Assembly (NCBI GenBank): GCA_034521975.1
Contig: JAXHLR010000004.1
Span: forward strand, 62,001-126,000
Origin: Acidimicrobiales bacterium
GTDB lineage: Bacteria; Actinomycetota; Acidimicrobiia; Acidimicrobiales; SKKL01
Direction of reading: 5' to 3'
Length of the DNA stretch: 64,000 nucleotides
In this document: one piece after another, positions 1 through 64,000 of the stretch
Layout of the letters: each line of letters opens with the position of its first letter
Numbering within the stretch: the first letter of the stretch is position 1
Notes under the pieces: model-generated
Told to the model about the DNA's origin: nothing
Seen by the model: only the letters and a program-made list of their open reading frames with translations
Database searches by the model: none
Made by a program: the position numbers and the translations under genes

Positions 1-469
1 GGCCCGCCCCCAGCAGGATCGCCATGACCCCGATCGCCAGCACCTCCCGGAGCCCGACGGCGAACCCGACCACCGCCAGGATGACCCCGACGACGAGGAC
101 GACCGGGGGCGCCATGGTGAGGAGTCGGCCACCACGGGGCGGCGGCCGGTCGGAGTCGTCGAGGCGGTCGTCGAACCCGTCGTCGAACCCGTCGTCGAAC
201 GGGTACCAGCCTGTCTCCTCGGGCTCGACCACCACCGCTCGGGGCCGGCGGTCGAGCAGGTCGTCGTAGCGACGCCGACGGTCGGGGTCGCGCAGCTCCC
301 ACCAGGCCTGGTTCACCACGCGCATCCGGTCCTCGGCCTGCGCACGAGCCTCGGGGGTGGACCGCGAGTGGCGGTCGGGGTGGTGGGCGCGCACCATCCC
401 GAGATATGCCGTCCGCAGCTCTTCGTCGGTGGCCGTGCGGGCGACGCCGAGCACGTCGTAGTGGGTCAC
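1..469 (-). CDS. J-domain membrane protein, C-terminus cut by window edge
   Basis: The GTG start at 469 opens with a J-domain (about residues 2-65) carrying the HPD tripeptide in the context HHPDRH, the signature that stimulates Hsp70 ATPase activity. An acidic Asp/Phe-Asp-Asp linker follows, then two hydrophobic segments near residues 118-155, so the protein is probably anchored in the membrane with its J-domain in the cytoplasm. It lacks the Gly/Phe and zinc-finger regions of true DnaJ. No stop is reached before base 1, so the 3' end is missing. It lies 38 bases downstream of the peroxiredoxin gene on the same strand and probably shares its transcript. A second J-domain/TM protein occurs at 39713-40351. 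The Hsp70 partner is unknown. Confidence 0.8.
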   Translation of the reverse strand, partial: MTHYDVLGVARTATDEELRTAYLGMVRAHHPDRHSRSTPEARAQAEDRMRVVNQAWWELRDPDRRRRYDDLLDRRPRAVVVEPEETGWYPFDDGFDDGFDDRLDDSDRPPPRGGRLLTMAPPVVLVVGVILAVVGFAVGLREVLAIGVMAILLGAG

Positions 470-507
470 GCCACCAAGCCTATGGCGAGGGCCGGAACCG
501 GACCCGG

Positions 508-981
508 TCAGGCCGACAGGGAGCGAACGGCGTCGACGATCTCATCGGTGGACCGAAAGGTGAGTCCCGCCGTGGCGCGGTGCAGGTAGCGGACAACCCC
601 GGATTCGTCGACCACGAACACGCTCCGCTTGTAGAAGCCGATGGGGCCCAGCACCCCATACGCCGAGCCCACCTCCTTGTCCATGTCCGACAGCAGCGGG
701 AAGGCAAAGCCTCCCTGTTCGCGGGCGAAGGCGGCGTGGCTGGCCACATCCTGGGGACTGATGCCGAGCACGGCGGCATCGACCGCGGCGAACCGATCGA
801 ACTCGGCGGTGTAGGAGTTGAGCTGGCGAGTGCAGACGCGACTGTTGTCAGCCGGGTAGAACACCAACACCACGGGCCGGCCGGCGTACTCATCGAGACG
901 GTAGGACCGGGTACCGGCCTCGGTACCGTCGGTGCCCTCCAGCTCGAAGGCCGGGGCGACGTCGCCGATGCCGACGGTCAC
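508..981 (-). CDS. Peroxiredoxin, BCP/AhpE-like, one-cysteine type
   Basis: This 157-residue thioredoxin-fold protein reduces hydroperoxides with a peroxidatic cysteine. Cys50 lies in PADNSRVC, matching the family pattern P-x3-T/S-x2-C. The resolving cysteine found five residues later in many BCP proteins is absent (the sequence reads CTRQLN), so it probably works as a 1-Cys enzyme recycled by an outside thiol. Mycothiol is a plausible donor, since a probable mshC lies at 16059. The GTG start at 981 overlaps the stop of the upstream gene by four bases (GTGA), which implies translational coupling. The reading frame extends further upstream, but that part is arginine-rich and lies opposite or inside the neighbouring gene, so I reject it. 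Family assignment is firm; the thiol partner is inferred. Confidence 0.88.
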   Translation of the reverse strand: MTVGIGDVAPAFELEGTDGTEAGTRSYRLDEYAGRPVVLVFYPADNSRVCTRQLNSYTAEFDRFAAVDAAVLGISPQDVASHAAFAREQGGFAFPLLSDMDKEVGSAYGVLGPIGFYKRSVFVVDESGVVRYLHRATAGLTFRSTDEIVDAVRSLSA

Positions 982-1387
982 CGGTCGTCCTCCTGGCCGC
1001 GAGCACGATCGTCGTGCTCGTCTCGTTGCGAGCGCGTGGGATGCCGGCGCCCGCGCCCCTTGGCGACGGCACGCTCTGGAGACGGGGCCGAGGTTGCCAC
1101 CGGCGTGAGCGTCACCTGCACGCTGCGGACCTGGTTGAGGACGAACCGCGCTCCGGGATCGGCGCTCTTGCGCACACTGGCGAGCCATCCTCGCCGCGGC
1201 GCCCACCGCGACCCGTCGGCGAAGACCCGCTGCTGGTCGAACAGCTGCCGTCGCAGGTACCGCCCGACCTGGGCCTCGATCGCCGCAGCACCGCGGCCAA
1301 CTGGGCTTGGCTCAACCCACGGGCCACCGGTCGGTGGGAGGGGTCCCCCGGGTCACCTTGCCCGCCACGGCCGCCGGGGTCGTTCAC
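978..1387 (-). pseudogene. Small basic protein gene with an apparent one-base deletion
   Basis: Two half-frames join into one gene. The first starts with GTG at 1387, overlaps the yebC stop by four bases (GTGA) and reads LSQAQLAAVL near its end. The second contains IEAQVGRYLRRQLFDQQR and ends at 978, overlapping the peroxiredoxin start by four bases. Strong G/C third-position bias runs in the first frame down to about 1290 and switches abruptly to the second frame there. The 410-base span is one base short of 137 codons, so a single missing base near 1281-1295 would restore about 136 residues. The product would be basic, with a charged C-terminal tail and no membrane segment. I do not recognise the family. 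Whether the shift is a real mutation or a sequencing/assembly error cannot be told from one sequence. Confidence 0.6.
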
Positions 1388-2133
1388 ACCTCGACCGAGC
1401 GGAGCACGTCGTCGGGGATGTCGAAGTTGGCGTGCACGGCCTGGACGTCGTCGTGGTCGTCGAGCGCTTCGAGGACCCGGAGCACGGCGCTCGCCGACTG
1501 AGCGTCCTCGAGCGGAACGGTCACCGTCGGCACCATCGAGACCTCGGACGAGTCGACGGGGATGCCGGCCGCGTCCAGCGCCTCGCGGAGATCGGCGAGC
1601 GCGCTGGGCTCGGAGGTGACCCGCCAGCTGTCGCCGTCGTCGATGATGTCGTCGGCGCCGTGCTCGAGCGCGACCAGCATGACGTCCTCCTCGCCGACGT
1701 GTCCGGGCACGATGATCACTCCTCGCCGGTCGAACTGCCAGGCCACCGCCCCCGGTTCGGCCAGGGAACCGCCTGCCCGGGTGAAGATCGTCTTGACCTC
1801 GGCCCCGGCGCGGTTGCGGTTGTCGGTGAGGACCTCGACCAACATGGCGACGCCGTGAGGGGCATAGCCCTCGTAGGTGATGGACTCGTAGGTGACGCCC
1901 TCGAGCTCGCCGGTGCCCCGCTTGATGGCCCGTTCGATGGTGTCGAGCGGCACCGAGTTGTCGCGGGCCTTCTGGAACATGGTGCGCAACGTGGGGTTGG
2001 TGTCGGGGTCTCCCCCGCCTTCGCGGGCCGCGACCTCGACCTGGCGGATGAGCTTGGCGAAGAGCTTGCCCCTGGCCTTGTCGGCCGCGCCCTTCTTGTG
2101 CTTGATGGTGGCCCACTTGGAGTGTCCGGACAT
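1384..2133 (-). CDS. yebC: YebC/PmpR family protein
   Basis: At 249 residues this has the usual family length and begins MSGHSKWATIKHKK, the conserved YebC N-terminus. YebC/TACO1 proteins are described both as DNA-binding regulators and as translation factors that help ribosomes through proline-rich stretches. The ATG at 2133 overlaps the pdxT stop by one base (TGATG), and the stop overlaps the next gene by four bases, so it is translated within a tight cluster. In M. tuberculosis yebC likewise follows the pdxS/pdxT pair (Rv2606c, Rv2604c, Rv2603c). The ruvCAB genes that often follow yebC are not here; a small frameshifted gene and a peroxiredoxin occupy that place. Confidence 0.95.
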   Translation of the reverse strand: MSGHSKWATIKHKKGAADKARGKLFAKLIRQVEVAAREGGGDPDTNPTLRTMFQKARDNSVPLDTIERAIKRGTGELEGVTYESITYEGYAPHGVAMLVEVLTDNRNRAGAEVKTIFTRAGGSLAEPGAVAWQFDRRGVIIVPGHVGEEDVMLVALEHGADDIIDDGDSWRVTSEPSALADLREALDAAGIPVDSSEVSMVPTVTVPLEDAQSASAVLRVLEALDDHDDVQAVHANFDIPDDVLRSVEV

Positions 2134-2753
2134 CAGGTGACCTCGTTGATCGCGGTTCGGTCGCTGTCGGCGACCGCCGACAGCAGCAACTGGTGGATGC
2201 GAAGGTCGTCGCTCAGTTCCGGGTGGAACGACGACACGATGACACACCCCTGCCGACACAGCACAGGCGCGTCGTCCACGGTGGCCAGGACCTCGACGTC
2301 GGGACCGACCCGGTCGACGACCGGCGCCCGGATGAACACCGCGTGGAACGGGGCGGGATCGAGCCCGGCGTCGTCGAGTCCGGCGATGTCGAGGTCGGCC
2401 TCGAAGGAGTCGACCTGGCGACCGAAGGCGTTGCGCCGCACCGACAGATCGATCGCCGCGAAGCACCGCTGGTCGGGCCGGCCATCGAGCACCTCGACCG
2501 CCAGCAGGATCATCCCCGCGCAGGTGCCGAGCACCGGCAGCCCCTCAGCAAGCCGGGTGGCGAGCGGATCGAACAGCTCCTGGCGCTGGAGCAACATCGA
2601 GATGGTGGTGGACTCGCCGCCGGGCATCACGATGGCGTCGAGCCCGGCGAGGTCGCCAGGGCGCCGCACCTCGACCGGAGTCGCGCCCAGGCGCGTCAGG
2701 CTACGAGCGTGTGGTTCGACGGCGCCCTGGAGCGCGAGGATCCCGACGTTCAT
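2133..2753 (-). CDS. pdxT: Pyridoxal 5'-phosphate synthase glutaminase subunit
   Basis: PdxT is the class I glutaminase of the PLP synthase complex. It hydrolyses glutamine and passes ammonia to PdxS. The 206-residue protein shows the catalytic triad Cys78 (GTCAGM), His177 and Glu179 (SFHPEL), plus the PGGEST loop at 44-49 that helps form the oxyanion hole. Length is normal for the family. It lies 45 bases downstream of pdxS and overlaps yebC by one base, so PdxS and PdxT are made together. The pair supplies vitamin B6 by the DXP-independent route. Confidence 0.96.
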   Translation of the reverse strand: MNVGILALQGAVEPHARSLTRLGATPVEVRRPGDLAGLDAIVMPGGESTTISMLLQRQELFDPLATRLAEGLPVLGTCAGMILLAVEVLDGRPDQRCFAAIDLSVRRNAFGRQVDSFEADLDIAGLDDAGLDPAPFHAVFIRAPVVDRVGPDVEVLATVDDAPVLCRQGCVIVSSFHPELSDDLRIHQLLLSAVADSDRTAINEVT

Positions 2754-2798
2754 GAGCCCCCGGAGGCCTCGATTCGGTGGACCGTGACGACACGGTGG

Positions 2799-3701
2799 CT
2801 ACCACCCCCGGTCGGCATAGGTGGTCTCGAGGCTGGCGATCTCGAGGCCGGGCATGGCCTTGCCCAGGCCACGGCTGACCTTGGCGAGGATCTGCGGGTC
2901 GCGGTAGTTGAGCGTGGCCTCGACGATGGCCTTGGACATGCCCGCCGGGTCCGAGCTCTTGAAGATGCCCGACCCGACGAAGACGGCCTCGGCCCCGAGC
3001 TGCATGACCAAGGCGGCATCGGCGGGGGTGGCGATGCCGCCGGCGCAGAACATGGGGACCGGGAGACGTCCGGTCTGGTGGATCTCCTGCACCAGCGGCA
3101 ACGGGGCCTGCAACTGCTTGGCCCACTCGAACTGCTCGGCGGGGTCGGCCTGGGTGATCTTGGCGATGTCGCCGAGGATGGACCGAAGGTGCCGGACCGC
3201 TTCGACGATGTTGCCGGTGCCGGCCTCGCCCTTGGAACGGATCATGCACGCGCCCTCGGAGATGCGGCGCAGCGCCTCGCCCAGGTTGGTGGCGCCGCAC
3301 ACGAAGGGCACCGTGAAGGCCCACTTGTCGATGTGGTGGACCTCGTCGGCCGGGGTGAGGACCTCGGACTCGTCGACGTAGTCGACCCCGAGCGCTTCGA
3401 GGACCTGGGCCTCGACGAAGTGTCCGATGCGGGCCTTGGCCATCACCGGGATGGTGACCGCGTCCTTGATGCCCTCGATCATCTCGGGGTCGCTCATGCG
3501 GGCCACGCCGCCGTCGCGGCGAATGTCGGAAGGGACGCGCTCGAGCGCCATCACCGCCACCGCCCCCGCGTCTTCGGCGATGCGGGCCTGCTCCGAGTCG
3601 ACGACATCCATGATGACGCCGCCCTTGAGCATCTCGGCCAGACCCCGCTTGACCAGCTGGGTGCCGGTCTCGCGGCCGGGGGTGGGGTGCGCGTTCTCCA
3701 T
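2799..3701 (-). CDS. pdxS: Pyridoxal 5'-phosphate synthase lyase subunit
   Basis: PdxS condenses ribose 5-phosphate, glyceraldehyde 3-phosphate and PdxT-derived ammonia into PLP on a (beta/alpha)8 barrel that assembles as a dodecamer. The 300-residue protein is one of the most conserved in the window. Visible motifs are GGVIMDVV (aspartate), MAKARIGH (substrate lysine), [12 protein letters not shown] (second lysine and phosphate loop) and [12 protein letters not shown] chose the ATG at 3701; a GTG two codons upstream is also possible. It is followed by pdxT after 45 bases. Confidence 0.97.
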
Positions 3702-3753
3702 GGTCACCAGTGTAGGGGTGCTGGGGGCCCCGCCCGTAGCGAGATCGGTGGGT

Positions 3754-4857
3754 TCACTCCGCGTCGCGGGGATCGGCGTCGAGGAACGAGACGCTCCCGG
3801 AACCGGCGCGGGGCAGCTCGATCCAGATGCGTCCCGGAGACAGGCTGATCTCGTTGCCGTCGGGGTCGAACAGCTCGTAGGGGGCGTCGGCCGCAGGTCG
3901 TTGCCAGGTGCCCGACACCACCCACCCGTCGGACAGGATCCAGGCGTCACCGGAACCCACCGTTGCCGCCTCGGGCGAGCCGGGATCGGCCGGACTGGTG
4001 CGATACGAGGTGCTGAGGACCACCACGTTCGGGAAGGCGAGCTGGAGGTTGTCGGGGTCGAGGTGCTCGCGGCCGTCCTGCCAGCGCAGGAACATCTCCT
4101 GGTCGTCGTCCCACACCCAGCGGACCCGGGTGGTGCCGAAGGACACGTCGACACCCACGACTGGCAGGGCGTGCAGGGGCGGTTCGACATCCTCGTCGAG
4201 GAAGCCGAACCACCCGTCGGGAGGTGCAGCACCGTCGCCGGCGGCGTCACGCAGCTCCGAGGTGTTGGTGAACAGGTTGTTGGTGCCGCTCGGTCGTGAG
4301 CGGTCACGGAAGTAGAGGTGGCCCCAGGCCGAGTTGTGACCGGCCGAGAGCGTGTTCGAGTTGGCCAGCGCCCGGATGGTTCCCCGGTTTCCACCCGAGT
4401 GGCCGAAGACGGGCCGTCCGAAGAGCGGGAGCAGCTCGACCTCGGAGGTGCGGGCGCTTCTGATCGGGCCGACCGGATCGGAGTCGGTCGACTGGAACAC
4501 CGCCAGGAACCGGCTGATCCCGCCCTCGACCAGTTCCTCGACGACGACATCGGCGACCGAGAGGCCGACCTGGGGCTGGGCGGATCGGTCGCTGGCGATC
4601 TTGACCGCCACCACCGGGCGTTCGTTGACCGACTCGTCCTCGACGGGCAGCCCGGTGAGCTGGGACAGGGTCGGGGGCTCGGTCGTGGTCGTGGTCGAGC
4701 TGGTGGTGGTCGTGGTGGAGCTGGTGGTGGTCGTGGGTTCGGCTGCGTCGCTGTCGTCGCTGCCGCACGCGGCCAGCAACAGAGCGGCGCCGATCACCAG
4801 CAGAGCCCCCAGGCGGGGGGCGCCCGGCCGCGGCGAACCGACGGTGAAGTGGGACAA
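3754..4857 (-). CDS. DUF3048 (YerB-like) lipoprotein
   Basis: This 367-residue protein starts with a signal peptide ending in the lipobox LLAAC (Cys at about 31). A Thr/Ser-rich linker (about 40-60) joins it to a DUF3048 region; [18 protein letters not shown] and RFLAVFQS are typical of YerB-family sequences. It is therefore expected as a lipoprotein on the outer face of the cytoplasmic membrane. The family has no settled enzymatic role. The start appears to be TTG at 4857, seven bases after the stop of the HtpX-like gene; no ATG or GTG fits upstream of the signal peptide. It is followed by pdxS after about 50 bases. Confidence 0.85.
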
Positions 4858-4863
4858 CGCTGT

Positions 4864-5637
4864 TCAGAGCTCCCGAAGCGTCGCGATGCGCTCGTCGATC
4901 GATGAATGGAACGGGCCGGGCCGCCCGACTGCCGGCGCAACAGGATCCTCGATCCACAGATGTTGTGTCCAACGGGGAACATCGGGCACCACCGGGTCGG
5001 CCTGGATCTTGGCGAGCGCCTCCAACAGGCCAGGCGGGTAGCGGGTGAAGCCAACCCCTTCGATGTCGGCGATGACGTCGGCGCGGGCGGGCAGCAACCG
5101 TTGCGGGGCACCGGGCCACATCCGGGCGATGACCGCCATCACCGAGGCCAGGGCCGCTTGGCCGCTCTTGACCAGCGCCAGCTGGCGGGCCACGACCCCC
5201 TCCAGCTCGATCCGGCTGAGGTCGTCGAGCACGCCCCTGGTGACGATGAGACGAGCGTGGCGCGGGGTGAGACCAATGGCGAGGGCGTTGCGCGATGGGG
5301 TCTCGATCACATAGAGGCGCGGTCGCGCGATGCCGTTGGTGACACAGAGGCCCTCGACCAGGTTCTCGAGACGGGGGGCATCGAGGAGCGGAACCGCCCC
5401 CACACCCGCGGTGATGTGGTCGACGCCCCGTTGCACCAGCAGACGTCCGACCCCCGCACCGAGCACAGCGCCGAGGATCGCAGGCCACCAGCCGACGCCG
5501 ATGAGGGCGCCGGCGAGGCCCAGCACCAACGCACCGAGCGCGGCGAGGCTCGCGCCGAACGCGAAGGTGAGCGTGCGGCGGGTGCGGGCGAGCTCGGCCG
5601 AGGTGGGAGTGGACAGTGTCGAATCCTGGTGGGTCAA
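4864..5637 (-). CDS. HtpX-like M48 family protein with a destroyed zinc site
   Basis: Two hydrophobic segments (about 22-65) precede a region that aligns by eye with HtpX/M48 peptidases: NALAIGL, RLIVTRGVLDDL and ELEGVV. Active members continue as HExxH. Here the five residues are R151-Q-L-A-L155, so both zinc-binding histidines and the catalytic glutamate are gone. It should be a catalytically dead membrane protein, perhaps an adaptor. It follows lemA, and HtpX-LemA pairs are common, which supports the family call. Start choice is uncertain: TTG at 5637 is used here, while a CTG at 5658 would overlap the lemA stop. The length of 257 residues is slightly short for HtpX. Confidence 0.78.
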   Translation of the reverse strand: MTHQDSTLSTPTSAELARTRRTLTFAFGASLAALGALVLGLAGALIGVGWWPAILGAVLGAGVGRLLVQRGVDHITAGVGAVPLLDAPRLENLVEGLCVTNGIARPRLYVIETPSRNALAIGLTPRHARLIVTRGVLDDLSRIELEGVVARQLALVKSGQAALASVMAVIARMWPGAPQRLLPARADVIADIEGVGFTRYPPGLLEALAKIQADPVVPDVPRWTQHLWIEDPVAPAVGRPGPFHSSIDERIATLREL

Positions 5638-5654
5638 CGGAGCAACGGTGGAGC

Positions 5655-6206
5655 TCAGAACTCGACCTGCACCGGGCCGCGTGACTCGTCGTCGGTCTCG
5701 AAGTACTCGCGCTCGGTGAAGCGGAACATGCCGGCGAGGACGACCGCGGGGAACGACTGGATCTTGGTGTTGTACTTGTAGACGCTGTCGTTGTAGAACT
5801 GCCGCGCATAGGCGATGCGGCCTTCGGTGCCGGTGAGCTCCTCCTGCAGCTGCAAGAAGCTCTGGTTGGCCTTGAGATCGGGGTAGGCCTCGGACACCGC
5901 GAACAGCGACTTGAGGGCGCCGGTCAACATGTTCTCGGCTTCGGCCTGGCCCTCGACCCCGGTGGCCGACACCGCCATGTTGCGGGCCTGGATGACCTTC
6001 TCGAGCGTCTCCTGCTCGTGGGTCGCGTAGCCCTTGACGGTCTCGACCAGGTTGGGGATCAGGTCGTAGCGCCGCTTGAGCTGCACATCGATCTGCGCCC
6101 ACGCGTTCTCGATGCGGTTGCGCAACGAGACCAGCGAGTTGTACAGCATGATCACGAAGATCACGAGTGCGGCGATGATGGCCAGGATGATCAGCAGGGG
6201 GACCAT
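5655..6206 (-). CDS. lemA: LemA family membrane protein
   Basis: This 183-residue protein has one N-terminal membrane segment (about 3-22), then the conserved YNSLVSLRNRIENAWAQID stretch and RYDLIPNLVETVKGYA, both hallmarks of LemA. The rest is predicted helical and coiled, on the outer face in the usual topology. The function of LemA is not established; it commonly sits beside a membrane M48 peptidase, as here. The ATG at 6206 is preceded by a GAGAGGAG ribosome-binding site, confirming the start. The following gene is the inactive HtpX-like protein. Confidence 0.93.
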   Translation of the reverse strand: MVPLLIILAIIAALVIFVIMLYNSLVSLRNRIENAWAQIDVQLKRRYDLIPNLVETVKGYATHEQETLEKVIQARNMAVSATGVEGQAEAENMLTGALKSLFAVSEAYPDLKANQSFLQLQEELTGTEGRIAYARQFYNDSVYKYNTKIQSFPAVVLAGMFRFTEREYFETDDESRGPVQVEF

Positions 6207-6321
6207 GAGGCTCCTCTCGGCGTCCGGGTGGCCTCTGGCACAGAGACCTGGGACGAGATGTCGTGGTGTTCGATCATAGGGTGCCAGACAACGGTTGTCG
6301 GACCACCGACCCGGCGAGACC

Positions 6322-7395
6322 TCACCGGGCGAGGATCTCGTCGAAGCGGTCGAGGTAGTGCTCGGCGAGCGAGTCCATCGAGAACTCCAGCGCCCGGTCG
6401 GTGCCGGCTTCGACCAGGGCCGAGGCACACGACGAGTCGTCGAGGACCCGGCGGATGGCCCCGGCCAGCGCGGTGGCATCGCCAGGGGGGACCAGCAGGG
6501 CATCGAGTCCGGCCCTGGCAACGTTGGAGTAGCCGGGCAGGTCCGACGCCACGGTCGGGGTCTGGGCCGCCATTCCCTCGAGCAGCACGATGCCGAAGGA
6601 CTCGCCGCCCAGGGACGGGGCACAGAACACGTCGGCACCCCGTGTCCGTTGGGCCTTCTCCTCGTCGCTGATCCGCCCCAGCCACTCGACCCGGTGGTCG
6701 TCGGCGTGACGCTCCCGCAGCACCTCGGTCTCGGGTCCGGTGCCTCCGACCCACAGCCGCACCTCGTCGGGCAGCTCGGCCATGGCCTCGAGGAGAACAG
6801 CCAGGCCCTTGCGGGGCTCGTGCCTGCCGATGAAGAAGATCGTCGGCCCCTCGGTCGGCCACGGCGTCGCCTTGGCGAACCGGTCGATCTCGATGCCGTT
6901 GAACAGAACCTCGTAGTCGCCCTTGATGTAGCGGGTGGCCAGAGCCCGCGCGTCCTCGGACACGGCGATGCGATGATCGAGTCGGCGGGCGAAGGAGCGC
7001 AACGGCAACCGCCCCCAGGTGTAGGGACCGACGTGGCCCGCGGCATGGAAGGTGCCGACCAGCGGCGCGGACTTCACCACGCACGCGGTCATCGTGGCCC
7101 CGGGAACCAGCGGCTCGTGCAGGTTGAGCACGTCGAACTCCTCGTCGCGCAGCGCACGGAAGAGCCGAAGCTGGGCCGCAGGGTCGGGGGCGATCGGCGC
7201 GACCGAGCCGTTGGCCGCGGTCGGAACGCTCATGCCCAGCGGTGTGACCCCGGCGTCGGGTGGTGGCCCGTCGCAGGGCGCGAGCACCCGCGCCTCGTGG
7301 CCGAGCCCTCGCAGCGCTCGCGCCAGACCGAGCACCTGGTACTGCACACCCCCCGGCACGGTGAGACTGTAGGGACAGATCAGACCGATGCGCAC
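6322..7395 (-). CDS. pimA: Phosphatidylinositol alpha-mannosyltransferase
   Basis: A GT4-family glycosyltransferase of 357 residues. PimA transfers mannose from GDP-mannose to the inositol ring of phosphatidylinositol on the inner membrane face, the first step of PIM synthesis. The N-terminus (IGLICPYSLTVPGGVQYQV) carries the PGGVQ loop typical of PimA. GRHEPRKG and GESFGIVLLEGMA form the donor-binding site, with the E-x7-E signature. The position right after the PIM acyltransferase and pgsA matches M. tuberculosis Rv2612c-Rv2610c and makes the specific call likely. The GTG at 7395 gives the conserved N-terminus. The gap to lemA is 115 bases, with no clear signal. Confidence 0.9.
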   Translation of the reverse strand: MRIGLICPYSLTVPGGVQYQVLGLARALRGLGHEARVLAPCDGPPPDAGVTPLGMSVPTAANGSVAPIAPDPAAQLRLFRALRDEEFDVLNLHEPLVPGATMTACVVKSAPLVGTFHAAGHVGPYTWGRLPLRSFARRLDHRIAVSEDARALATRYIKGDYEVLFNGIEIDRFAKATPWPTEGPTIFFIGRHEPRKGLAVLLEAMAELPDEVRLWVGGTGPETEVLRERHADDHRVEWLGRISDEEKAQRTRGADVFCAPSLGGESFGIVLLEGMAAQTPTVASDLPGYSNVARAGLDALLVPPGDATALAGAIRRVLDDSSCASALVEAGTDRALEFSMDSLAEHYLDRFDEILAR

Positions 7396-7438
7396 CGGCC
7401 CCACGCTACGGGTCGCGTCGTCCGGGCGCCACCACTGT

Positions 7439-8338
7439 CTACGCGGGGGTGACCACCTCGAGGTCGCTGGGCCAGTTGGGTTGCAGCAGGTGCCACTGCT
7501 CGGGCGCGGCGCGGATGAGGTCCTCGAGGGCGTAGGCGAGGTCCTGGGTGACCCGGGCCACGTCCTCACGCAGCGATCCCCGGCGCTCGACCGGAAGGGG
7601 TGGATCGACCCGAGCACGGTGGCCGGAGCCGTCGAAGTAGATGGCGGTGGGGAGCAGGGGTGAGCCGGTGCGAAACGCCAGGGTCGCCGGTCCCGGCGGC
7701 AGCGTGGTGGTCTCGCCGAAGAACTCGACCTCGACGCCCTGGCCACCGATGTCGCGGTCGCAGAGCAGGCACAGCACATGGCCGTCGCGGAGCGCCCGCA
7801 GGGACGCCGAGCCGGCCCTGGGTCCGAGGCCGATGATGTTCATCCCGAGCGAGCTCCGGAGCTCGACGAACCAGTCGAAGAGCTCGGGCGGCTCGATCGC
7901 TTCGACCACTGCGGAGATGGGGACGTCTTCGATGGTCGCCAACCAGAAGGCCGCCCACTCCCAGCCCCCGAGGTGCGGCAGGGCGATGATTGCTCCGTGT
8001 CCCTGCTCGCGTGCGGTGACGATGTGGTCGTAGCCCTCGTAGGAGAAGGTGGCGTCGAGCTCGTCGGCCGACAGCATCGGGAGGCGGAACGACTCGACCC
8101 AGTAGCGCGCATAGGAGTCGAACGCCGCGTCGATCGCGGCGTCCAGCTCGCGACCGCACAGCTCTGGATCCGCCCGTCGCAGGTTCTTGGCGATCAGTCC
8201 ACGGCGGTCGCGGAGGAGTTGGGCGGCGACGGTGCCCGCGGCGTCGGCGGCGGGGATCACCCACGGCCACGGGAGGGACCGGGCCACGACCGAGCCGAGC
8301 TTGTAGACCCCGGTGACGGGGTCGATGGGCAGCTGCAC
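7439..8338 (-). CDS. patA: PIM acyltransferase (PatA / LpxL-like family)
   Basis: A 299-residue acyltransferase of the lauroyl/LpxL superfamily. The active-site motif H-x4-E is at His122-Glu127 in PHLGGWEWA. The SYARYWVESFRLP stretch resembles mycobacterial PatA (Rv2611c), which palmitoylates mannose on PIM1/PIM2 at the cytosolic membrane face. Its place between pgsA and pimA supports this function over lipid A synthesis, for which nothing else is present. The GTG at 8338 lies five bases after the pgsA stop. Confidence 0.87.
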   Translation of the reverse strand: MQLPIDPVTGVYKLGSVVARSLPWPWVIPAADAAGTVAAQLLRDRRGLIAKNLRRADPELCGRELDAAIDAAFDSYARYWVESFRLPMLSADELDATFSYEGYDHIVTAREQGHGAIIALPHLGGWEWAAFWLATIEDVPISAVVEAIEPPELFDWFVELRSSLGMNIIGLGPRAGSASLRALRDGHVLCLLCDRDIGGQGVEVEFFGETTTLPPGPATLAFRTGSPLLPTAIYFDGSGHRARVDPPLPVERRGSLREDVARVTQDLAYALEDLIRAAPEQWHLLQPNWPSDLEVVTPA

Positions 8339-8343
8339 GACGA

Positions 8344-9033
8344 CTACCGGCGGTTGCGGGTTCGCTCTCGCCAGTTCTGGCTCAGCGGTCGCGCGGCTCG
8401 GCGGCGGTACCGGGTGCGAGCCCGACGTTCGGGCAGCGGCATCGGCTCGGGCCGTTCGGCTTGGCGCCAGACCTTCACGAACCGTTGCACGGCGGTGATG
8501 GCGGTGAGCGCCAGCATGACCCAGAGGACCCCGACGAGGACCTCGAAGAACAGCAGACCGAAGCCGAGGACGATGAACCGCTCGGCTCGTTCCATGAGCC
8601 CGCCACGAGCATCGAAGCCGAGCGACTCGGCCTTGGCCCGTTGGTAGGACACGAGCGAGGCGGCGCCGAGCAGAGCCATGGGCAACATCACCAGCAGACC
8701 CGGGCGGTTGGCGGCGAAGTACCAGGCGACACCGCCGAAGAGCAGGGCGTCGGTGAGCCGGTCGGTGACCGAGTCGAAGAAGGCGCCCCTGCGGGAGTTG
8801 GTGATTCCCGCCGCCTTGGCCAACGCGCCGTCGAGGAAGTCGCAGATACCGGTGAGGGTCAGCAGGACCAGGCCCAACCGGAAGTGCCCGGCGCCGATGG
8901 CCACCGCGGCCGCGATGGCCATGGCGATGCCGGTCGCGGTCAGGTGGTCGGCCGAGAGGCCGGTGCGGCGGAGGCTGGTACCGATGGGCCGCAGGCCCGC
9001 TTCGATATTGGTCCGCCAGTGTCCATCGAACAT
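8344..9033 (-). CDS. pgsA: CDP-alcohol phosphatidyltransferase, probable phosphatidylinositol-phosphate synthase
   Basis: The 229-residue integral membrane protein contains the full CDP-alcohol motif D65-x2-D68-G-x2-A ... G83-x3-D87-x3-D91 (in CDFLDGALAK and GAFFDSVTD), which binds metal and CDP-diacylglycerol. Several hydrophobic segments surround it. In this gene order the enzyme corresponds to mycobacterial PgsA1, which joins CDP-diacylglycerol to inositol phosphate to start PI and PIM synthesis. The ATG at 9033 has an AAGGAG site nine bases upstream. The C-terminal 35 residues are Arg-rich. It leads the pgsA-patA-pimA unit, transcribed away from 9122. Confidence 0.9.
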   Translation of the reverse strand: MFDGHWRTNIEAGLRPIGTSLRRTGLSADHLTATGIAMAIAAAVAIGAGHFRLGLVLLTLTGICDFLDGALAKAAGITNSRRGAFFDSVTDRLTDALLFGGVAWYFAANRPGLLVMLPMALLGAASLVSYQRAKAESLGFDARGGLMERAERFIVLGFGLLFFEVLVGVLWVMLALTAITAVQRFVKVWRQAERPEPMPLPERRARTRYRRRAARPLSQNWRERTRNRR

Positions 9034-9121
9034 GGACGACTCCTTGTGCTTGCAGTCGCGAGCAAGGGTACCAGCGCGGGTTGGGCATGCACCGCACCGC
9101 CACGTTGGTACCGTTCGCTCC

Positions 9122-9655
9122 ATGCCCACCTCGTTCTCCTCATTGTCGCCCAGCGACGCGGCCGTCGCCCTGCGCTCGTTCCCCCGGCGCTTCCGCGAGG
9201 CGTCGTCGGCCGCGGTGGTCGATCTCGATGACGAGGTGGACCAGGACCAGATCGACGAGGTCGCCAACCGGCCCGGGACCGACGGCCGGTCTGGGATCGA
9301 TCACGTGGCGGCGGCCGCAGCTCGCGTCGATGCCGCCGGCCGCACGCTGCGCTCGGTGCTGGTGAGCCCGACCCGACCGATCGACGAGGCGCTGGTCACC
9401 GACGACGACGGTGAGCCACCCACCCACACAGGGAACCTCGAGCACGAGCTCGATCACCTCGACCGGGCATGTTCGGGGGTGGCCGACCAGATCGAGTCGG
9501 CCGATGCCGACCAGTGGCTGGTGACCCGGCCCACGACCGGATCGGGGGCCGCCAACCCCCTCGAGGTGGTCCAGGCCACCGTCGGGGTCACCCTCGACCA
9601 CCTGCACTCGCTCGAACGGGTACTGCGCGAGGTCCGGGGCCGGCCACGGACTTGA
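9122..9655 (+). CDS. DinB-like helical protein, function unknown
   Basis: The 177-residue protein is acidic and mostly helical, without signal or membrane segments. The second half, with NLEHELDHLDRACSGVADQI, a WLVTRPTTG stretch and VTLDHLHSLERVL, recalls mycothiol-dependent DinB/maleylpyruvate-isomerase-like folds, where spaced histidines bind a metal. The similarity is weak, and the first 80 residues match nothing I know. It is divergent from pgsA across an 88-base gap holding GGTACCA (9067-9073) and its inverse TGGTACC (9106-9112). With the following lipoprotein gene it interrupts the otherwise minus-strand thrS-yebC block. Confidence 0.65.
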   Translation: MPTSFSSLSPSDAAVALRSFPRRFREASSAAVVDLDDEVDQDQIDEVANRPGTDGRSGIDHVAAAAARVDAAGRTLRSVLVSPTRPIDEALVTDDDGEPPTHTGNLEHELDHLDRACSGVADQIESADADQWLVTRPTTGSGAANPLEVVQATVGVTLDHLHSLERVLREVRGRPRT

Positions 9656-9750
9656 CCGGGACCCGACACAGGACCTTGCGCCCTCGCGAACGGGACCTCT
9701 GGCCCCGGCAGCGCGAGCCCTGATCGTCGATAGTAGAAGGAGACAAGACT

Positions 9751-9768
9751 TCACCCCGAAGGGGATGA
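9751..9768 (+). promoter_or_regulatory. Small hairpin covering the ribosome-binding site of the 9774 gene
   Basis: TCACCCC-GAA-GGGG-A-TGA folds as a four-GC-pair stem with three flanking pairs around a one-base bulge. The GGGG arm belongs to the GAAGGGG sequence that lies nine bases before the ATG at 9774. If the stem forms in the mRNA, it would hide the site and limit translation. This is seen only as sequence symmetry. Confidence 0.35.
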
Positions 9769-9773
9769 TCCTC

Positions 9774-10439
9774 ATGCGCCGTCGCCCGCTCCGTCGATCG
9801 CTTGCGCTGGTTGGTGCGCTCGCCCTCATGGCCGCTGCGTGCGGTGACGACTCGTCGTCCCCGTCCGCGGGGACTCCCGACGACGGCTCTCGAGCGGAGC
9901 CGACGTCCACGATGCCGACCGAGCCCGATCCGGACGGATCCGAGACGCCCGACGGGGCAGCCGATCCCCGCGAGGCCGTCCCGTCACGCGACGCGGCGGC
10001 GCTCGCCGAAGCCTGGCAAGAGGTGGTCGACGGACCAATCGGCCATCCCGAGAACATCGACGCCCACTTCGAGCTGCTCCCCCGGTCGCTCCCCTACAGC
10101 CAGATGCGCATGGGACCCCTCGTCGACGACCGGATCTCGATCGGCACGAGCACTGGTTCCACGTGGGAGGGAGTGTGCGTGGCCGACACCTGGCTCATCC
10201 ACCGGCCATGGGACAACGAGGCCGAAGAGCCCTACACCTACGAGGGGGCACTGGCCTGGTTCGAGGCCGCCGCCACCGACGGGGGCTGGGAGTTCACCTC
10301 CGAGGCCAACGATGATCACTACGGCGCTGACGCGACCCGCTACGTCCTTGTCGGACACGGCCAGGAATGGATCGCCGACGTCGTCGACGAGAACGGGATG
10401 TCCGGACCGCCGGTCCACTACTGTCCCGCACCCCAATAG
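9774..10439 (+). CDS. Small secreted lipoprotein, function unknown
   Basis: A signal peptide with twin arginines near the start is followed by a lipobox, MAAAC, then an acidic low-complexity linker (Asp/Pro/Thr/Glu). The folded part (about 70-221) is rich in Trp and acidic residues, has two cysteines (GVCVAD and HYCPAP) and no recognisable domain. I chose the ATG at 9774 because GAAGGGG (9758-9764) is correctly spaced for it; the ATG at 9765 touches that site. It should be anchored on the outer face of the membrane. It ends 43 bases before a hairpin shared with a convergent gene. Confidence 0.72.
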   Translation: MRRRPLRRSLALVGALALMAAACGDDSSSPSAGTPDDGSRAEPTSTMPTEPDPDGSETPDGAADPREAVPSRDAAALAEAWQEVVDGPIGHPENIDAHFELLPRSLPYSQMRMGPLVDDRISIGTSTGSTWEGVCVADTWLIHRPWDNEAEEPYTYEGALAWFEAAATDGGWEFTSEANDDHYGADATRYVLVGHGQEWIADVVDENGMSGPPVHYCPAPQ

Positions 10440-10482
10440 ATCACCCTGACCGGTCGCACCATGCTGGACACCTGGCCAGGGC

Positions 10483-10504
10483 CCGTCAGCGGCTCGGCTG
10501 ACGG
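10483..10504. terminator. Hairpin between convergent genes
   Basis: CCGTCAGC and GCTGACGG form a perfect eight-pair stem around a six-base loop, between the stop of the lipoprotein gene (10439) and the stop of the convergent gene (10508). There is no T-run, as is usual in GC-rich actinobacteria. It could serve both strands. Confidence 0.55.
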
Positions 10505-10507
10505 CTC

Positions 10508-11042
10508 TTACTCCAGGTCGGACCAGTCTTCGGGGTTGGCCTCGGAGAAGAACTCGAGCACCTCGCCGTCGACGCCGTCCACCAGCACAAGACCCCGCTG
10601 CGCCGGTGGGGTGTCGGCGCTGTAGACGAGGATGCGCCAGGTGGGGCGGCTGCGCAGTCCCCGCCACCCGAGCTGGGCCGACGCGTGCCCCACCGGGAAT
10701 CCCGACCGCTGCGGTGGCCGCGACGAGGGCGTCGCGCTCGTCGACATCGAGGTTCCAGCCGGCGATCAGGTGATACGCCCCGACCAGGGCCAGCACCGCC
10801 GCGGCGAACAGGTAGCCGTCGTTGACCAGGACGGACTCCTCCGCGAAGACCCACAGCGCGGCACAGCCGGCCGCGACGACCAGGTAGAGCGAGCCGGGGA
10901 TGCGGCGCCGGTTGTTGTCGGGAAAGACGTAGGGACCGACGAAGCCTGCAGCGTCGAGGTCCTCGGGCAGTTCGTCGCGGACCTGGGACGGGTCGACCTC
11001 GTCGGTATCGGGATCGTCGTGGTCGTGGTCCTCGTCGGTCAT
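10508..11042 (-). pseudogene. Two-TM membrane protein gene with an apparent one-base insertion
   Basis: The ATG at 11042 opens an acidic N-terminus (Asp/His/Glu-rich), then two hydrophobic segments (GSLYLVVAAGCAALWVF and LFAAAVLALVGAYHLIAGW) and LDVDERDALVAA. Near 10695-10705 this frame (AAVGIPGG) loses sense, while the neighbouring frame begins PVGHASAQLGWRGL and ends naturally at 10508 with FFSEANPEDWSDLE. The span of 535 bases is one base more than whole codons. Removing one base at GGGATTCCCGG gives a smooth reading, GIPVGHASAQ, and about 177 residues. The family is not recognised. It lies 23 bases after the HIT gene, within the thrS transcript. An assembly error is as likely as a true mutation. 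Confidence 0.62.
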
Positions 11043-11065
11043 CGGGCTGGAGGGTACCGGCCGGC

Positions 11066-11590
11066 TCAGGTCGGCGATGAATCGGGCCAGGCGGCGCGCA
11101 GCTTGGCCCAGGTGGCCGACAGGGCCTCGGGCAGGACCCGGGTCTCGGCGACGGTGGTCATGAAGTTGGTGTCGCCGCCCCACCGCGGCAGCACGTGCAC
11201 GTGCAGATGGTCGGGAACCCCTGCCCCCGAACCCGCCCCCTGGTTGACCCCGACGTTGATGCCGTCGGGGTCGTAGGCGGCCTTGAGCGCCACCGTGGCG
11301 TCGCGCACCCCGTCCCAGAGCTCGGCGTGCTCCGCGTCGTCGAGCTCGTCGAGGGCCCGGACCGGACGCTTGGGCAGGACCATCAGGTGACCGTTGTTGT
11401 AGGGGTAGAGGTTGAGCAGAGCGAAGCAGTGCTCGCCCCGCCACACGATGAGCGACTCGTCGTCGGGCAGTCCACTGTGGAGGATCCGCTCGAAGAGGGT
11501 GCCTTCGCCGGCGGGTGCGGGGTTCTCGGCGAGGTCGGCGGTCTCCACATAGGAGATGCGCCACCCGGCCCACAGTCGTTCCAGCGACAT
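11066..11590 (-). CDS. HIT-family protein, Ap4A phosphorylase-like
   Basis: This 174-residue protein has the histidine-triad motif H128-L-H130-V-H132 in PDHLHVHVLP, whose central histidine attacks nucleotide phosphates. The N-terminal half contains LLNLYPYNNGHLMVLPKR, typical of the actinobacterial subgroup that includes Rv2613c, reported to be a diadenosine tetraphosphate phosphorylase. The ATG at 11590 overlaps the thrS stop by one base (TGATG). Coupling to a threonyl-tRNA synthetase makes sense, because aminoacyl-tRNA synthetases generate Ap4A as a side product. The link to Ap4A turnover is inference from synteny. Confidence 0.88.
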   Translation of the reverse strand: MSLERLWAGWRISYVETADLAENPAPAGEGTLFERILHSGLPDDESLIVWRGEHCFALLNLYPYNNGHLMVLPKRPVRALDELDDAEHAELWDGVRDATVALKAAYDPDGINVGVNQGAGSGAGVPDHLHVHVLPRWGGDTNFMTTVAETRVLPEALSATWAKLRAAWPDSSPT

Positions 11591-13557
11591 CAGCGGTGCT
11601 CGGCGACCTCGGCCGACAGCCGGTCGACGAAGGCGTCGATGGCGACGCCTCGCTCGACCTCTCCCCCGCGCGGGTTGACCCCGGCGGTGTCGGCGGCGAT
11701 GTCGTCGTCGCCCACCACCAACACATAGGGCAGCTTCTCGGTCTTGGCCCGGCGGATGCGGTTGCCGAGCGGCTCGCTCGCTTCGACGGCTTCGGCCCGG
11801 AACCCGGCGGACCGGAGCCGCTCGGCCACGGCGAAGGCGTGGTCGTCGTGGTCGTCTCGCACGCCGAGCACCCGAACCTGCACGGGGGCGAGCCAGGCGG
11901 GGAACGCTCCGGCGTAGTGCTCGGTGAGCACGGCGAAGAACCGCTCGATCGACCCGAACAGCGCCCGGTGGATCATGATCGGGCGGTGCCGCTGACCGTC
12001 GGTGCCGGTGTAGTGGAGGTCGAAGCGCTGCGGGAGCTGGAAGTCGAGCTGGAGCGTGGACATCTGCCAGGTGCGGCCGATGGCGTCGCGCGCCTGCACC
12101 GAGATCTTGGGCCCGTAGAACGCTCCGCCGCCCTCGTCGAGCACCAGTTCGAGGCCCCGCTTGGAGCCGACCTGGCGAAGCACCTCGGTGGCTTCGTCCC
12201 ACTCCTCGACCGACCCCACCGCCTTCTCCTCGGGCCGGGTCGACAGTTCGAGGTAGAAGTCGTCGAGCCCGTAGTCGCGCAGCAGGCCGAGCACGAAGGT
12301 GAGCAGCGAGTCGAGCTCGTCGGCCATCTGGTCGCGGGTGCAGAAGATGTGGGCGTCGTCCTGGGTCATGCCCCGCACCCGGGTGAGCCCGTGGACCACC
12401 CCCGACTTCTCGTAGCGATAGACCGCCCCGAACTCGAACATCCGTAGGGGCAGCTCGCGGTACGAACGCGTGCGATCCCGGAAGATGAGGATGTGGAACG
12501 GGCAGTTCATCGGCTTGAGGTAGTAGTCGATGCCCTCGTCGCCGCCGTGATCGTCGAGGTGCATCGGCGGGAACATGCCATCGGCGTACCACTCGAGGTG
12601 GCCCGAGGTCTCGAACAGCCCGCTCTTGGTGATGTGGGGCGTGTAGACGAACTCGTACCCGCCCTCTTCGTGGCGCTTGCGGGAGTAGTCCTCCATGATG
12701 CGGCGCACGATCCCACCCTTGGGATGAAAGACCGCCAGGCCCGAGCCGATCTCGTCGGGGAAGCTGAACAGGTCGAGCTCGGCGCCGAGCTTGCGATGGT
12801 CGCGCTTCTCGGCTTCCTCGAGGCGGTGGAGGTGCTCGTCGAGGGCCTCCTTGGTGTGCCAGGCGGTGCCGTAGATGCGCTGGAGCATCGGCTCGTTCTC
12901 GTCGCCCCGCCAGTAGGCGCCGGCGACCCTCATCAGCTTGAAGTGGCCGAGCCGGCCGGTGTGGGCCACGTGCGGGCCACGGCAGAGATCGATGAAGTTG
13001 GGCGGGTTCTCGTAGGTGCGGACCAGCCCGGTGTCGGTGGCCGACATGGGGTCGTCGACGGCGCCACGGATGATCTCGCACTTGTAGCGGTGGTCCTTGA
13101 ACAGATCGAGCGCCTGGTCCTCGGGGATCTCGTCGCGGATGAAGGGCTGCTTCTCCTTGATGATCTCCCGCATGCGCTCCTCGATGCGCTCGAGGTCCGA
13201 CTCGCTGAAGGTGGCGCCACCGGGCAGCTCGAAGTCGTAGTAGAAGCCGTCCTGCACCGGTGGGCCGATGGCGAAGGTCGCACCGGGGAACAGGTCGAGC
13301 ACCGCCTGGGCGAGCACGTGGGCGGTGGAGTGGCGGATCGTGTAGAGGCCCCGGTCGGTCTCGGGGGTGACGATCTGGACCTCGGCTCCGTCGTGGAGCG
13401 GGTGGACCAGGTCGCGCTCGGTACCGTCGACGACCGCGATGACCGCGGCCTTGGCGAGGCGGGGGCCGATCGACGCGGCGAGGTCGGCGGCGGTGGCTCC
13501 CTCGGACAGCTCCTTGTCGGAGCCATCGGGAAGCGTGATCGAGATCGTGTCAGCCAT
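11590..13557 (-). CDS. thrS: Threonyl-tRNA synthetase
   Basis: The 655-residue enzyme charges tRNA-Thr. Domains in order are an N-terminal TGS domain (1-62), an editing domain with HSTAH at 76-80 that removes mischarged serine, and the class II catalytic core (about 240-540). The core has a zinc-binding cysteine in MNCPFH (about 350), motif 2 around [12 protein letters not shown] and motif 3 around [11 protein letters not shown]. The anticodon-binding domain follows (about 545-655). Length and motifs are complete. It starts the conserved thrS-HIT block, and the ATG at 13557 gives the normal TGS start. A separate acyltransferase gene lies 62 bases upstream on the same strand. Confidence 0.97.
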
Positions 13558-13619
13558 GCACGGGCGAGGATACCGGTCTGGCCCAACCGGACTCGAAGCG
13601 GTATCGGACCAGCCGATGC

Positions 13620-14492
13620 TCAGGCCGGGCCGGAGGCTCCCGACAGCAGCTCGGCCGAGGAGCGACGCGGGATCGTCAGCGCGTCGGCGTCGGGCTTGGC
13701 CGACTCGGTCTCGGCGGCGGATCTGGTGGCGTAGGTGGGGTCGTACTCGAGGCCGGTGAGGGCCCGGATCTCGAACATGACCTCATCGGTGATCTGGCGC
13801 AACGCGTAGCGGTCGTGGGCCCGTTCCCGGTAGCGGGTCACGTCGATGGGTGTGCCGAACCGCACCGTGATGGTGCGGAACGGACGCGGGACCTTGACCT
13901 CGGGCGGTTGGACCTCGCGGGTCCCGATCACGCCGACCGGGACGATCGGTGCGTTGCACCGCAGGGCCAGACGGGCGACCCCGGTGTGTCCCTTGTGGAG
14001 CTTGCCGGTACGTGACCGGGTGCCCTCGGGGTAGATGCCGAAGAGCTCGCCTCGGTCGAGCACGCGGGCCGCGGTGTTGAGCGCCCGTTCGCTGGCGCTG
14101 CCACCCGAGCGGTCGAGGGGGATCATGCCCATGGCGGGGAACAGCTTGGCGGTCTTCCAGTCGTCGAGGTACTCGGCCTTGCCCACATAGGTGATGCGTC
14201 GGGGCAAGCAGCACGGGACGAAGAACGAGTCGATGGCGGCGCTGTGGTTGGGGGCGATGATCGCCGGTCCCTCGGCGGGGACGTGCTCGAGCCCTTCGAC
14301 CCGGAGCCGCCAGAACAGCTTCAGGGCCGGACGAATCACCGCCCGGGCAGCGGTGTAGAGCTGACCGACCTTGATCTCGTCCTCGACCGGCAGGGGACCG
14401 GACTCGGCGCTGTCGGGGTGAACGGGGCCGCCGTTGCCCGCGAACGTGCGCTCGGTGAGATCGATTTCGAGCTGTCGGGTCCCCTGTGACAT
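13620..14492 (-). CDS. 1-acylglycerol-3-phosphate acyltransferase family protein
   Basis: A PlsC-family acyltransferase of 290 residues. The catalytic H-x4-D motif is in [11 protein letters not shown], and the phosphate-binding motif in [15 protein letters not shown]. PlsC enzymes acylate lysophosphatidate at the membrane; this one could also act on another lysophospholipid. A 70-residue N-terminal extension lacks a clear domain, and the C-terminal 40 residues look disordered. It lies 16 bases downstream of the SDR-DUF2867 gene and is probably co-transcribed with it. Three PlsC-like domains occur in the window (here, 46488 and 62476). Confidence 0.88.
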
Positions 14493-14508
14493 CTGTCCCA
14501 AGTCTGCC

Positions 14509-15975
14509 CTACGCGTCGACGGCGCGCTCCGCGGCTCGCGAGATGTTGCGCAGCATCCCCTCGAAGACGATGCCGTGGAAGGGCCACACCGCCCACCAGT
14601 AGACCCGTCCGGCCATGCCACGCGGACGGAACACCGCCCGCTGGTGCAGCACCGCTCCCCCGCTCTCGGTCGCATCGACGCGAAACTCGAGCCACGCGTG
14701 GCCCGGCAGGCGCATCTCGGCCCGCAGTCTCAGCAGCCGGGGGCGGTCGAGCGCCTCGACCCGCCAGAAGTCGAGCGGCTCGCCGACGGTGAGGCGATCC
14801 GGGTGGCGTCGTCCTCGACGCAGCCCGACCCCGCCGACGAGGCGGTCGAGCAGGCCGCGCATCGCCCAGGCCAGGGGAAACGAGTACCAACCCCGCTCGC
14901 CGCCGATCCCCTCGACGACCTCCCACAGGACCGCGGGCGGCGCGTCGACCGCGCGGGAGCGTTCGTCGACCTCGACGTCGCCCCCGGCCCAGTCCGGGTC
15001 CGACGGCAACGGATCGGACGGCGCTCCCGGCCAGCTTGCGTCGGCCCAGCGCGTTGGCACCTCTCCTTCGACGGTGCGGTGCAGGGCCAGCCGGACCGCG
15101 TCGTCGAAGCCGAGTAGCGGGCCCGGCAACAGGGTCTCGATGTCGCGCTCGGCCATCACCACCGAGTTGCGGAGCGACTCGATGAGCGGGGCGGCCAACG
15201 CCTTCGGGATGGGCGTCACGATGTTGATCCAGTGGCTCGACAGACGTGGGCTGAGCACTGGAACGGGGACGATGAGTCGCCGCCGCAGTCCGGCCACGGC
15301 CGCGTAGCGCTGCATCATCTCCTGGTAGGTCACGACGTCGGGGCCGCCGACGTCGAAGGTGCGGTTGGTTGCAGGGTCGAGGTCGAGGACTCCGACGAGA
15401 TAGCGCAACACGTCTCGGACCGCGATGGGTTGGACCCGCGACGACACCCATCGGGGCGTGACCATGACCGGCAGCCGTTCGGTGAGGTAGCGGAGCATCT
15501 CGAACGATGCCGAGCCCGAGCCGATCACCACGCCCGCCTGGCACACCACCGACGGGATCGGACCGTCGAGAAAGACCCGTCCGACCTCGGCCCGTGAGGC
15601 CAGGTGCGGTGAGGCCACCTCGCCGGTCGCCGGGCGGAGCCCGCCGAGGTACACGATCCGGGAGACGCCCGCTTCGGCGGCGGCCGACACGAAGGTCTCC
15701 GCGGCCTCGCGCTCGCGGTCGTCGAACCCGGCGCCGGTGCCGATCGAGTGCACCAGGTAGTAGGCGGCATCGACCCCGTCGAAGGCGGCGGGCAGGGTCG
15801 ACGGGTCGGCGAGATCGCCCTGCACGATGGTGACCTGGTCGGCCCAGGGCACCTCGCTCAGCCGTTCAGGGGTGCGGGCCAGACAGACGACGTCGTGGCC
15901 GGCCGCCAGCAGTTCGGGGACGAGGCGGCCACCGATGTAGCCGGTCGCCCCGGTGACGAGCACACGTTGGGACAC
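14509..15975 (-). CDS. SDR oxidoreductase with C-terminal DUF2867 domain
   Basis: This is a 488-residue two-domain protein. The N-terminal atypical SDR domain begins with the nucleotide-binding loop GATGYIGG (8-15) and resembles the NmrA/complex-I-assembly subgroup, with YYLVHSIGTG and a GVSRIVYLGGL strand. The C-terminal part (about 320-488, with WLEFRVD and WWAVWPFHGIVFEGML) is DUF2867, often fused to this SDR type in actinobacteria. The substrate is unknown; a lipid- or quinone-linked compound is possible given the acyltransferase next to it. The ATG at 15975 directly precedes the Rossmann fold. Confidence 0.88.
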   Translation of the reverse strand: MSQRVLVTGATGYIGGRLVPELLAAGHDVVCLARTPERLSEVPWADQVTIVQGDLADPSTLPAAFDGVDAAYYLVHSIGTGAGFDDREREAAETFVSAAAEAGVSRIVYLGGLRPATGEVASPHLASRAEVGRVFLDGPIPSVVCQAGVVIGSGSASFEMLRYLTERLPVMVTPRWVSSRVQPIAVRDVLRYLVGVLDLDPATNRTFDVGGPDVVTYQEMMQRYAAVAGLRRRLIVPVPVLSPRLSSHWINIVTPIPKALAAPLIESLRNSVVMAERDIETLLPGPLLGFDDAVRLALHRTVEGEVPTRWADASWPGAPSDPLPSDPDWAGGDVEVDERSRAVDAPPAVLWEVVEGIGGERGWYSFPLAWAMRGLLDRLVGGVGLRRGRRHPDRLTVGEPLDFWRVEALDRPRLLRLRAEMRLPGHAWLEFRVDATESGGAVLHQRAVFRPRGMAGRVYWWAVWPFHGIVFEGMLRNISRAAERAVDA

Positions 15976-16058
15976 CCGCGAAGCCTACGTGGACCGGAGC
16001 ACGTTCGTGTGGCCGGACCGGCCCGGGGCTCGGATCGGTGGTCCGGGCGGTAGGTGGG

Positions 16059-17228
16059 TCAGCCGACGCGGCGCTCGGGCGGCTGGCCCACGTCGACCCC
16101 CAACAGGGTCGCCGCCGCCGACACCCCCTCGCCCCGTTCGGCCGCGGCGTCGATCGCGGCCACCGCGGTGGGGGTGTCGAGGTCGTCGTCGAGCGCGGCT
16201 CGCACCTCGTCGAGCGCGCCGTCGCCCTCACCGGCGGCCATCCACCTCTCGAGACGGGCCTGGGCGGCAGGCATGAGGTCGTCGGTCCACTCCCACGGGT
16301 CGCGGTAGTGGTTCGCGACCAGCGCGAGACGGATCACCCGCGGATCCCACTCGGCGCGCAGGTCGTTCACGAACACCAGGTTGCCCAACGACTTGGACAT
16401 CTTCTCGCCATCCTTGTGAACCATCGCCTGGTGCATCCAGTGGCGCACGAACGGCTCGCCGGTCGCCGCCTCGGACTGCGCGGCCTCGCACTCGTGATGG
16501 GGGTAGATCAGGTCGGATCCCCCGCCGTGGAGGTCGATCGTGGTCCCCAGCTCACGCAGGGCCAGTGCCGAGCACTCGATGTGCCAGCCGGGCCGGCCCG
16601 GACCCCAGAGCGACTCCCAAGCCGGCTCACCCGGTTCGGAGGGCTGCCAGAGCACGAAGTCGAGCGGATCGCGCTTGTTGGGGTCCTCGACCTTGCCGCC
16701 CCGCTCGGCCGCATATTCGAGCATGGTCTCGCGGGGCAGGTGGCTCACCTGACCGAACCGGTCGAAGGTCGAGATGTCGAAGTACACCGCACCGCCCGCT
16801 TGATAGGCGTGGCCCTGGTCCAGCACCATGCCGATGAACCCGCGGATGTCGGCGATCGCGGAGGTGGCGCGGGGCTCGCTCCAGCACGGCAGGATCCCGA
16901 GCGCAGCCATGTCGTCGTCGAAGCGCGCGATCTCGCCCGCCGCGAGATCGAGGTAGTGCACCCCCAGCTCTGCGGCCTTGCCGAGGATCGAGTCGTCGAC
17001 GTCGGTGATGTTGCGCACACACCGCGTCTGGTGCCCCCGGTCGCGCAGGCGCCGTTGGAGCACGTCATAGGTGACATACACCGCGGCATGGCCGATGTGG
17101 GTGGCGTCATAGGGCGTGATGCCACACGTGTACATGGTGACGACCTCGCCCGGCTCGAAGGCAACGACGGCGTCACGAGCCGTGTCGTGGAGCCGCATGG
17201 GTGGGAGGCCGGAGGCCCCGGTGCTCAC
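16059..17228 (-). CDS. mshC: Probable mycothiol ligase MshC (cysteine:GlcN-inositol ligase)
   Basis: MshC is a cysteinyl-tRNA-synthetase relative that joins cysteine to GlcN-inositol in mycothiol synthesis. Seen here are the zinc cysteine in MYTCGITPYD (Cys35), the HIGH motif at 44-47, WHIECSA, HHECEAAQ and KMSKS. At 389 residues it is shorter than CysS (about 460), lacks the tRNA anticodon domain, and LALVANHYRDPWEW near the end reads like MshC. True CysS remains a weaker alternative, since the anticodon domain is variable. The GTG at 17228 overlaps the stop of the F420-reductase gene by four bases. Mycothiol would fit the one-Cys peroxiredoxin and the DinB-like protein in this window. Confidence 0.78.
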   Translation of the reverse strand: MSTGASGLPPMRLHDTARDAVVAFEPGEVVTMYTCGITPYDATHIGHAAVYVTYDVLQRRLRDRGHQTRCVRNITDVDDSILGKAAELGVHYLDLAAGEIARFDDDMAALGILPCWSEPRATSAIADIRGFIGMVLDQGHAYQAGGAVYFDISTFDRFGQVSHLPRETMLEYAAERGGKVEDPNKRDPLDFVLWQPSEPGEPAWESLWGPGRPGWHIECSALALRELGTTIDLHGGGSDLIYPHHECEAAQSEAATGEPFVRHWMHQAMVHKDGEKMSKSLGNLVFVNDLRAEWDPRVIRLALVANHYRDPWEWTDDLMPAAQARLERWMAAGEGDGALDEVRAALDDDLDTPTAVAAIDAAAERGEGVSAAATLLGVDVGQPPERRVG

Positions 17229-17881
17229 AGATCGATGCCGGTGAGCTTGACCGCCGCACGGGTCTTGTAGCGGACGTTGAGCTGCAGCAACACCGCTGTG
17301 AACGCCTCGATGGGAGCCGCCGACGAGAGTGACCCGGCGTCGAGCGGGCGCAGGTCCGGCATGGCTGCGATCAGCTCGCTGGCGGCTTCGGTGGCGGACC
17401 GATGGTCCGAGCACACGAGCACGTCGCTCTCGATCGGATGGGCGAGATCGCCCAGCTCCTTGGCAGGGAGATGGTGCATGGCGGCGACGACCCGGCTGGC
17501 GGGGATGGCCGCCTGGACGTTGGCGGCCACCGAGCCGCGGGGCGGCATCAGCGGCTGGAAGTCGCGACCGATCTTGGTCAGCGCGTTGGCCATCGAGATC
17601 ACCACCTTGCCCTCGAGCTGGGCGGCGAGCGACTCGACGGTGGTCGACGCGCCGTCCCACGGCGTGGCGACCACCACGATGTCGGCCTCGGCGGCGCCGG
17701 CGTTCTCGGCCGGTTCGATGCCGAGCTGATGATCAGGCCATCGTCCGATGATCTCGTCGCGGACCTCGCCGGCGCGTTCCAGCGATCGTGACCCCACGAT
17801 GACGTCGTATCCCACCGACGCGAGGCGGGCGGCGAGCCCGCTCCCGGCCGGACCTGTGGCTCCAAGCACTCCGATTCGCAC
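17225..17881 (-). CDS. npdG: F420-dependent NADP reductase (NpdG-like)
   Basis: A 218-residue Rossmann protein that begins with the loop GATGPAGSGLA, continues with VGSRSLERA (NADP phosphate contact) and has MHHLPAKELGD, typical of F420H2:NADP oxidoreductases. The reaction moves hydride between coenzyme F420 and NADP. Length is normal. The GTG start at 17881 puts the nucleotide loop at residue 7, as expected. Its stop overlaps the mshC start, so reduced-F420 and mycothiol functions are co-expressed. It is divergent from fabI. Confidence 0.88.
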   Translation of the reverse strand: MRIGVLGATGPAGSGLAARLASVGYDVIVGSRSLERAGEVRDEIIGRWPDHQLGIEPAENAGAAEADIVVVATPWDGASTTVESLAAQLEGKVVISMANALTKIGRDFQPLMPPRGSVAANVQAAIPASRVVAAMHHLPAKELGDLAHPIESDVLVCSDHRSATEAASELIAAMPDLRPLDAGSLSSAAPIEAFTAVLLQLNVRYKTRAAVKLTGIDL

Positions 17882-17939
17882 CCGGCCACCATAGGCCCGG
17901 TTGGTGCATCCGCTGCCACTTCGCTCATCAGGCAACCGG

Positions 17940-18749
17940 ATGAGTAACGCCCCAGCCCCAACCGATGTCGAACCGCACATGGGAATCCTCGACGGCTCAC
18001 GCCTGCTCATCACCGGTGTCCTGACCGACGCATCGCTCGCCTACGGCGTGGCCCGCCTCGCCCAGGAGGAGGGCGCCGAGGTGCTCCTCACCGGGTTCGG
18101 TCGGGGACTGTCGATCACCGAGCGCACCGCCAAGAAGCTCCCGTCACCACCGGAGGTCCTCGAGCTCGACGTCTCGGACCCCGCCCACCTCGACGCCCTC
18201 ACCGACGAGCTCCGGACGCGGTGGGGTTCGGTCGACGGGGTGCTCCACTCGATCGGCTTCGCCCCCGAATCCTGTCTCGGTGGCAACTTCATGGATGCGC
18301 CGTGGGACGACGTGGCGGTGGCGCTCAACGTGTCGGCCTACTCGCTCAAGGCCCTCGCCGGTGCGGTGCGCCCGGTGATGCAGGAACAGGGCGGATCGAT
18401 CGTCGGGCTCACCTTCGACGCCACCGTCGCCTGGCCCGCCTACGACTGGATGGGGGTCGCCAAGGCAGCGCTCGAGTCGACCTCCCGCTACCTGGCTCGC
18501 GAACTGGGGCCCGACGGGATCCGGGTCAACCTCGTCGCGGCGGGGCCCATCAAGACGATGGCCGCGCGCTCGATCCCCGGGTTCGAGGCGTTCGAGGACG
18601 TCTGGAGCGACCGCGCGCCCCTCGGCTGGGACGTCAGGGACAGCGAGCCGGTCGCGCGCTCGGTGGTGGCGCTGATGACCGACTGGTTCCCGGCCACCAC
18701 CGGCGAGATGCTCCACGTCGACGGCGGCTATCACGCCATCGGAGCCTGA
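17940..18749 (+). CDS. fabI: Enoyl-[acyl-carrier-protein] reductase (FabI/InhA type)
   Basis: FabI reduces trans-2-enoyl-ACP in the last step of fatty acid elongation. LLITGVLTDASLAYGVA is the characteristic N-terminal loop; the catalytic pair is Tyr168 and Lys175 (YDWMGVAK), like InhA Tyr158/Lys165; AAGPIKTMAA is the substrate loop. With the ATG at 17940 the protein has 269 residues. The ATG at 17979 (MGILDG) would match the usual start more closely, and neither has a strong ribosome-binding site. It is divergent from npdG and convergent with the M23 gene. Confidence 0.94.
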   Translation: MSNAPAPTDVEPHMGILDGSRLLITGVLTDASLAYGVARLAQEEGAEVLLTGFGRGLSITERTAKKLPSPPEVLELDVSDPAHLDALTDELRTRWGSVDGVLHSIGFAPESCLGGNFMDAPWDDVAVALNVSAYSLKALAGAVRPVMQEQGGSIVGLTFDATVAWPAYDWMGVAKAALESTSRYLARELGPDGIRVNLVAAGPIKTMAARSIPGFEAFEDVWSDRAPLGWDVRDSEPVARSVVALMTDWFPATTGEMLHVDGGYHAIGA

Positions 18750-18776
18750 TCGCGGCGCTCCGCCAGTGCCCGTGAG

Positions 18777-19931
18777 TCAGGGACAGTTGGCCCGCACCGT
18801 GGGCGTGGGGTTCACCGCGCTGCCGCCGTTGGGATGGATCTCGAAGTGCAGGTGAGGGATTCCACGCGCGTTGCCGGTGTCGCCGACGTAGCCGACCACG
18901 GTGCCCGCCTCGACCCGACCCGAGTTGGCATAGCCCGACAGGTGCGTGCCGTAGTAGTAGTTGCCGTCGTCGCCGTTGAGGTGAAACGACAGACCGCCGA
19001 TCCGGTTGCCGCGGTGCGACACCGAACCCGACACCGGTGCGACGACCGGCGTTCCCCGCGAAGCCATCATGTCGACGCCCTTGTGTCGCCGACCACCGGA
19101 GCGGGGCGCTCCCCAGGTGTCGACGAACGAGTGCGATCCCTGCACCGGGCAGACCCACGCCCCCGACGCGATCGGCGTCGACGGAGCACTACGGCTGGTC
19201 GACGGGGCGCTGCGGGTGCTGCCACCGCTGCTCGAGCCGCTCGAGGCCGACGAACGAGCCGCGGCCGCCGCGGCGGCGGCCTCCTCTCGGCGCCGGATCT
19301 CTGCTTGGCGCTGCCGTTCGGCCTCCTCACGCCGGTCGATCTCGGCCTGGCGCTCGGCCTCGAGGCGCTGGAGCTCCTCGAGCTCGCCGAGCATCTCGGA
19401 CCGGGTCTGTTCGAGCTCGGCGACCAGCTCGCGCTGGCGGGTGCGCAGACGGTCGAGCTCGGCTTGGTCTCGTTCGAGGTCCTCGATGGCGGCGCGGTAG
19501 TCGTCGAGCGAGTCGGTCTCGGTCTCGGTGACGAACTCGGCCATGGCGTTGGCCCGCACCTGCAGGTTGATGTCCTCGTCGAAGATCGACGGGGTGGTGG
19601 TGCCGGCTCGCACGTACTGGGAGACCGCGCTGTCGCGCAACCGTTGCCGGAGCCGCTCGAGACGGGCTTGGGTCTCGGCGTTGCGGCTCGCGGTGCGGTC
19701 GATCTCGGCTTCGAGCTCGCCCAGCTCGGTCTCGGCCTGGGCGAAGCGCTGGGTCGCCTCGTTGGCGCGCTCCTGCGTCGCCCGGATCTCTGGCGCCAGC
19801 GACGGGCCCAGATCGGAGGTGTCGACCTGGGCGTCCGCGGTGTGGACGCTCGCCAGCACCAGCGCCATCGCTGCACAGAGACCGAGGAGGAGGCGCACGA
19901 GCAGCAACCCTACCGCCTCCCGCCGCCACAT
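18777..19931 (-). CDS. Coiled-coil M23 peptidase (NlpD/EnvC-like)
   Basis: A signal peptide (hydrophobic stretch about 10-30, ending near ADA) leads into a long coiled coil (about 45-225), rich in Glu, Arg and Gln. A Ser-rich linker follows, then a C-terminal lytic peptidase M23 domain with HKGVD (zinc ligands His, Asp) and HLHFEIH. Such proteins cut peptidoglycan cross-bridges or activate amidases during division, outside the membrane. The metal site looks intact. I use the ATG at 19931 because it gives the best signal peptide; an ATG at 19970 would add 13 residues. It is divergent from the MarR gene. Confidence 0.87.
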
Positions 19932-20020
19932 TGCGATCGCGTGACGAAGCACCGGCACACGGGGCGGCAACGAACAGGTGGCTTGTCGTCACCGCGATGG
20001 TTCGACACACTAACTGTCCT

Positions 20021-20539
20021 GTGAGCCCGATCAGCGGTGGTGCGCCGCTCCCCCCTGGCCAGCCCGCCGCCGGCGGCACCCCGGACGACCCCGATGCGCC
20101 CGCGCCCCCGCTCCGGCCCGGACGGGTCGCCGCCCGCATGGCCCGGGTGGTCGAGAACGCGCTCGGCCACGTCGACCTCTCGCTGCCCCAGTACCGGATG
20201 CTCATCTTTCTCGCCGAGAGCGGTTCGGAGGCGGCGTCGGGGCTCGCCGGCAAGCTCGGCGTCAGCCGCCCGAGCGTGACCGCACTGGTCGACGGTCTCG
20301 TGGCCCGAGGCTGGGCCGAGCGCTGCGCCGACCCACTCGATCGCCGCCGGGTCACCCACACGGTCACCCCCGCCGGCCGGAAGGTGCTGGCCCGCGCCGA
20401 CGACGCCGTCGAGGCCCGCCTGGCCGATCTCGCCCGCGGGATCGACGACGACGCCGACCGGGCCGAGGCCTATGCCGGCCTCGGGCACTGGCTAGCAGCG
20501 ATGGACGCCGAACGCGAAGCCAGGCTCCAGCAGCGGTGA
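20021..20539 (+). CDS. MarR-family transcriptional regulator
   Basis: A winged-helix protein of 172 residues with the MarR core: LSLPQYRMLIFLAE, then the recognition helix region GVSRPSVTALVDGL and the wing RRRVTHTVT. The N-terminal 35 residues are Pro-rich and poorly conserved, so the start is uncertain; GTG at 20021 is used, and an ATG at 19997 is possible. Its stop overlaps the ABC ATPase start by four bases, so it probably controls that gene and itself. The ligand is unknown. Confidence 0.8.
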   Translation: MSPISGGAPLPPGQPAAGGTPDDPDAPAPPLRPGRVAARMARVVENALGHVDLSLPQYRMLIFLAESGSEAASGLAGKLGVSRPSVTALVDGLVARGWAERCADPLDRRRVTHTVTPAGRKVLARADDAVEARLADLARGIDDDADRAEAYAGLGHWLAAMDAEREARLQQR

Positions 20540-21363
20540 CCGAGGGGACCTCTGCTCCCGGCCCTCAGGACTCCACTCCGGCGCCGGTGGTGAGCCTGCG
20601 CGACGTGGAGGTCCGAGTCGACCGGCGCCCCATCCTCACCGGCATCGACTGGGACGTGACCCCCGACCAACGATGGGTGGTGCTCGGCCCCAACGGCTGT
20701 GGCAAGACGACGTTGATGCGGGTCGTGGCGATGACCCTCCACCCGTCGCGTGGCTCGGTGACGGTGCTGGGCGGACAGCTGGGCGCCGTCGACGTCCGGC
20801 AGCACCGGCAACCGATCGGGGTGGTCAGCGCGGCGGTGGCCGACGCGCTGCGCCCCACCCTGCCGGCACTCGACGTGGTGATGACCGCCCGCCACGGGGC
20901 GCTCGAACCGTGGTGGCACGACTACACCACCGAGGACCGGGATCGAGCGCTGGAGCTGCTCGACCGCTTCGGGATCGTCGAGCTGGCCGACCACCAGTTC
21001 GCGACGATGTCGTCGGGTGAGCGTCAGCGAGCGCTGATGGCCCGGGCGCTGATGGCCTCGCCCCGACTCCTCGTGCTCGACGAACCCGCCGCCGGGCTCG
21101 ACCTGGGTAGCCGCGAGGAGCTCCTCGGTGACCTGGGGAGACTGGCTCGTGATGCCGACACCCCGCCGACCCTCCTCGTCACCCACCACGTCGAGGAGAT
21201 CCCGACCGGGTTCACCCACCTCCTGTTGATGCGCGACGGACGGATCCACGCCCGGGGGCCCCTCGACCAGACCCTCACCGGTGCCGCACTGAGCGGGTGC
21301 TTCGGGGTCGACCTGGAGGTCTCGAGGGCAGACGGGCGATGGTGGGCACGGGCCCGAGCCTGA
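20536..21363 (+). CDS. ABC transporter ATP-binding protein, orphan
   Basis: A 275-residue ABC ATPase with Walker A GPNGCGKTT, signature MSSGERQRALMARAL (variant of LSGGQ), Walker B LLVLDEPAAGLDLG and the switch histidine in VTHHVEE. The sequence resembles stand-alone ATPases of the YlmA/molybdate-like type. No permease is adjacent, so it must partner with genes elsewhere or act outside transport. It starts with GTG overlapping the MarR stop by four bases and ends two bases from the convergent hydrolase gene. Confidence 0.87.
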   Translation: MTEGTSAPGPQDSTPAPVVSLRDVEVRVDRRPILTGIDWDVTPDQRWVVLGPNGCGKTTLMRVVAMTLHPSRGSVTVLGGQLGAVDVRQHRQPIGVVSAAVADALRPTLPALDVVMTARHGALEPWWHDYTTEDRDRALELLDRFGIVELADHQFATMSSGERQRALMARALMASPRLLVLDEPAAGLDLGSREELLGDLGRLARDADTPPTLLVTHHVEEIPTGFTHLLLMRDGRIHARGPLDQTLTGAALSGCFGVDLEVSRADGRWWARARA

Positions 21364-21364
21364 C

Positions 21365-22351
21365 TCAACCCACCTCGCGCAGCCGGGCCTCACCCGCCAC
21401 AGGTTCCCCGTCGCGCTCCCCCGCTGCGACGCGCGGATCGACCGCTTCCACCCCCGCCGCCAGCGCGCCCGAGAACGCATCGACATCGGTGATGGGAACG
21501 TCGTGGTCCGCCCCTGGCAGCGGCTGAAGGTGCGCGCCGAGCAGGGCGGCGAGGGCGCGTTGGCGCGCGTAGGGCACCAACGAGTCGCCCTCGGTGATGA
21601 CCACCGCGGCGGGGACAGCGAGTTGGCCCGCCCACGGTCGGGCGTCGAAGCGCCCCAGCTCCGCGCCGGCCTGGCGCAGCAATCGGGGGTGGGTCCTGGT
21701 GAACTCGGATGCCAGCCACGCCGAGTGCGGCGCGAAGGCGTCGTCGACCCGGGCGAGATCGTCGGCGAGCCTGGCAACCAGGCGGTCACCCCATCCGGCG
21801 CGGACACCCAGCTCCAACAGGGCGATCCCCTTCCAGCGGAGACGTTCGGCTCGGGTGCTGCTGAACTGCAACCCGGTGGCAGCCAGCACCAGGCCAGAGA
21901 CCCGGGCTCGATGGCGCCGGGCGAGCAGCAACGAGATCGGTCCACCCATCGAGTACCCGACGGCGATCGCCTGGTCGATCCCGAGCACGTCGAGCACCGC
22001 GGCCGCGTCGTCGGCGCAGTCGGTGAGCCGGAACGGCTCTGGCGTGCGCATCCCGCGGCCGTGGCCACGATGATCGACGGCGATGACCCGGCGGACCCCG
22101 TCGAAGCGGTCGAAGGCGCCGTACCAGTTCAGGTCGGCGCTGGCGGTCCAGCCGTGCAGGAACAGCAGCGGTGGCCGGTCGGTAGGCCCCTCGAGCTCGC
22201 GGATGAAGGTGTCGCCGCGGCCCGGAAGGCTCAGCACCCGGCCCGGCGGCAGGGGCGGGGCGACCGGCGGTGGCAGGTCGATCGGTGCCCGACCGAGCAG
22301 CTGGCGGAGCCGGGTGAGATACAGCGCAGAGGCCGAACGCGTCGATGCCAT
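21365..22351 (-). CDS. Alpha/beta hydrolase
   Basis: A 328-residue alpha/beta-hydrolase fold protein. The nucleophile elbow is GYSMGG (Ser), the oxyanion region HGWTAS, the acid probably in TEGDSLVP and the histidine in GADHDVP, so the triad is complete. The cap region (about 180-240) is helical. Esterase, lipase or haloalkane-type activity cannot be told apart. It is the last gene of the minus-strand dps-fur-SRPBCC-hydrolase run, 60 bases after the SRPBCC gene. Confidence 0.86.
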   Translation of the reverse strand: MASTRSASALYLTRLRQLLGRAPIDLPPPVAPPLPPGRVLSLPGRGDTFIRELEGPTDRPPLLFLHGWTASADLNWYGAFDRFDGVRRVIAVDHRGHGRGMRTPEPFRLTDCADDAAAVLDVLGIDQAIAVGYSMGGPISLLLARRHRARVSGLVLAATGLQFSSTRAERLRWKGIALLELGVRAGWGDRLVARLADDLARVDDAFAPHSAWLASEFTRTHPRLLRQAGAELGRFDARPWAGQLAVPAAVVITEGDSLVPYARQRALAALLGAHLQPLPGADHDVPITDVDAFSGALAAGVEAVDPRVAAGERDGEPVAGEARLREVG

Positions 22352-22411
22352 GTCACGGTTGTAGCGGGTCGGCGACCAGCAGCCAAGGCGACAGCCCCCC
22401 GCCGGGGTCGG

Positions 22412-22852
22412 TCAGGAGGAGACGAGGGCGAGCAACCGCTGCCGCGACCGTTCGATCTCCTGGTTGAGCACCGCCGCCACCGCCGGACCCCAGAGCCGCC
22501 CGTCGTAGCGCAGCGACACGGCCAGATGGCTGCCGAGATTCGTGGGGGCCACCTCGGCCCGCAGCACCCACCCACCGTGGTCGCGCCCGTCGAGCTCGCG
22601 GCGCTCGAACACCACGAGCCGGGGGTGGTCGCAGGTGGTGCGCTCCATCCGCAGCCGCTTGGCCCGCGACAGCGGGCCCAGCTGGGCTTCGAGGTCGACG
22701 GTCCACGCTGGCGGTTGGTCGTGGTCGACCTGGTCGTCGCGTCGGGTGCGGCGGATGATTCCGAGCCACTCGGGGTAGCGGTCGAGGTCGTCGAGCCACC
22801 CGAACAGGTGCTCGGGTGAACAGGGGGCATCGAGTTCGGCGAGCAGCTCCAC
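22412..22852 (-). CDS. SRPBCC / polyketide-cyclase-like lipid-binding protein
   Basis: The 146-residue protein has the pattern of START/SRPBCC folds: an opening strand VELLAELDAPCSPEHLF, then WLDDLDRYPEWL (the usual helix-turn with WP), and a long C-terminal helix. These proteins bind hydrophobic ligands in a deep cavity; many actinobacterial copies have no known role. The GTG at 22852 starts exactly at the first strand, four bases after the fur-like stop. It is probably co-transcribed with dps and fur. Confidence 0.75.
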   Translation of the reverse strand: MELLAELDAPCSPEHLFGWLDDLDRYPEWLGIIRRTRRDDQVDHDQPPAWTVDLEAQLGPLSRAKRLRMERTTCDHPRLVVFERRELDGRDHGGWVLRAEVAPTNLGSHLAVSLRYDGRLWGPAVAAVLNQEIERSRQRLLALVSS

Positions 22853-22856
22853 GTGG

Positions 22857-23309
22857 TCAGTCTGGCCGCTGGGACCCGGGCGAGCGATCCCGGGACCGGC
22901 AGGCCGAGCATCGGCCCCGAAGCACGATCTCGATCCGATGGACCTCGTGCTCGGCAACGATCCGCCGGGTGTCGACCGGCACGACCTCGTGGGGCACGTC
23001 CTCGATGGCGCCACAGACCCGGCACACGAAGTGGTGGTGGGGTCCGGCGGCGGCGGCGCTCTCGAAGCGGGCCGCTCCCGGCCCGAGCTCGGCGCGCAGC
23101 ACCAAGCCCGCACCGACGAGGTCGTCGAGGACCTTGAAGACGGTGGAACGGGGCAGGGCGGTGCCGTGATCGGCGAGCGCCCCGACCAGCTCGTCGGCGC
23201 TCAGGTGGCCGTCGACGGTGTCGAGCAACGACAGGACCGTCGCCCGCTGGCGGGTGCTTCGCAGCCCCGCGCCGCGCAGGCGACCGTCGAGGTCGTCGAC
23301 CGCTGTCAC
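22857..23309 (-). CDS. Fur-family metalloregulator
   Basis: This 150-residue regulator has an N-terminal winged helix (RSTRQRATVLSLLD ... RSTVFKVLDDL) and the dimer/metal region HHHFVCRVCG with a second Cys pair (CSAC), fitting a structural zinc site. It could be an iron (Fur), zinc (Zur) or peroxide (PerR) sensor. The GTG start overlaps the dps stop by four bases, so regulator and ferritin-like protein are made together, which favours iron or peroxide sensing. A palindrome upstream of dps is a candidate operator. Confidence 0.88.
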   Translation of the reverse strand: MTAVDDLDGRLRGAGLRSTRQRATVLSLLDTVDGHLSADELVGALADHGTALPRSTVFKVLDDLVGAGLVLRAELGPGAARFESAAAAGPHHHFVCRVCGAIEDVPHEVVPVDTRRIVAEHEVHRIEIVLRGRCSACRSRDRSPGSQRPD

Positions 23310-23794
23310 TCCTCCTGGGCGCTGAGCATCCACAGGTGCTCCTCGAGCTGGGTGGTGATGGAGATGAGCAGATCCTCGGTGATGGGGTCGCCCCCGTCGA
23401 GGTCGGTGATCGCGGTGCGGGTGCGGGCGGCGACGGCCTGCACGGCATCGGCGGCCGCAGCGACGGCGGCCTCGGTGCTGAGCCACTCGCTGGTGATCGA
23501 CGGGACCTCGGTGCTCGAGGCCACGGTGCTCGAGCGTCCGTCGGGGATCACACCGACGATGGCCAGACGCTCGGCCACCTGATCGGTGGAGGTGCGGGCG
23601 GTGTCGACCACCTCGTCGAGCTGGAGGTGCACCGAGCGGAAGGCCCGTCCGGTGACGGTCCAGTGCGCCTGCTTGGCGATCTGGGACAGTTCGATGAGGT
23701 CGACGAGGATCGGTTGCAGCACGGTGCCGACCCGATCCTGGACAGCGGGCACGAGCGGTGAACGGGTGGGCTTGGATGCGGTGCTGGAGGTCAT
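23306..23794 (-). CDS. dps: Dps-family DNA-binding ferritin-like protein
   Basis: Dps proteins form 12-mers that oxidise and store iron with peroxide and protect DNA. The 162-residue sequence has QAHWTVTG, then HLQLDEVVD and DQVAERL, which contain the His/Asp/Glu ferroxidase ligands shared between subunits. The N-terminal tail has few positive charges, so DNA binding is uncertain. The ATG at 23794 has AGGAG nine bases upstream. It is the first gene of a run followed directly by a Fur-type regulator. Confidence 0.92.
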   Translation of the reverse strand: MTSSTASKPTRSPLVPAVQDRVGTVLQPILVDLIELSQIAKQAHWTVTGRAFRSVHLQLDEVVDTARTSTDQVAERLAIVGVIPDGRSSTVASSTEVPSITSEWLSTEAAVAAAADAVQAVAARTRTAITDLDGGDPITEDLLISITTQLEEHLWMLSAQEE

Positions 23795-23828
23795 GAGGTG
23801 CTCCTGGATGTCCGGATAGGGGGCTTTT

Positions 23829-23843
23829 CTGGACAAGATCCAG
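23829..23843. promoter_or_regulatory. Palindrome upstream of dps, candidate operator
   Basis: CTGGA-CAAGA-TCCAG is a perfect five-base inverted repeat with a five-base spacer, flanked by T-rich sequence on both sides. It lies 35-49 bases before the dps ATG, next to a TAAACT hexamer (read on the minus strand at 23848-23843) that could be a -10 element. It is the best candidate for binding by the adjacent Fur-type regulator, but it does not match a classical Fur box. Confidence 0.42.
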
Positions 23844-23871
23844 TTTACCCGGTGGTCGTCGACACCAAACC

Positions 23872-25419
23872 TCAGAGCCGGGCCTCGATGAGCATCGGGC
23901 CATCGGTGCCGAAGGACCGTCGCAACCCGTCGACCAGTCCGTCGGCGGTGTCGGCCGCGACCGCCTCGACGCCCATCCCCCGCGCCAGCGACACCCAGTC
24001 GAGATCGGGCGAGCCGAGGCCGGTGAGCGAGGCCGCGGCGGGCCCTGGGTCGGTCACCCCGGCTCGCAGCAGCTCGATCTCGAGAATGCGATAGGTGCGA
24101 TTCGCGCACACCACCACGGTGACGTCGAGGCCCTCGCGGGCCATCGTCCACAACGCCTGGAGCGTGTACATGCCACTGCCGTCGGCCTCCAGCGCGATCA
24201 CCCGCCGGTCCGGGCACGCCACCGCGGCACCGACCGCGGCGGGCAGGCCATAGCCGATCGCCCCCCCGGTGAGCGCCAACACGTCGTGGGGCGGAGCCAT
24301 GCGGGCCGCCGAGGCGTAGGGCCCGCCCGAGGTGATGGCCTCGTCGACCACGATGGCGCCTTCGGGTTGCAGCGACGCGAGGGCGGCGCCGAGCTCGGCG
24401 GGACCCAGCTCGGCGCCGGTCGGCACAGGAGGCACCGACCCACCAGGGGTCGACACCGAAGGTGCGTCGAGGGCGGCGGCCAGAGCGTCGAGGGCGTGGA
24501 CGACGTCGTCGCCTGGCTCGGCCAGGCGCGCCAGCTCGCAGGATTCCGAGCGGGGGTGGCTCCGCTGACCCGGGTAGCCGAAGAAGGCCACCGGATCGGT
24601 CGCACCCGCCAGCACCAGCACCGAAGCCGACTCGAACACCTCGACCGCCTGCTCGGGGAAGTACGGCACCCGCCCGAAGCTGGGGATCCCCGCTCCCCGC
24701 TCGAGACGGGCGGGATTCGACTCGGTCAGCACCCGACACCCGGTGGCCGAGCCGATGCGGGCCGCGGCGAACAGGCCGTCGCGGCGATTTCCGGTGCCAC
24801 CGACCAGCAGGATCCCCGAGTCGCCCGCTGCCCGCAGCGTCTGGGCGATGGCGTCGACCCGCGCCGGCGGCACCAGCGCCCGGGGAGCGGGTTCGACCGC
24901 AGGCGAGGGCTGCTGCTCGATCTCGCCCCACGCCACGTCCTGGGGCACGACGAGGGTGGCGACCTGACCGGGCGGCTCGATCGAGGCGGCGATGGCCTCG
25001 GCTCCATCGGCCGCGACATCGGAGGGGTGGCGAGCGGTGCGCACCCAACCCGACATCGGCTCGGCCAGCGAGACGATGTCGGTGGCGAGCGGGGGATCGG
25101 CGTCGCGGTGCCAGGTGGCGTGGTCGCCCACCAGGTTCACCACCGCGCTGTTGGCCCGGCGGGCGTTGTGCAGGTTGGCCAGACCGTTGGCCAGGCCGGG
25201 CCCCAGGTGCAAGATGGTCAGCGCGGGAAGGTCCGCCATCCGCCCGTAGCCGTCGGCCGCGCCGGTGACCACGCCCTCGAACAGGCCGAGCACCGCCCGG
25301 ATCCGCGGCTCGTGGTCGAGGGCCCCGACCAGCTGCATCTCGGTGGTGCCGGGATTGGCGAAGCACGCCGTGATCCCTGCGTCGGCCGCCGCCCGCATCA
25401 ATGCCTGTGCCCCGTCCAT
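23872..25419 (-). CDS. Thiamine-diphosphate-dependent enzyme, acetolactate-synthase-like
   Basis: A 515-residue ThDP enzyme of the IlvB superfamily. The N-terminal PYR domain has FANPGTTEMQ and the catalytic glutamate in GLFEGVVTGAADGYGRM. A central Rossmann-like domain follows, and the C-terminal PP domain carries GGAIGYGLPAA and the ThDP/Mg loop EADGSGMYTLQALW (GDG-type variant). It is shorter than true acetolactate synthases (about 570-620) and has no small subunit beside it, so a decarboxylase or lyase on another 2-oxo acid is possible. It starts 47 bases after the thiamine transporter ATPase on the same strand, so it may be under the TPP riboswitch. Confidence 0.82.
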   Translation of the reverse strand: MDGAQALMRAAADAGITACFANPGTTEMQLVGALDHEPRIRAVLGLFEGVVTGAADGYGRMADLPALTILHLGPGLANGLANLHNARRANSAVVNLVGDHATWHRDADPPLATDIVSLAEPMSGWVRTARHPSDVAADGAEAIAASIEPPGQVATLVVPQDVAWGEIEQQPSPAVEPAPRALVPPARVDAIAQTLRAAGDSGILLVGGTGNRRDGLFAAARIGSATGCRVLTESNPARLERGAGIPSFGRVPYFPEQAVEVFESASVLVLAGATDPVAFFGYPGQRSHPRSESCELARLAEPGDDVVHALDALAAALDAPSVSTPGGSVPPVPTGAELGPAELGAALASLQPEGAIVVDEAITSGGPYASAARMAPPHDVLALTGGAIGYGLPAAVGAAVACPDRRVIALEADGSGMYTLQALWTMAREGLDVTVVVCANRTYRILEIELLRAGVTDPGPAAASLTGLGSPDLDWVSLARGMGVEAVAADTADGLVDGLRRSFGTDGPMLIEARL

Positions 25420-25466
25420 GGGCCCCCTCTCGTCGTGGTGGCTCCATTGTGCCGCAGTGCGGTGGC

Positions 25467-26519
25467 TCACGACGCGGGCGGCACCACCACCGGTCGCCCG
25501 ACCATGACCAGCGTGATCGGCGCTCCCACCGCGGGAACCGCGCCGGCTCGATCGGCCACGCTGACCTCGACCGGTGGGTCACCCGAGTCGTCGATCGCCA
25601 CCCGGGCCAGGAGGTGGTCTCCCCGGAAGGTGCGCCCGACCACGACTCCACCGATGCCGTCGATGCCGTCGTTCCCGTCGTCGGCAACGGTGAGCGTGTC
25701 GGGTCGCACCACCAGCTCTCCGGCTCCGGTCACCCCACCGGGATCGGCCGCCACCGGCCCCCACGGGGCCAGCACCGTTCCGTCACCGTCCACCGACACG
25801 CGAACGAGCGCGACGGGCCCGACGATGCGAGCCACCGCCGCGTCGGTCGGGCGCCTCCACACCTCTTCGGCCGGACCGACCTGGGCGATCTCCCCTTCGC
25901 GCATGACCACGATGCGGTCGCCGGTGGCGAAGGCCTCGGCTTGGTCGTGGGTCACGTGCACAACCGACGCTCCGCTGCGTCGCAGGACCCCGGCCAGATC
26001 CTCGAGGAGACGGTCCCGGAGCGCGCGGTCGAGCGACCCCAGCGGCTCGTCGAGCAGGAGCACCGACGGTCGGGGAGCCAGCGCACGAGCCAGCGCCACG
26101 CGCTGGCGCTCACCGCCGGAGAGCCCGTCGATCTCCCGGCGGTCGAACCCGGCCAAACCCACCAGATCGAGCACCTCGGCCACACGGGTGGAGATCTCGG
26201 ACTTGGACCAGTGCGCCATGCGCAACCCGAACGCCACGTTGCCGCCGACGTCGCGGTGCGGGAACAGGGCGTGGTCCTGGAACATCAGCCCGATCCCGCG
26301 CTTGTGGGGCGCGACACCGGTGATGTCGACCCCGTCGACCACCACCCGACCACTGCTCGGGGCCGCCAGGCCGGCGATCACCCGCAACAACGTCGTCTTG
26401 CCGCTGCCACTGGGCCCCAGCACCGCCACCACCTCGTGGTCGGCCAACTCGAGGTCGACCTCGGACAGGATGGAGGCTCCCGCGATGTCGACGCTCACCG
26501 ACTCGACACGCAGGCTCAC
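25467..26519 (-). CDS. Thiamine-type ABC transporter ATPase
   Basis: A 350-residue ATPase with Walker A GPSGSGKTT (35-43), signature LSGGERQRVALARAL, Walker B VLLLDEPLGSLD and H-switch VTHDQAEA. About 110 extra residues follow, forming a TOBE-like C-terminal domain absent from enteric ThiQ (about 230 residues). Energises the adjacent fused permease. The start overlaps the permease stop by four bases (GTGA). The thiamine substrate is inferred from the operon (TPP riboswitch, thiamine pyrophosphokinase). Confidence 0.88.
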   Translation of the reverse strand: MSLRVESVSVDIAGASILSEVDLELADHEVVAVLGPSGSGKTTLLRVIAGLAAPSSGRVVVDGVDITGVAPHKRGIGLMFQDHALFPHRDVGGNVAFGLRMAHWSKSEISTRVAEVLDLVGLAGFDRREIDGLSGGERQRVALARALAPRPSVLLLDEPLGSLDRALRDRLLEDLAGVLRRSGASVVHVTHDQAEAFATGDRIVVMREGEIAQVGPAEEVWRRPTDAAVARIVGPVALVRVSVDGDGTVLAPWGPVAADPGGVTGAGELVVRPDTLTVADDGNDGIDGIGGVVVGRTFRGDHLLARVAIDDSGDPPVEVSVADRAGAVPAVGAPITLVMVGRPVVVPPAS

Positions 26520-28240
26520 GACCCGACCGACCTCGGGCGCAGACGCGAGATGGCGAGCAGCGAAGCGGTGGTCAGCACCATCAGGATCGTCGACAAGGCC
26601 ATGGCCTGGCCGATGCTCGCCGCACCCGGTCGTCCCAGCAAACGGACGATCGCGACCGGCACCGTCGGCATGTCGGCCCGGGCGAGGAAGATGGTCGCCC
26701 CGAACTCGCCGAGGGAGATGGCGAACGCGAACCCCGCCGCCACGCCGAGCGCCCGACCCACCAGCGGCAGGTCGACCTCACGCCACACCCTGGCCGGCGA
26801 CGCACCGAGGGCGGCGGCGGCCTCGCGCAGCCGTTGATCGATCGACAACAGCACCGGCAGGATGACCCTCACCACGAACGGCACCGCCACCAGCGCCTGG
26901 GCCATGGGGACCAGCAGACGGGAGTCTCGAAAGTCGAGCGGCGGCGAGTCGAGCGAGATGAGGAACCCGAATCCGACGGTGACCGCCGACACCCCGAGCG
27001 GGAGCAGCAACACCACGTCGAACGCTCTCGACACCGCTCCCCTGCCGCGGGCCACCACGACCGACGCCAATCCCCCCACGGTGATCGCCACCGCGGTGGC
27101 GATCACCGCGAACAGCAGCGAGTTGCGCACGGCCTCGATCCCGGCGACGCCGAGGACCGACGCGTCGGGGTCGAACAACATGTCGTACCAGCGGGCGCTC
27201 CACCCGTCGGGCGTGCGCAGCGACCGGCTCACCAGCATCGCCAGCGGCGAACCGAGCAGCACCGCGAGGACCGTCAGCGAGGCGGCCAGGAACAGACGGT
27301 GCGACACGGCCTCTGGAGGGCGGGCCGCCCCGCTGGGTGCGGTGAGGGGCTGTTGCACCGCCGCCCCCTGCTGGCGGCGCGCCCCGAAGGCCAGCAGCGT
27401 TGCCACGATCGCGAGCTGGATGAGGGCCAGGACCGCAGCCACCGGAAGGTTCAACAACAGGGCGGTCTGGCGGTGGATCTCGACCTCGAGCGTGGAGTAC
27501 CGGGGTCCACCGAGCAGCAGCACCACCCCGAACGAGGTGAAGGTGAAGAGGAACACGATGCCCGCGGCGGACATCACCGCCGACCGTGCAAGTGGCCACA
27601 GGACCTCGATGGCACTGCGCACCCGACCCGCCCCGAGGCTGGCAGCAGCATCCTCGAGATGGGGATCGAGCTGTTCGAGCAAGCCACCGACCACCCGCAC
27701 CACCACCGACACGTTGAAGAACACGTGGGCGATGAAGATGGCCGCCAACGAAGCGCGCAGGTCCATCGGCGCCGAGCCGAACAGGTTCCCGACGGGGCCA
27801 CTGACCGGACCGCCCGGGCCCAGCAGGGCGAGGAACGCGGTGGCCACCACCACGGTCGGCAGCACGAAGGGAACCATGATGGCGGCCTGCAGCAGCCGAC
27901 GCCCCCGGAACTCGAAGCGCGCCAACGCGTAGGCGACGGGGAGCGCCACCACCAGGGTCAACACCGTCGACACCACCGCCTGCCAGAGGGTGAACCACAC
28001 CACGCCCCGGAGGGCGGGATCGCCCAGCACGTCGGCGACGACGCCGAGCTCCCACCGACCCCCGGGCCGTAGACCCATGGTGACGATCGAGGCGACGGGC
28101 ACGACGAAGAAGATGGCGAGGAACGCGGCGGGGACCGCCGCCAGGCTGAGACTGGCGGCGGTCCCGAGCCGCGGTGCCCGCGTCCTGAGTCGCGGCGACC
28201 CGTTCAGCGCAGCACCACGTCGGTCCACTCCCGGATCCAC
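26516..28240 (-). CDS. Thiamine-type ABC transporter permease (fused, ThiP-like)
   Basis: A 574-residue integral membrane protein with about 12 predicted segments arranged as two permease halves. Each half has an EAA-type loop: EDAAASLGAGRVRS and REAAAALGASPARV. This fused layout is that of ThiP and FbpB. It overlaps the binding-protein gene by 37 bases if GTG at 28240 is used; a GTG at 28228 would overlap by 25. It transports the ligand delivered by the 28204 protein. Confidence 0.9.
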   Translation of the reverse strand: MDPGVDRRGAALNGSPRLRTRAPRLGTAASLSLAAVPAAFLAIFFVVPVASIVTMGLRPGGRWELGVVADVLGDPALRGVVWFTLWQAVVSTVLTLVVALPVAYALARFEFRGRRLLQAAIMVPFVLPTVVVATAFLALLGPGGPVSGPVGNLFGSAPMDLRASLAAIFIAHVFFNVSVVVRVVGGLLEQLDPHLEDAAASLGAGRVRSAIEVLWPLARSAVMSAAGIVFLFTFTSFGVVLLLGGPRYSTLEVEIHRQTALLLNLPVAAVLALIQLAIVATLLAFGARRQQGAAVQQPLTAPSGAARPPEAVSHRLFLAASLTVLAVLLGSPLAMLVSRSLRTPDGWSARWYDMLFDPDASVLGVAGIEAVRNSLLFAVIATAVAITVGGLASVVVARGRGAVSRAFDVVLLLPLGVSAVTVGFGFLISLDSPPLDFRDSRLLVPMAQALVAVPFVVRVILPVLLSIDQRLREAAAALGASPARVWREVDLPLVGRALGVAAGFAFAISLGEFGATIFLARADMPTVPVAIVRLLGRPGAASIGQAMALSTILMVLTTASLLAISRLRPRSVGS

Positions 28241-29274
28241 TCCTCGCGCTCGGCCTCGATCAGCTCGGGATCGAGCTGGTAGGGATCGGACGGGGAGGTG
28301 GCGTAGCGGTCGAACAGCTCGGGAAGCTCCACGGTGTCGACCGCGGGGAACACGAACATCGACAGCGGGATCTCGGCCTGGAACTCGTCGCTCAGGAGAA
28401 AGTCGATCAGCTCACCGCCGCCGTCGGGGTTCTCGGCGTTGGCCAGCACGCCGGCGAACTCGATCTGGCGGGTGCAGGTCGATTCGATGGTGCCGGTCGG
28501 ACCTTGTTCGGGCAGCGGATCCTCGTCGGGGACCTCGAAGGGTGGGCTGGTGCCATAGGAGTTGACCAGTGGCCGGTCGCCCTCGCTCGAGGGTCCCGAG
28601 AACCAGCTGTAGTAGGCGTCGGTCCACCCGTCGGTGACCTCGACCCCGTTGTCGCGAAGCGCGGCCCAGTAGTCGAGCCAGCCGTCCTCTCCGTACTCGG
28701 CGATGGTGGCGGTCAGGAACTTGAGGCCAGGGGTTGACGATGCCGGGTTCTGGGTGACGAACAGTCCCTCGTAGGCCGGGTCGGTCAGGTCGTCGAGCGA
28801 GGTGGGGACCTCGAGGCCCTCGGACTCGAACCACTCGGCGTCGTAGTTGACACACACCGGACCGTGGTCGATCGGGGTGACCCGGTGCTCGTCGTCGAGC
28901 CGCAGCTCCGCGGGCACGCGGTCGAGCCCCTCCGCCTCATGAGGCTCGAACAGGTCGGCGTCGAGCGCGCGCGACAGCGTGGCGTCGTCGACACCGAAGA
29001 ACACGTCGCCCTGGGGGTTGTCGACGGTGAGGATGGCCTGGTTCAGCGCCTCGACGGCGTCGCCTCCGGGCCGGACGGTGAGGGTCAGACCGGTCTCGTC
29101 CTCGAACTCGGCGACCAGCTCGTCGCTGATCTGGAACGAGTCGTGGGAGACCAGGACCACCTCGCCGGGGTCGGGGTCCGAGGTGCAACCGGCGAGCACC
29201 CCGACGAGCAGGGCGAGCGCGAGCATCGGGGCCCGGCGAAGCAGCCGTGGGGATGGATGGATGGGAGAGGTCAC
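28204..29274 (-). CDS. Thiamine-type ABC transporter substrate-binding lipoprotein (ThiB-like)
   Basis: The 356-residue lipoprotein has a signal peptide with lipobox VLAGC. The start VVLVSHDSFQISDELVAEFE is the characteristic ThiB opening, and PASSTPGLKFL and SYGTSPPFE are further matches to thiamine/TPP-binding proteins. It captures thiamine outside the cell for the permease. The GTG start overlaps the thiamine pyrophosphokinase stop by four bases. With the riboswitch the assignment is well supported. Confidence 0.9.
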   Translation of the reverse strand: MTSPIHPSPRLLRRAPMLALALLVGVLAGCTSDPDPGEVVLVSHDSFQISDELVAEFEDETGLTLTVRPGGDAVEALNQAILTVDNPQGDVFFGVDDATLSRALDADLFEPHEAEGLDRVPAELRLDDEHRVTPIDHGPVCVNYDAEWFESEGLEVPTSLDDLTDPAYEGLFVTQNPASSTPGLKFLTATIAEYGEDGWLDYWAALRDNGVEVTDGWTDAYYSWFSGPSSEGDRPLVNSYGTSPPFEVPDEDPLPEQGPTGTIESTCTRQIEFAGVLANAENPDGGGELIDFLLSDEFQAEIPLSMFVFPAVDTVELPELFDRYATSPSDPYQLDPELIEAEREEWIREWTDVVLR

Positions 29275-29990
29275 GTCGGTGTTCCTTCTGGTGGTCGTTC
29301 GGGTGGAGGTGCGACGCTGATGGCGGGTCCGGGGAGCACGGCGAGCAGCACCCCGGCCTCGACGGTGATCTCGGCCTCGGGGTCGACGAGCGCGTTGCTC
29401 ACACCTCGGCTGGAGCCCGGATCGAGCTGCTCGCCGGCCAACGGGTAGAGCAGTCCCGTGGTGGTGATGCCCGTCGCCGGACCGTTCACCGCCAGCAGCG
29501 TCACGGTCTCGCCGGGTTCGCCGCGGATGCGAGCGTGCCGGCGAACCACGTGGAGCCGGGCCAGGGCGTCATAGGCCACCAGATCGAGCGACTGGTACCT
29601 GGGTGAGGCCATCACCAAGGCGTTGGCGAGCAGGTGGTCGAGGCGACCACCTCCGCCGCCGATCACCGCCGCGCTCGAGGCGCCGAGCGAACGTGCCGCG
29701 TCGAGCGCCAGCTCGAAGTCGGTGGCGTCCTTGGCGATGGGATGACGATGGACCTGCGCCCCCTGTCGTTCCGCCCGCTCGAGACCGTCGGCGGTGACCG
29801 AGTCGAAGTCGCCGATGGCGAGATCGACCACCAGTCCCAACCGGTGGGCCTGGTCGACACCGGAGTCGGCGGCGATGACCACATCGTGGGCGGGGATGCC
29901 CGCGGCGTGCTCGATGGCGACGGCGTCGCCTCCGAGCACGATCAGTGCCCTGCGCACGCCGGCGCCATCGGCAACTGCGGGTCTGCTCAC
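29271..29990 (-). CDS. Thiamine pyrophosphokinase
   Basis: Converts thiamine and ATP to thiamine diphosphate, so imported thiamine is trapped as cofactor and as the riboswitch ligand. Motifs are AADSGVDQA, GDFDSV (Mg2+), KDATDFELAL and GGGGRLDHLLAN, all characteristic of TPK. With GTG at 29990 it has 239 residues; GTG at 29957 is the other candidate. The longer frame to 30059 is rejected because that ATG is part of the conserved riboswitch core. It is the first gene behind the riboswitch. Confidence 0.9.
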   Translation of the reverse strand: MSRPAVADGAGVRRALIVLGGDAVAIEHAAGIPAHDVVIAADSGVDQAHRLGLVVDLAIGDFDSVTADGLERAERQGAQVHRHPIAKDATDFELALDAARSLGASSAAVIGGGGGRLDHLLANALVMASPRYQSLDLVAYDALARLHVVRRHARIRGEPGETVTLLAVNGPATGITTTGLLYPLAGEQLDPGSSRGVSNALVDPEAEITVEAGVLLAVLPGPAISVAPPPERPPEGTPT

Positions 29991-30040
29991 GTCGTGGTCC
30001 AGTCGGTCGGGTGACAGGGAACGACGGAACGTGAACTGAG

Positions 30041-30131
30041 TGCCTCCCTGCGCCGGCATGACCCGGTTCAGGTTCAGACGGTCGGAGGCCTTGACCTCCC
30101 TCTCAGCCCGACGCTTCGGGCTCCCGTGGTG
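30041..30131 (-). ncRNA. TPP riboswitch (THI element)
   Basis: Read on the minus strand, the region shows ACGGGAGCCCGAAG, GGCTGAGAGGG, CTGAACCTGAACCGGGTCA and ATGCCGGCGCAGGGAGG in the order and spacing of the THI box. GGCTGAGA and GCGCAGGGAG are the near-invariant thiamine-binding segments. It lies about 50 bases before the TPK start and should reduce expression of the thiamine operon when TPP is plentiful. The switch mechanism (transcription or start-site masking) is not obvious; I see no T-run terminator. Confidence 0.95.
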
Positions 30132-30137
30132 ATGGTG

Positions 30138-30143
30138 AGTGTA
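30138..30143 (-). promoter_or_regulatory. Possible -10 element before the TPP riboswitch
   Basis: TACACT on the minus strand lies seven bases upstream of the riboswitch, a suitable place for transcription to begin. No good -35 hexamer is seen, and the region overlaps the end of the preceding gene closely. Confidence 0.35.
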
Positions 30144-30151
30144 GCGGCTGG

Positions 30152-31351
30152 CTAGCTGAACGCGGCGATGCCGGTGATGGCCTGGCCGAGCACGAGGGTG
30201 TGGATCTCGTTGGTGCCCTCGTAGGTGTAGACCGACTCGAGGTTGTTCATGTGGCGGATGACCGGGTACTCGAGCGTGATGCCGTTGGCGCCCAGCACGC
30301 TGCGCGCTTCACGGGCGATCTCGAGCGCCTGGCGCACGTTGTCCATCTTGCCGAAGCTCACCTGGGCCGAGGTGAGCAGGCCCTGGTCCTTGAGGCGCCC
30401 GAGGTGGATCGCCACCAGCGTGGAACGGTTGACCGCCACCATCATCTCGACCAGCTTGCGCTGGGTGAGCTGGAACCCCGCGATCGGCGTCCCGAACTGG
30501 ATCCGCTCCTTCGAGTACTCCAGAGCGGCCTCGTAGCAGGCCCGCGCCGAACCGGCGGCACCGAAGAGGATGCCGAACCGCGCCTCGTTCAAACACGACA
30601 GCGGGCCCTTCATGCCCGCGACCCCGGGCAGGACGGCGTCGGCGGGCAGACGCAGATCGTCGAACACCAGCTCGGAGGTGACCGATGCCCTCAGTGACGC
30701 CTTGAGGTGGATGTCGTTGGCGCTGAACCCCGGGGTGTCGGTCGGGACCACGAACCCACGAACCCCATCGTCGGTGCGGGCCCACACGACCGCCACGTCG
30801 GCGATGCTGCCGTTGGTGATCCACATCTTCGAGCCGTTGAGGATCCAGTCGCCACCGGCGTCCTGTTTGGCGTGGGTGCGCATGCTCGCGGGGTCGCTAC
30901 CCGAGTCCGGCTCGGTGAGCCCGAAGCACCCGATGGCCTCGCCCGAGGCCATGCGGGGCAGCCAGGTCTGCTTCTGCTCGTCGGAGCCGTAGGCCCAGAT
31001 GGGGAACATGGCCAGCGACCCCTGCACCGACACGAAGCTGCGCAGCCCGCTGTCTCCGGCTTCGAGCTCGAGGCACGCCAAGCCGTAGGACACGGCGTTG
31101 GTACCTGCGCAGCCGTAGCCCTGCAGGTGCATCCCCAACAGCCCGAGCTCGCCCATGACCGGAGCCAGCTCGCGGGCGGGGAAGGTCCCCTGGTCGTACC
31201 ACTCGCCCACCGCGGGCAGGATCCGGTCGGCGACGAACTGGCGCACGGTGTCGCGGATCTGGCGCTCCTCGTCGGCGAGCAGATCGTCGAGCACCAGGAA
31301 ATCGTGCGGATCGTCGCCGCCGACCCGGGTCAGATGTGGAGTCTCGGTCAT
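30152..31351 (-). CDS. Acyl-CoA dehydrogenase, glutaryl-CoA dehydrogenase-like
   Basis: A 399-residue FAD enzyme. [14 protein letters not shown] and WITNGS are the flavin-binding loops, and [25 protein letters not shown] at the C-terminus holds the catalytic glutamate (in YEGT) and is typical of the glutaryl-CoA dehydrogenase subgroup. That enzyme oxidises and decarboxylates glutaryl-CoA to crotonyl-CoA in lysine and tryptophan breakdown. A short-chain acyl-CoA dehydrogenase of the same clade is possible. The ATG at 31351 is divergent from folE. No other lysine-degradation gene lies nearby. Confidence 0.85.
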
Positions 31352-31415
31352 GGGTCGACGATATCGCTTCGCGGCTGTCGGGGAGATACCGTCGATGCCC
31401 ACAGGAGGAAACGCC

Positions 31416-32072
31416 GTGACCGGCACATCGACACCATCTGGGCGCCCCACAACAGCGGGGCCCCTTCGCAGCCCGACGAGCCCGAACGGATCCGACCCGA
31501 TCGACCGGCCACGCGTCGCCGCGGCGGTCCGCGAGCTGCTGCTCGCCGTCGGCGAGGACCCCGACCGCGACGGGCTGATCCGCACGCCGGACCGGGTCGC
31601 GGAGATGTACGCCGAGATCCTGTCGGGCATCCACGACGATCCGTCCCGGCACCTCGAGGTCATGTTCGAGGCCGACCACGACGAGATGATCATGGTCCGC
31701 GACATCAGCTTCTCCTCGATCTGCGAGCACCACCTCATACCCTTCATCGGCAGGGCCCACGTCGCCTATGTGCCCGGCGACGACGGTCGCATCACCGGGC
31801 TGTCCAAGCTGGCTCGCCTGGTCGACGGGTTCGCCCGCCGTCCGCAGGTCCAGGAGCGGCTGACCTCCCAGGTGGCCGACTGCCTCATGGAGCGGTTGGC
31901 ACCACGCGGCACCCTGGTCGTGGTCGAGGCCGAGCATCTCTGCATGACGATGCGCGGCATCCGCAAGCCCGGCTCGGTGACGGTCACCTCCGCGGTCCGC
32001 GGCCTGTTCCGCGAGGATCAGGCCACCCGGGCCGAGGCCATGAACCTGATCGGGTTCAGCCGGGACCGCTGA
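31416..32072 (+). CDS. folE: GTP cyclohydrolase I
   Basis: Catalyses GTP to 7,8-dihydroneopterin triphosphate, the first step of tetrahydrofolate synthesis. Zinc ligands Cys103 and His106 (CEHHLIPF) and Cys176 (HLCMTMRG) are visible, as are [10 protein letters not shown] and [21 protein letters not shown] pieces. The start is decided by an AGGAGG site (31403-31408) seven bases before GTG at 31416; an upstream ATG in frame at 31395 lacks such a site. The protein has 218 residues, with a 25-residue disordered N-terminus. No folate neighbours follow. Confidence 0.94.
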
Positions 32073-32105
32073 CCGCACCTGCTGCCGGTCCCTGCCGGCG
32101 GTCAG
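32069..32105. terminator. Hairpin overlapping two convergent stop codons
   Basis: CTGACCGC and GCGGTCAG form an eight-pair stem that contains the folE stop (TGA) and the stop of the convergent GGDEF gene. The loop holds a further GCCGG/CCGGC-type pairing possibility. It may terminate both strands; no T-run is present. Confidence 0.5.
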
Positions 32106-34492
32106 GTGTCGAGCACGTCGCGAAGGATCTCCGGCAACGGCCCGGCGACGGCGAACAGGTGTCCCTGCCCGAATCGGGCGCCCAGCTGCAACAGCAACTC
32201 GTGCTGTTGCGGCGTCTCGACCCCCTTCACCACGGCGTTGATGCCCAGCTGATCGGTCAGTGCCAACAGGTGCTCGACGATGCGGGCCGAGGTGGAGTCG
32301 AAGGTCATGGTCGCGGTGAAGGTCGGGCAGGTCTTCACCCAGCTCAGCGGCAGGTCCCGCAACAGATCGAGCGACGAGCCCCTCGCCCCGAAATCGTCCA
32401 GCGCCAGCCCCACCCCCGCGTGGTGGAGGGCCTGGGCGGTGCGGCCGACGGTCTCGACATCGTCGTCGACCTGGGTCCCGTTGAACTCGACCACCAGCGA
32501 GCTCGGGGAGAGTCCGCTCGACTCGATCAGGTCGAGCACCGAATCCACGATGCCGGGCATCGCCAGCTCGTGGGTGGACAGGTTGAGAAACCACAGACGA
32601 TCACGACCGGTCGCCTCTCGGGTCTGAACGGCGCCGCGCACGACCTCGGCCCGCACATGGGTACCAAGGTCGTGGATCAAGCCCGTCTGTTCCGCCATGT
32701 CGATGAACTCCGCAGCCGGGAGCCCTCGCGAGCCACGTGTCCACCGCACCAGGCTCTCGAAGCCGACTGGGCGCCCCGAGGCCAACTCCACGATCGGCTG
32801 GAAGTGGACCGCAAGGTCGCCCCGTTCCAGCGCATGGTGCAGGGCCCGCTCGTCGTCGAGGTGGATGTTCTCGGTGCGCCGTAGCGCTGAAGCGAACACC
32901 ACCGGGTGTCCGATGCCCCGGCGCTTCGACTCGTACATGGCCGCGTCGGCCCGGGCGACGATCTCATCGGCGTCGATGGCGTCGTGGCCCGACCAGGCGA
33001 CGCCGACGCTGGCTCGCAGATCGACGGTCCTGCCCTTCAGGGTGACCTCTCGCCTCACGACCGCAGCCACCCGGTCGGCGATCTCGACCACCTCCTCGGG
33101 GTTCGAGACGCTGGGGCACACGACGAGGAACTCGTCCCCGCCGATGCGTCCCACCAGGTCGTCGCCCCGCACCGCGCTGCGGATCCGGTCGGCGGCGATG
33201 ACCAACAGCTCGTCGCCCGCGGCGTGACCGAGCTCGTCGTTGATCGCCTTGAAACGGTCCAGGTCGATGAACACCACGCCGATCCGCTCGCCCGGACCGA
33301 CGATGGTCTCCTCGAGGATGCGCATCACCGACGAGCGGTTGTAGCAGCGGGTGAGCGCGTCGTAGGTGGCCCGCTCCTCCAGCTGGGTGCGCAGACGGAC
33401 GCTCTCGGTCACATCCGCGATCGTGAGGATGGCGGCGTTGACGGTCCCGTCGTCTTCGGTGAGGGACCGCAGGCTGACGTGGCACAGGCGGGACTCGCCG
33501 GTGCCGGGCAGGCGCAGGCTCACCTCGATCTCGCCGTCGGTCCCCTCGAGGGCGTCGTCGATGGCGATGCGGAGGTCATCCCAGTCGGGTCGTGCCACGG
33601 TCCGGAACTGGTCCTCGATGGTCGATGCCGCGTCCACGCCGAGGATCTCGTGCAAGCGCTCGTTGGTGTAGAGCACCTGGCGTGGCGCATTGATGTGCAA
33701 CAGCCCGGTGGGGAGCGCCTCGGCCAGGCGGTTGAGCAGCTGCTCACGGGCACGCAACGCCTCGTGAGCCGCCATCTCGTCGGAGATGTCGATCATCTGG
33801 CCGTACACGTCGTGGTGATCGGGTTCGTCGAGCCGGTTGGTGTTGAGGAACTCCATCCAGACGTAGGAGCCGTCCTTGCGGAGGTGGCGCAGGCGCGTGC
33901 GCTGACCGTCGCCGGTCGAGGCGAGCATCGACATCCAGTTCTCGATCGCCCGGTCCTGGTCGTCGGGGTGGATCACGTCGAGCCCCCGCTTGCCGACGAG
34001 CTCCTCGGGCTCCCATCCCAGGATCTTGGTGATGTCGGGGTCGACCTCGATGAACTCGGCCGCCTCGGACTTGCGGGTCCAGGTGACACGGGGCACCAGC
34101 GGCGGCGCCTCGGCGATCGCCTCCATGACCTCGGTCCCCTTCGGGGCCAGCACCACGCACATGAACACGCCCCAGCGTTCGCGTACGTCGAAGAACTGGA
34201 TCGTCACGGTCTCGTCGGGCGTACCCGCCAGATGGACCTGGCCACGCGCCGCGCCGACCTTGCGGACCCGCTCCCAGGCGTCGAGGATCACGACTCGGTC
34301 GGCGGGGACGACGATGTCGATCGCCGACCGGAACCGCATCACGCGGTGGCCGGCGCCTCCCAGGTCGGGCGGCATGGGCACGAAGATCCCCTCGGAGTTG
34401 ATCGCCGAGATCAGCGCGTCCGGGTTCTGCTCGAGGACCGCGAGCAGCGCGGTCTCGAGTTGGCGGGAGTCGAAGAGCGATGGGTCACTCAC
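32102..34492 (-). CDS. PAS-GGDEF-EAL cyclic-di-GMP protein with altered EAL domain
   Basis: About 796 residues with no membrane segment. Order: unknown N-terminal region, two PAS domains (about 140-390), GGDEF (intact GGDEF at about 447-451, with FIDLDRFK), then EAL. The diguanylate cyclase half looks active. In the EAL half, ESL, the NLS asparagine, DDFGARGSSL and QGH are kept, but AEGVET reads VKGVET near residue 755, placing Lys at a metal/catalytic glutamate, and LKID reads VKTCP. Phosphodiesterase activity is probably lost. GTG at 34492 follows GAAGAGGA and is preferred; in-frame starts further upstream (34534) exist. Confidence 0.87.
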   Translation of the reverse strand: MSDPSLFDSRQLETALLAVLEQNPDALISAINSEGIFVPMPPDLGGAGHRVMRFRSAIDIVVPADRVVILDAWERVRKVGAARGQVHLAGTPDETVTIQFFDVRERWGVFMCVVLAPKGTEVMEAIAEAPPLVPRVTWTRKSEAAEFIEVDPDITKILGWEPEELVGKRGLDVIHPDDQDRAIENWMSMLASTGDGQRTRLRHLRKDGSYVWMEFLNTNRLDEPDHHDVYGQMIDISDEMAAHEALRAREQLLNRLAEALPTGLLHINAPRQVLYTNERLHEILGVDAASTIEDQFRTVARPDWDDLRIAIDDALEGTDGEIEVSLRLPGTGESRLCHVSLRSLTEDDGTVNAAILTIADVTESVRLRTQLEERATYDALTRCYNRSSVMRILEETIVGPGERIGVVFIDLDRFKAINDELGHAAGDELLVIAADRIRSAVRGDDLVGRIGGDEFLVVCPSVSNPEEVVEIADRVAAVVRREVTLKGRTVDLRASVGVAWSGHDAIDADEIVARADAAMYESKRRGIGHPVVFASALRRTENIHLDDERALHHALERGDLAVHFQPIVELASGRPVGFESLVRWTRGSRGLPAAEFIDMAEQTGLIHDLGTHVRAEVVRGAVQTREATGRDRLWFLNLSTHELAMPGIVDSVLDLIESSGLSPSSLVVEFNGTQVDDDVETVGRTAQALHHAGVGLALDDFGARGSSLDLLRDLPLSWVKTCPTFTATMTFDSTSARIVEHLLALTDQLGINAVVKGVETPQQHELLLQLGARFGQGHLFAVAGPLPEILRDVLDT

Positions 34493-34631
34493 ATCCTCTT
34501 CATCGGCAGCCACCGGGGTGGCGTGACGACTCACCCGCACCAGGTCCGCGCAATGATGCGATCGAACCAGGGCCATCCGAACCATCAGTAGGGGGACGAC
34601 CCGGTGCGAGCCCCGCCGTGGCCCGACCGAC

Positions 34632-35294
34632 TCAGATCGACAAGTGCACCTCGCCCGCGGCGCACCGCTGGGCCAGGCCGAGCACCGTGGCCCAGTACCC
34701 GGACCCGCTGCCGTCGCCAGCACCAGTCGAGGAGGGCTCGGGCACGAACGAGTCGACCGACACGGCCGTGCGAACCAGCTGACCGGATCTCGACAACTCC
34801 ATCAGGTCCACTGTCACACGCCTTCCCGCGAACAGCTCCACCCCGTCGGCGATGCGGAGCTCGGCCACCGACGCGACCTCGGCCCGATCGGGTGCGTACT
34901 CGGTCACCGGCCGGTCATCGACGGCGAGGTGCACGTGGCACAGCTCGCGGTTGAGACCCTCGGGTGTGTGGTCGACCATCCGGCGCACCCCGAGGCTCAC
35001 CAGCGCCGACGCATCGATCTCCACACCCAGCTCCTCATGCAATTCCCGGAGCCCCTCCACCGGAGATTCGCCGGCCTCCAGGTGCCCGGTCGCGCTCAGA
35101 TCGAACAGCCCGGGGAAGGTCACCTTGTCGTGTGCCCTCCGTTGCAGGATCGCCGCCGGCCCCTCCGGCCGGGGAGCGATGATGAGCAGATGGAACACAC
35201 GGTGCCACCATCCCTCGGCGTGGGCGGTCGCCCGGTCGAGGACGCCTCGGTGGCGGCCCGCCTCGTCGTAGACGTCGATCAGCTCGCTGCTCAC
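34632..35294 (-). CDS. Nudix hydrolase, isopentenyl-diphosphate-isomerase-like subgroup
   Basis: The 220-residue protein opens with DVYDEAGRHRGVLDRATAHAEG and WHRVFHLLI, as in the YfcD/IPP-isomerase-like Nudix clade. The Nudix box GHLEAGESPVEGLRELHEELGV is complete in its glutamates but is 22 rather than 23 residues, one short between the first Glu and the Arg. The substrate is unknown; nucleoside diphosphate derivatives are usual. The GTG start overlaps the LCP-gene stop by four bases, so it is co-translated with a cell-wall ligase. A C-terminal Gly/Ser-rich stretch precedes the end. Confidence 0.83.
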   Translation of the reverse strand: MSSELIDVYDEAGRHRGVLDRATAHAEGWWHRVFHLLIIAPRPEGPAAILQRRAHDKVTFPGLFDLSATGHLEAGESPVEGLRELHEELGVEIDASALVSLGVRRMVDHTPEGLNRELCHVHLAVDDRPVTEYAPDRAEVASVAELRIADGVELFAGRRVTVDLMELSRSGQLVRTAVSVDSFVPEPSSTGAGDGSGSGYWATVLGLAQRCAAGEVHLSI

Positions 35295-36526
35295 CGGCGG
35301 AACCCGGCGATGACCGCCTCGGCCTCGGGCTGGACCAGTCCCAGCACCGATGCGCCCCTGCTGGTGGTGTAGCCGTAGACGGGGAGCTCGACCGACTCGG
35401 GCTCGAGCCCGCGCATCCGACGGGCGAAGCCCAGCGCGTCGAACAGGCCCATGCGGTCGTCGATCCGCAGACCCCCCGCCACGGCGCTGCTCACCCGCAT
35501 GAGCTCGACGGGGTTGCGGGTGGAGCCGACGTCGCTCATCACGGCGCGGAGGAAGCGCTGCTGACGCTGCACCCGCCCCAGGTCGGCGGTCGGGTCGACG
35601 CGCCAGGCCCCGTCGATCAGCTCGGTGTATCGACGTGATCGGACATAGGCCAGCGCCTGGCTGCCATCGAGGACGACCTCACCCGCCTCGGGCTGGTCGA
35701 ACCCCGAGTTGGGGTCCCGGGCCGGGTGGGGGATCTCGATGGTGACCCCACCGACGGCGTCGACCATCCCGGCAAAGGTCACGAAGTCGACCTCGACGTA
35801 GTGGTGGACGGGGATCCCCAGACCCTGCACGGTCTCGATCAGCGACGCCGGGCCGTCGCGGTAGGCGGCGTTGATCCGGCCCTGGCTCCCATCGACCCTG
35901 GTCACCCACAGGTCGCGGGGGATCGAGACCATGCGGGCGCCGTCGCCGGTCGTCCGGAGGACCAGCATCGTGTCGGACCGCTCGGCGGTGTCGGCCGTCG
36001 TGCCGTCACCGAGCACCGCTCCGGCCGTCGGATCGTCGGGATCGAACCCGTCCCGGGTGTCGGAGCCGACGATCAGGTAGTTGGTGCCGCTTCCACCGGT
36101 CGACGACAGCACGTGCGCGACGTCGATCCGCTCCATGCGTTGGAACTGCCAGACCCCGTAGAGCACGAACACCAGCACCAGTGAGACGAGACCCAGCCCG
36201 GCGATGGTGACGACCCGCAACGGGGTGATGCGTCGGCGACGCCGCTTGGGCCCAACCGGCCGCTTGGGCCCATCCGGCGGAGCGGCGGGAGGATCCGTCC
36301 GAGGCGCGGGGGGAGCAACGGCATCGGCAGGCACGAAGTACTGACGCGGGGCCGTGGCGAGCTCGCGCTCGGACGCGCCGTCGGGGTCGGGACCAGCCGG
36401 CTGGGGGTCGTCGGGATCGGGTGGCCGGGCCGCGTCCTGGTCGCGCTCGCTCCCCCACCCGGAGGGCACCGGGGGTCGGGACGCGCCGCTCGCGGCATCG
36501 CGCTGGTCGTCGGACGACGGGGTCAC
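35291..36526 (-). CDS. LytR-CpsA-Psr (LCP) family cell-wall glycopolymer ligase
   Basis: LCP proteins transfer polyprenyl-phosphate-linked polymers to peptidoglycan on the outer membrane face. A long Pro/Asp-rich cytoplasmic tail (about 1-85) and an Arg-rich patch precede one membrane segment (VVTIAGLGLVSLVLVFVLYG). The LCP domain shows VGSDTRDG, RSDTMLVL, SIPRDLWV, RINAAY, and LAYVRSRR, where the conserved arginines bind the pyrophosphate lipid. GTG at 36526 is used (411 residues); it follows TACGAT at a spacing that suggests a leaderless mRNA. An ATG at 36568 would overlap the divergent promoter. Confidence 0.9.
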   Translation of the reverse strand: MTPSSDDQRDAASGASRPPVPSGWGSERDQDAARPPDPDDPQPAGPDPDGASERELATAPRQYFVPADAVAPPAPRTDPPAAPPDGPKRPVGPKRRRRRITPLRVVTIAGLGLVSLVLVFVLYGVWQFQRMERIDVAHVLSSTGGSGTNYLIVGSDTRDGFDPDDPTAGAVLGDGTTADTAERSDTMLVLRTTGDGARMVSIPRDLWVTRVDGSQGRINAAYRDGPASLIETVQGLGIPVHHYVEVDFVTFAGMVDAVGGVTIEIPHPARDPNSGFDQPEAGEVVLDGSQALAYVRSRRYTELIDGAWRVDPTADLGRVQRQQRFLRAVMSDVGSTRNPVELMRVSSAVAGGLRIDDRMGLFDALGFARRMRGLEPESVELPVYGYTTSRGASVLGLVQPEAEAVIAGFRR

Positions 36527-36597
36527 AGCCGTGCATCGTACGGGCACCGCACCGGTCACCCGAGTCATCTCGGGCGGTGCCGTTCTACAGTCTGGAC

Positions 36598-37074
36598 ATG
36601 AGCACGGCGTTGTACCCGGGGTCGTTCGACCCGTTCCACCTCGGACACCTCAGCGTCGTCGAGCAGGTCGCACCCCGCGTCGAGCACCTCGTGGTGGCTG
36701 CGGTCGCCAACCCGACCAAGACCGGACTGCTCGACCTCGACACCCGGGCCGTGCTCATCGCTCGTTCGGTCGATCACCTCCCCAACGTCGACGCCATCGC
36801 CTTCGAGGGCCTCGTCGCCGACCTCGTGACCGATCTGGGGGCAGAGATGCTGATCAGGGGACTGGGTGAGGGGACCGACGAGCTGTCGATGACGGCCGCC
36901 GACGAGCGCCTCGCCGACGTCGAGACCGTGATGGTTGCGCCCGCAGCGGGCCTCGGCCACATCGCCTCACGTCACATCCGTGCAGCGGTCGCCGCCGGCC
37001 GCGCTGCAGGACTGTCGAACCAGGTGCCCCAGGCGGTGCTCGCGGGTCTGATGGGGCTGCACATCCGACGTTGA
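36598..37074 (+). CDS. CoaD-like nucleotidyltransferase, divergent
   Basis: The 158-residue protein has the phosphopantetheine adenylyltransferase opening LYPGSFDPFHLGHL (T/HxGH motif at 14-17) and VANPTK, and the family length. Later conserved residues differ: RGLR is R87-G-L-G90, the DFEYE stretch is DELSM, and ISSS is I122-A-S-R125. Those positions contact ATP and phosphate in CoaD, so the substrate or activity may have changed. It could still be the only CoaD of the organism. The ATG follows TACAGT by five bases, suggesting a leaderless transcript. Divergent from the LCP gene. Confidence 0.72.
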   Translation: MSTALYPGSFDPFHLGHLSVVEQVAPRVEHLVVAAVANPTKTGLLDLDTRAVLIARSVDHLPNVDAIAFEGLVADLVTDLGAEMLIRGLGEGTDELSMTAADERLADVETVMVAPAAGLGHIASRHIRAAVAAGRAAGLSNQVPQAVLAGLMGLHIRR

Positions 37075-37086
37075 ACGCGACGCCGG

Positions 37087-37107
37087 GAGGGTGCAGCTCG
37101 CACCCTC
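37087..37107. terminator. Hairpin between CoaD-like gene and tRNA-Val
   Basis: GAGGGTGC and GCACCCTC form an eight-pair perfect stem with a five-base loop, 12 bases after the stop of the CoaD-like gene and 14 bases beyond the encoded CCA end of the convergent tRNA. It can serve as terminator for both. Confidence 0.62.
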
Positions 37108-37121
37108 TCCATGCGCCGTCG

Positions 37122-37196
37122 TGGTGGGCGATAGTGGTTTCGAACCACTGGCCTCTGCCGTGTGAAGGCAGCGCTCTCCCACTGAGCTAATCGCCC
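37122..37196 (-). tRNA. tRNA-Val(CAC) with encoded CCA
   Basis: On the minus strand the acceptor arm GGGCGAT pairs with ATCGCCC, followed by discriminator A and an encoded CCA (37124-37122). D arm GCTC/GAGC, anticodon arm CTGCC/GGCAG with loop TTCACAC, anticodon CAC (reads GUG valine codons), and T arm AGTGG/CCACT with loop TTCGAAA are all perfect. GTG is a heavily used codon in this high-GC genome. It stands alone, 48 bases before the aldo/keto reductase stop side. Confidence 0.97.
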
Positions 37197-37244
37197 GTGC
37201 GAGGCACTGACTCTAGCGCGAGCGGCGGGCGCGACCGAACCGGG

Positions 37245-38177
37245 TCACCCGGCGAGCGCCGCCACCTCGGTCCGCTGCTCCGGGGTGAGACGCCACGATC
37301 CGGCGGCCGCGTTGCTGTTGACCTGTTCGGGCTTGGTGGCTCCGGCGATGACCGACGCGACGACCTCCTCGGACAGCAACCATCCGATCGCCAGCTCGAG
37401 CAAGGACCGATCGTGGTCGGCCGCGTAGGCACGCAGCCGTTCGACCGCCTCGAGACGCTTGTCGTTGAGGAACCGCTCGCGCCGGTCGGCCGGCATCATC
37501 GCCAGCCGGCTGTCGTCGGGCGCGTCGCCCGTTGCCGACACCTTGCCGGTGAGCAGTCCGGACTCGAGCGGGAAGTAGGGCACGAGCGCGATGTCGTGGC
37601 GGCGACAGGCGTCGATGACGCCGACCTCGGGCTCGCGATGCAGCACGCTGAAGCGGTTCTGCACCGAAGCGAAGCTGGCCCATCCCTCGTTGGCAGCGAT
37701 GCTGGCGCTCTGGTCGAGCTGGGACGCATCGAAGTTCGAACAACCGATCTCGACCACCTTGCCCTGGACCACCAGCTCGTTGAGCGCCCCCATGGTCTCG
37801 GCCAGGGGCACATCGGGGTCGGGACGGTGGTACTGGTAGTGGTCGATCCGGTCGGTGCCCAGCCGCCCGAGCGAGTTCTCGACCGCCTGGGCCATCCAGT
37901 CGGGATGGCCGCCCGACAACAACCCGTCGGGGCTCCCCATGGCGCCGAACTTGGTGGCGATGACCACCTCGTCGCGGCGGTTGCCGAGGGCGATCCCGAG
38001 CAGCTCCTCGGACCGGGTGTCGCCATAGACGTCGGCGGTGTCGAAGTAGGTGATCCCGGCGTCGAGGGCGGCGTCCACCACCGCGGTGGTGTCGTCCTGG
38101 CCGATGCGCATCCCGAAGTTGTTGCAGCCGAGGCCGATCACCGACACCTCGAGCTGTCCGATCTGGCGCGTGTCCAT
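37245..38177 (-). CDS. Aldo/keto reductase
   Basis: A 310-residue NADPH-dependent (beta/alpha)8 barrel enzyme. The catalytic tetrad is visible: Asp and Tyr in FDTADVYG, Lys in IATKFG and His in YQYHRPD. The C-terminal part (GATKPEQVNSNAAA) binds the NADPH phosphate. Resembles the oxidoreductase group often called YajO/L-glyceraldehyde-like; the substrate is unknown. The ATG at 38177 has AGGAGGGG eight bases upstream, which fixes the start. Confidence 0.92.
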   Translation of the reverse strand: MDTRQIGQLEVSVIGLGCNNFGMRIGQDDTTAVVDAALDAGITYFDTADVYGDTRSEELLGIALGNRRDEVVIATKFGAMGSPDGLLSGGHPDWMAQAVENSLGRLGTDRIDHYQYHRPDPDVPLAETMGALNELVVQGKVVEIGCSNFDASQLDQSASIAANEGWASFASVQNRFSVLHREPEVGVIDACRRHDIALVPYFPLESGLLTGKVSATGDAPDDSRLAMMPADRRERFLNDKRLEAVERLRAYAADHDRSLLELAIGWLLSEEVVASVIAGATKPEQVNSNAAAGSWRLTPEQRTEVAALAG

Positions 38178-38239
38178 GGATCCCCTCCTGCGGCGCTGGT
38201 GGCTGACCCTACCCCTCCGATGCCGAAGCGGTCGGACGG

Positions 38240-39643
38240 TCACCCGATGGGTGCGAGCTGGTCCATCGCCAGGAGGTCCTCGATCGAGGCCAGGGCCTGC
38301 AGCACGGTGAGGTCCTCGCGCTGGCGGCCGATCACCTGGAGCCCGATCGGCAGCCCGCCGCGGGTGAACCCGCAGTTCACCGTGCCGGCAGGGTTGCGGG
38401 ACAGGTTCACGAACGGGGTGAAGGTGACCCAGCCGGCGGTCTCCTCGCCGTTCACCGTCCCCTGGTGGTCGATCACCGGTGCCTGGCCCGCCACGGTGGG
38501 ACAGAGCAGCACCGGGGCGTGGGGGAAGGCCACGGTCTCGAGGCGGTGGTTGACCAGGTGGCAGGCATCGATCGCCCGGACGACGTCGACCGCGGTGAGG
38601 CGCTCCCCGTAGTCGATCAGCGATCGCAGTTGGGGATCGATCAGATCCCATTGCGGGGTGCCACGGAGGTGACCCTGGGATCGGGCACGGGCGGCACACC
38701 ACAGCTGGAACCAGTGCAGCGTGGGATCCTCGTCGAAGATCTCCTCGAGCTCGATGACCTCGGTGCCCGCCTCGGCGAGCTCCTGCACCGCAGCCTCGAC
38801 CGCACCCGCCACCTCGTCATCGACCGACGCGAACCCGAGCGTCCGCGAGAACACCACCCGCTCGGGACGTTCGACCTCCTCGAGCTGGGGATGCCAGGGA
38901 TCGTGCAACCCGGGGAAGCTGAACAGGTCGGTGTGGTCGGGACCGACGCAGGCATCGAGGGCCAGGACGGCGTCGCGGATGGTGCGGGTCATCGGTCCAC
39001 GGGAGCTCAGCACCGTGGCCGCAGGCGGTGTCGGGCCACCGTTGGGGACACGACCCTGTGAGGTCTTGATGCCACTCAGCCCGCACAGCGCCGAGGGGAT
39101 CCGGATCGAGCCACCGGCATCGGAGCCGGTGGCCAGGGGCACCATTCCGCTCGCGATCGCGGCCGCGGACCCGCCCGAGGACCCACCCGCGTTGCGGGCC
39201 GGGTCCCAGGGATTGCGGGTCGGGCCGAACGTCAGGTTGTCGGTGATCCCCGCGAACCCGTGCTCAGGAGTGTTGGTCTTGCCGACCACCACCGCACCGG
39301 CGGCCCGCAACCGAGCGACCAGCAACGAGTCCTCGACCGCCGGCGGATCGTGGGCGTGGACACCAGACCCGAAGGTGGTGACGAACCCCGCCGCGTGCTC
39401 GAGGTCCTTCACCCCGATCGGGATGCCCGCCAGTGGACCCACCTGCTCGCCCGACACGATCCACTCGTCGAGCCGAGCCGCGTCGGCCAGGGCCCGCTCG
39501 TCGTCCACCGCACAGAACGCTCCGAGCTCGGGGTTGAGGGCCTCGATGCGCTCGAGGGCGTGGCTCACCAGCTCGCGGGCGGACACCTCGCGTGACTGCA
39601 CCTGGGTGGCGAGCTCGGCAACGGTCTCACGTCGGAAGTCCAT
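38240..39643 (-). CDS. Amidase signature family enzyme
   Basis: A 467-residue amidase with the Ser-cisSer-Lys triad: Lys in IPIGVKDLEHAAG, the cis-Ser in GGSSGGSAAAIASG and the nucleophile Ser in GSDAGGSIRIPS. Family members include GatA, acylamidases and 6-aminohexanoate hydrolase. No gatC or gatB lies beside it, so a role in tRNA-Gln transamidation is unlikely; a catabolic amidase is more probable. The ATG at 39643 gives the usual N-terminus. Confidence 0.91.
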   Translation of the reverse strand: MDFRRETVAELATQVQSREVSARELVSHALERIEALNPELGAFCAVDDERALADAARLDEWIVSGEQVGPLAGIPIGVKDLEHAAGFVTTFGSGVHAHDPPAVEDSLLVARLRAAGAVVVGKTNTPEHGFAGITDNLTFGPTRNPWDPARNAGGSSGGSAAAIASGMVPLATGSDAGGSIRIPSALCGLSGIKTSQGRVPNGGPTPPAATVLSSRGPMTRTIRDAVLALDACVGPDHTDLFSFPGLHDPWHPQLEEVERPERVVFSRTLGFASVDDEVAGAVEAAVQELAEAGTEVIELEEIFDEDPTLHWFQLWCAARARSQGHLRGTPQWDLIDPQLRSLIDYGERLTAVDVVRAIDACHLVNHRLETVAFPHAPVLLCPTVAGQAPVIDHQGTVNGEETAGWVTFTPFVNLSRNPAGTVNCGFTRGGLPIGLQVIGRQREDLTVLQALASIEDLLAMDQLAPIG

Positions 39644-39676
39644 GACGCCGCAGGGTAGGGCCTCCCTCCCCGGTGC

Positions 39677-39693
39677 GCCCGCCGGCGGCGGGC
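39677..39693 (-). terminator. Possible hairpin after the second J-domain gene
   Basis: GCCCGCC-GGC-GGCGGGC forms a seven-pair GC stem in the 69-base gap between the J-domain gene stop (39713) and the amidase start. The loop is tight (three bases), and GC-rich symmetry arises easily here, so confidence is low. Confidence 0.35.
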
Positions 39694-39712
39694 CAGCACC
39701 CCCGGGCGACGG

Positions 39713-40351
39713 TCACGGCGTTGCCCGTACCTCGGTGCCGGGTTCGGTGCAGGCCAGCACCTCCTGGTGACGAATGAGCCATTCGACCGTCCCGTCGGGG
39801 CAGGCGGCGCCGGTTGAGGCCTGGGCCACGATCACGCCCTCGTGCGGCACCGTGAAGCAGTCCACGACGATGGTGGCACCGCCCGCCTGCTGGATGCACG
39901 AACCCCGCAGGTCCCGCACCGTCACCATCGGCGCGTCGCCCCCGGTCCCGTCGCCGTCGTCGCGGCCCGAGCCGGCATAGGCGGTGAACACGAAGATCGC
40001 TGCCAGCACCACCAGCAGCGCGATCCACGGGACGATCCCTGCGACCGAAGCCAGGCACCCGATCGGAGGCGGGTGCTGATGCAGCGGGGGCGGGCGCTCC
40101 GCACCGTATGACGTGGCCGGACTCGCGTACCCCTGGCGCGATCGACCGGCCAGCTCCCGATCGTGGGCTGCCCTGCGATCGGGGTCGCTGAGCACCGCCC
40201 ACGCCTCGTTCACCCTCGCCATCTCCGCCGATCGCCGGTCAGCGGAGCGGGCCGGGTCCCCGTGCCGATGGTCCGGGTGCAGCTCGCGAGCCAGGGCGCG
40301 GTAGCGGAGCCTGATCTGGTCGATCCCCGCCTCGGGGTCGACGCCCAGCAC
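39713..40351 (-). CDS. J-domain membrane protein with extracytoplasmic C-terminal domain
   Basis: A J-domain with HPD (ELHPDHRHG) is followed by a Pro/His-rich linker, one membrane segment (about 105-125) and a C-terminal domain with three cysteines that would lie outside. The first normal start codon is GTG at 40351, but J-domain similarity (ARSHYEV before LGV) continues seven codons upstream to an ATC at 40372, where an in-frame TGA blocks further extension. Either ATC is the start, or the domain begins truncated. The architecture is similar to the gene at the left window edge, and the two may be paralogues. Confidence 0.75.
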   Translation of the reverse strand: MLGVDPEAGIDQIRLRYRALARELHPDHRHGDPARSADRRSAEMARVNEAWAVLSDPDRRAAHDRELAGRSRQGYASPATSYGAERPPPLHQHPPPIGCLASVAGIVPWIALLVVLAAIFVFTAYAGSGRDDGDGTGGDAPMVTVRDLRGSCIQQAGGATIVVDCFTVPHEGVIVAQASTGAACPDGTVEWLIRHQEVLACTEPGTEVRATP

Positions 40352-40393
40352 CTCGTAGTGGGATCGCGCGATGGGTCAAGGGTAGGGCCGGCC

Positions 40394-40540
40394 TCAGTCG
40401 CAACAGGAGTCGCGGAACCCACATCGCACACACCGGAAGTGAGCGTGCTCGGGCTGCCACCCGTCGACCGAGTCGCAGTTGGGGCATTGAGGGAAGGTGC
40501 CGCGCGGATCGCGGCAGGCGACGGGTGCAGGGCGGTCCAT
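40394..40540 (-). CDS. 48-residue zinc-ribbon protein
   Basis: This very small protein has two CxxC knuckles, Cys19/Cys22 (CPNCDS) and Cys37/Cys40 (CVRCGF), 14 residues apart, plus a Cys pair at the end and one Cys at 9. The spacing fits a treble-clef or zinc-ribbon fold. The product may bind zinc and nucleic acid or protein; function unknown. It is 42 bases upstream of the second J-domain gene on the same strand. The 164 bases between it and the TetR gene show no gene. Confidence 0.68.
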   Translation of the reverse strand: MDRPAPVACRDPRGTFPQCPNCDSVDGWQPEHAHFRCVRCGFRDSCCD

Positions 40541-40704
40541 GGCCGCCACCGTAGGCGGCTCGCCTCCTCCCAGAGCGGACCCCTCGAGCGGTCTCCGCCA
40601 GCGATTGCGCGGATCCGTCCTGCCCAACGGGATGTTGTGTCGCGGGACGAGGCCGCGCACTCGCGATGCGAGCCGCGGCGATGCACTGTCAGGCGGGGGC
40701 GACG

Positions 40705-41319
40705 TCAGGCGGGGGCGAGGGCGGACCGCAAGAAGGCCAGCAGCTCGCGGCGACGAACGACCATCGCCCGCAGCGAGGGATCGACACCCAGCGCCCGTTG
40801 CACCTCGACCTCGGTGGCCACGCCGATCACCGTCGAGTAGGCCGACAGCAGCACCAGCCGCGGGTCGGTCGTGCGCATGGTGCCGGCGCCCATCTCGGCC
40901 TCGAGGAACTCCCGGGCCCGCTGCACCAGCGGGTCGAGGGCCTCGGTGAGGCGAACCGACCACGGCGGGCCCAATCGGCTGACCTCCCGCAGCAGGCCGA
41001 GCAGGGCCGGACGCCGAAGGGCGATGCGAAACACCGCCCGCACCACGGACTCGACCCGGTTCCACCCCGGCCCCGCCCGCGACAGCGCCGACTCGAGTGC
41101 ACCGGACAGCTCGGCGGCCGAGCGGTCGATGACCGCCTCGAGGAGCACCTCCTTGGATGGGTACCAGTACAGGATGGTCTGCTTGCGGATCCCCAGCTCG
41201 GTGGCGAGCGCGTCGAGTGAGGTAGCGTCATAGCCGCGTGTCCCGAACGACTGCGCGGCAGCGTCGAGGACCCGGTCGGCGGTGCGCACGGGGCCCGACG
41301 ATAGCGGGCTCTCTACCAT
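40705..41319 (-). CDS. TetR-family transcriptional regulator
   Basis: The 204-residue regulator has an N-terminal helix-turn-helix (TSLDALATELGIRKQTILYWYPSKEVL) and a helical ligand domain. It is divergent from the SDR-HAD gene with only 18 bases between start codons. A perfect inverted repeat overlies its own ATG, so it should repress both itself and the plus-strand operon 41338-47411. The ligand is unknown; an acyl-CoA or hydroxy-acid derivative would fit the operon content. Confidence 0.9.
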   Translation of the reverse strand: MVESPLSSGPVRTADRVLDAAAQSFGTRGYDATSLDALATELGIRKQTILYWYPSKEVLLEAVIDRSAAELSGALESALSRAGPGWNRVESVVRAVFRIALRRPALLGLLREVSRLGPPWSVRLTEALDPLVQRAREFLEAEMGAGTMRTTDPRLVLLSAYSTVIGVATEVEVQRALGVDPSLRAMVVRRRELLAFLRSALAPA

Positions 41320-41327
41320 CTGGTAGA
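41312..41327. promoter_or_regulatory. Probable TetR operator
   Basis: TCTACCA-TC-TGGTAGA is a perfect 7+2+7 inverted repeat. It covers the TetR start codon (41319-41317) and ends ten bases before the GTG of the divergent operon, so bound regulator would block both transcripts. TAGACAATAGG next to it (41324-41334) contains a possible -10 (TAGACAAT region) for a nearly leaderless plus-strand mRNA. Confidence 0.75.
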
Positions 41328-41337
41328 CAATAGGGCT

Positions 41338-43659
41338 GTGATCGCCGACCAGCTCACCGGGCGCCGCATCGCCGTCACCGGCTCCACCGGATTCCTCGGC
41401 ACCGCCCTGGTCGAACGCCTCCTGCGATCGGTGCCCGGGTGCGAGCTCGTGCTGTTGCTGCGCCCCGGCCGCATGCGCACCGTCGAGCAGCGGGCGCAGC
41501 GGGAGATCTTCAAGAACGACGCCTTCGACCGGCTTCGAGGCGACCTCGGCCCCGCCGGCTTCGACGAGATGATCGGGTCCCGGGTGACGGTGATCCGCGG
41601 CGACGTCGGCACCGACGGGCTCGGACTCGACGACGACGGTCGCGCGACCCTGGCCAGCTGCGACATCGTCATCCACTCGGCGGCAACCGTCGCCTTCGAC
41701 TCCCCGCTCGACGGCGCGGTCGAGGTGAACCTGCTCGGCCCCACCCGCATCGCCGAGACCCTGCACGATCTCGGCGTCGCCCCCCACATGGTGACGGTCT
41801 CCACCTGCTATGTGGCGGGCAACCACCGGGGCGACGCCCACGAGGTTCCGGTCGAGGAGTCGCCGTTCTTCGTCGACATCCCCTGGCGGCGCGAGGTCGA
41901 CGCCGCCCGCCGCAACCGCTCCGACCTCGAGGCGCGGAGCCGGCGCCCCGACCGCCTGGCCCGCTTCCACGACGATGCGCGCGGCGAGCTCGGTGCGGCC
42001 GGCATCCCGCTCCTGTCGGCCAAAGCCGAGCAGTACCGCACCCGCTGGGTCACCGACCAGATGGTCGACGCCGGCCGCTCCCGTGCCCGGTCGTTGGGGT
42101 TCCCCGACGTCTACTCCTACACCAAGGCGTTGGGAGAACGTGCCCTCGCCGAGTCCAAGGGCGACGTACCGGTCACGGTGGTGCGCCCGTCGATCATCGA
42201 GTCAGCACTGGCCGAGCCCACTCCCGGGTGGATCCGGGGGTTCCGCATGGCCGAGCCGGTCATCATCTCCTACGCGCGGGGACTGCTCACCCAGTTCCCC
42301 GGTGTGCCCGAGGGCATCGTCGACGTGATCCCCGTCGACCTGGTGGTGGCGGCCATCATCAGCTGCGCCGCCCAGCCCCCCGAGTCCACGCCCCCGGTCG
42401 TCCAGGTCGCCTCGGGCTCCACCAACCCGATGCGGTACCGGCGCCTCATCAACCTCATCGAGTCGTACTTCACCGAGCACCCGGTCTATGACACGACCGG
42501 CCAGCCGATCGCGGTGCCCGAGTGGCGGTTCCCGGTCCGTGGCAAGGTCGAATCGCAGCTGGGACGGGCCAAGGTGGTCATCGACAAGGCCGAGCGGGTG
42601 CTCGAGGCCTTCCCGCTCCGCGGCAAGCAGGCAGAGCTGTCGGCCACGCTCGAGTCGCGCAAGGAAGAGGTCGAGCGCGCCTTCACCTATGTCGAGCTCT
42701 ACGGCGCCTACGCCGAGTGCGAGGCCATCTACACCGTCGACGAGCTCCTCTCGATGTGGGAACGACTCGACGACACCGATCGCCGCGAGTTCGCCTTCGA
42801 TCCGCGCATCATCGACTGGGACCACTACGCCACCGACATCCATCTCCCGTCGGTGGTCGAACACGCCCGGGTCAAGACCACCCCGGGCGCCAAGACCGGA
42901 CCCACCCGCACCGACCGGCTCCGCAAGCAGGTTCTGTCGCCCGAGCGGCACATGGCGGCGTTCGACCTCGAGAACACCCTCATCGCCTCCAACGTCGTCA
43001 CCTCCTACGCCTGGCTCGCCTCGCGCCGCCTGCCCAACGAGGACAAGGTGCGCCTCGCCGCCAAGCTGCTCCGCGAGGCGCCGCAGCTGCTGACCCTCGA
43101 CCGCAAGGACCGGACCGACTTCCTGCGCTACTTCTACCGCCGCTACCAGGGAGCCTCCGTGGACCAGATGGCCGAGGACTCCACCGAGCTGCTCAGCGCC
43201 GTCATCTTGGCCAAGTCGTTCCCCGCCGGAATCCGCAGGGTCCGTGAGCACCGTGCGCTCGGACATCGCACGGTGTTGATCACCGGCGCCCTCGACTTCG
43301 TGGTCGAACCGCTGCGCCCCCTGTTCGACGACATCGTCGCCGCCGAGATGACCGTCCGCGACGGCCGCTACACCGGCGAACTGGTCAAGGTGCCGCCCAC
43401 CGGCGAGGCGCGAGCCCAGGCCATGGCCGACTATGCCACCGCCGAGGGACTCGACCTGGCCGATTCGGTCGCCTACGCCGACTCGGCCTCGGATCTGCCC
43501 ATGCTCGAAGCGGTGGGGTTCCCGGTCGCGGTCAACCCCGAGACCCGCCTGGCGTCGCTGGCCCGCAGGCGGGGTTGGCTCGTCGAGCAGTTCCCGAAGG
43601 CCAGCGCGACCGCCCCACTGCTGCCCCTCGCCCCGACCCGAGCGGGGGTGAGACGGTGA
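41338..43659 (+). CDS. Fatty acyl-CoA reductase-like SDR fused to a HAD-family hydrolase
   Basis: A 773-residue fusion. The N-terminal half is an extended SDR of the male-sterility/thioester-reductase type: GSTGFLG at 15-21, HSAATVAFD, Tyr259/Lys263 in YSYTKALGE, and FPGVPEGIVDVIPVD. The second half (from about 538) is a SerB-like HAD domain: FDLENTL at 542-548, TGALDF, and ADSASDLPML. The usual DxDxT is DLENT, with Glu for the second Asp, so phosphatase chemistry may be slowed or altered. Predicted to reduce an acyl thioester and hydrolyse a phosphate, perhaps on one lipid. GTG at 41338 is used. First gene of the TetR-controlled operon. Confidence 0.85.
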   Translation: MIADQLTGRRIAVTGSTGFLGTALVERLLRSVPGCELVLLLRPGRMRTVEQRAQREIFKNDAFDRLRGDLGPAGFDEMIGSRVTVIRGDVGTDGLGLDDDGRATLASCDIVIHSAATVAFDSPLDGAVEVNLLGPTRIAETLHDLGVAPHMVTVSTCYVAGNHRGDAHEVPVEESPFFVDIPWRREVDAARRNRSDLEARSRRPDRLARFHDDARGELGAAGIPLLSAKAEQYRTRWVTDQMVDAGRSRARSLGFPDVYSYTKALGERALAESKGDVPVTVVRPSIIESALAEPTPGWIRGFRMAEPVIISYARGLLTQFPGVPEGIVDVIPVDLVVAAIISCAAQPPESTPPVVQVASGSTNPMRYRRLINLIESYFTEHPVYDTTGQPIAVPEWRFPVRGKVESQLGRAKVVIDKAERVLEAFPLRGKQAELSATLESRKEEVERAFTYVELYGAYAECEAIYTVDELLSMWERLDDTDRREFAFDPRIIDWDHYATDIHLPSVVEHARVKTTPGAKTGPTRTDRLRKQVLSPERHMAAFDLENTLIASNVVTSYAWLASRRLPNEDKVRLAAKLLREAPQLLTLDRKDRTDFLRYFYRRYQGASVDQMAEDSTELLSAVILAKSFPAGIRRVREHRALGHRTVLITGALDFVVEPLRPLFDDIVAAEMTVRDGRYTGELVKVPPTGEARAQAMADYATAEGLDLADSVAYADSASDLPMLEAVGFPVAVNPETRLASLARRRGWLVEQFPKASATAPLLPLAPTRAGVRR

Positions 43660-44852
43660 AGGCCCTGGAGTTCTCCCGCAACCTCCCCCGGTACGCCGCG
43701 GCCCGGGTCGCCGGCTCGATCATCGCCGGCCGTGGGGCGGGGCCCGGACCCCTGTCGTTGGTCGACGTCGATCCCCCCGGGCTCCCTGGACCGGACTGGG
43801 TCCGGGTGCGCCCCCGCCTGGCCGGCATCTGCGGCTCGGACCTGGCCACGATCGACGGGCGCAGCTCGGCCTACTTCGAGCCGATCGTATCGTTCCCGTT
43901 CGTGCCAGGACACGAGGTCGTCGGCGATCTGGACGACGGCACGCGCGTGGTGATCGAACCGGTGCTCGGCTGTGTCACCCGTGGCATCGAGCCGCCGTGC
44001 GATGCCTGCTCCCGTGGCGACCTCGGCAACTGCGAACGCATCAATCACGGACGGATCGAGCCGGGACTGCAATCGGGCTTCTGCTGCGACACCGGCGGTG
44101 GTTGGTCGACCCTCATGGTTGCCCACCGGTCGCAGCTGCACCCGATCCCCGACGAGCTCGACGACGACGCCGCGGTGCTGGTCGAACCAACGGCCTGCGC
44201 TGTCCACGCGGCCCTCCGGGGTGCGGTGGCGGCAGGCGACACCGTGGCGGTGCTCGGCGCCGGCACCCTCGGCCTGCTCACCGTTGCGGCGCTGCGACGC
44301 CACACCGATGCAGGCACCATCATCGTGGCTGCCCGCTATCCCGATCAGGCGAACCTCGCCCGGCTCCTCGGCGCCGACGTGGTCGTGGGCTCCGACGAGT
44401 GGCGGCGCGCGGTGCGCCGCGTCACCGGCAGCCACGCCGTGGGCGACGGCTCGATCGACCGGCTCACCGGCGGCGCGCACGCCGTGTTCGACTGCGTCGG
44501 ATCGAGCCACAGTCTCACCGAGAGCCTGGCGGTGGTCCGGCCCCGTGGCCGCGTGGTGATGGTGGGGATGCCCGGTGCGGTCACCGTCGACCTCACCGGC
44601 CTGTGGCACCGCGAGATCGAACTCGTCGGCGCCTACGCCTACGGCACCGAGCTCACCGCCGACGGCCCCCGCCGCACCTTCGACCTCGCCTTCGAACTGG
44701 TGCGCCACGCCGACCTCGGCCGACTGGTGTCGGCCACCTACCCCCTCGCTCGCTACCGCGACGCCATCGAGCACGCGGCCAACGCCGGGCCCCGAGGTGC
44801 CGCGAAGGTCGCCTTCGACCTGCGCGACGAAAAGGAGCGCAACCGCCTATGA
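43656..44852 (+). CDS. Zinc-dependent alcohol dehydrogenase
   Basis: A 398-residue medium-chain dehydrogenase. The catalytic zinc site is GICGSD and GHEVVGD, the structural zinc site has four Cys (GC at the end of VLGC, then CDAC and GNC), and the nucleotide loop is VLGAGTLGLL. It oxidises or reduces an alcohol/aldehyde with NAD(P). The first 40 residues, before the catalytic Cys, are longer than usual. The GTG overlaps the previous stop by four bases, and its stop overlaps the DUF2088 start. It could process the aldehyde or alcohol formed by the reductase encoded before it. Confidence 0.92.
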   Translation: MKALEFSRNLPRYAAARVAGSIIAGRGAGPGPLSLVDVDPPGLPGPDWVRVRPRLAGICGSDLATIDGRSSAYFEPIVSFPFVPGHEVVGDLDDGTRVVIEPVLGCVTRGIEPPCDACSRGDLGNCERINHGRIEPGLQSGFCCDTGGGWSTLMVAHRSQLHPIPDELDDDAAVLVEPTACAVHAALRGAVAAGDTVAVLGAGTLGLLTVAALRRHTDAGTIIVAARYPDQANLARLLGADVVVGSDEWRRAVRRVTGSHAVGDGSIDRLTGGAHAVFDCVGSSHSLTESLAVVRPRGRVVMVGMPGAVTVDLTGLWHREIELVGAYAYGTELTADGPRRTFDLAFELVRHADLGRLVSATYPLARYRDAIEHAANAGPRGAAKVAFDLRDEKERNRL

Positions 44853-46456
44853 CCCGCCGCAGCCCACGCCCGGGCTTCGTCCTCGACGTCGACCGTTCGA
44901 CCCCGCCCATCGTGTTCCATCACGGCGAGGGCTTCCGGCTCGAGAAGCTGCCCCCTGGCCGGTCCCGGGTCGTCTACCCGGCCGAGCCACTGCGCGGGCT
45001 CGACGATCCCGAGGCCGCCATCCGCCACGCGCTGTTGAACCCTCACGGCGAGTCCGAGCCACTGCCGGCCCTGCTGTTTCCGGGGATGAAGCTCACCATC
45101 GCCTTCGACGACGTCTCCCTGCCGCTGCCGCCCATGCGCCGGCCCGACATCCGCCAGCGGATCATCGAGGCGGTCCTCGACCTGGCGGCCGAGGCCGGGG
45201 TCGACGACGTGCACCTCATCGCCGCGCTCGCCCTGCACCGACGCATGACCGAAGGTGAGCTGCGACACGCCGTGGGCGATCGGGTCTATGACGCCTTCGC
45301 GCCGCGGAACCTGCTCTACAACCACGACGCCGAGGACCCCGACGGCATGGTGATCCTCGGCCAGACCGGCCACGGTGAAGACGTCGAGATGAACCGCCGG
45401 GCCGCCGAGAGCGACCTGGTGGTGTACGTGAACATCAACATCGTGGCCATGGACGGCGGCCACAAGAGCACCGCGACGGGTCTGGCCGGCTACGCGGGTG
45501 TGCGCCCGCACCACAACCCGAAGACCATGACCCAGTCCAAGTCGTTCATGGACCAGACCAGCTCGGAGCTGCACAAGAGCAACTGGCGCCAGGGCGACGT
45601 CATCCGCGACGCCGGGGTCAAGATCTTCCAGATCGAGACCACGATCAACAACAACACCTTCGGCCGCACCGGCCCGATGTCGATGCTGCAGAAGCGCGAG
45701 TGGGAGTGGACGACCCGCGACCGGGCGGCGTTCATCGCCATGCAGAACGGGCTCGGCGTCCTCCCCGCCCGTCGCCGCCGCCAGATCTTCCACTCGTGGG
45801 AGGCGCCCTACGAGATGACCTCGGTGCAGGCGGGCGAGGTCGAGGCGGTCCACCGGGTGACCACCGAGAACGTCTACCGCCAACACCTGGTGCCGGTCGA
45901 GGGCCAGACCGACGTGCTCACCATGGGGCTGCCCTACATCTGCCCCTACAACGTCGACTCGATCATGAACCCCATCCTGGTCATGTGTCTGGGGCTGGGG
46001 TACTTCTTCAACCTCTACAAGGGGCGCCCGCTGGTGCGCGAGGGCGGCGTGTTGATCATGAGCCACCCCACCCCGTGGGAGTTCCACCCGGTCCACCACC
46101 CGAGCTACATCGACTTCTTCGAACAGGTCCTGGCCGACACCACCGATCCGGTGGAGATCGAGGCGAAGTACGAGAAGCAGTACGCCGAGGACGAGTGGTA
46201 CCGCCACCTGTACCGCACCAGCTACGCCTACCACGGCGTGCACCCGTTCTACATGTGGTACTGGGGAGCACACGCGCTCGAGCATCTTGGCCGGGTCATC
46301 ATCGTGGGCGGCGACGTGCGAGCGGTGCGACGCATGGGCTTCAGCTCGGCGTCGACGCTGCAGGACGCGCTCGAGATGGCCACCGACGTGGTCGGCCCCC
46401 GACCCACGATCACCCACTTCCACAACCCACCGATCCTCATGGCCGACGTGACATGA
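44849..46456 (+). CDS. LarA-like DUF2088 protein (nickel-pincer racemase family)
   Basis: The N-terminal third resembles LarA, the lactate racemase with a nickel-pincer nucleotide: AFDDVSLPLPP (86-95), the helix histidine in LALHRRMTEGEL (His130) and the lysine in MDGGHKSTATGLAGY (Lys206) at the place where LarA holds its cofactor by a thioamide bond. The Arg of the LarA D-x2-R motif is Leu here, and the histidine before GG-x-K is absent, so the substrate must differ. At 535 residues it is about 100 longer than LarA, with a unique Trp/His/Tyr-rich C-terminal half. No larB, larC or larE lies in the window. ATG overlaps the previous stop (ATGA), with AAAGGAG 12 bases upstream. Confidence 0.8.
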   Translation: MTRRSPRPGFVLDVDRSTPPIVFHHGEGFRLEKLPPGRSRVVYPAEPLRGLDDPEAAIRHALLNPHGESEPLPALLFPGMKLTIAFDDVSLPLPPMRRPDIRQRIIEAVLDLAAEAGVDDVHLIAALALHRRMTEGELRHAVGDRVYDAFAPRNLLYNHDAEDPDGMVILGQTGHGEDVEMNRRAAESDLVVYVNINIVAMDGGHKSTATGLAGYAGVRPHHNPKTMTQSKSFMDQTSSELHKSNWRQGDVIRDAGVKIFQIETTINNNTFGRTGPMSMLQKREWEWTTRDRAAFIAMQNGLGVLPARRRRQIFHSWEAPYEMTSVQAGEVEAVHRVTTENVYRQHLVPVEGQTDVLTMGLPYICPYNVDSIMNPILVMCLGLGYFFNLYKGRPLVREGGVLIMSHPTPWEFHPVHHPSYIDFFEQVLADTTDPVEIEAKYEKQYAEDEWYRHLYRTSYAYHGVHPFYMWYWGAHALEHLGRVIIVGGDVRAVRRMGFSSASTLQDALEMATDVVGPRPTITHFHNPPILMADVT

Positions 46457-46487
46457 GCCCGGCGGCATCGACCCGGGGGGCTCGCCG

Positions 46488-47411
46488 ATGAGCGCGAGCG
46501 CACGCACCCTGGCCCGCGTGGTCCGTCGCGTGCCGTTTCCCTATCGCGCCCCCACCACCCCGCGGGGGGTCGAGCCCCCACCCCAGCGTCGACGCACCGG
46601 ATCCGACTTCCCCACCGAGTGGGCCCGCCGGTACCCCGCCCGGCTGACCCGCCTGGCGCTGCTCGAAGCCGTGATGCGCCCGATGATCGCCGGGATGGCC
46701 CCACCCCAGCGGCGGGGCCTCGACCACCTCGACCGTCTCGAGGGACCGCTCATCTTCGCCGCCAACCACCACAGCCACATCGACACGCCGCTCATGCTCA
46801 CCTCGATCCCCGAGCCCTGGCGCCACCGCACGTTCGTCGGCGCGGCGGCCGACTACTTCTTCGGCAACCGGGTGAGCGGCACGTTCTCGGCCCTGGCCCT
46901 GAACGCGGTACCCATCGAACGGACCAGGATCTCCCGCGACAGCGCGGACCGCGCCGCCGCGCTGATCGAGGACGGATGGAGCCTGGTGATCTTCCCCGAG
47001 GGCGGGAGGAGCCCCGACGGCTGGGGCCAGGACTACCGCGGCGGCGCCGCCTACCTGGCCCTGCGCTGTGGCGTGCCGATCGTCCCCGTGCACCTGGCGG
47101 GCACCGGTCGGGTGCTGGCCAAGGGAGACAACCGCCCCACGAGGTCGGCGACGACGGTCACCTTCGGACCGCCCATCGTTCCCACCGACAGCGACGACAC
47201 CCGCAGACTGGCCGCTCGACTCGAACAGGCCGTGGCCGAGCTGGCCGACGAGACCACCACCGACTGGTGGCAGGCGCGGCGCCGGGCCGCCGCCGGCGCC
47301 ACACCGGCGCTCTCCGGCCCCCAGGCCGCAGGATGGCGCCGGGCCTGGGCTCTCGGCGAGCGCGACCCGGATCGCCGACGCACGCGGCGCCGGTGGCCAC
47401 GCTTGGACTGA
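46488..47411 (+). CDS. 1-acylglycerol-3-phosphate acyltransferase family protein
   Basis: A 307-residue PlsC-family enzyme with the H-x4-D motif in ANHHSHIDTPL and phosphate motif FPEGGRSPDG. The N-terminal 60 and C-terminal 50 residues are Arg/Pro-rich extensions. It probably transfers an acyl chain to a glycerolipid or to a product of the operon. It lies 31 bases after the DUF2088 gene and is the last gene before a strong hairpin. The start ATG at 46488 lacks a good ribosome-binding site. Confidence 0.87.
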   Translation: MSASARTLARVVRRVPFPYRAPTTPRGVEPPPQRRRTGSDFPTEWARRYPARLTRLALLEAVMRPMIAGMAPPQRRGLDHLDRLEGPLIFAANHHSHIDTPLMLTSIPEPWRHRTFVGAAADYFFGNRVSGTFSALALNAVPIERTRISRDSADRAAALIEDGWSLVIFPEGGRSPDGWGQDYRGGAAYLALRCGVPIVPVHLAGTGRVLAKGDNRPTRSATTVTFGPPIVPTDSDDTRRLAARLEQAVAELADETTTDWWQARRRAAAGATPALSGPQAAGWRRAWALGERDPDRRRTRRRWPRLD

Positions 47412-47453
47412 CCGCGCTCGAGACGGCCACGCCGCGGAACCTGGCTCGGACGC

Positions 47454-47492
47454 GATCGAGGCGGCTCCCGTGGCGCGGGAACCGCCTCGATC
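47454..47492. terminator. Strong hairpin ending the TetR-controlled operon
   Basis: GATCGAGGCGGCTCCCG and CGGGAACCGCCTCGATC pair over 17 positions with one G-U type mismatch and a five-base loop. It is the strongest stem in the window, centred between the stops of convergent genes (47411 and 47517), so it can terminate both. Confidence 0.82.
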
Positions 47493-47516
47493 ACCAACCT
47501 TGGTGGAGCGAGCGGA

Positions 47517-48659
47517 CTAGTCGACGCACCACACGCCGTCGCGACCGCGCCCGGCGCAGGTGTCGCCGAACTCCTCGTACTCCGAACCGAACTCGGAGCT
47601 GCGGTAGAGCTCGTCGCAGGCCTCGTCGTCACCGGCATCGCAGGCGTCCCACAGGACGTCGAGCTCGGGATTGTCGCCGTAGGTGTCGCCGGGCAGAAGT
47701 CCGAAGTCGCCGCCACCACCGCCGGAGCCCTCATCGAGCTGGGTGGGGTCGATGTCGCACTCTTCGAACAGCTCGAAGGCCATCCCCATCGAGTCGGGGT
47801 CGGTGAAGGAGTCGGGATCGGAGAGCATGTCCTCGAACTGCTCGTCGGAGAACCCTTCGAACATGCCCGTGAGGAAGCACTCGGCCTGGTCGGGGGTGAT
47901 GCCCATCTCGGCGGCCATCTCCGAGGCCATCATCTCCATCATCGCCGGCGGGAACTCCATGTTCCCGCTGCTACCACCGGCGTCCTCGGTGGTGTCGGTG
48001 GTGTCGTCCTCGGTGGTGTCGGTGGTGTCGTCCTCGGTGGTGTCGGTGGTGTCGTCACCCGAGGTCGGGTCGACGTCGCACTCGTCGAAGGCGTCGAAGA
48101 TGACCAGCAGCTGCTCGTCGGTGGGATCGTCACCGCGCTCGATCGCATCGGCGATGTCGGCGATGTCTCCCGAGTCGGTGAGCTCGTCGGCCACGCATCC
48201 GGCCTGGGCGGCGCTGAGCCCCATCTCGGAGCGCAGGCTGGAGATGACCTCGCCACGCAACTCCTCGTCGACGCCGTCATCGTCGGAGAGCACGAGGAAC
48301 CAGACCAGGGCGCCGATGATGAGGGCCAGGATCACGATGCCGCCGATGATCGCCGCCATGTTGCCACCCGAGCCGTTGGGCTGTTCGGGAGGTGGACCGG
48401 CGGGTCCGCCGGGCCCGCCACCACCCGGTGGAGGCGGCGACGGTGATGCCGGCATCGCCGCAGTGGGATCCGACGCGCCGGCCGCGCCCCAACCGGCGGG
48501 CTCGGTTCCAGCCGCGGCTCCACCCGGATCCGCGCTGGGCGGATCGGTGGAGAGCGCCCCGTCGTTGGACACATGATCGGACCACTGGGAACCGTCCCAG
48601 TAGCGGTACTGGTGACGCCCGAAGGGATCGGGCTGCCACGATCCGGACTGTTCGCTCAC
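47517..48659 (-). CDS. DUF2510 membrane protein with duplicated Cys-containing module
   Basis: About 380 residues. The N-terminal DUF2510 module (WQPDPFGRHQYRYWDG, WSDHV) is followed by a Pro/Gly/Ala-rich linker, one membrane segment (IIGGIVILALIIGALVWFLVL) and an acidic outer part. Two similar modules, each with a single inner Cys and ending FDECDVDPT or FEECDIDPT, are separated by three exact repeats of DDTTDTTE. The C-terminus, with LWDACDAGDDEACDELY and GSEYEEFGDTC, is a widespread actinobacterial motif of unknown function. GTG at 48659 has GGAGGG five bases before it. Function unknown; a surface or sensory role is possible. Confidence 0.82.
   Translation of the reverse strand: MSEQSGSWQPDPFGRHQYRYWDGSQWSDHVSNDGALSTDPPSADPGGAAAGTEPAGWGAAGASDPTAAMPASPSPPPPGGGGPGGPAGPPPEQPNGSGGNMAAIIGGIVILALIIGALVWFLVLSDDDGVDEELRGEVISSLRSEMGLSAAQAGCVADELTDSGDIADIADAIERGDDPTDEQLLVIFDAFDECDVDPTSGDDTTDTTEDDTTDTTEDDTTDTTEDAGGSSGNMEFPPAMMEMMASEMAAEMGITPDQAECFLTGMFEGFSDEQFEDMLSDPDSFTDPDSMGMAFELFEECDIDPTQLDEGSGGGGGDFGLLPGDTYGDNPELDVLWDACDAGDDEACDELYRSSEFGSEYEEFGDTCAGRGRDGVWCVD
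47983..48054 (-). repeat. Three exact 24-bp tandem repeats inside the DUF2510 gene
   Basis: The unit tcctcggtggtgtcggtggtgtcg is repeated at 47983, 48007 and 48031 without mismatch and encodes the acidic Thr/Asp linker. Exact identity suggests recent slippage, and copy number may vary between strains. Confidence 0.92.
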
Positions 48660-48937
48660 TCGGACCCTCCACGTCGTTCGGCTGGCTGCGCAGGCTAGCA
48701 CCCCACCACTGTGCGTGACCGGACATCCGAGCCGTGGGAACGTGCTGATTCGGATCGTTGCGGCTCACCCGCTACGATGCTCCAACCCCGGATCGGGGCA
48801 TTGGCAACGGCGCCTCTGCTGACGACGACGTCGGCACTCACGGTTTGCTCGACACAGTGACGTGTCGAGGCTGGCCGCTCCGATCACCGCACCCCGCCCC
48901 GGCGTCACACGAGCCGGTCGACCACCACGAGGTACGG

Positions 48938-53555
<4,618 letters not shown>

Positions 53556-53569
<14 letters not shown>

Positions 53570-53966
53570 CCCGGTGAGCGTGGCCCGCGGTCAGGGCGCC
53601 GTGGTTGCGGCGCATCGAGGTCTGCTCCAGACGCATCGTCCCGGTGCGGTTGTTGCTCACGAAGAAGATGGCTTCGATGACGATCTCGGGTCCGGTGTCG
53701 TTGCGGATCTTGGCGGTCTCGTCCATGACGATGGTGACCGGATCGGGACCGCAGCCGAAGGCGATGACCCCACCCTTGGCCACGGTGTCGACGACCGCTC
53801 GGGAGGTGCAGCTCTCGGCGGTGCCGTTGCCGATGACGTGGTCGGGCGAGGTGGCGTCGGCTCCCCAGGCCTCGAGCGGGATGGTCGCCTGGCCGTTGGG
53901 TGGCTGGCTGGTGTTCTCCCAGTCGTCGGGCAGCGTCGGCAACGTGTGCCGCCTGTTGGGCGCCAT
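53556..53966 (-). pseudogene. Probable fragment of a secreted beta-helix protein
   Basis: The 136-residue frame contains SRAVVDTVAKGGVIAFGCGPDPVTI and NDTGPEIVIEAIFFVSNNRTGTMRLEQTS pieces that resemble one or two coils of the right-handed beta-helix proteins common on actinobacterial surfaces (pattern FGCGPDPVTI). There is no signal peptide, and the rest of such a protein (usually 400-800 residues) is missing. It starts ten bases after the HNH gene and overlaps the gltB end by 14 bases. It looks like a remnant, possibly left by rearrangement near the HNH gene. A complete small protein is not excluded. Confidence 0.45.
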
Positions 53967-53976
53967 CCCTGAGTGT

Positions 53977-55227
53977 CTATCCGCTGGGACCGCTCGGGTC
54001 TGCGCGGGGTGGTCGGAGGTGTCCGTTGTTGATGCGGCGTAGTTGGGTTCGGACTTTGGCGTCGGCGGGTGGGGGTCGGCTGGGGAGGCGGCGCCGGCCG
54101 TTTGGTGAGACGAAGGTGATCTCGCCGTTGGGGTTGCCTTGGATGGTCCAGTTGCCTTCGTGGACCAGGCGGTGGTGTTCCCAGCACAAGCCGACCAGGT
54201 TGTCGAGGTTGGTGGGTCCGCCGTTGGACCAGTGCGCGATGTGGTGGATCTGGCGGATCTTGCGCTCGCAGCCGAACCCGCGGCAGCAGATGTCGCGCCC
54301 GTGGACCTGGCGGCGTTGCCACCACGGGACCTGCTGGGAGGCGCGGGCGACGCCGACGGTGGCGCCGTCGGGGCCGTGCAGGGCGACCTCGACGCGGGCG
54401 TCACACATGGAGCGCATGACCCCTGAGTGGCAGAGGGCGAGGTCGCCGATGAAGCCGTTGCCGGGCCGGTCTTGGTCGACGACCGCGGACTCGGCGTGGA
54501 TGACCACCGTGGCCCGGTCGGGAGCAGAGGCGGAGCCGAGTTTGCGGGTGGCCAGGTCATGGAGTGCGTCAGCACGCCGGGTGGCGATCGGTGCCCAGGA
54601 GCCCGTGGTGGGATCGGGTCCCCAACCCTCGGCGATCGAATCGAGTGCCTGGTTGATCGCCTCACCCTGGTCGAAGGGCAAGAACCCGCCATAGACCCAT
54701 CCGCCGCGGCGGTGGTCGCGTCGCCACCGAAACGACCGGGCGGTGTGCGCGTCGTTCGCCTCATCGTCGGAGAGGGGTCGGGCCTGGCGGGCCATGAGCG
54801 CGATCTGGCGGGCAGAACGCCCGGGCAGCTCAGCCGCGAGGTCGGTGTCGTCCTCGGCGGTGGCGAACTTGGTGGCAGGCCGTATCTGGTCCCATGACAT
54901 CGCCCCGGCCGCGTAGGCCTGGCGCAGAGCGGGCAGCACCTGCAACCCGGCGGCGACACGTTGGCATTCGCTGGCGTGTTCGCGGGCCAGGCCCAGGCGA
55001 CCCACCAGCCACGGGGTGGTGCCGGTGGCGCCGTCGAGTTCGTAGTCGCCACAGGAGCTGGCGGCAGCGACCACATCCAACAACTCGGCATGGGTGGCCG
55101 CCATCATCGCCGACAGTTGTTCGATCGCCACCAGCCGCTCATCGGCGCTGGACTCGGCGTAGCGAGCCGCGTTGGGCGACAACACCATCGCCTCGATTGG
55201 CTCTGTGACCACTGTGGTCTGTCCCAT
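53977..55227 (-). CDS. DUF222 / HNH endonuclease domain protein (13E12 type)
   Basis: A 416-residue protein of the actinobacterial 13E12-repeat type: DUF222 helical region (about 1-290) and C-terminal HNH domain with [20 protein letters not shown], the HH pair, [13 protein letters not shown] and a C..C zinc pair. Such genes are multi-copy and mobile-like in many actinobacteria, and their role is unknown. Several starts exist; ATG at 55227 is used, and an ATG at 55293 would extend it. The gap to the GntR gene (142 bases) has no clear signal. A fragmentary gene downstream supports local rearrangement. Confidence 0.85.
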
Positions 55228-55369
55228 CGGATGCCTCGACACGCTCGACCAACGAGAGGGAGCCGCAACCCGGCTCCGATGGGGAAGAACCACAGCCTAT
55301 CGAACACACGTTCTGGTGTCAAGCACCCCCGCTCGTCCCTTCGACACGCCTCGTGGCTCAGTGTCGTGG

Positions 55370-56101
55370 CTAGTCGACCAACCGGAGGCCGGTGGGACTG
55401 ATGGAGCCCGCCACGAGCGGCAGGTCGACCACGAACTCGGTGAGGTGGGCCGGGAAGACGTGTTCGCTCACCAGGACCGCTGCGCCCTCGGTGTCGCGGG
55501 TGACCCGGTCGCAGACCAGCACCGGCGATCCCAAGGGGATGTCGAGGACGGCGGCGTCGGCCTCGCTCGCCGCGCCCGCGCCGATCGTCTGGGTCGCCCC
55601 GCCGAGCGGCACGCCGATGAGGTCGTAGAACGAGCTGCGTTCGACGTCGGCACGCGACAGCTCGGACGCGAGGTGCTCGGGGCACCACACGGTGACGCGG
55701 GCGAAGGGCGCACCGTCAGCGAGATTGATCCGGCGCACCCGCAGCACCGATCCGGACCCCAGCACCTCGCTCACCGACGGCGGAGGCGCCATGAACCCGA
55801 AGTCGAGGATCTTGCGGACCGGGGCCGCTCCGGATTCGGCCAGCTGGGCCTCGATGGTGCCGAGCCGGCCGAGGCTCTGGCTGACCGGATCGACCGCGAC
55901 GAACCACCCGAAGCCCTGGCGCGAGTCGACCAGGCCCTCCTGGCGCAACAGTTCGAGCGCCTTGCGGATCGTGACCCGGCTCACCTCGTGGGTCGCCGAC
56001 AGCGTTGCCTCGCTGGGCAGCAGGCGACCGCCGGCGAGCTCGCCGGTCGCGATCTGGCGCCGGATCTCGTCGGCGATGGCTCGATAGCGGATCGTTCTCA
56101 C
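55370..56101 (-). CDS. GntR-family regulator, HutC subfamily (UTRA domain)
   Basis: A 243-residue regulator with an N-terminal winged helix ([31 protein letters not shown]) and a C-terminal UTRA ligand domain ([40 protein letters not shown]). HutC-type proteins sense small metabolites. GTG at 56101 is the start. It is divergent from aconitase, and an inverted repeat lies in the shared gap, so it probably controls itself and aconitase. An aconitate, citrate or amino-acid-like ligand can be guessed only. Confidence 0.88.
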
Positions 56102-56107
56102 TTGTCC

Positions 56108-56118
56108 TATACTTGTAT
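56108..56118. promoter_or_regulatory. Candidate GntR operator overlapping the aconitase -10 box
   Basis: ATAC-TT-GTAT (56109-56118) is an inverted repeat of the kind bound by HutC-type GntR proteins. On the plus strand TATACT (56108-56113) is a good -10 hexamer overlapping it, about 80 bases before the aconitase ATG, while the GntR start lies only seven bases away on the other side. Binding there would block both promoters. Confidence 0.6.
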
Positions 56119-56194
56119 CGTTTCGCGGTTCGGGCAAACGATCCGAACCGAGCATCGCCACCCGTCCGTCGAGTCGAACCAGAGGTCGCCCGCC

Positions 56195-58471
56195 ATGGCT
56201 GTCGCCGCCAACACCCCCATCGAGCTCATCGAGCGCGTGTACAGCACCCTCGACGAACGCCTGGCCACCGGTCGCCGCCGCCTCGGTCGACCGCTCACCC
56301 TCGCCGAGAAGGTCCTGGTCAACCACCTCGACGACCCCGAGACCGGTGGCCTCGATCGGGGTGTCTCCTACACCGACCTGCGTCCCGACCGCGTCGCCAT
56401 GCAGGACGCGACCGCACAGATGGCCCTGCTGCAGTTCATGACCGCGGGCCTGCCCGAGGTCCAGGTGCCCTCCACGGTGCACTGCGACCACCTGATCCAG
56501 GCCAAGGAGGACGGCAAGGTCGATCTCCTCGCCGCCCTGGACAACAACAGCGAGGTCTACGAGTTCCTCGAATCGGTGTCGGCCAAGTACGGCATCGGGT
56601 TCTGGAAGCCCGGCTCGGGGATCATCCACCAGGTCGTGCTCGAGCAGTACGCCTTCCCCGGTGGGATGATGATCGGCACCGACAGCCACACGCCCAACGC
56701 CGGAGGCCTGGGCATGGTGGCCATCGGCGTTGGCGGGGCCGACGCGGTCGACGTCATGACCGGCTTCCCGTTCAACGTGCGCTGGCCAAAGCTCATCGGC
56801 GTGAAGCTCACCGGCTCGCTCAACGGCTGGACCGCGCCGAAGGACATCATCCTCGAGGTCGCCCGCATCCTCACGGTCAAGGGCGGCACCGGCGCCATCG
56901 TCGAGTACTTCGGACCCGGCGCCGAGTCGATCAGCGCCACCGGTAAGGCCACGATCTGCAACATGGGCGCCGAGATCGGCGCCACCACCTCCATGTTCGG
57001 CTACGACGACGCCATGGCCCGCTACCTCAAGTCCACCGGCCGCGAGCAGGTGGCCGACGCGGCCAACGCGGTGGCCCACCACCTGCGGGCCGACGACGAG
57101 GTGCTCGCCGACCCCGAGCAGTTCTACGACCAGGTCATCGAGATCGATCTCGACACGCTCGAACCGCTGATCAACGGGCCGCACACCCCCGATCTGTCCC
57201 GCCCCGTCTCCCGTGTCGGCGGCGACGCCAGGCTCAACGACTGGCCCACCGAGATCAGCTACGCCCTGGTGGGTTCGTGCACCAACTCGTCCTACGAGGA
57301 CATCACCCGTGCCGCGAGCATCGCCCGTCAGGCGGCGGCCGAGGGCATCACCTGCAAGACCGACCTGATGATCACCCCGGGATCGGAGCAGGTGCGCGCC
57401 ACCATCGAGCGCGACGGCCTGCTCGCCGACTTCGAACGCATCGGTGCCACCGTGCTCGCCAACGCCTGCGGCCCCTGCATCGGCCAGTGGTCGCGCTCGG
57501 ACGTGTCCGAGGGCGACGTCAACACCATCGTCACCTCCTACAACCGCAACTTCCCCAAGCGCAACGACGGCTTCTCCACCACCCTCGCGTTCGTGACCTC
57601 ACCCGAGACGGTGGTGGCGTTGGCCCTCGCCGGCACGCTGGACTTCAACCCGCTCACCGACACCCTCACCAACGAAGCCGGCGATGAGGTCCTCCTCGCC
57701 GTCCCGGTCGGCGAAGAGCTCCCCGACCAGGGGTTCACCGCAGGCGAGAGCGGCTTCATCGCTCCGCCCGAGGACAGCTCCGGCGTGGAGATCGTCGTCA
57801 GCCCCGACTCCGATCGCCTGCAGCTGCTCGAGCCGTTCGAGGCGTGGGACGGAAACGATCTCGTCGAGCTGCCGGTGCTGGTCAAGGCCACGGGCAAGTG
57901 CACCACCGACCACATCTCCGCCGCCGGACCGTGGCTGCGCTACCGCGGGCACCTGGAGAACATCTCGGGGAACCTGTTCCTGGGCGCGGTCAACGCCTTC
58001 ACCGGCGAGGCCGGCCAGGGCAAGGACATCACCGACGGCGAGACCCGTCCCTACCCCGAGATCGCCCGGCGCTACCACGAGGCCGGCATCGCCTGGGTGG
58101 CGGTCGGCGACGAGAACTACGGCGAGGGCTCCTCTCGGGAGCACGCCGCGATGGAACCCCGCTTCCGGGGGGCCAGGGCGGTCCTCACCCGCAGCTTCGC
58201 CCGCATCCACGAGACCAACCTCAAGAAGCAGGGCGTGCTGCCGCTGACCTTCGCCGACCCGGACGACTACGACAAGATCGGCGAGGACGACCGCATCTCG
58301 ATCCTCGGTCTGGCCGAGCTGGCTCCCGACACCCCGGTGCAGGGCCGCATCCACCACGCCGACGGCACCACCACCGACATCACCCTCGACCACACCCTCT
58401 CGCCCGACCAGATCGAGTGGTTCCAGGCGGGCAGCGCCCTCAACATCATCCGCCGCCGCACCACCGGCTGA
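56195..58471 (+). CDS. Aconitate hydratase, mitochondrial-type
   Basis: Aconitase interconverts citrate and isocitrate in the TCA cycle with a 4Fe-4S cluster. The cluster cysteines are in [10 protein letters not shown] and [11 protein letters not shown] (the three required). [14 protein letters not shown] and the C-terminal swivel domain with [14 protein letters not shown] are complete. At 758 residues it matches the mitochondrial Aco2-like group rather than bacterial AcnA (about 890-930). ATG at 56195. It is divergent from the GntR regulator, and an 80-base leader separates the candidate promoter from the start. Confidence 0.96.
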
Positions 58472-58516
58472 GCACCGATTGCCGCGGTGGAGCGACCCGT
58501 CGCTAGGCTGTGAGGT

Positions 58517-59617
58517 ATGCCGAACATGACCGCAGCGGTCGGCGAGCGGGAGCAGGAGACCGCACTCCCCCGCGCCGAGATCACGGTCACCGGCCTGTCC
58601 AAGTCGTTCGGCTCGACCCCGGTGCTCCACGGCGTCGACCTGACCATCGAGCCGGGTGCGACCGTGGCTCTGCTCGGTCCGTCGGGGTGCGGCAAGACCA
58701 CCCTGTTGCGCACCATCGCCGGCTTGGAGCGCCCCGACAGCGGCCGCATCACCATCGACGGAGAACTGGTCTCGGGCCCCAACACCGACCTGGTGCCCGA
58801 ACGCCGACGCATCGGCATGGTCTTTCAGGACTGGGCCCTCTTCCCCCACATGTCTGTCGGCGCCAACGTCGGGTACGGCCTCGACAAGAGCGAGCGTCGT
58901 TCGGGACGCGTCGAGGAGAGCCTCGAGCTGGTCGGCCTCGGCGGCTTCGCCGGTCGCATGCCCTCCACGTTGTCCGGTGGCCAGCAGCAGCGGGTCGCGT
59001 TGGCCCGAGCGCTGGCACCGAGACCCCGTGCCATCCTGCTCGACGAGCCGTTCTCCAACCTCGACACCACGCTGCGGGTCCAGGTGCGCACCGAGGTCCA
59101 TGCGCTGCTCTCGCGACTGGGCATCACCACCGTCTTCGTCACCCACGACCAAGAGGAGGCGTTCGTGCTGGGCGACGAGGTGGCAGTCATGAACGACGGC
59201 ATGATCCTCCAGCAGGCGTCACCCGCGGCCATCTACGACGCGCCCGCCTCGCGATGGGTCGCATCCTTCGTCGGAGAGGCCAACCTGCTCCACGCCGACG
59301 CCCAGGGAGAGCTCGCAACCACCCGGTTGGGCCCGATCCCGCTGCGCCGGCCCACCCACGGCCCCGTCGAGCTCCTCCTGCGGCCCGAACAGCTCCTCGT
59401 CGAGCCTGTGCGGGACGATGAGATCGCCGATCCGGCCAGCACCGGCACGGTCGAGCTCATCGAGTTCTACGGGCACGACTGCGTGGCGATCGTGCGCTTC
59501 GACGACGGTGGCGAGCTGCGCACCAGATCCCCCGGCGCGCCGCGGGTCCGCCGAGGCGAGCGTGTGACCGTGCACCCGCCGCAGGTGGCCACCGTCGCCT
59601 TCGATCCGGCTCGCTGA
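58517..59617 (+). CDS. Ferric-iron-type ABC transporter ATPase (FbpC-like)
   Basis: A 366-residue ATPase with Walker A GPSGCGKTT (54-62), signature LSGGQQQRVALARAL, Walker B AILLDEPFSNLD, H-switch VTHDQEEA and a C-terminal TOBE domain (about 280-360). It resembles FbpC/PotA-type proteins. The permease and binding protein for ferric iron lie just downstream on the opposite strand, with the genes meeting tail to tail (59617 and 59641). This ATPase therefore probably serves that system, although it is not in one transcript with it. ATG at 58517 is used; ATG at 58526 is an alternative. Confidence 0.88.
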   Translation: MPNMTAAVGEREQETALPRAEITVTGLSKSFGSTPVLHGVDLTIEPGATVALLGPSGCGKTTLLRTIAGLERPDSGRITIDGELVSGPNTDLVPERRRIGMVFQDWALFPHMSVGANVGYGLDKSERRSGRVEESLELVGLGGFAGRMPSTLSGGQQQRVALARALAPRPRAILLDEPFSNLDTTLRVQVRTEVHALLSRLGITTVFVTHDQEEAFVLGDEVAVMNDGMILQQASPAAIYDAPASRWVASFVGEANLLHADAQGELATTRLGPIPLRRPTHGPVELLLRPEQLLVEPVRDDEIADPASTGTVELIEFYGHDCVAIVRFDDGGELRTRSPGAPRVRRGERVTVHPPQVATVAFDPAR

Positions 59618-59640
59618 GCCGACCGCGGCGACATCCCCGG

Positions 59641-61281
59641 TCACTCGCTGTCGGACTCGCGGATGACCAGGACCGCCATGGGCAGCGCCGAGAGCAGGAC
59701 CAGCGCCAGTGCCGGTGCGGCCGCTCGGGCGAAGAACGCCTCGACGGTGGCGTTGTACACCTGGGTGGCCAGGGTGGGATATCCCGTCGGTGCCAGCAGG
59801 AGCGTGGCCGGCAGCTCCTTCATGCAGGTGAGGAACACCAGGGACGCGCCAGCCGCAAGACCGGGTCGGGTCAGGGGCAGGGCGATGCGTCGGAACGTCT
59901 CCAGCGGGCCGGCACCGAGCAGCCGCGAGGCCTCCTCGAGCGACGGCGTGACCTGCAGCATCGAGGTCCGCAGTGCGCCGATGGCCTGCGGGAGGAAGAG
60001 GACGACATAGGCGAAGGTGAGCATCCACAGCGTCTGGTAGAAGGGCGTGGCGACCCGGGCGCCGAAGAAGACCAGCGACAGGGCCACCACGACCCCCGGC
60101 AGGGCGTACCCGGACCACGACAGGCGTTCGACCCCCCTGGCGAGCTGGCCGGGCCGGCGGACCGAGAGCGCGGCCACCGGCCACGCCGCGGCGGTGGCCA
60201 CCACGGCACCGAGCAGCGATGCCCTCACGCTGTTGAACATCAGCTCGGTGGTGAGCCGCAGCGGCTCGCCCGCGCTGAGCCCCCGAACCAGCCAGTAGCC
60301 GATGATCCCGAGCGGCAGGACGAGGGCGACGACCACCAGGGCCACGCAGGCGGCGACGGCCACGCACCTCCACCGGCCGAGCTCGATGGACGAGATGCGC
60401 CGGGCACCGCTTCCGTGGAGGCGGTGGAAGTGCTCGCTGCCCCTCGTGCGCTGGTCGACCATCAGCACCACGATGGTGAGGATCACGAGCATGAGGCCGT
60501 AGACAGCGACGGTGGACATGTCGAGCGACGCCCGGTACCGGACGAAGATGACACGGGTGAACGAGTCGAAACGGAGTAGCGAGACCGCACCGAAATCGCT
60601 GAGCGTGTACAACGCGACCAGCAGCGCCCCGGCGGCGATCGAGGGGCGGAGCTGGGGAAGCACGACCCTCACGAAGGTGCTGAGCCGACCGTGGCCGAGC
60701 GTGCGGCTGGCCTCTTCGATGCTGGGATCCATGCGCCGGAGCGCGGCCCTCACCGTGATGAGCACGTACGGGTAGGTGAACAGGGTGAGCACCAGCCAGG
60801 CACCCCAGAACCCGTAGATCGACGGCAGACGCTCGACCCCCAACGGCTCCAGCCAGCCCTGGACCAGACCGCGGGGCCCCAGCGCGCTGACAAAGGTGTA
60901 GCCACCGACATAGGTGGGGATGGCCAGCGGCAGCGCGGTGATCACGACCCACGCCCTGCGCAGGGGAAGGTCGGTGCGCGCGGTGAGCCAGGCGAGCGGC
61001 ACCGCGATGGCGACGGCGGCGGCGGTGACGGCGACGGCGAGGAACGTGGTGTCGCGCAACAGCTCCAGGGCCCGGTCCGACGTGGCGATGTCGAGGGCTC
61101 GCCCGAGCCCGACCTCGGAGACCTGGAGGACGAGATAGGTGAGCGGGAGCGCCGCACCGGCCGCGACCAGCAGGCCGAGTAGCACCAGCACCGGCGAACC
61201 CCGAGGGCGGCGAGGGGCGGGACTCGCCGACGAACCCGGCGCGCCCAGCGCGTCCGGGTTCGTCGGCAGCGTGGAGGTCAC
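59641..61281 (-). CDS. Ferric-iron-type ABC transporter permease (FbpB-like)
   Basis: A 546-residue fused permease with about 12 membrane segments and two EAA loops, EEASRTLGHGRLSTF and EEASRLLGAGPLETF. Typical of FbpB. Transports Fe3+ released from the binding protein encoded just upstream. Only four bases separate its start from the FbpA stop, so the two are co-transcribed. Its partner ATPase is encoded convergently. Confidence 0.92.
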   Translation of the reverse strand: MTSTLPTNPDALGAPGSSASPAPRRPRGSPVLVLLGLLVAAGAALPLTYLVLQVSEVGLGRALDIATSDRALELLRDTTFLAVAVTAAAVAIAVPLAWLTARTDLPLRRAWVVITALPLAIPTYVGGYTFVSALGPRGLVQGWLEPLGVERLPSIYGFWGAWLVLTLFTYPYVLITVRAALRRMDPSIEEASRTLGHGRLSTFVRVVLPQLRPSIAAGALLVALYTLSDFGAVSLLRFDSFTRVIFVRYRASLDMSTVAVYGLMLVILTIVVLMVDQRTRGSEHFHRLHGSGARRISSIELGRWRCVAVAACVALVVVALVLPLGIIGYWLVRGLSAGEPLRLTTELMFNSVRASLLGAVVATAAAWPVAALSVRRPGQLARGVERLSWSGYALPGVVVALSLVFFGARVATPFYQTLWMLTFAYVVLFLPQAIGALRTSMLQVTPSLEEASRLLGAGPLETFRRIALPLTRPGLAAGASLVFLTCMKELPATLLLAPTGYPTLATQVYNATVEAFFARAAAPALALVLLSALPMAVLVIRESDSE

Positions 61282-61285
61282 GCCC

Positions 61286-62383
61286 CTAGAGTGCTCCGAC
61301 TTCGGTCAGGAGTTCCAACGTGCCCTCGAGATCCTCGAGCCGGTCGAGGTCGATGTCGGGGAGCGTCAGCGAGTCGAGATCGGGCAGCTCGGCCGCGGGT
61401 TCCACCCCATCGACCACGGGGATCTCGTAGGTCTCCTGAGCGAAGTACTCCTGGGCCTGCTCGGACAGGAGGAACTCGATGAGCTCCAGCGCGAGGTCCT
61501 GCTGGTCGCTGGTGTCGACGATGCCCGCACCGGCCACGTTGATCAGGGCCCCGGGGTCACCACCGGAGTAGAACTTGTTGGCCGCAGGGTAGTCGGCGTC
61601 CTCAGCCAGGAACCGGTACAGGTAGTAGTGGTTGACGAACCCGACCTCGACCTCGCCGGCGGCGACGGCCTCGACGGTCGCGGTGTTGTTCGTGTACTCC
61701 TGCGCGTCGTTGGCGACCATGCCGGACAACCAGTCGCGAGCGCCGTCCTCGCCCTCGAGGACCCGCAGCGCGGTCACGAAGGCCTGGAAGGAGCCGTTGG
61801 TGGGGGCCCACCCGACCCGGCCGGCCCACTCCTCGTCGGTGAAGTCGAGGATCGAATCCGGGAGGTCGCTCTCATCGAGCATCTCGGTGTTGTAGACCAC
61901 GACCCGGGCCCGACCCGAGAGCCCGATCCACTGGCCCTGGGTGGAGCGCAGCGACTCGGGGACCTGGGCGAGGACGTCGTCGGGGAGCTCGGCCAGACGA
62001 CCCTCGGAGGCCAGCGCACCGAGGGCTCCGGCGTCCTGGCCGTAGTACAGGTCGGCGGGAGAGTTGCCACCCTCGGTGATGATCAGCCCGGCCATCTCGG
62101 CGGTGTCGCCGTAGCGGACGTCGACGTCGATGCCGGTCTCGTCGGTGAACATCTCGAGCACCGGACCGACCAGCTCCTCGCTGCGTCCGGAGTAGACGAC
62201 CAGGGTGCCCGACGCCTCGTCGTCCCCGTCGTCGTCACCACCCTCATCGGTGGGTGCCGTCGAAGTCGTGGTGCCGGCGGCGTCATCGCTGCCGTCGTCG
62301 CCTCCGTCGTCGTCATCGCCGCATGCCGCTCCGAGGAGGGCGACGACGGTGAGTAGGGCGATCAGCTTGAGAAACCTGGACAT
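61286..62383 (-). CDS. Ferric-iron-binding lipoprotein (FbpA-like)
   Basis: A 365-residue substrate-binding protein with a lipobox (LLGAAC) and an acidic Asp/Thr-rich linker after the anchor. VVYSGRSEELVGPV is the FbpA opening. EVEVGFVNHYYLYRFL near residues 245-257 holds the adjacent tyrosines that clamp Fe3+ in transferrin-like FbpA proteins. The ATG at 62383 follows GAGG nine bases upstream; a TTG at 62392 is less likely. Two IdeR/DtxR-like boxes lie 27-61 bases upstream. Confidence 0.93.
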   Translation of the reverse strand: MSRFLKLIALLTVVALLGAACGDDDDGGDDGSDDAAGTTTSTAPTDEGGDDDGDDEASGTLVVYSGRSEELVGPVLEMFTDETGIDVDVRYGDTAEMAGLIITEGGNSPADLYYGQDAGALGALASEGRLAELPDDVLAQVPESLRSTQGQWIGLSGRARVVVYNTEMLDESDLPDSILDFTDEEWAGRVGWAPTNGSFQAFVTALRVLEGEDGARDWLSGMVANDAQEYTNNTATVEAVAAGEVEVGFVNHYYLYRFLAEDADYPAANKFYSGGDPGALINVAGAGIVDTSDQQDLALELIEFLLSEQAQEYFAQETYEIPVVDGVEPAAELPDLDSLTLPDIDLDRLEDLEGTLELLTEVGAL

Positions 62384-62409
62384 GGGGAGCAACCTCAGAG
62401 GAGAGGGGA

Positions 62410-62444
62410 TTAGGGCTACCTAATAGGTGGTTAGGTGACCCTAA
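62410..62444. promoter_or_regulatory. Two IdeR/DtxR-like iron boxes before fbpA
   Basis: TTAGG-GCTA-CCTAA (62410-62423) and TTAGG-TGAC-CCTAA (62431-62444) are both 5+4+5 inverted repeats, with centres 21 bases apart (two helical turns). The core matches the right part of the mycobacterial iron box TTAGGTTAGGCTAACCTAA; the second site matches 13 of 19 positions. Iron-loaded IdeR/DtxR should repress the fbpA-fbpB transcript. No DtxR gene is seen in the window. Confidence 0.86.
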
Positions 62445-62475
62445 CTCATCACACGCGGGTCCCCTGTGTCAAACC

Positions 62476-63870
62476 TCAGCCACCGTCCGCGGCACCGTGG
62501 CCCGGCGGGAAGGTGCGTGCCAGCTCGTCGGCGCTGGGCTCGCGCCACACTCGAGCCTCGTCGGGCAGCAGAGCGACGATGGCGTCCATCATCGCCCTGG
62601 TGTCGGCATCTGGATCCGACCGCCCCAGTTGGATGGGCTCGCCCACCCGTATCCGCACCGTGGGCGGGCTGGTGATGTTCAACACGTTCGGAAGCCGCGA
62701 CGACCGCGGCCACACCCGTTCGGTGCCCCACAGGCCGAGCGGCACGACCGGCGCTCCCGACATCGCGGCCAGGCGGGCGGCTCCCCACCGGCCCTTGAGC
62801 ACCGGATCGAAGAACTCGCGACCGCGGGGGATGGTGCCCTGGGGCAGGACCGCGACCAGCTCGCCACCGGCCAGCGCCGATGCGGCTGCTTCGAGCGGCT
62901 CGTCGGACCCGGATCCCCGCTCGACCCGGATCCCCCCGAGCGCTCGCGCCAGCTGACCGACCAGCGGGGCGTCGAACACCTCCTTCTTGCCCAGGAACCG
63001 CACGGGCCTCCCCCGTTTGGCCATGGCGAACGCGATGGCGATGGGATCGAAGTAGCTGCGGTGGTTGCCAACGATGACGGCCGGTCCCGACTCGGGGATG
63101 TGCTCGGTGCCCGCGATGTCGAAGCGGGCATAGGGGATCAGCTCGGGTCGGGCGAAGGGCAACATCAGCCGCTGTGGCTCGACGCCGGCGAACTTGGGCA
63201 CCCCGGGTGGCACGTCGAAGTAGAGCACCGGCCACCGCCTGGCGACGGCGTACACGCGAAGTCGCGGATCGGGGTTGACCGCATGTGGTCGGCCGGCGGC
63301 GTTGAGCAGTGGCAGGTCATAGAAGCTGTCGGAGTAGGCGTAGCTCTCGGCCAGGTCGACGTCCGCCTCGTCGGCCCACGCCCGGACCGCCGCCAGCTTC
63401 CCCTTGCCCCAGACGAACTCTCCGTCGATCTCGCCGACGTATCGACCCTCGGATGCTCGGTAGCGGGTGGCGACGACGGCATCGAACCCCAGACGTTCGG
63501 CCAACGGCTCGATCAGGTCGTGAGGGGTCGTCGTGGCCATCACCAGCAGCCGACCTTCACCGCGGTGGTGTTCGATCACCTGGTGGGCGAAGGGGGGCAC
63601 CGCCTCGGCGAGGACCTCGGCGGCGACCGCGCCCGCGGCCCTGACCGCGTCGCGGCTCCATCCCGCCGATGCCTTGGCCGCCTGGCGGGTGAGCATCATG
63701 CTCGGCCTGGTCTCGCCGATCAGGTCGAAGATGCGATAGATCACCCCCTCGCCGGGGACCGATCGGTCGCCGATGAGGCCCTGATCGCGCAACGCACTGG
63801 TGATGGTGGGCCCGCTGGCGCCGACCAGCAGGGTGCGGTCGAGATCGAAGACTGCTGCCGCGCGTGCCAT
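62476..63870 (-). CDS. HAD-IB phosphatase fused to PlsC-family acyltransferase
   Basis: A 464-residue fusion. The N-terminal SerB-like HAD domain has FDLDRTLL (Asp9, Asp11), ATTTPHDLIE and YSDSFYDLPLL, all catalytic positions present. The C-terminal PlsC domain has GNHRSYFDP (H-x4-D) and LPQGTIPRG. The same fusion is known in mycobacteria (Rv2483c); it may acylate lysophosphatidate and dephosphorylate a related product. It contrasts with the SDR-HAD fusion at 41338, which has an altered HAD site. ATG at 63870. It lies upstream of the iron genes but has its own strand run. Confidence 0.9.
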   Translation of the reverse strand: MARAAAVFDLDRTLLVGASGPTITSALRDQGLIGDRSVPGEGVIYRIFDLIGETRPSMMLTRQAAKASAGWSRDAVRAAGAVAAEVLAEAVPPFAHQVIEHHRGEGRLLVMATTTPHDLIEPLAERLGFDAVVATRYRASEGRYVGEIDGEFVWGKGKLAAVRAWADEADVDLAESYAYSDSFYDLPLLNAAGRPHAVNPDPRLRVYAVARRWPVLYFDVPPGVPKFAGVEPQRLMLPFARPELIPYARFDIAGTEHIPESGPAVIVGNHRSYFDPIAIAFAMAKRGRPVRFLGKKEVFDAPLVGQLARALGGIRVERGSGSDEPLEAAASALAGGELVAVLPQGTIPRGREFFDPVLKGRWGAARLAAMSGAPVVPLGLWGTERVWPRSSRLPNVLNITSPPTVRIRVGEPIQLGRSDPDADTRAMMDAIVALLPDEARVWREPSADELARTFPPGHGAADGG

Positions 63871-63895
63871 CCGCGAATGCTAGGAGGTTCGCGGC

Positions 63896-64000
63896 GTGGA
63901 CGACCCGCAGCGCTTCAACCCGGGTCGAGGGCGGGTACCGGACCGCCGTCGACCGACTGGATCCCGCTTCGCCTCGCCAGCTGGTCGGCCACGACACCCA
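63896..64000 (+). CDS. Start of a plus-strand gene, cut by window edge
   Basis: An AGGAGG site (63882-63887) stands eight bases before GTG at 63896, and the frame stays open to the window end with a G/C-rich third position. The 35 visible residues are Arg/Pro/Gly-rich and probably disordered; no family can be named. It is divergent from the HAD-PlsC gene. Confidence 0.5.
   Translation, partial: MDDPQRFNPGRGRVPDRRRPTGSRFASPAGRPRHP

Follow-up and report, generated by a model that had tools for sequence, protein, structure and literature searches.

A conserved TetR-associated operon unites a single-histidine LarA homologue with a fatty acyl-CoA reductase in Acidimicrobiales and probably encodes a nickel-pincer-dependent lipid-making module

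The window analyzed here is a stretch of 64,000 nucleotides (G000:C4:62001-126000) from the 3.3-Mb genome of an Acidimicrobiales bacterium (G000). On its minus strand lies a gene for a TetR-family regulator (40705-41319; PF00440 at 47.8 bits, over the cut-off), which is divergent from four plus-strand genes encoding a fusion (FAR-HAD, 41338-43659) of a fatty acyl-CoA reductase (FAR, approximately residues 1-520) with an HAD-IB phosphatase-like domain (approximately residues 537-750); a zinc-dependent, polyol/ketose-reductase-like medium-chain dehydrogenase (43656-44852; PF08240 and PF00107); a LarA homologue of the LarAH14/15/16 family with a single catalytic histidine (44849-46456; NF052592 at 893 bits, against a curated cut-off of 740); and a PlsC-type acyltransferase (46488-47411; PF01553 at 63 bits). 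The operator TCTACCA-TC-TGGTAGA, 16 bases with perfect 7-nt arms, occupies positions 41312-41327. Four-base overlaps join FAR-HAD to the dehydrogenase (GTGA at 43656) and the dehydrogenase to the LarA homologue (ATGA at 44849), and a gap of 31 bases precedes PlsC. Further downstream, a plus-strand hairpin (47454-47492; 17-nt arms, 94% complementary) is a putative terminator; it is present in the minimum-energy fold, folds better than most shuffled sequences (z -2.1), and was not among the predictions of a terminator scan. The five genes, both overlaps, the gap, the operator and the hairpin all lie where the initial annotation had placed them, although its wording of a strong terminator was slightly overstated, since the long 3' hairpin has no T-run. 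No RNA element was found near the operon. Outside the unit, its 3' neighbors are a gene for a DUF2510 protein (47517-48701, minus strand) and one that appears to encode the large subunit of glutamate synthase (48758-53569, plus strand).

The first enzyme scored 187.5 bits with PF07993, 97.7 with PF12710 and 111.7 with TIGR01490 (over its cut-off), and PF03015 (FAR C-terminal) stayed below its own cut-off. In the predicted structure (mean pLDDT 89.0), the FAR part, C-terminal part included, was nearest to the rice DPW FAR (7eoz, TM 0.82), and the HAD part to 3fvv (TM 0.83). A Rossmann SDR motif is present, and Y259 and K263 of the YxxxK motif are invariant. The N-terminal part is a full-length fatty acyl-CoA reductase, which shares with the rice DPW-type enzyme the whole FAR fold and YxxxK, and differs from it in carrying a fused HAD-IB domain. 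It had first been taken for an NRPS-type thioester-reductase domain, a reading set aside in view of the DPW fold and of TIGR01746, which gave only a partial match far under its cut-off. FAR enzymes require an acyl thioester as substrate.

In the HAD domain, the motif residues D543, T649, R692 and D715/D719 are kept. At the second Asp position of motif I, 75 of 83 sequences carry Glu; seven have Asp, and all seven come from outside the order. Motif I (window positions 42964-42972, FAR-HAD residues 543-545) reads DxE in nearly all of the order, and an invariant Arg692 occupies the position of the motif III Lys. The HX4D and PEG-R catalytic motifs of PlsC are invariant in 113 sequences. Single stops in the matched frames or frame breaks were seen in FAR-HAD of G499, G515 and G081 and in the dehydrogenase of G446 and G410, and the G518 dehydrogenase is in two pieces; these may be assembly errors, read-through of frame ends, or decaying copies.

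In LarA enzymes, which use two histidines, a hydride passes from the substrate carbon to the nickel-pincer cofactor (NPN) and back. The two-domain LarA fold of the homologue was borne out by its model (pLDDT 94.4; nearest PDB entry 9q3k, TM 0.85, approximately 24% identity), with 19 PDB matches at E<=0.001, of which 18 belong to the LarA family and the remaining one is the Thermotoga maritima protein 4nar. Its closest named relatives are mostly from Acidimicrobiales (at most 84% identity, full length), and a plasmid search for such relatives returned distant LarA only. The residues H130, N197, K206 and H222 are conserved in 127-128 of 129 LarAH sequences. Mapped onto LarA by alignment, K206 would be the NPN-linking Lys184 and H222 the nickel-ligand His200 (both in 128 of 129), and H130 would match the catalytic His108. 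The second catalytic histidine, His174, appears to be replaced by N197 (Asn in 127 of 129) and the phosphate-binding Arg75 by L91, a pattern outside that of the canonical racemases; an invariant R102 could stand in place of Arg75. Ordinary racemization is unlikely because of these two replacements.

The closest fold is that of the single-histidine LarA Bw / LarA Sp subfamily (9q2u, 9q3k, 9q3j; PMC12611868), which likewise has Asn at the His174 position and has no known substrate either. This subfamily carries Lys at the Arg75 position, unlike the Leu91 found here, and its gene context suggests carbohydrate metabolism, whereas that of the present operon points to lipids. The structural study of LarA Sp proposes one-way action on D-substrates (PMC12611868), and Desguin 2020 allows hydride reactions besides racemization (PMC7583248). 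In the sequence family to which our protein belongs (LarAH14/15/16; Desguin 2020; NF052592), the Frankia LarAH14 showed no activity in any of seven assays (PMC7583248); this group is known as one in which no activity was found, and we did not find a tie to FAR-HAD, dehydrogenase, PlsC and larB/C/E described for it. Our literature search found no substrate for LarA superfamily groups 14 and 15, both of which are without one catalytic histidine. A sister LarAH subgroup (approximately 526 bits) with a near-identical active site adjoins a family III CoA-transferase (L133:4792-7702 and L134:6402-9355), and the family is therefore tied to CoA thioesters; here an AMP-binding protein lies nearby and FAR-HAD is replaced. 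A distant relative of LarAH14/15/16 (L136:5606-7075) lacks most residues for catalysis and NPN binding.

Across 148 genomes of the order, LarAH (133 genomes) and FAR-HAD (132) occur together in 130, are both absent from 13, and occur singly in five (three and two), the discordant genomes being mostly incomplete assemblies; the co-occurrence gives a Fisher P of approximately 4e-14 with relatedness ignored. The order TetR< FAR-HAD> (ADH>) LarAH> PlsC> recurs in about 80 loci, nearly all from Acidimicrobiia, and also outside that class in the Actinomycetota; with so many other records sharing it, the arrangement is not due to chance. The initial annotation had made its pathway idea depend on the set being kept together in related genomes, and the set is indeed retained. 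Not every lineage has the TetR gene, however, and many carry the dehydrogenase gene at another place in the genome. The distances computed for the enzymes' protein sequences are correlated (r 0.83-0.91), as vertical descent alone predicts.

The nearest solved relatives of the dehydrogenase are a ketose reductase and xylitol and sorbitol dehydrogenases. An orthologue of at least 51% identity was present in 36 of 37 LarAH-positive genomes, even when unlinked, and in none of 24 LarAH-negative genomes, where the best matches reached 33-41%. The sole LarAH-positive genome without it, G475, has only a LarAH fragment. In operons that do not include the dehydrogenase, the spacing between FAR-HAD and LarAH is 15-220 bases and the orthologue lies elsewhere in the genome. 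This distribution supports the dehydrogenase as a probable obligate partner that is often encoded outside the operon, and it is the strongest evidence for one pathway instead of a mere old neighborhood, because the dehydrogenase tracks the set even when unlinked. Among the conserved neighbors of relocated dehydrogenases, judged from sequence starts, no common lipid or hydroxy-acid genes that might extend the pathway were found.

With regard to regulation, a GTG at 41289 is a possible alternative start of the TetR gene, as the ATG at 41319 falls inside the operator. A divergent TetR homologue was present in 51 of the 77 loci examined, and a YTACCANNTGGTARA-like motif stood 5' of FAR in 49 of these, against none of the 26 loci without the regulator. 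Across these 77 loci the motif paired with the divergent TetR is a TACCANNTGGTA-type site, and the putative target in the present operon is TCTACCANNTGGTAGA. The pairing supports action of TetR through the TACCANNTGGTA operator, and a repressor role would fit both its family and the location of the operator. The regulator most likely acts locally, because the extended operator has a single perfect match in the 3.3-Mb genome, at the site described above. A wider regulon was considered and rejected: no second perfect operator was found genome-wide, and near matches were no commoner than in the reversed control. TetR is absent from some lineages carrying the operon. The proposal of one TetR-controlled functional unit is thus backed by conservation, phylogenetic profiles and the operator/TetR pairing.

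The genes larB, larC and larE are all found in G000, unlinked to the operon, and most simply serve it, since no Lar_N protein other than the operon's LarA homologue exists in this genome. In a sample from the order and the class, the three genes were over cut-off in 19 of 21 LarAH-positive genomes and in none of 17 LarAH-negative ones; in the 148-genome sample, where two of the larC-negative genomes were derived from the totals, larC was present in 121 of 133 LarAH-positive and five of 15 LarAH-negative genomes. Moreover, larE, larB and larC adjoin the PlsC gene of the operon in G290, from another class, and larE and larC lie within a few kilobases of LarAH in G227, G076 and G052. Genome comparison therefore supports larB/C/E as likely members of the module, though unlinked in G000. 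Four genomes point the other way: G264 (L117) and G295 (L118) keep FAR-HAD and a LarAH with an intact active site but none of larB/C/E, and G498 (genus of G264) and G489 (family of G295) keep LarAH and FAR-HAD with no detectable larC. These lineages count against an NPN-dependent module.

The comparisons support FAR-HAD, the dehydrogenase, the LarA homologue, PlsC and larB/C/E as one inherited functional set, and the operon is probably a TetR-controlled, NPN-dependent lipid-making module. We infer each chemical step from the enzyme families. LarAH14 would carry out NPN hydride transfer on a long-chain 2-hydroxy acid, or on the corresponding thioester, at the hydroxyl-bearing carbon, and His130 would be its sole acid/base; FAR would reduce the acyl thioester to the alcohol, yielding either a hydroxylated alcohol or a 1,2-diol; the dehydrogenase would set or interconvert carbinol and ketone; PlsC would acylate the resulting product; and the HAD domain would take off phosphate. 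It is possible, and proposed here tentatively, that this is the first NPN-dependent lipid pathway, in which a single-histidine LarA performs a non-racemizing hydride reaction on long-chain 2-hydroxyacyl compounds and feeds FAR, giving hydroxylated lipids, or lipids of the 1,2-diol type, across much of Acidimicrobiia. The 2-hydroxyacyl-to-diol chemistry specifically is doubtful. Long-chain 1,2-diols occur in some Thermoleophilia, and no report of a lipid of the proposed type in Acidimicrobiia was found in the papers searched.

An ether-lipid pathway would be an unlikely way to place the same enzymes, with FAR supplying the fatty alcohol, PlsC acting in a GNPAT-like manner, the dehydrogenase reducing alkyl-DHAP, the HAD domain serving as phosphatase and LarAH acting, without precedent, at or close to the formation of the ether bond. 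Its appeal comes from the kinship of the dehydrogenase with ketose reductase and polyol dehydrogenases, and from the Myxococcus elb and MXAN_1674-1676 operons, which likewise unite FAR, acyltransferase and HAD parts for lipid synthesis. However, no LarA enzyme is described in those operons, the operon reported here has neither AGPS nor acyl-CoA synthetase, and an enzyme of alpha-hydroxy-acid type is left unaccounted for; to our knowledge, no LarA member takes part in ether-lipid synthesis. Even less probable is a catabolic or storage module making fatty alcohol, wax or neutral lipid from acyl-CoA, in which LarAH and the dehydrogenase would process a hydroxy-acid or polyol by-product. The combination of FAR, acyltransferase and HAD does resemble neutral-lipid gene sets, and an Actinomycetota AGPAT-HAD fusion beside WS/DGAT has been described (PMC10351704), but the operon holds no WS/DGAT gene, and the near-strict co-occurrence of LarAH with FAR-HAD is unexpected for a by-product role.

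The lineages with an intact LarAH but without larB/C/E, together with the replaced Arg75 and His174, would also fit a LarAH14 that has moved past the use of NPN to become a redox-silent binding or scaffold protein, with the larB/C/E association as ancestral inheritance. We regard this as quite improbable: the NPN-linking Lys and nickel-ligand His are kept in all but one of the LarAH sequences, larB/C/E are retained in nearly every sampled genome that has LarAH as its sole or principal LarA protein, and the three genes are physically linked to the operon in other classes.

An NPN-dependent lipid-making module thus remains our preferred reading, and the uncharacterized lipid or hydroxy-acid reaction proposed at the outset is still the best guess, with its LarA-like protein now refined to a LarAH14/15/16 member having a non-canonical active site. 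The LarAH14 group itself was already known; what appears new from these comparisons is the lipid-associated LarAH module, with its obligate partners and its regulator, which we did not find described in the open literature; an earlier mention of the gene neighborhood elsewhere is possible. In brief, the module gives LarAH14/15 a concrete context, namely a lipid pathway, a short list of obligate partners and a local regulator, so that the role of a single-histidine NPN enzyme becomes a testable question, and it points to a lipid not yet described, made by actinobacteria that are seldom cultured.
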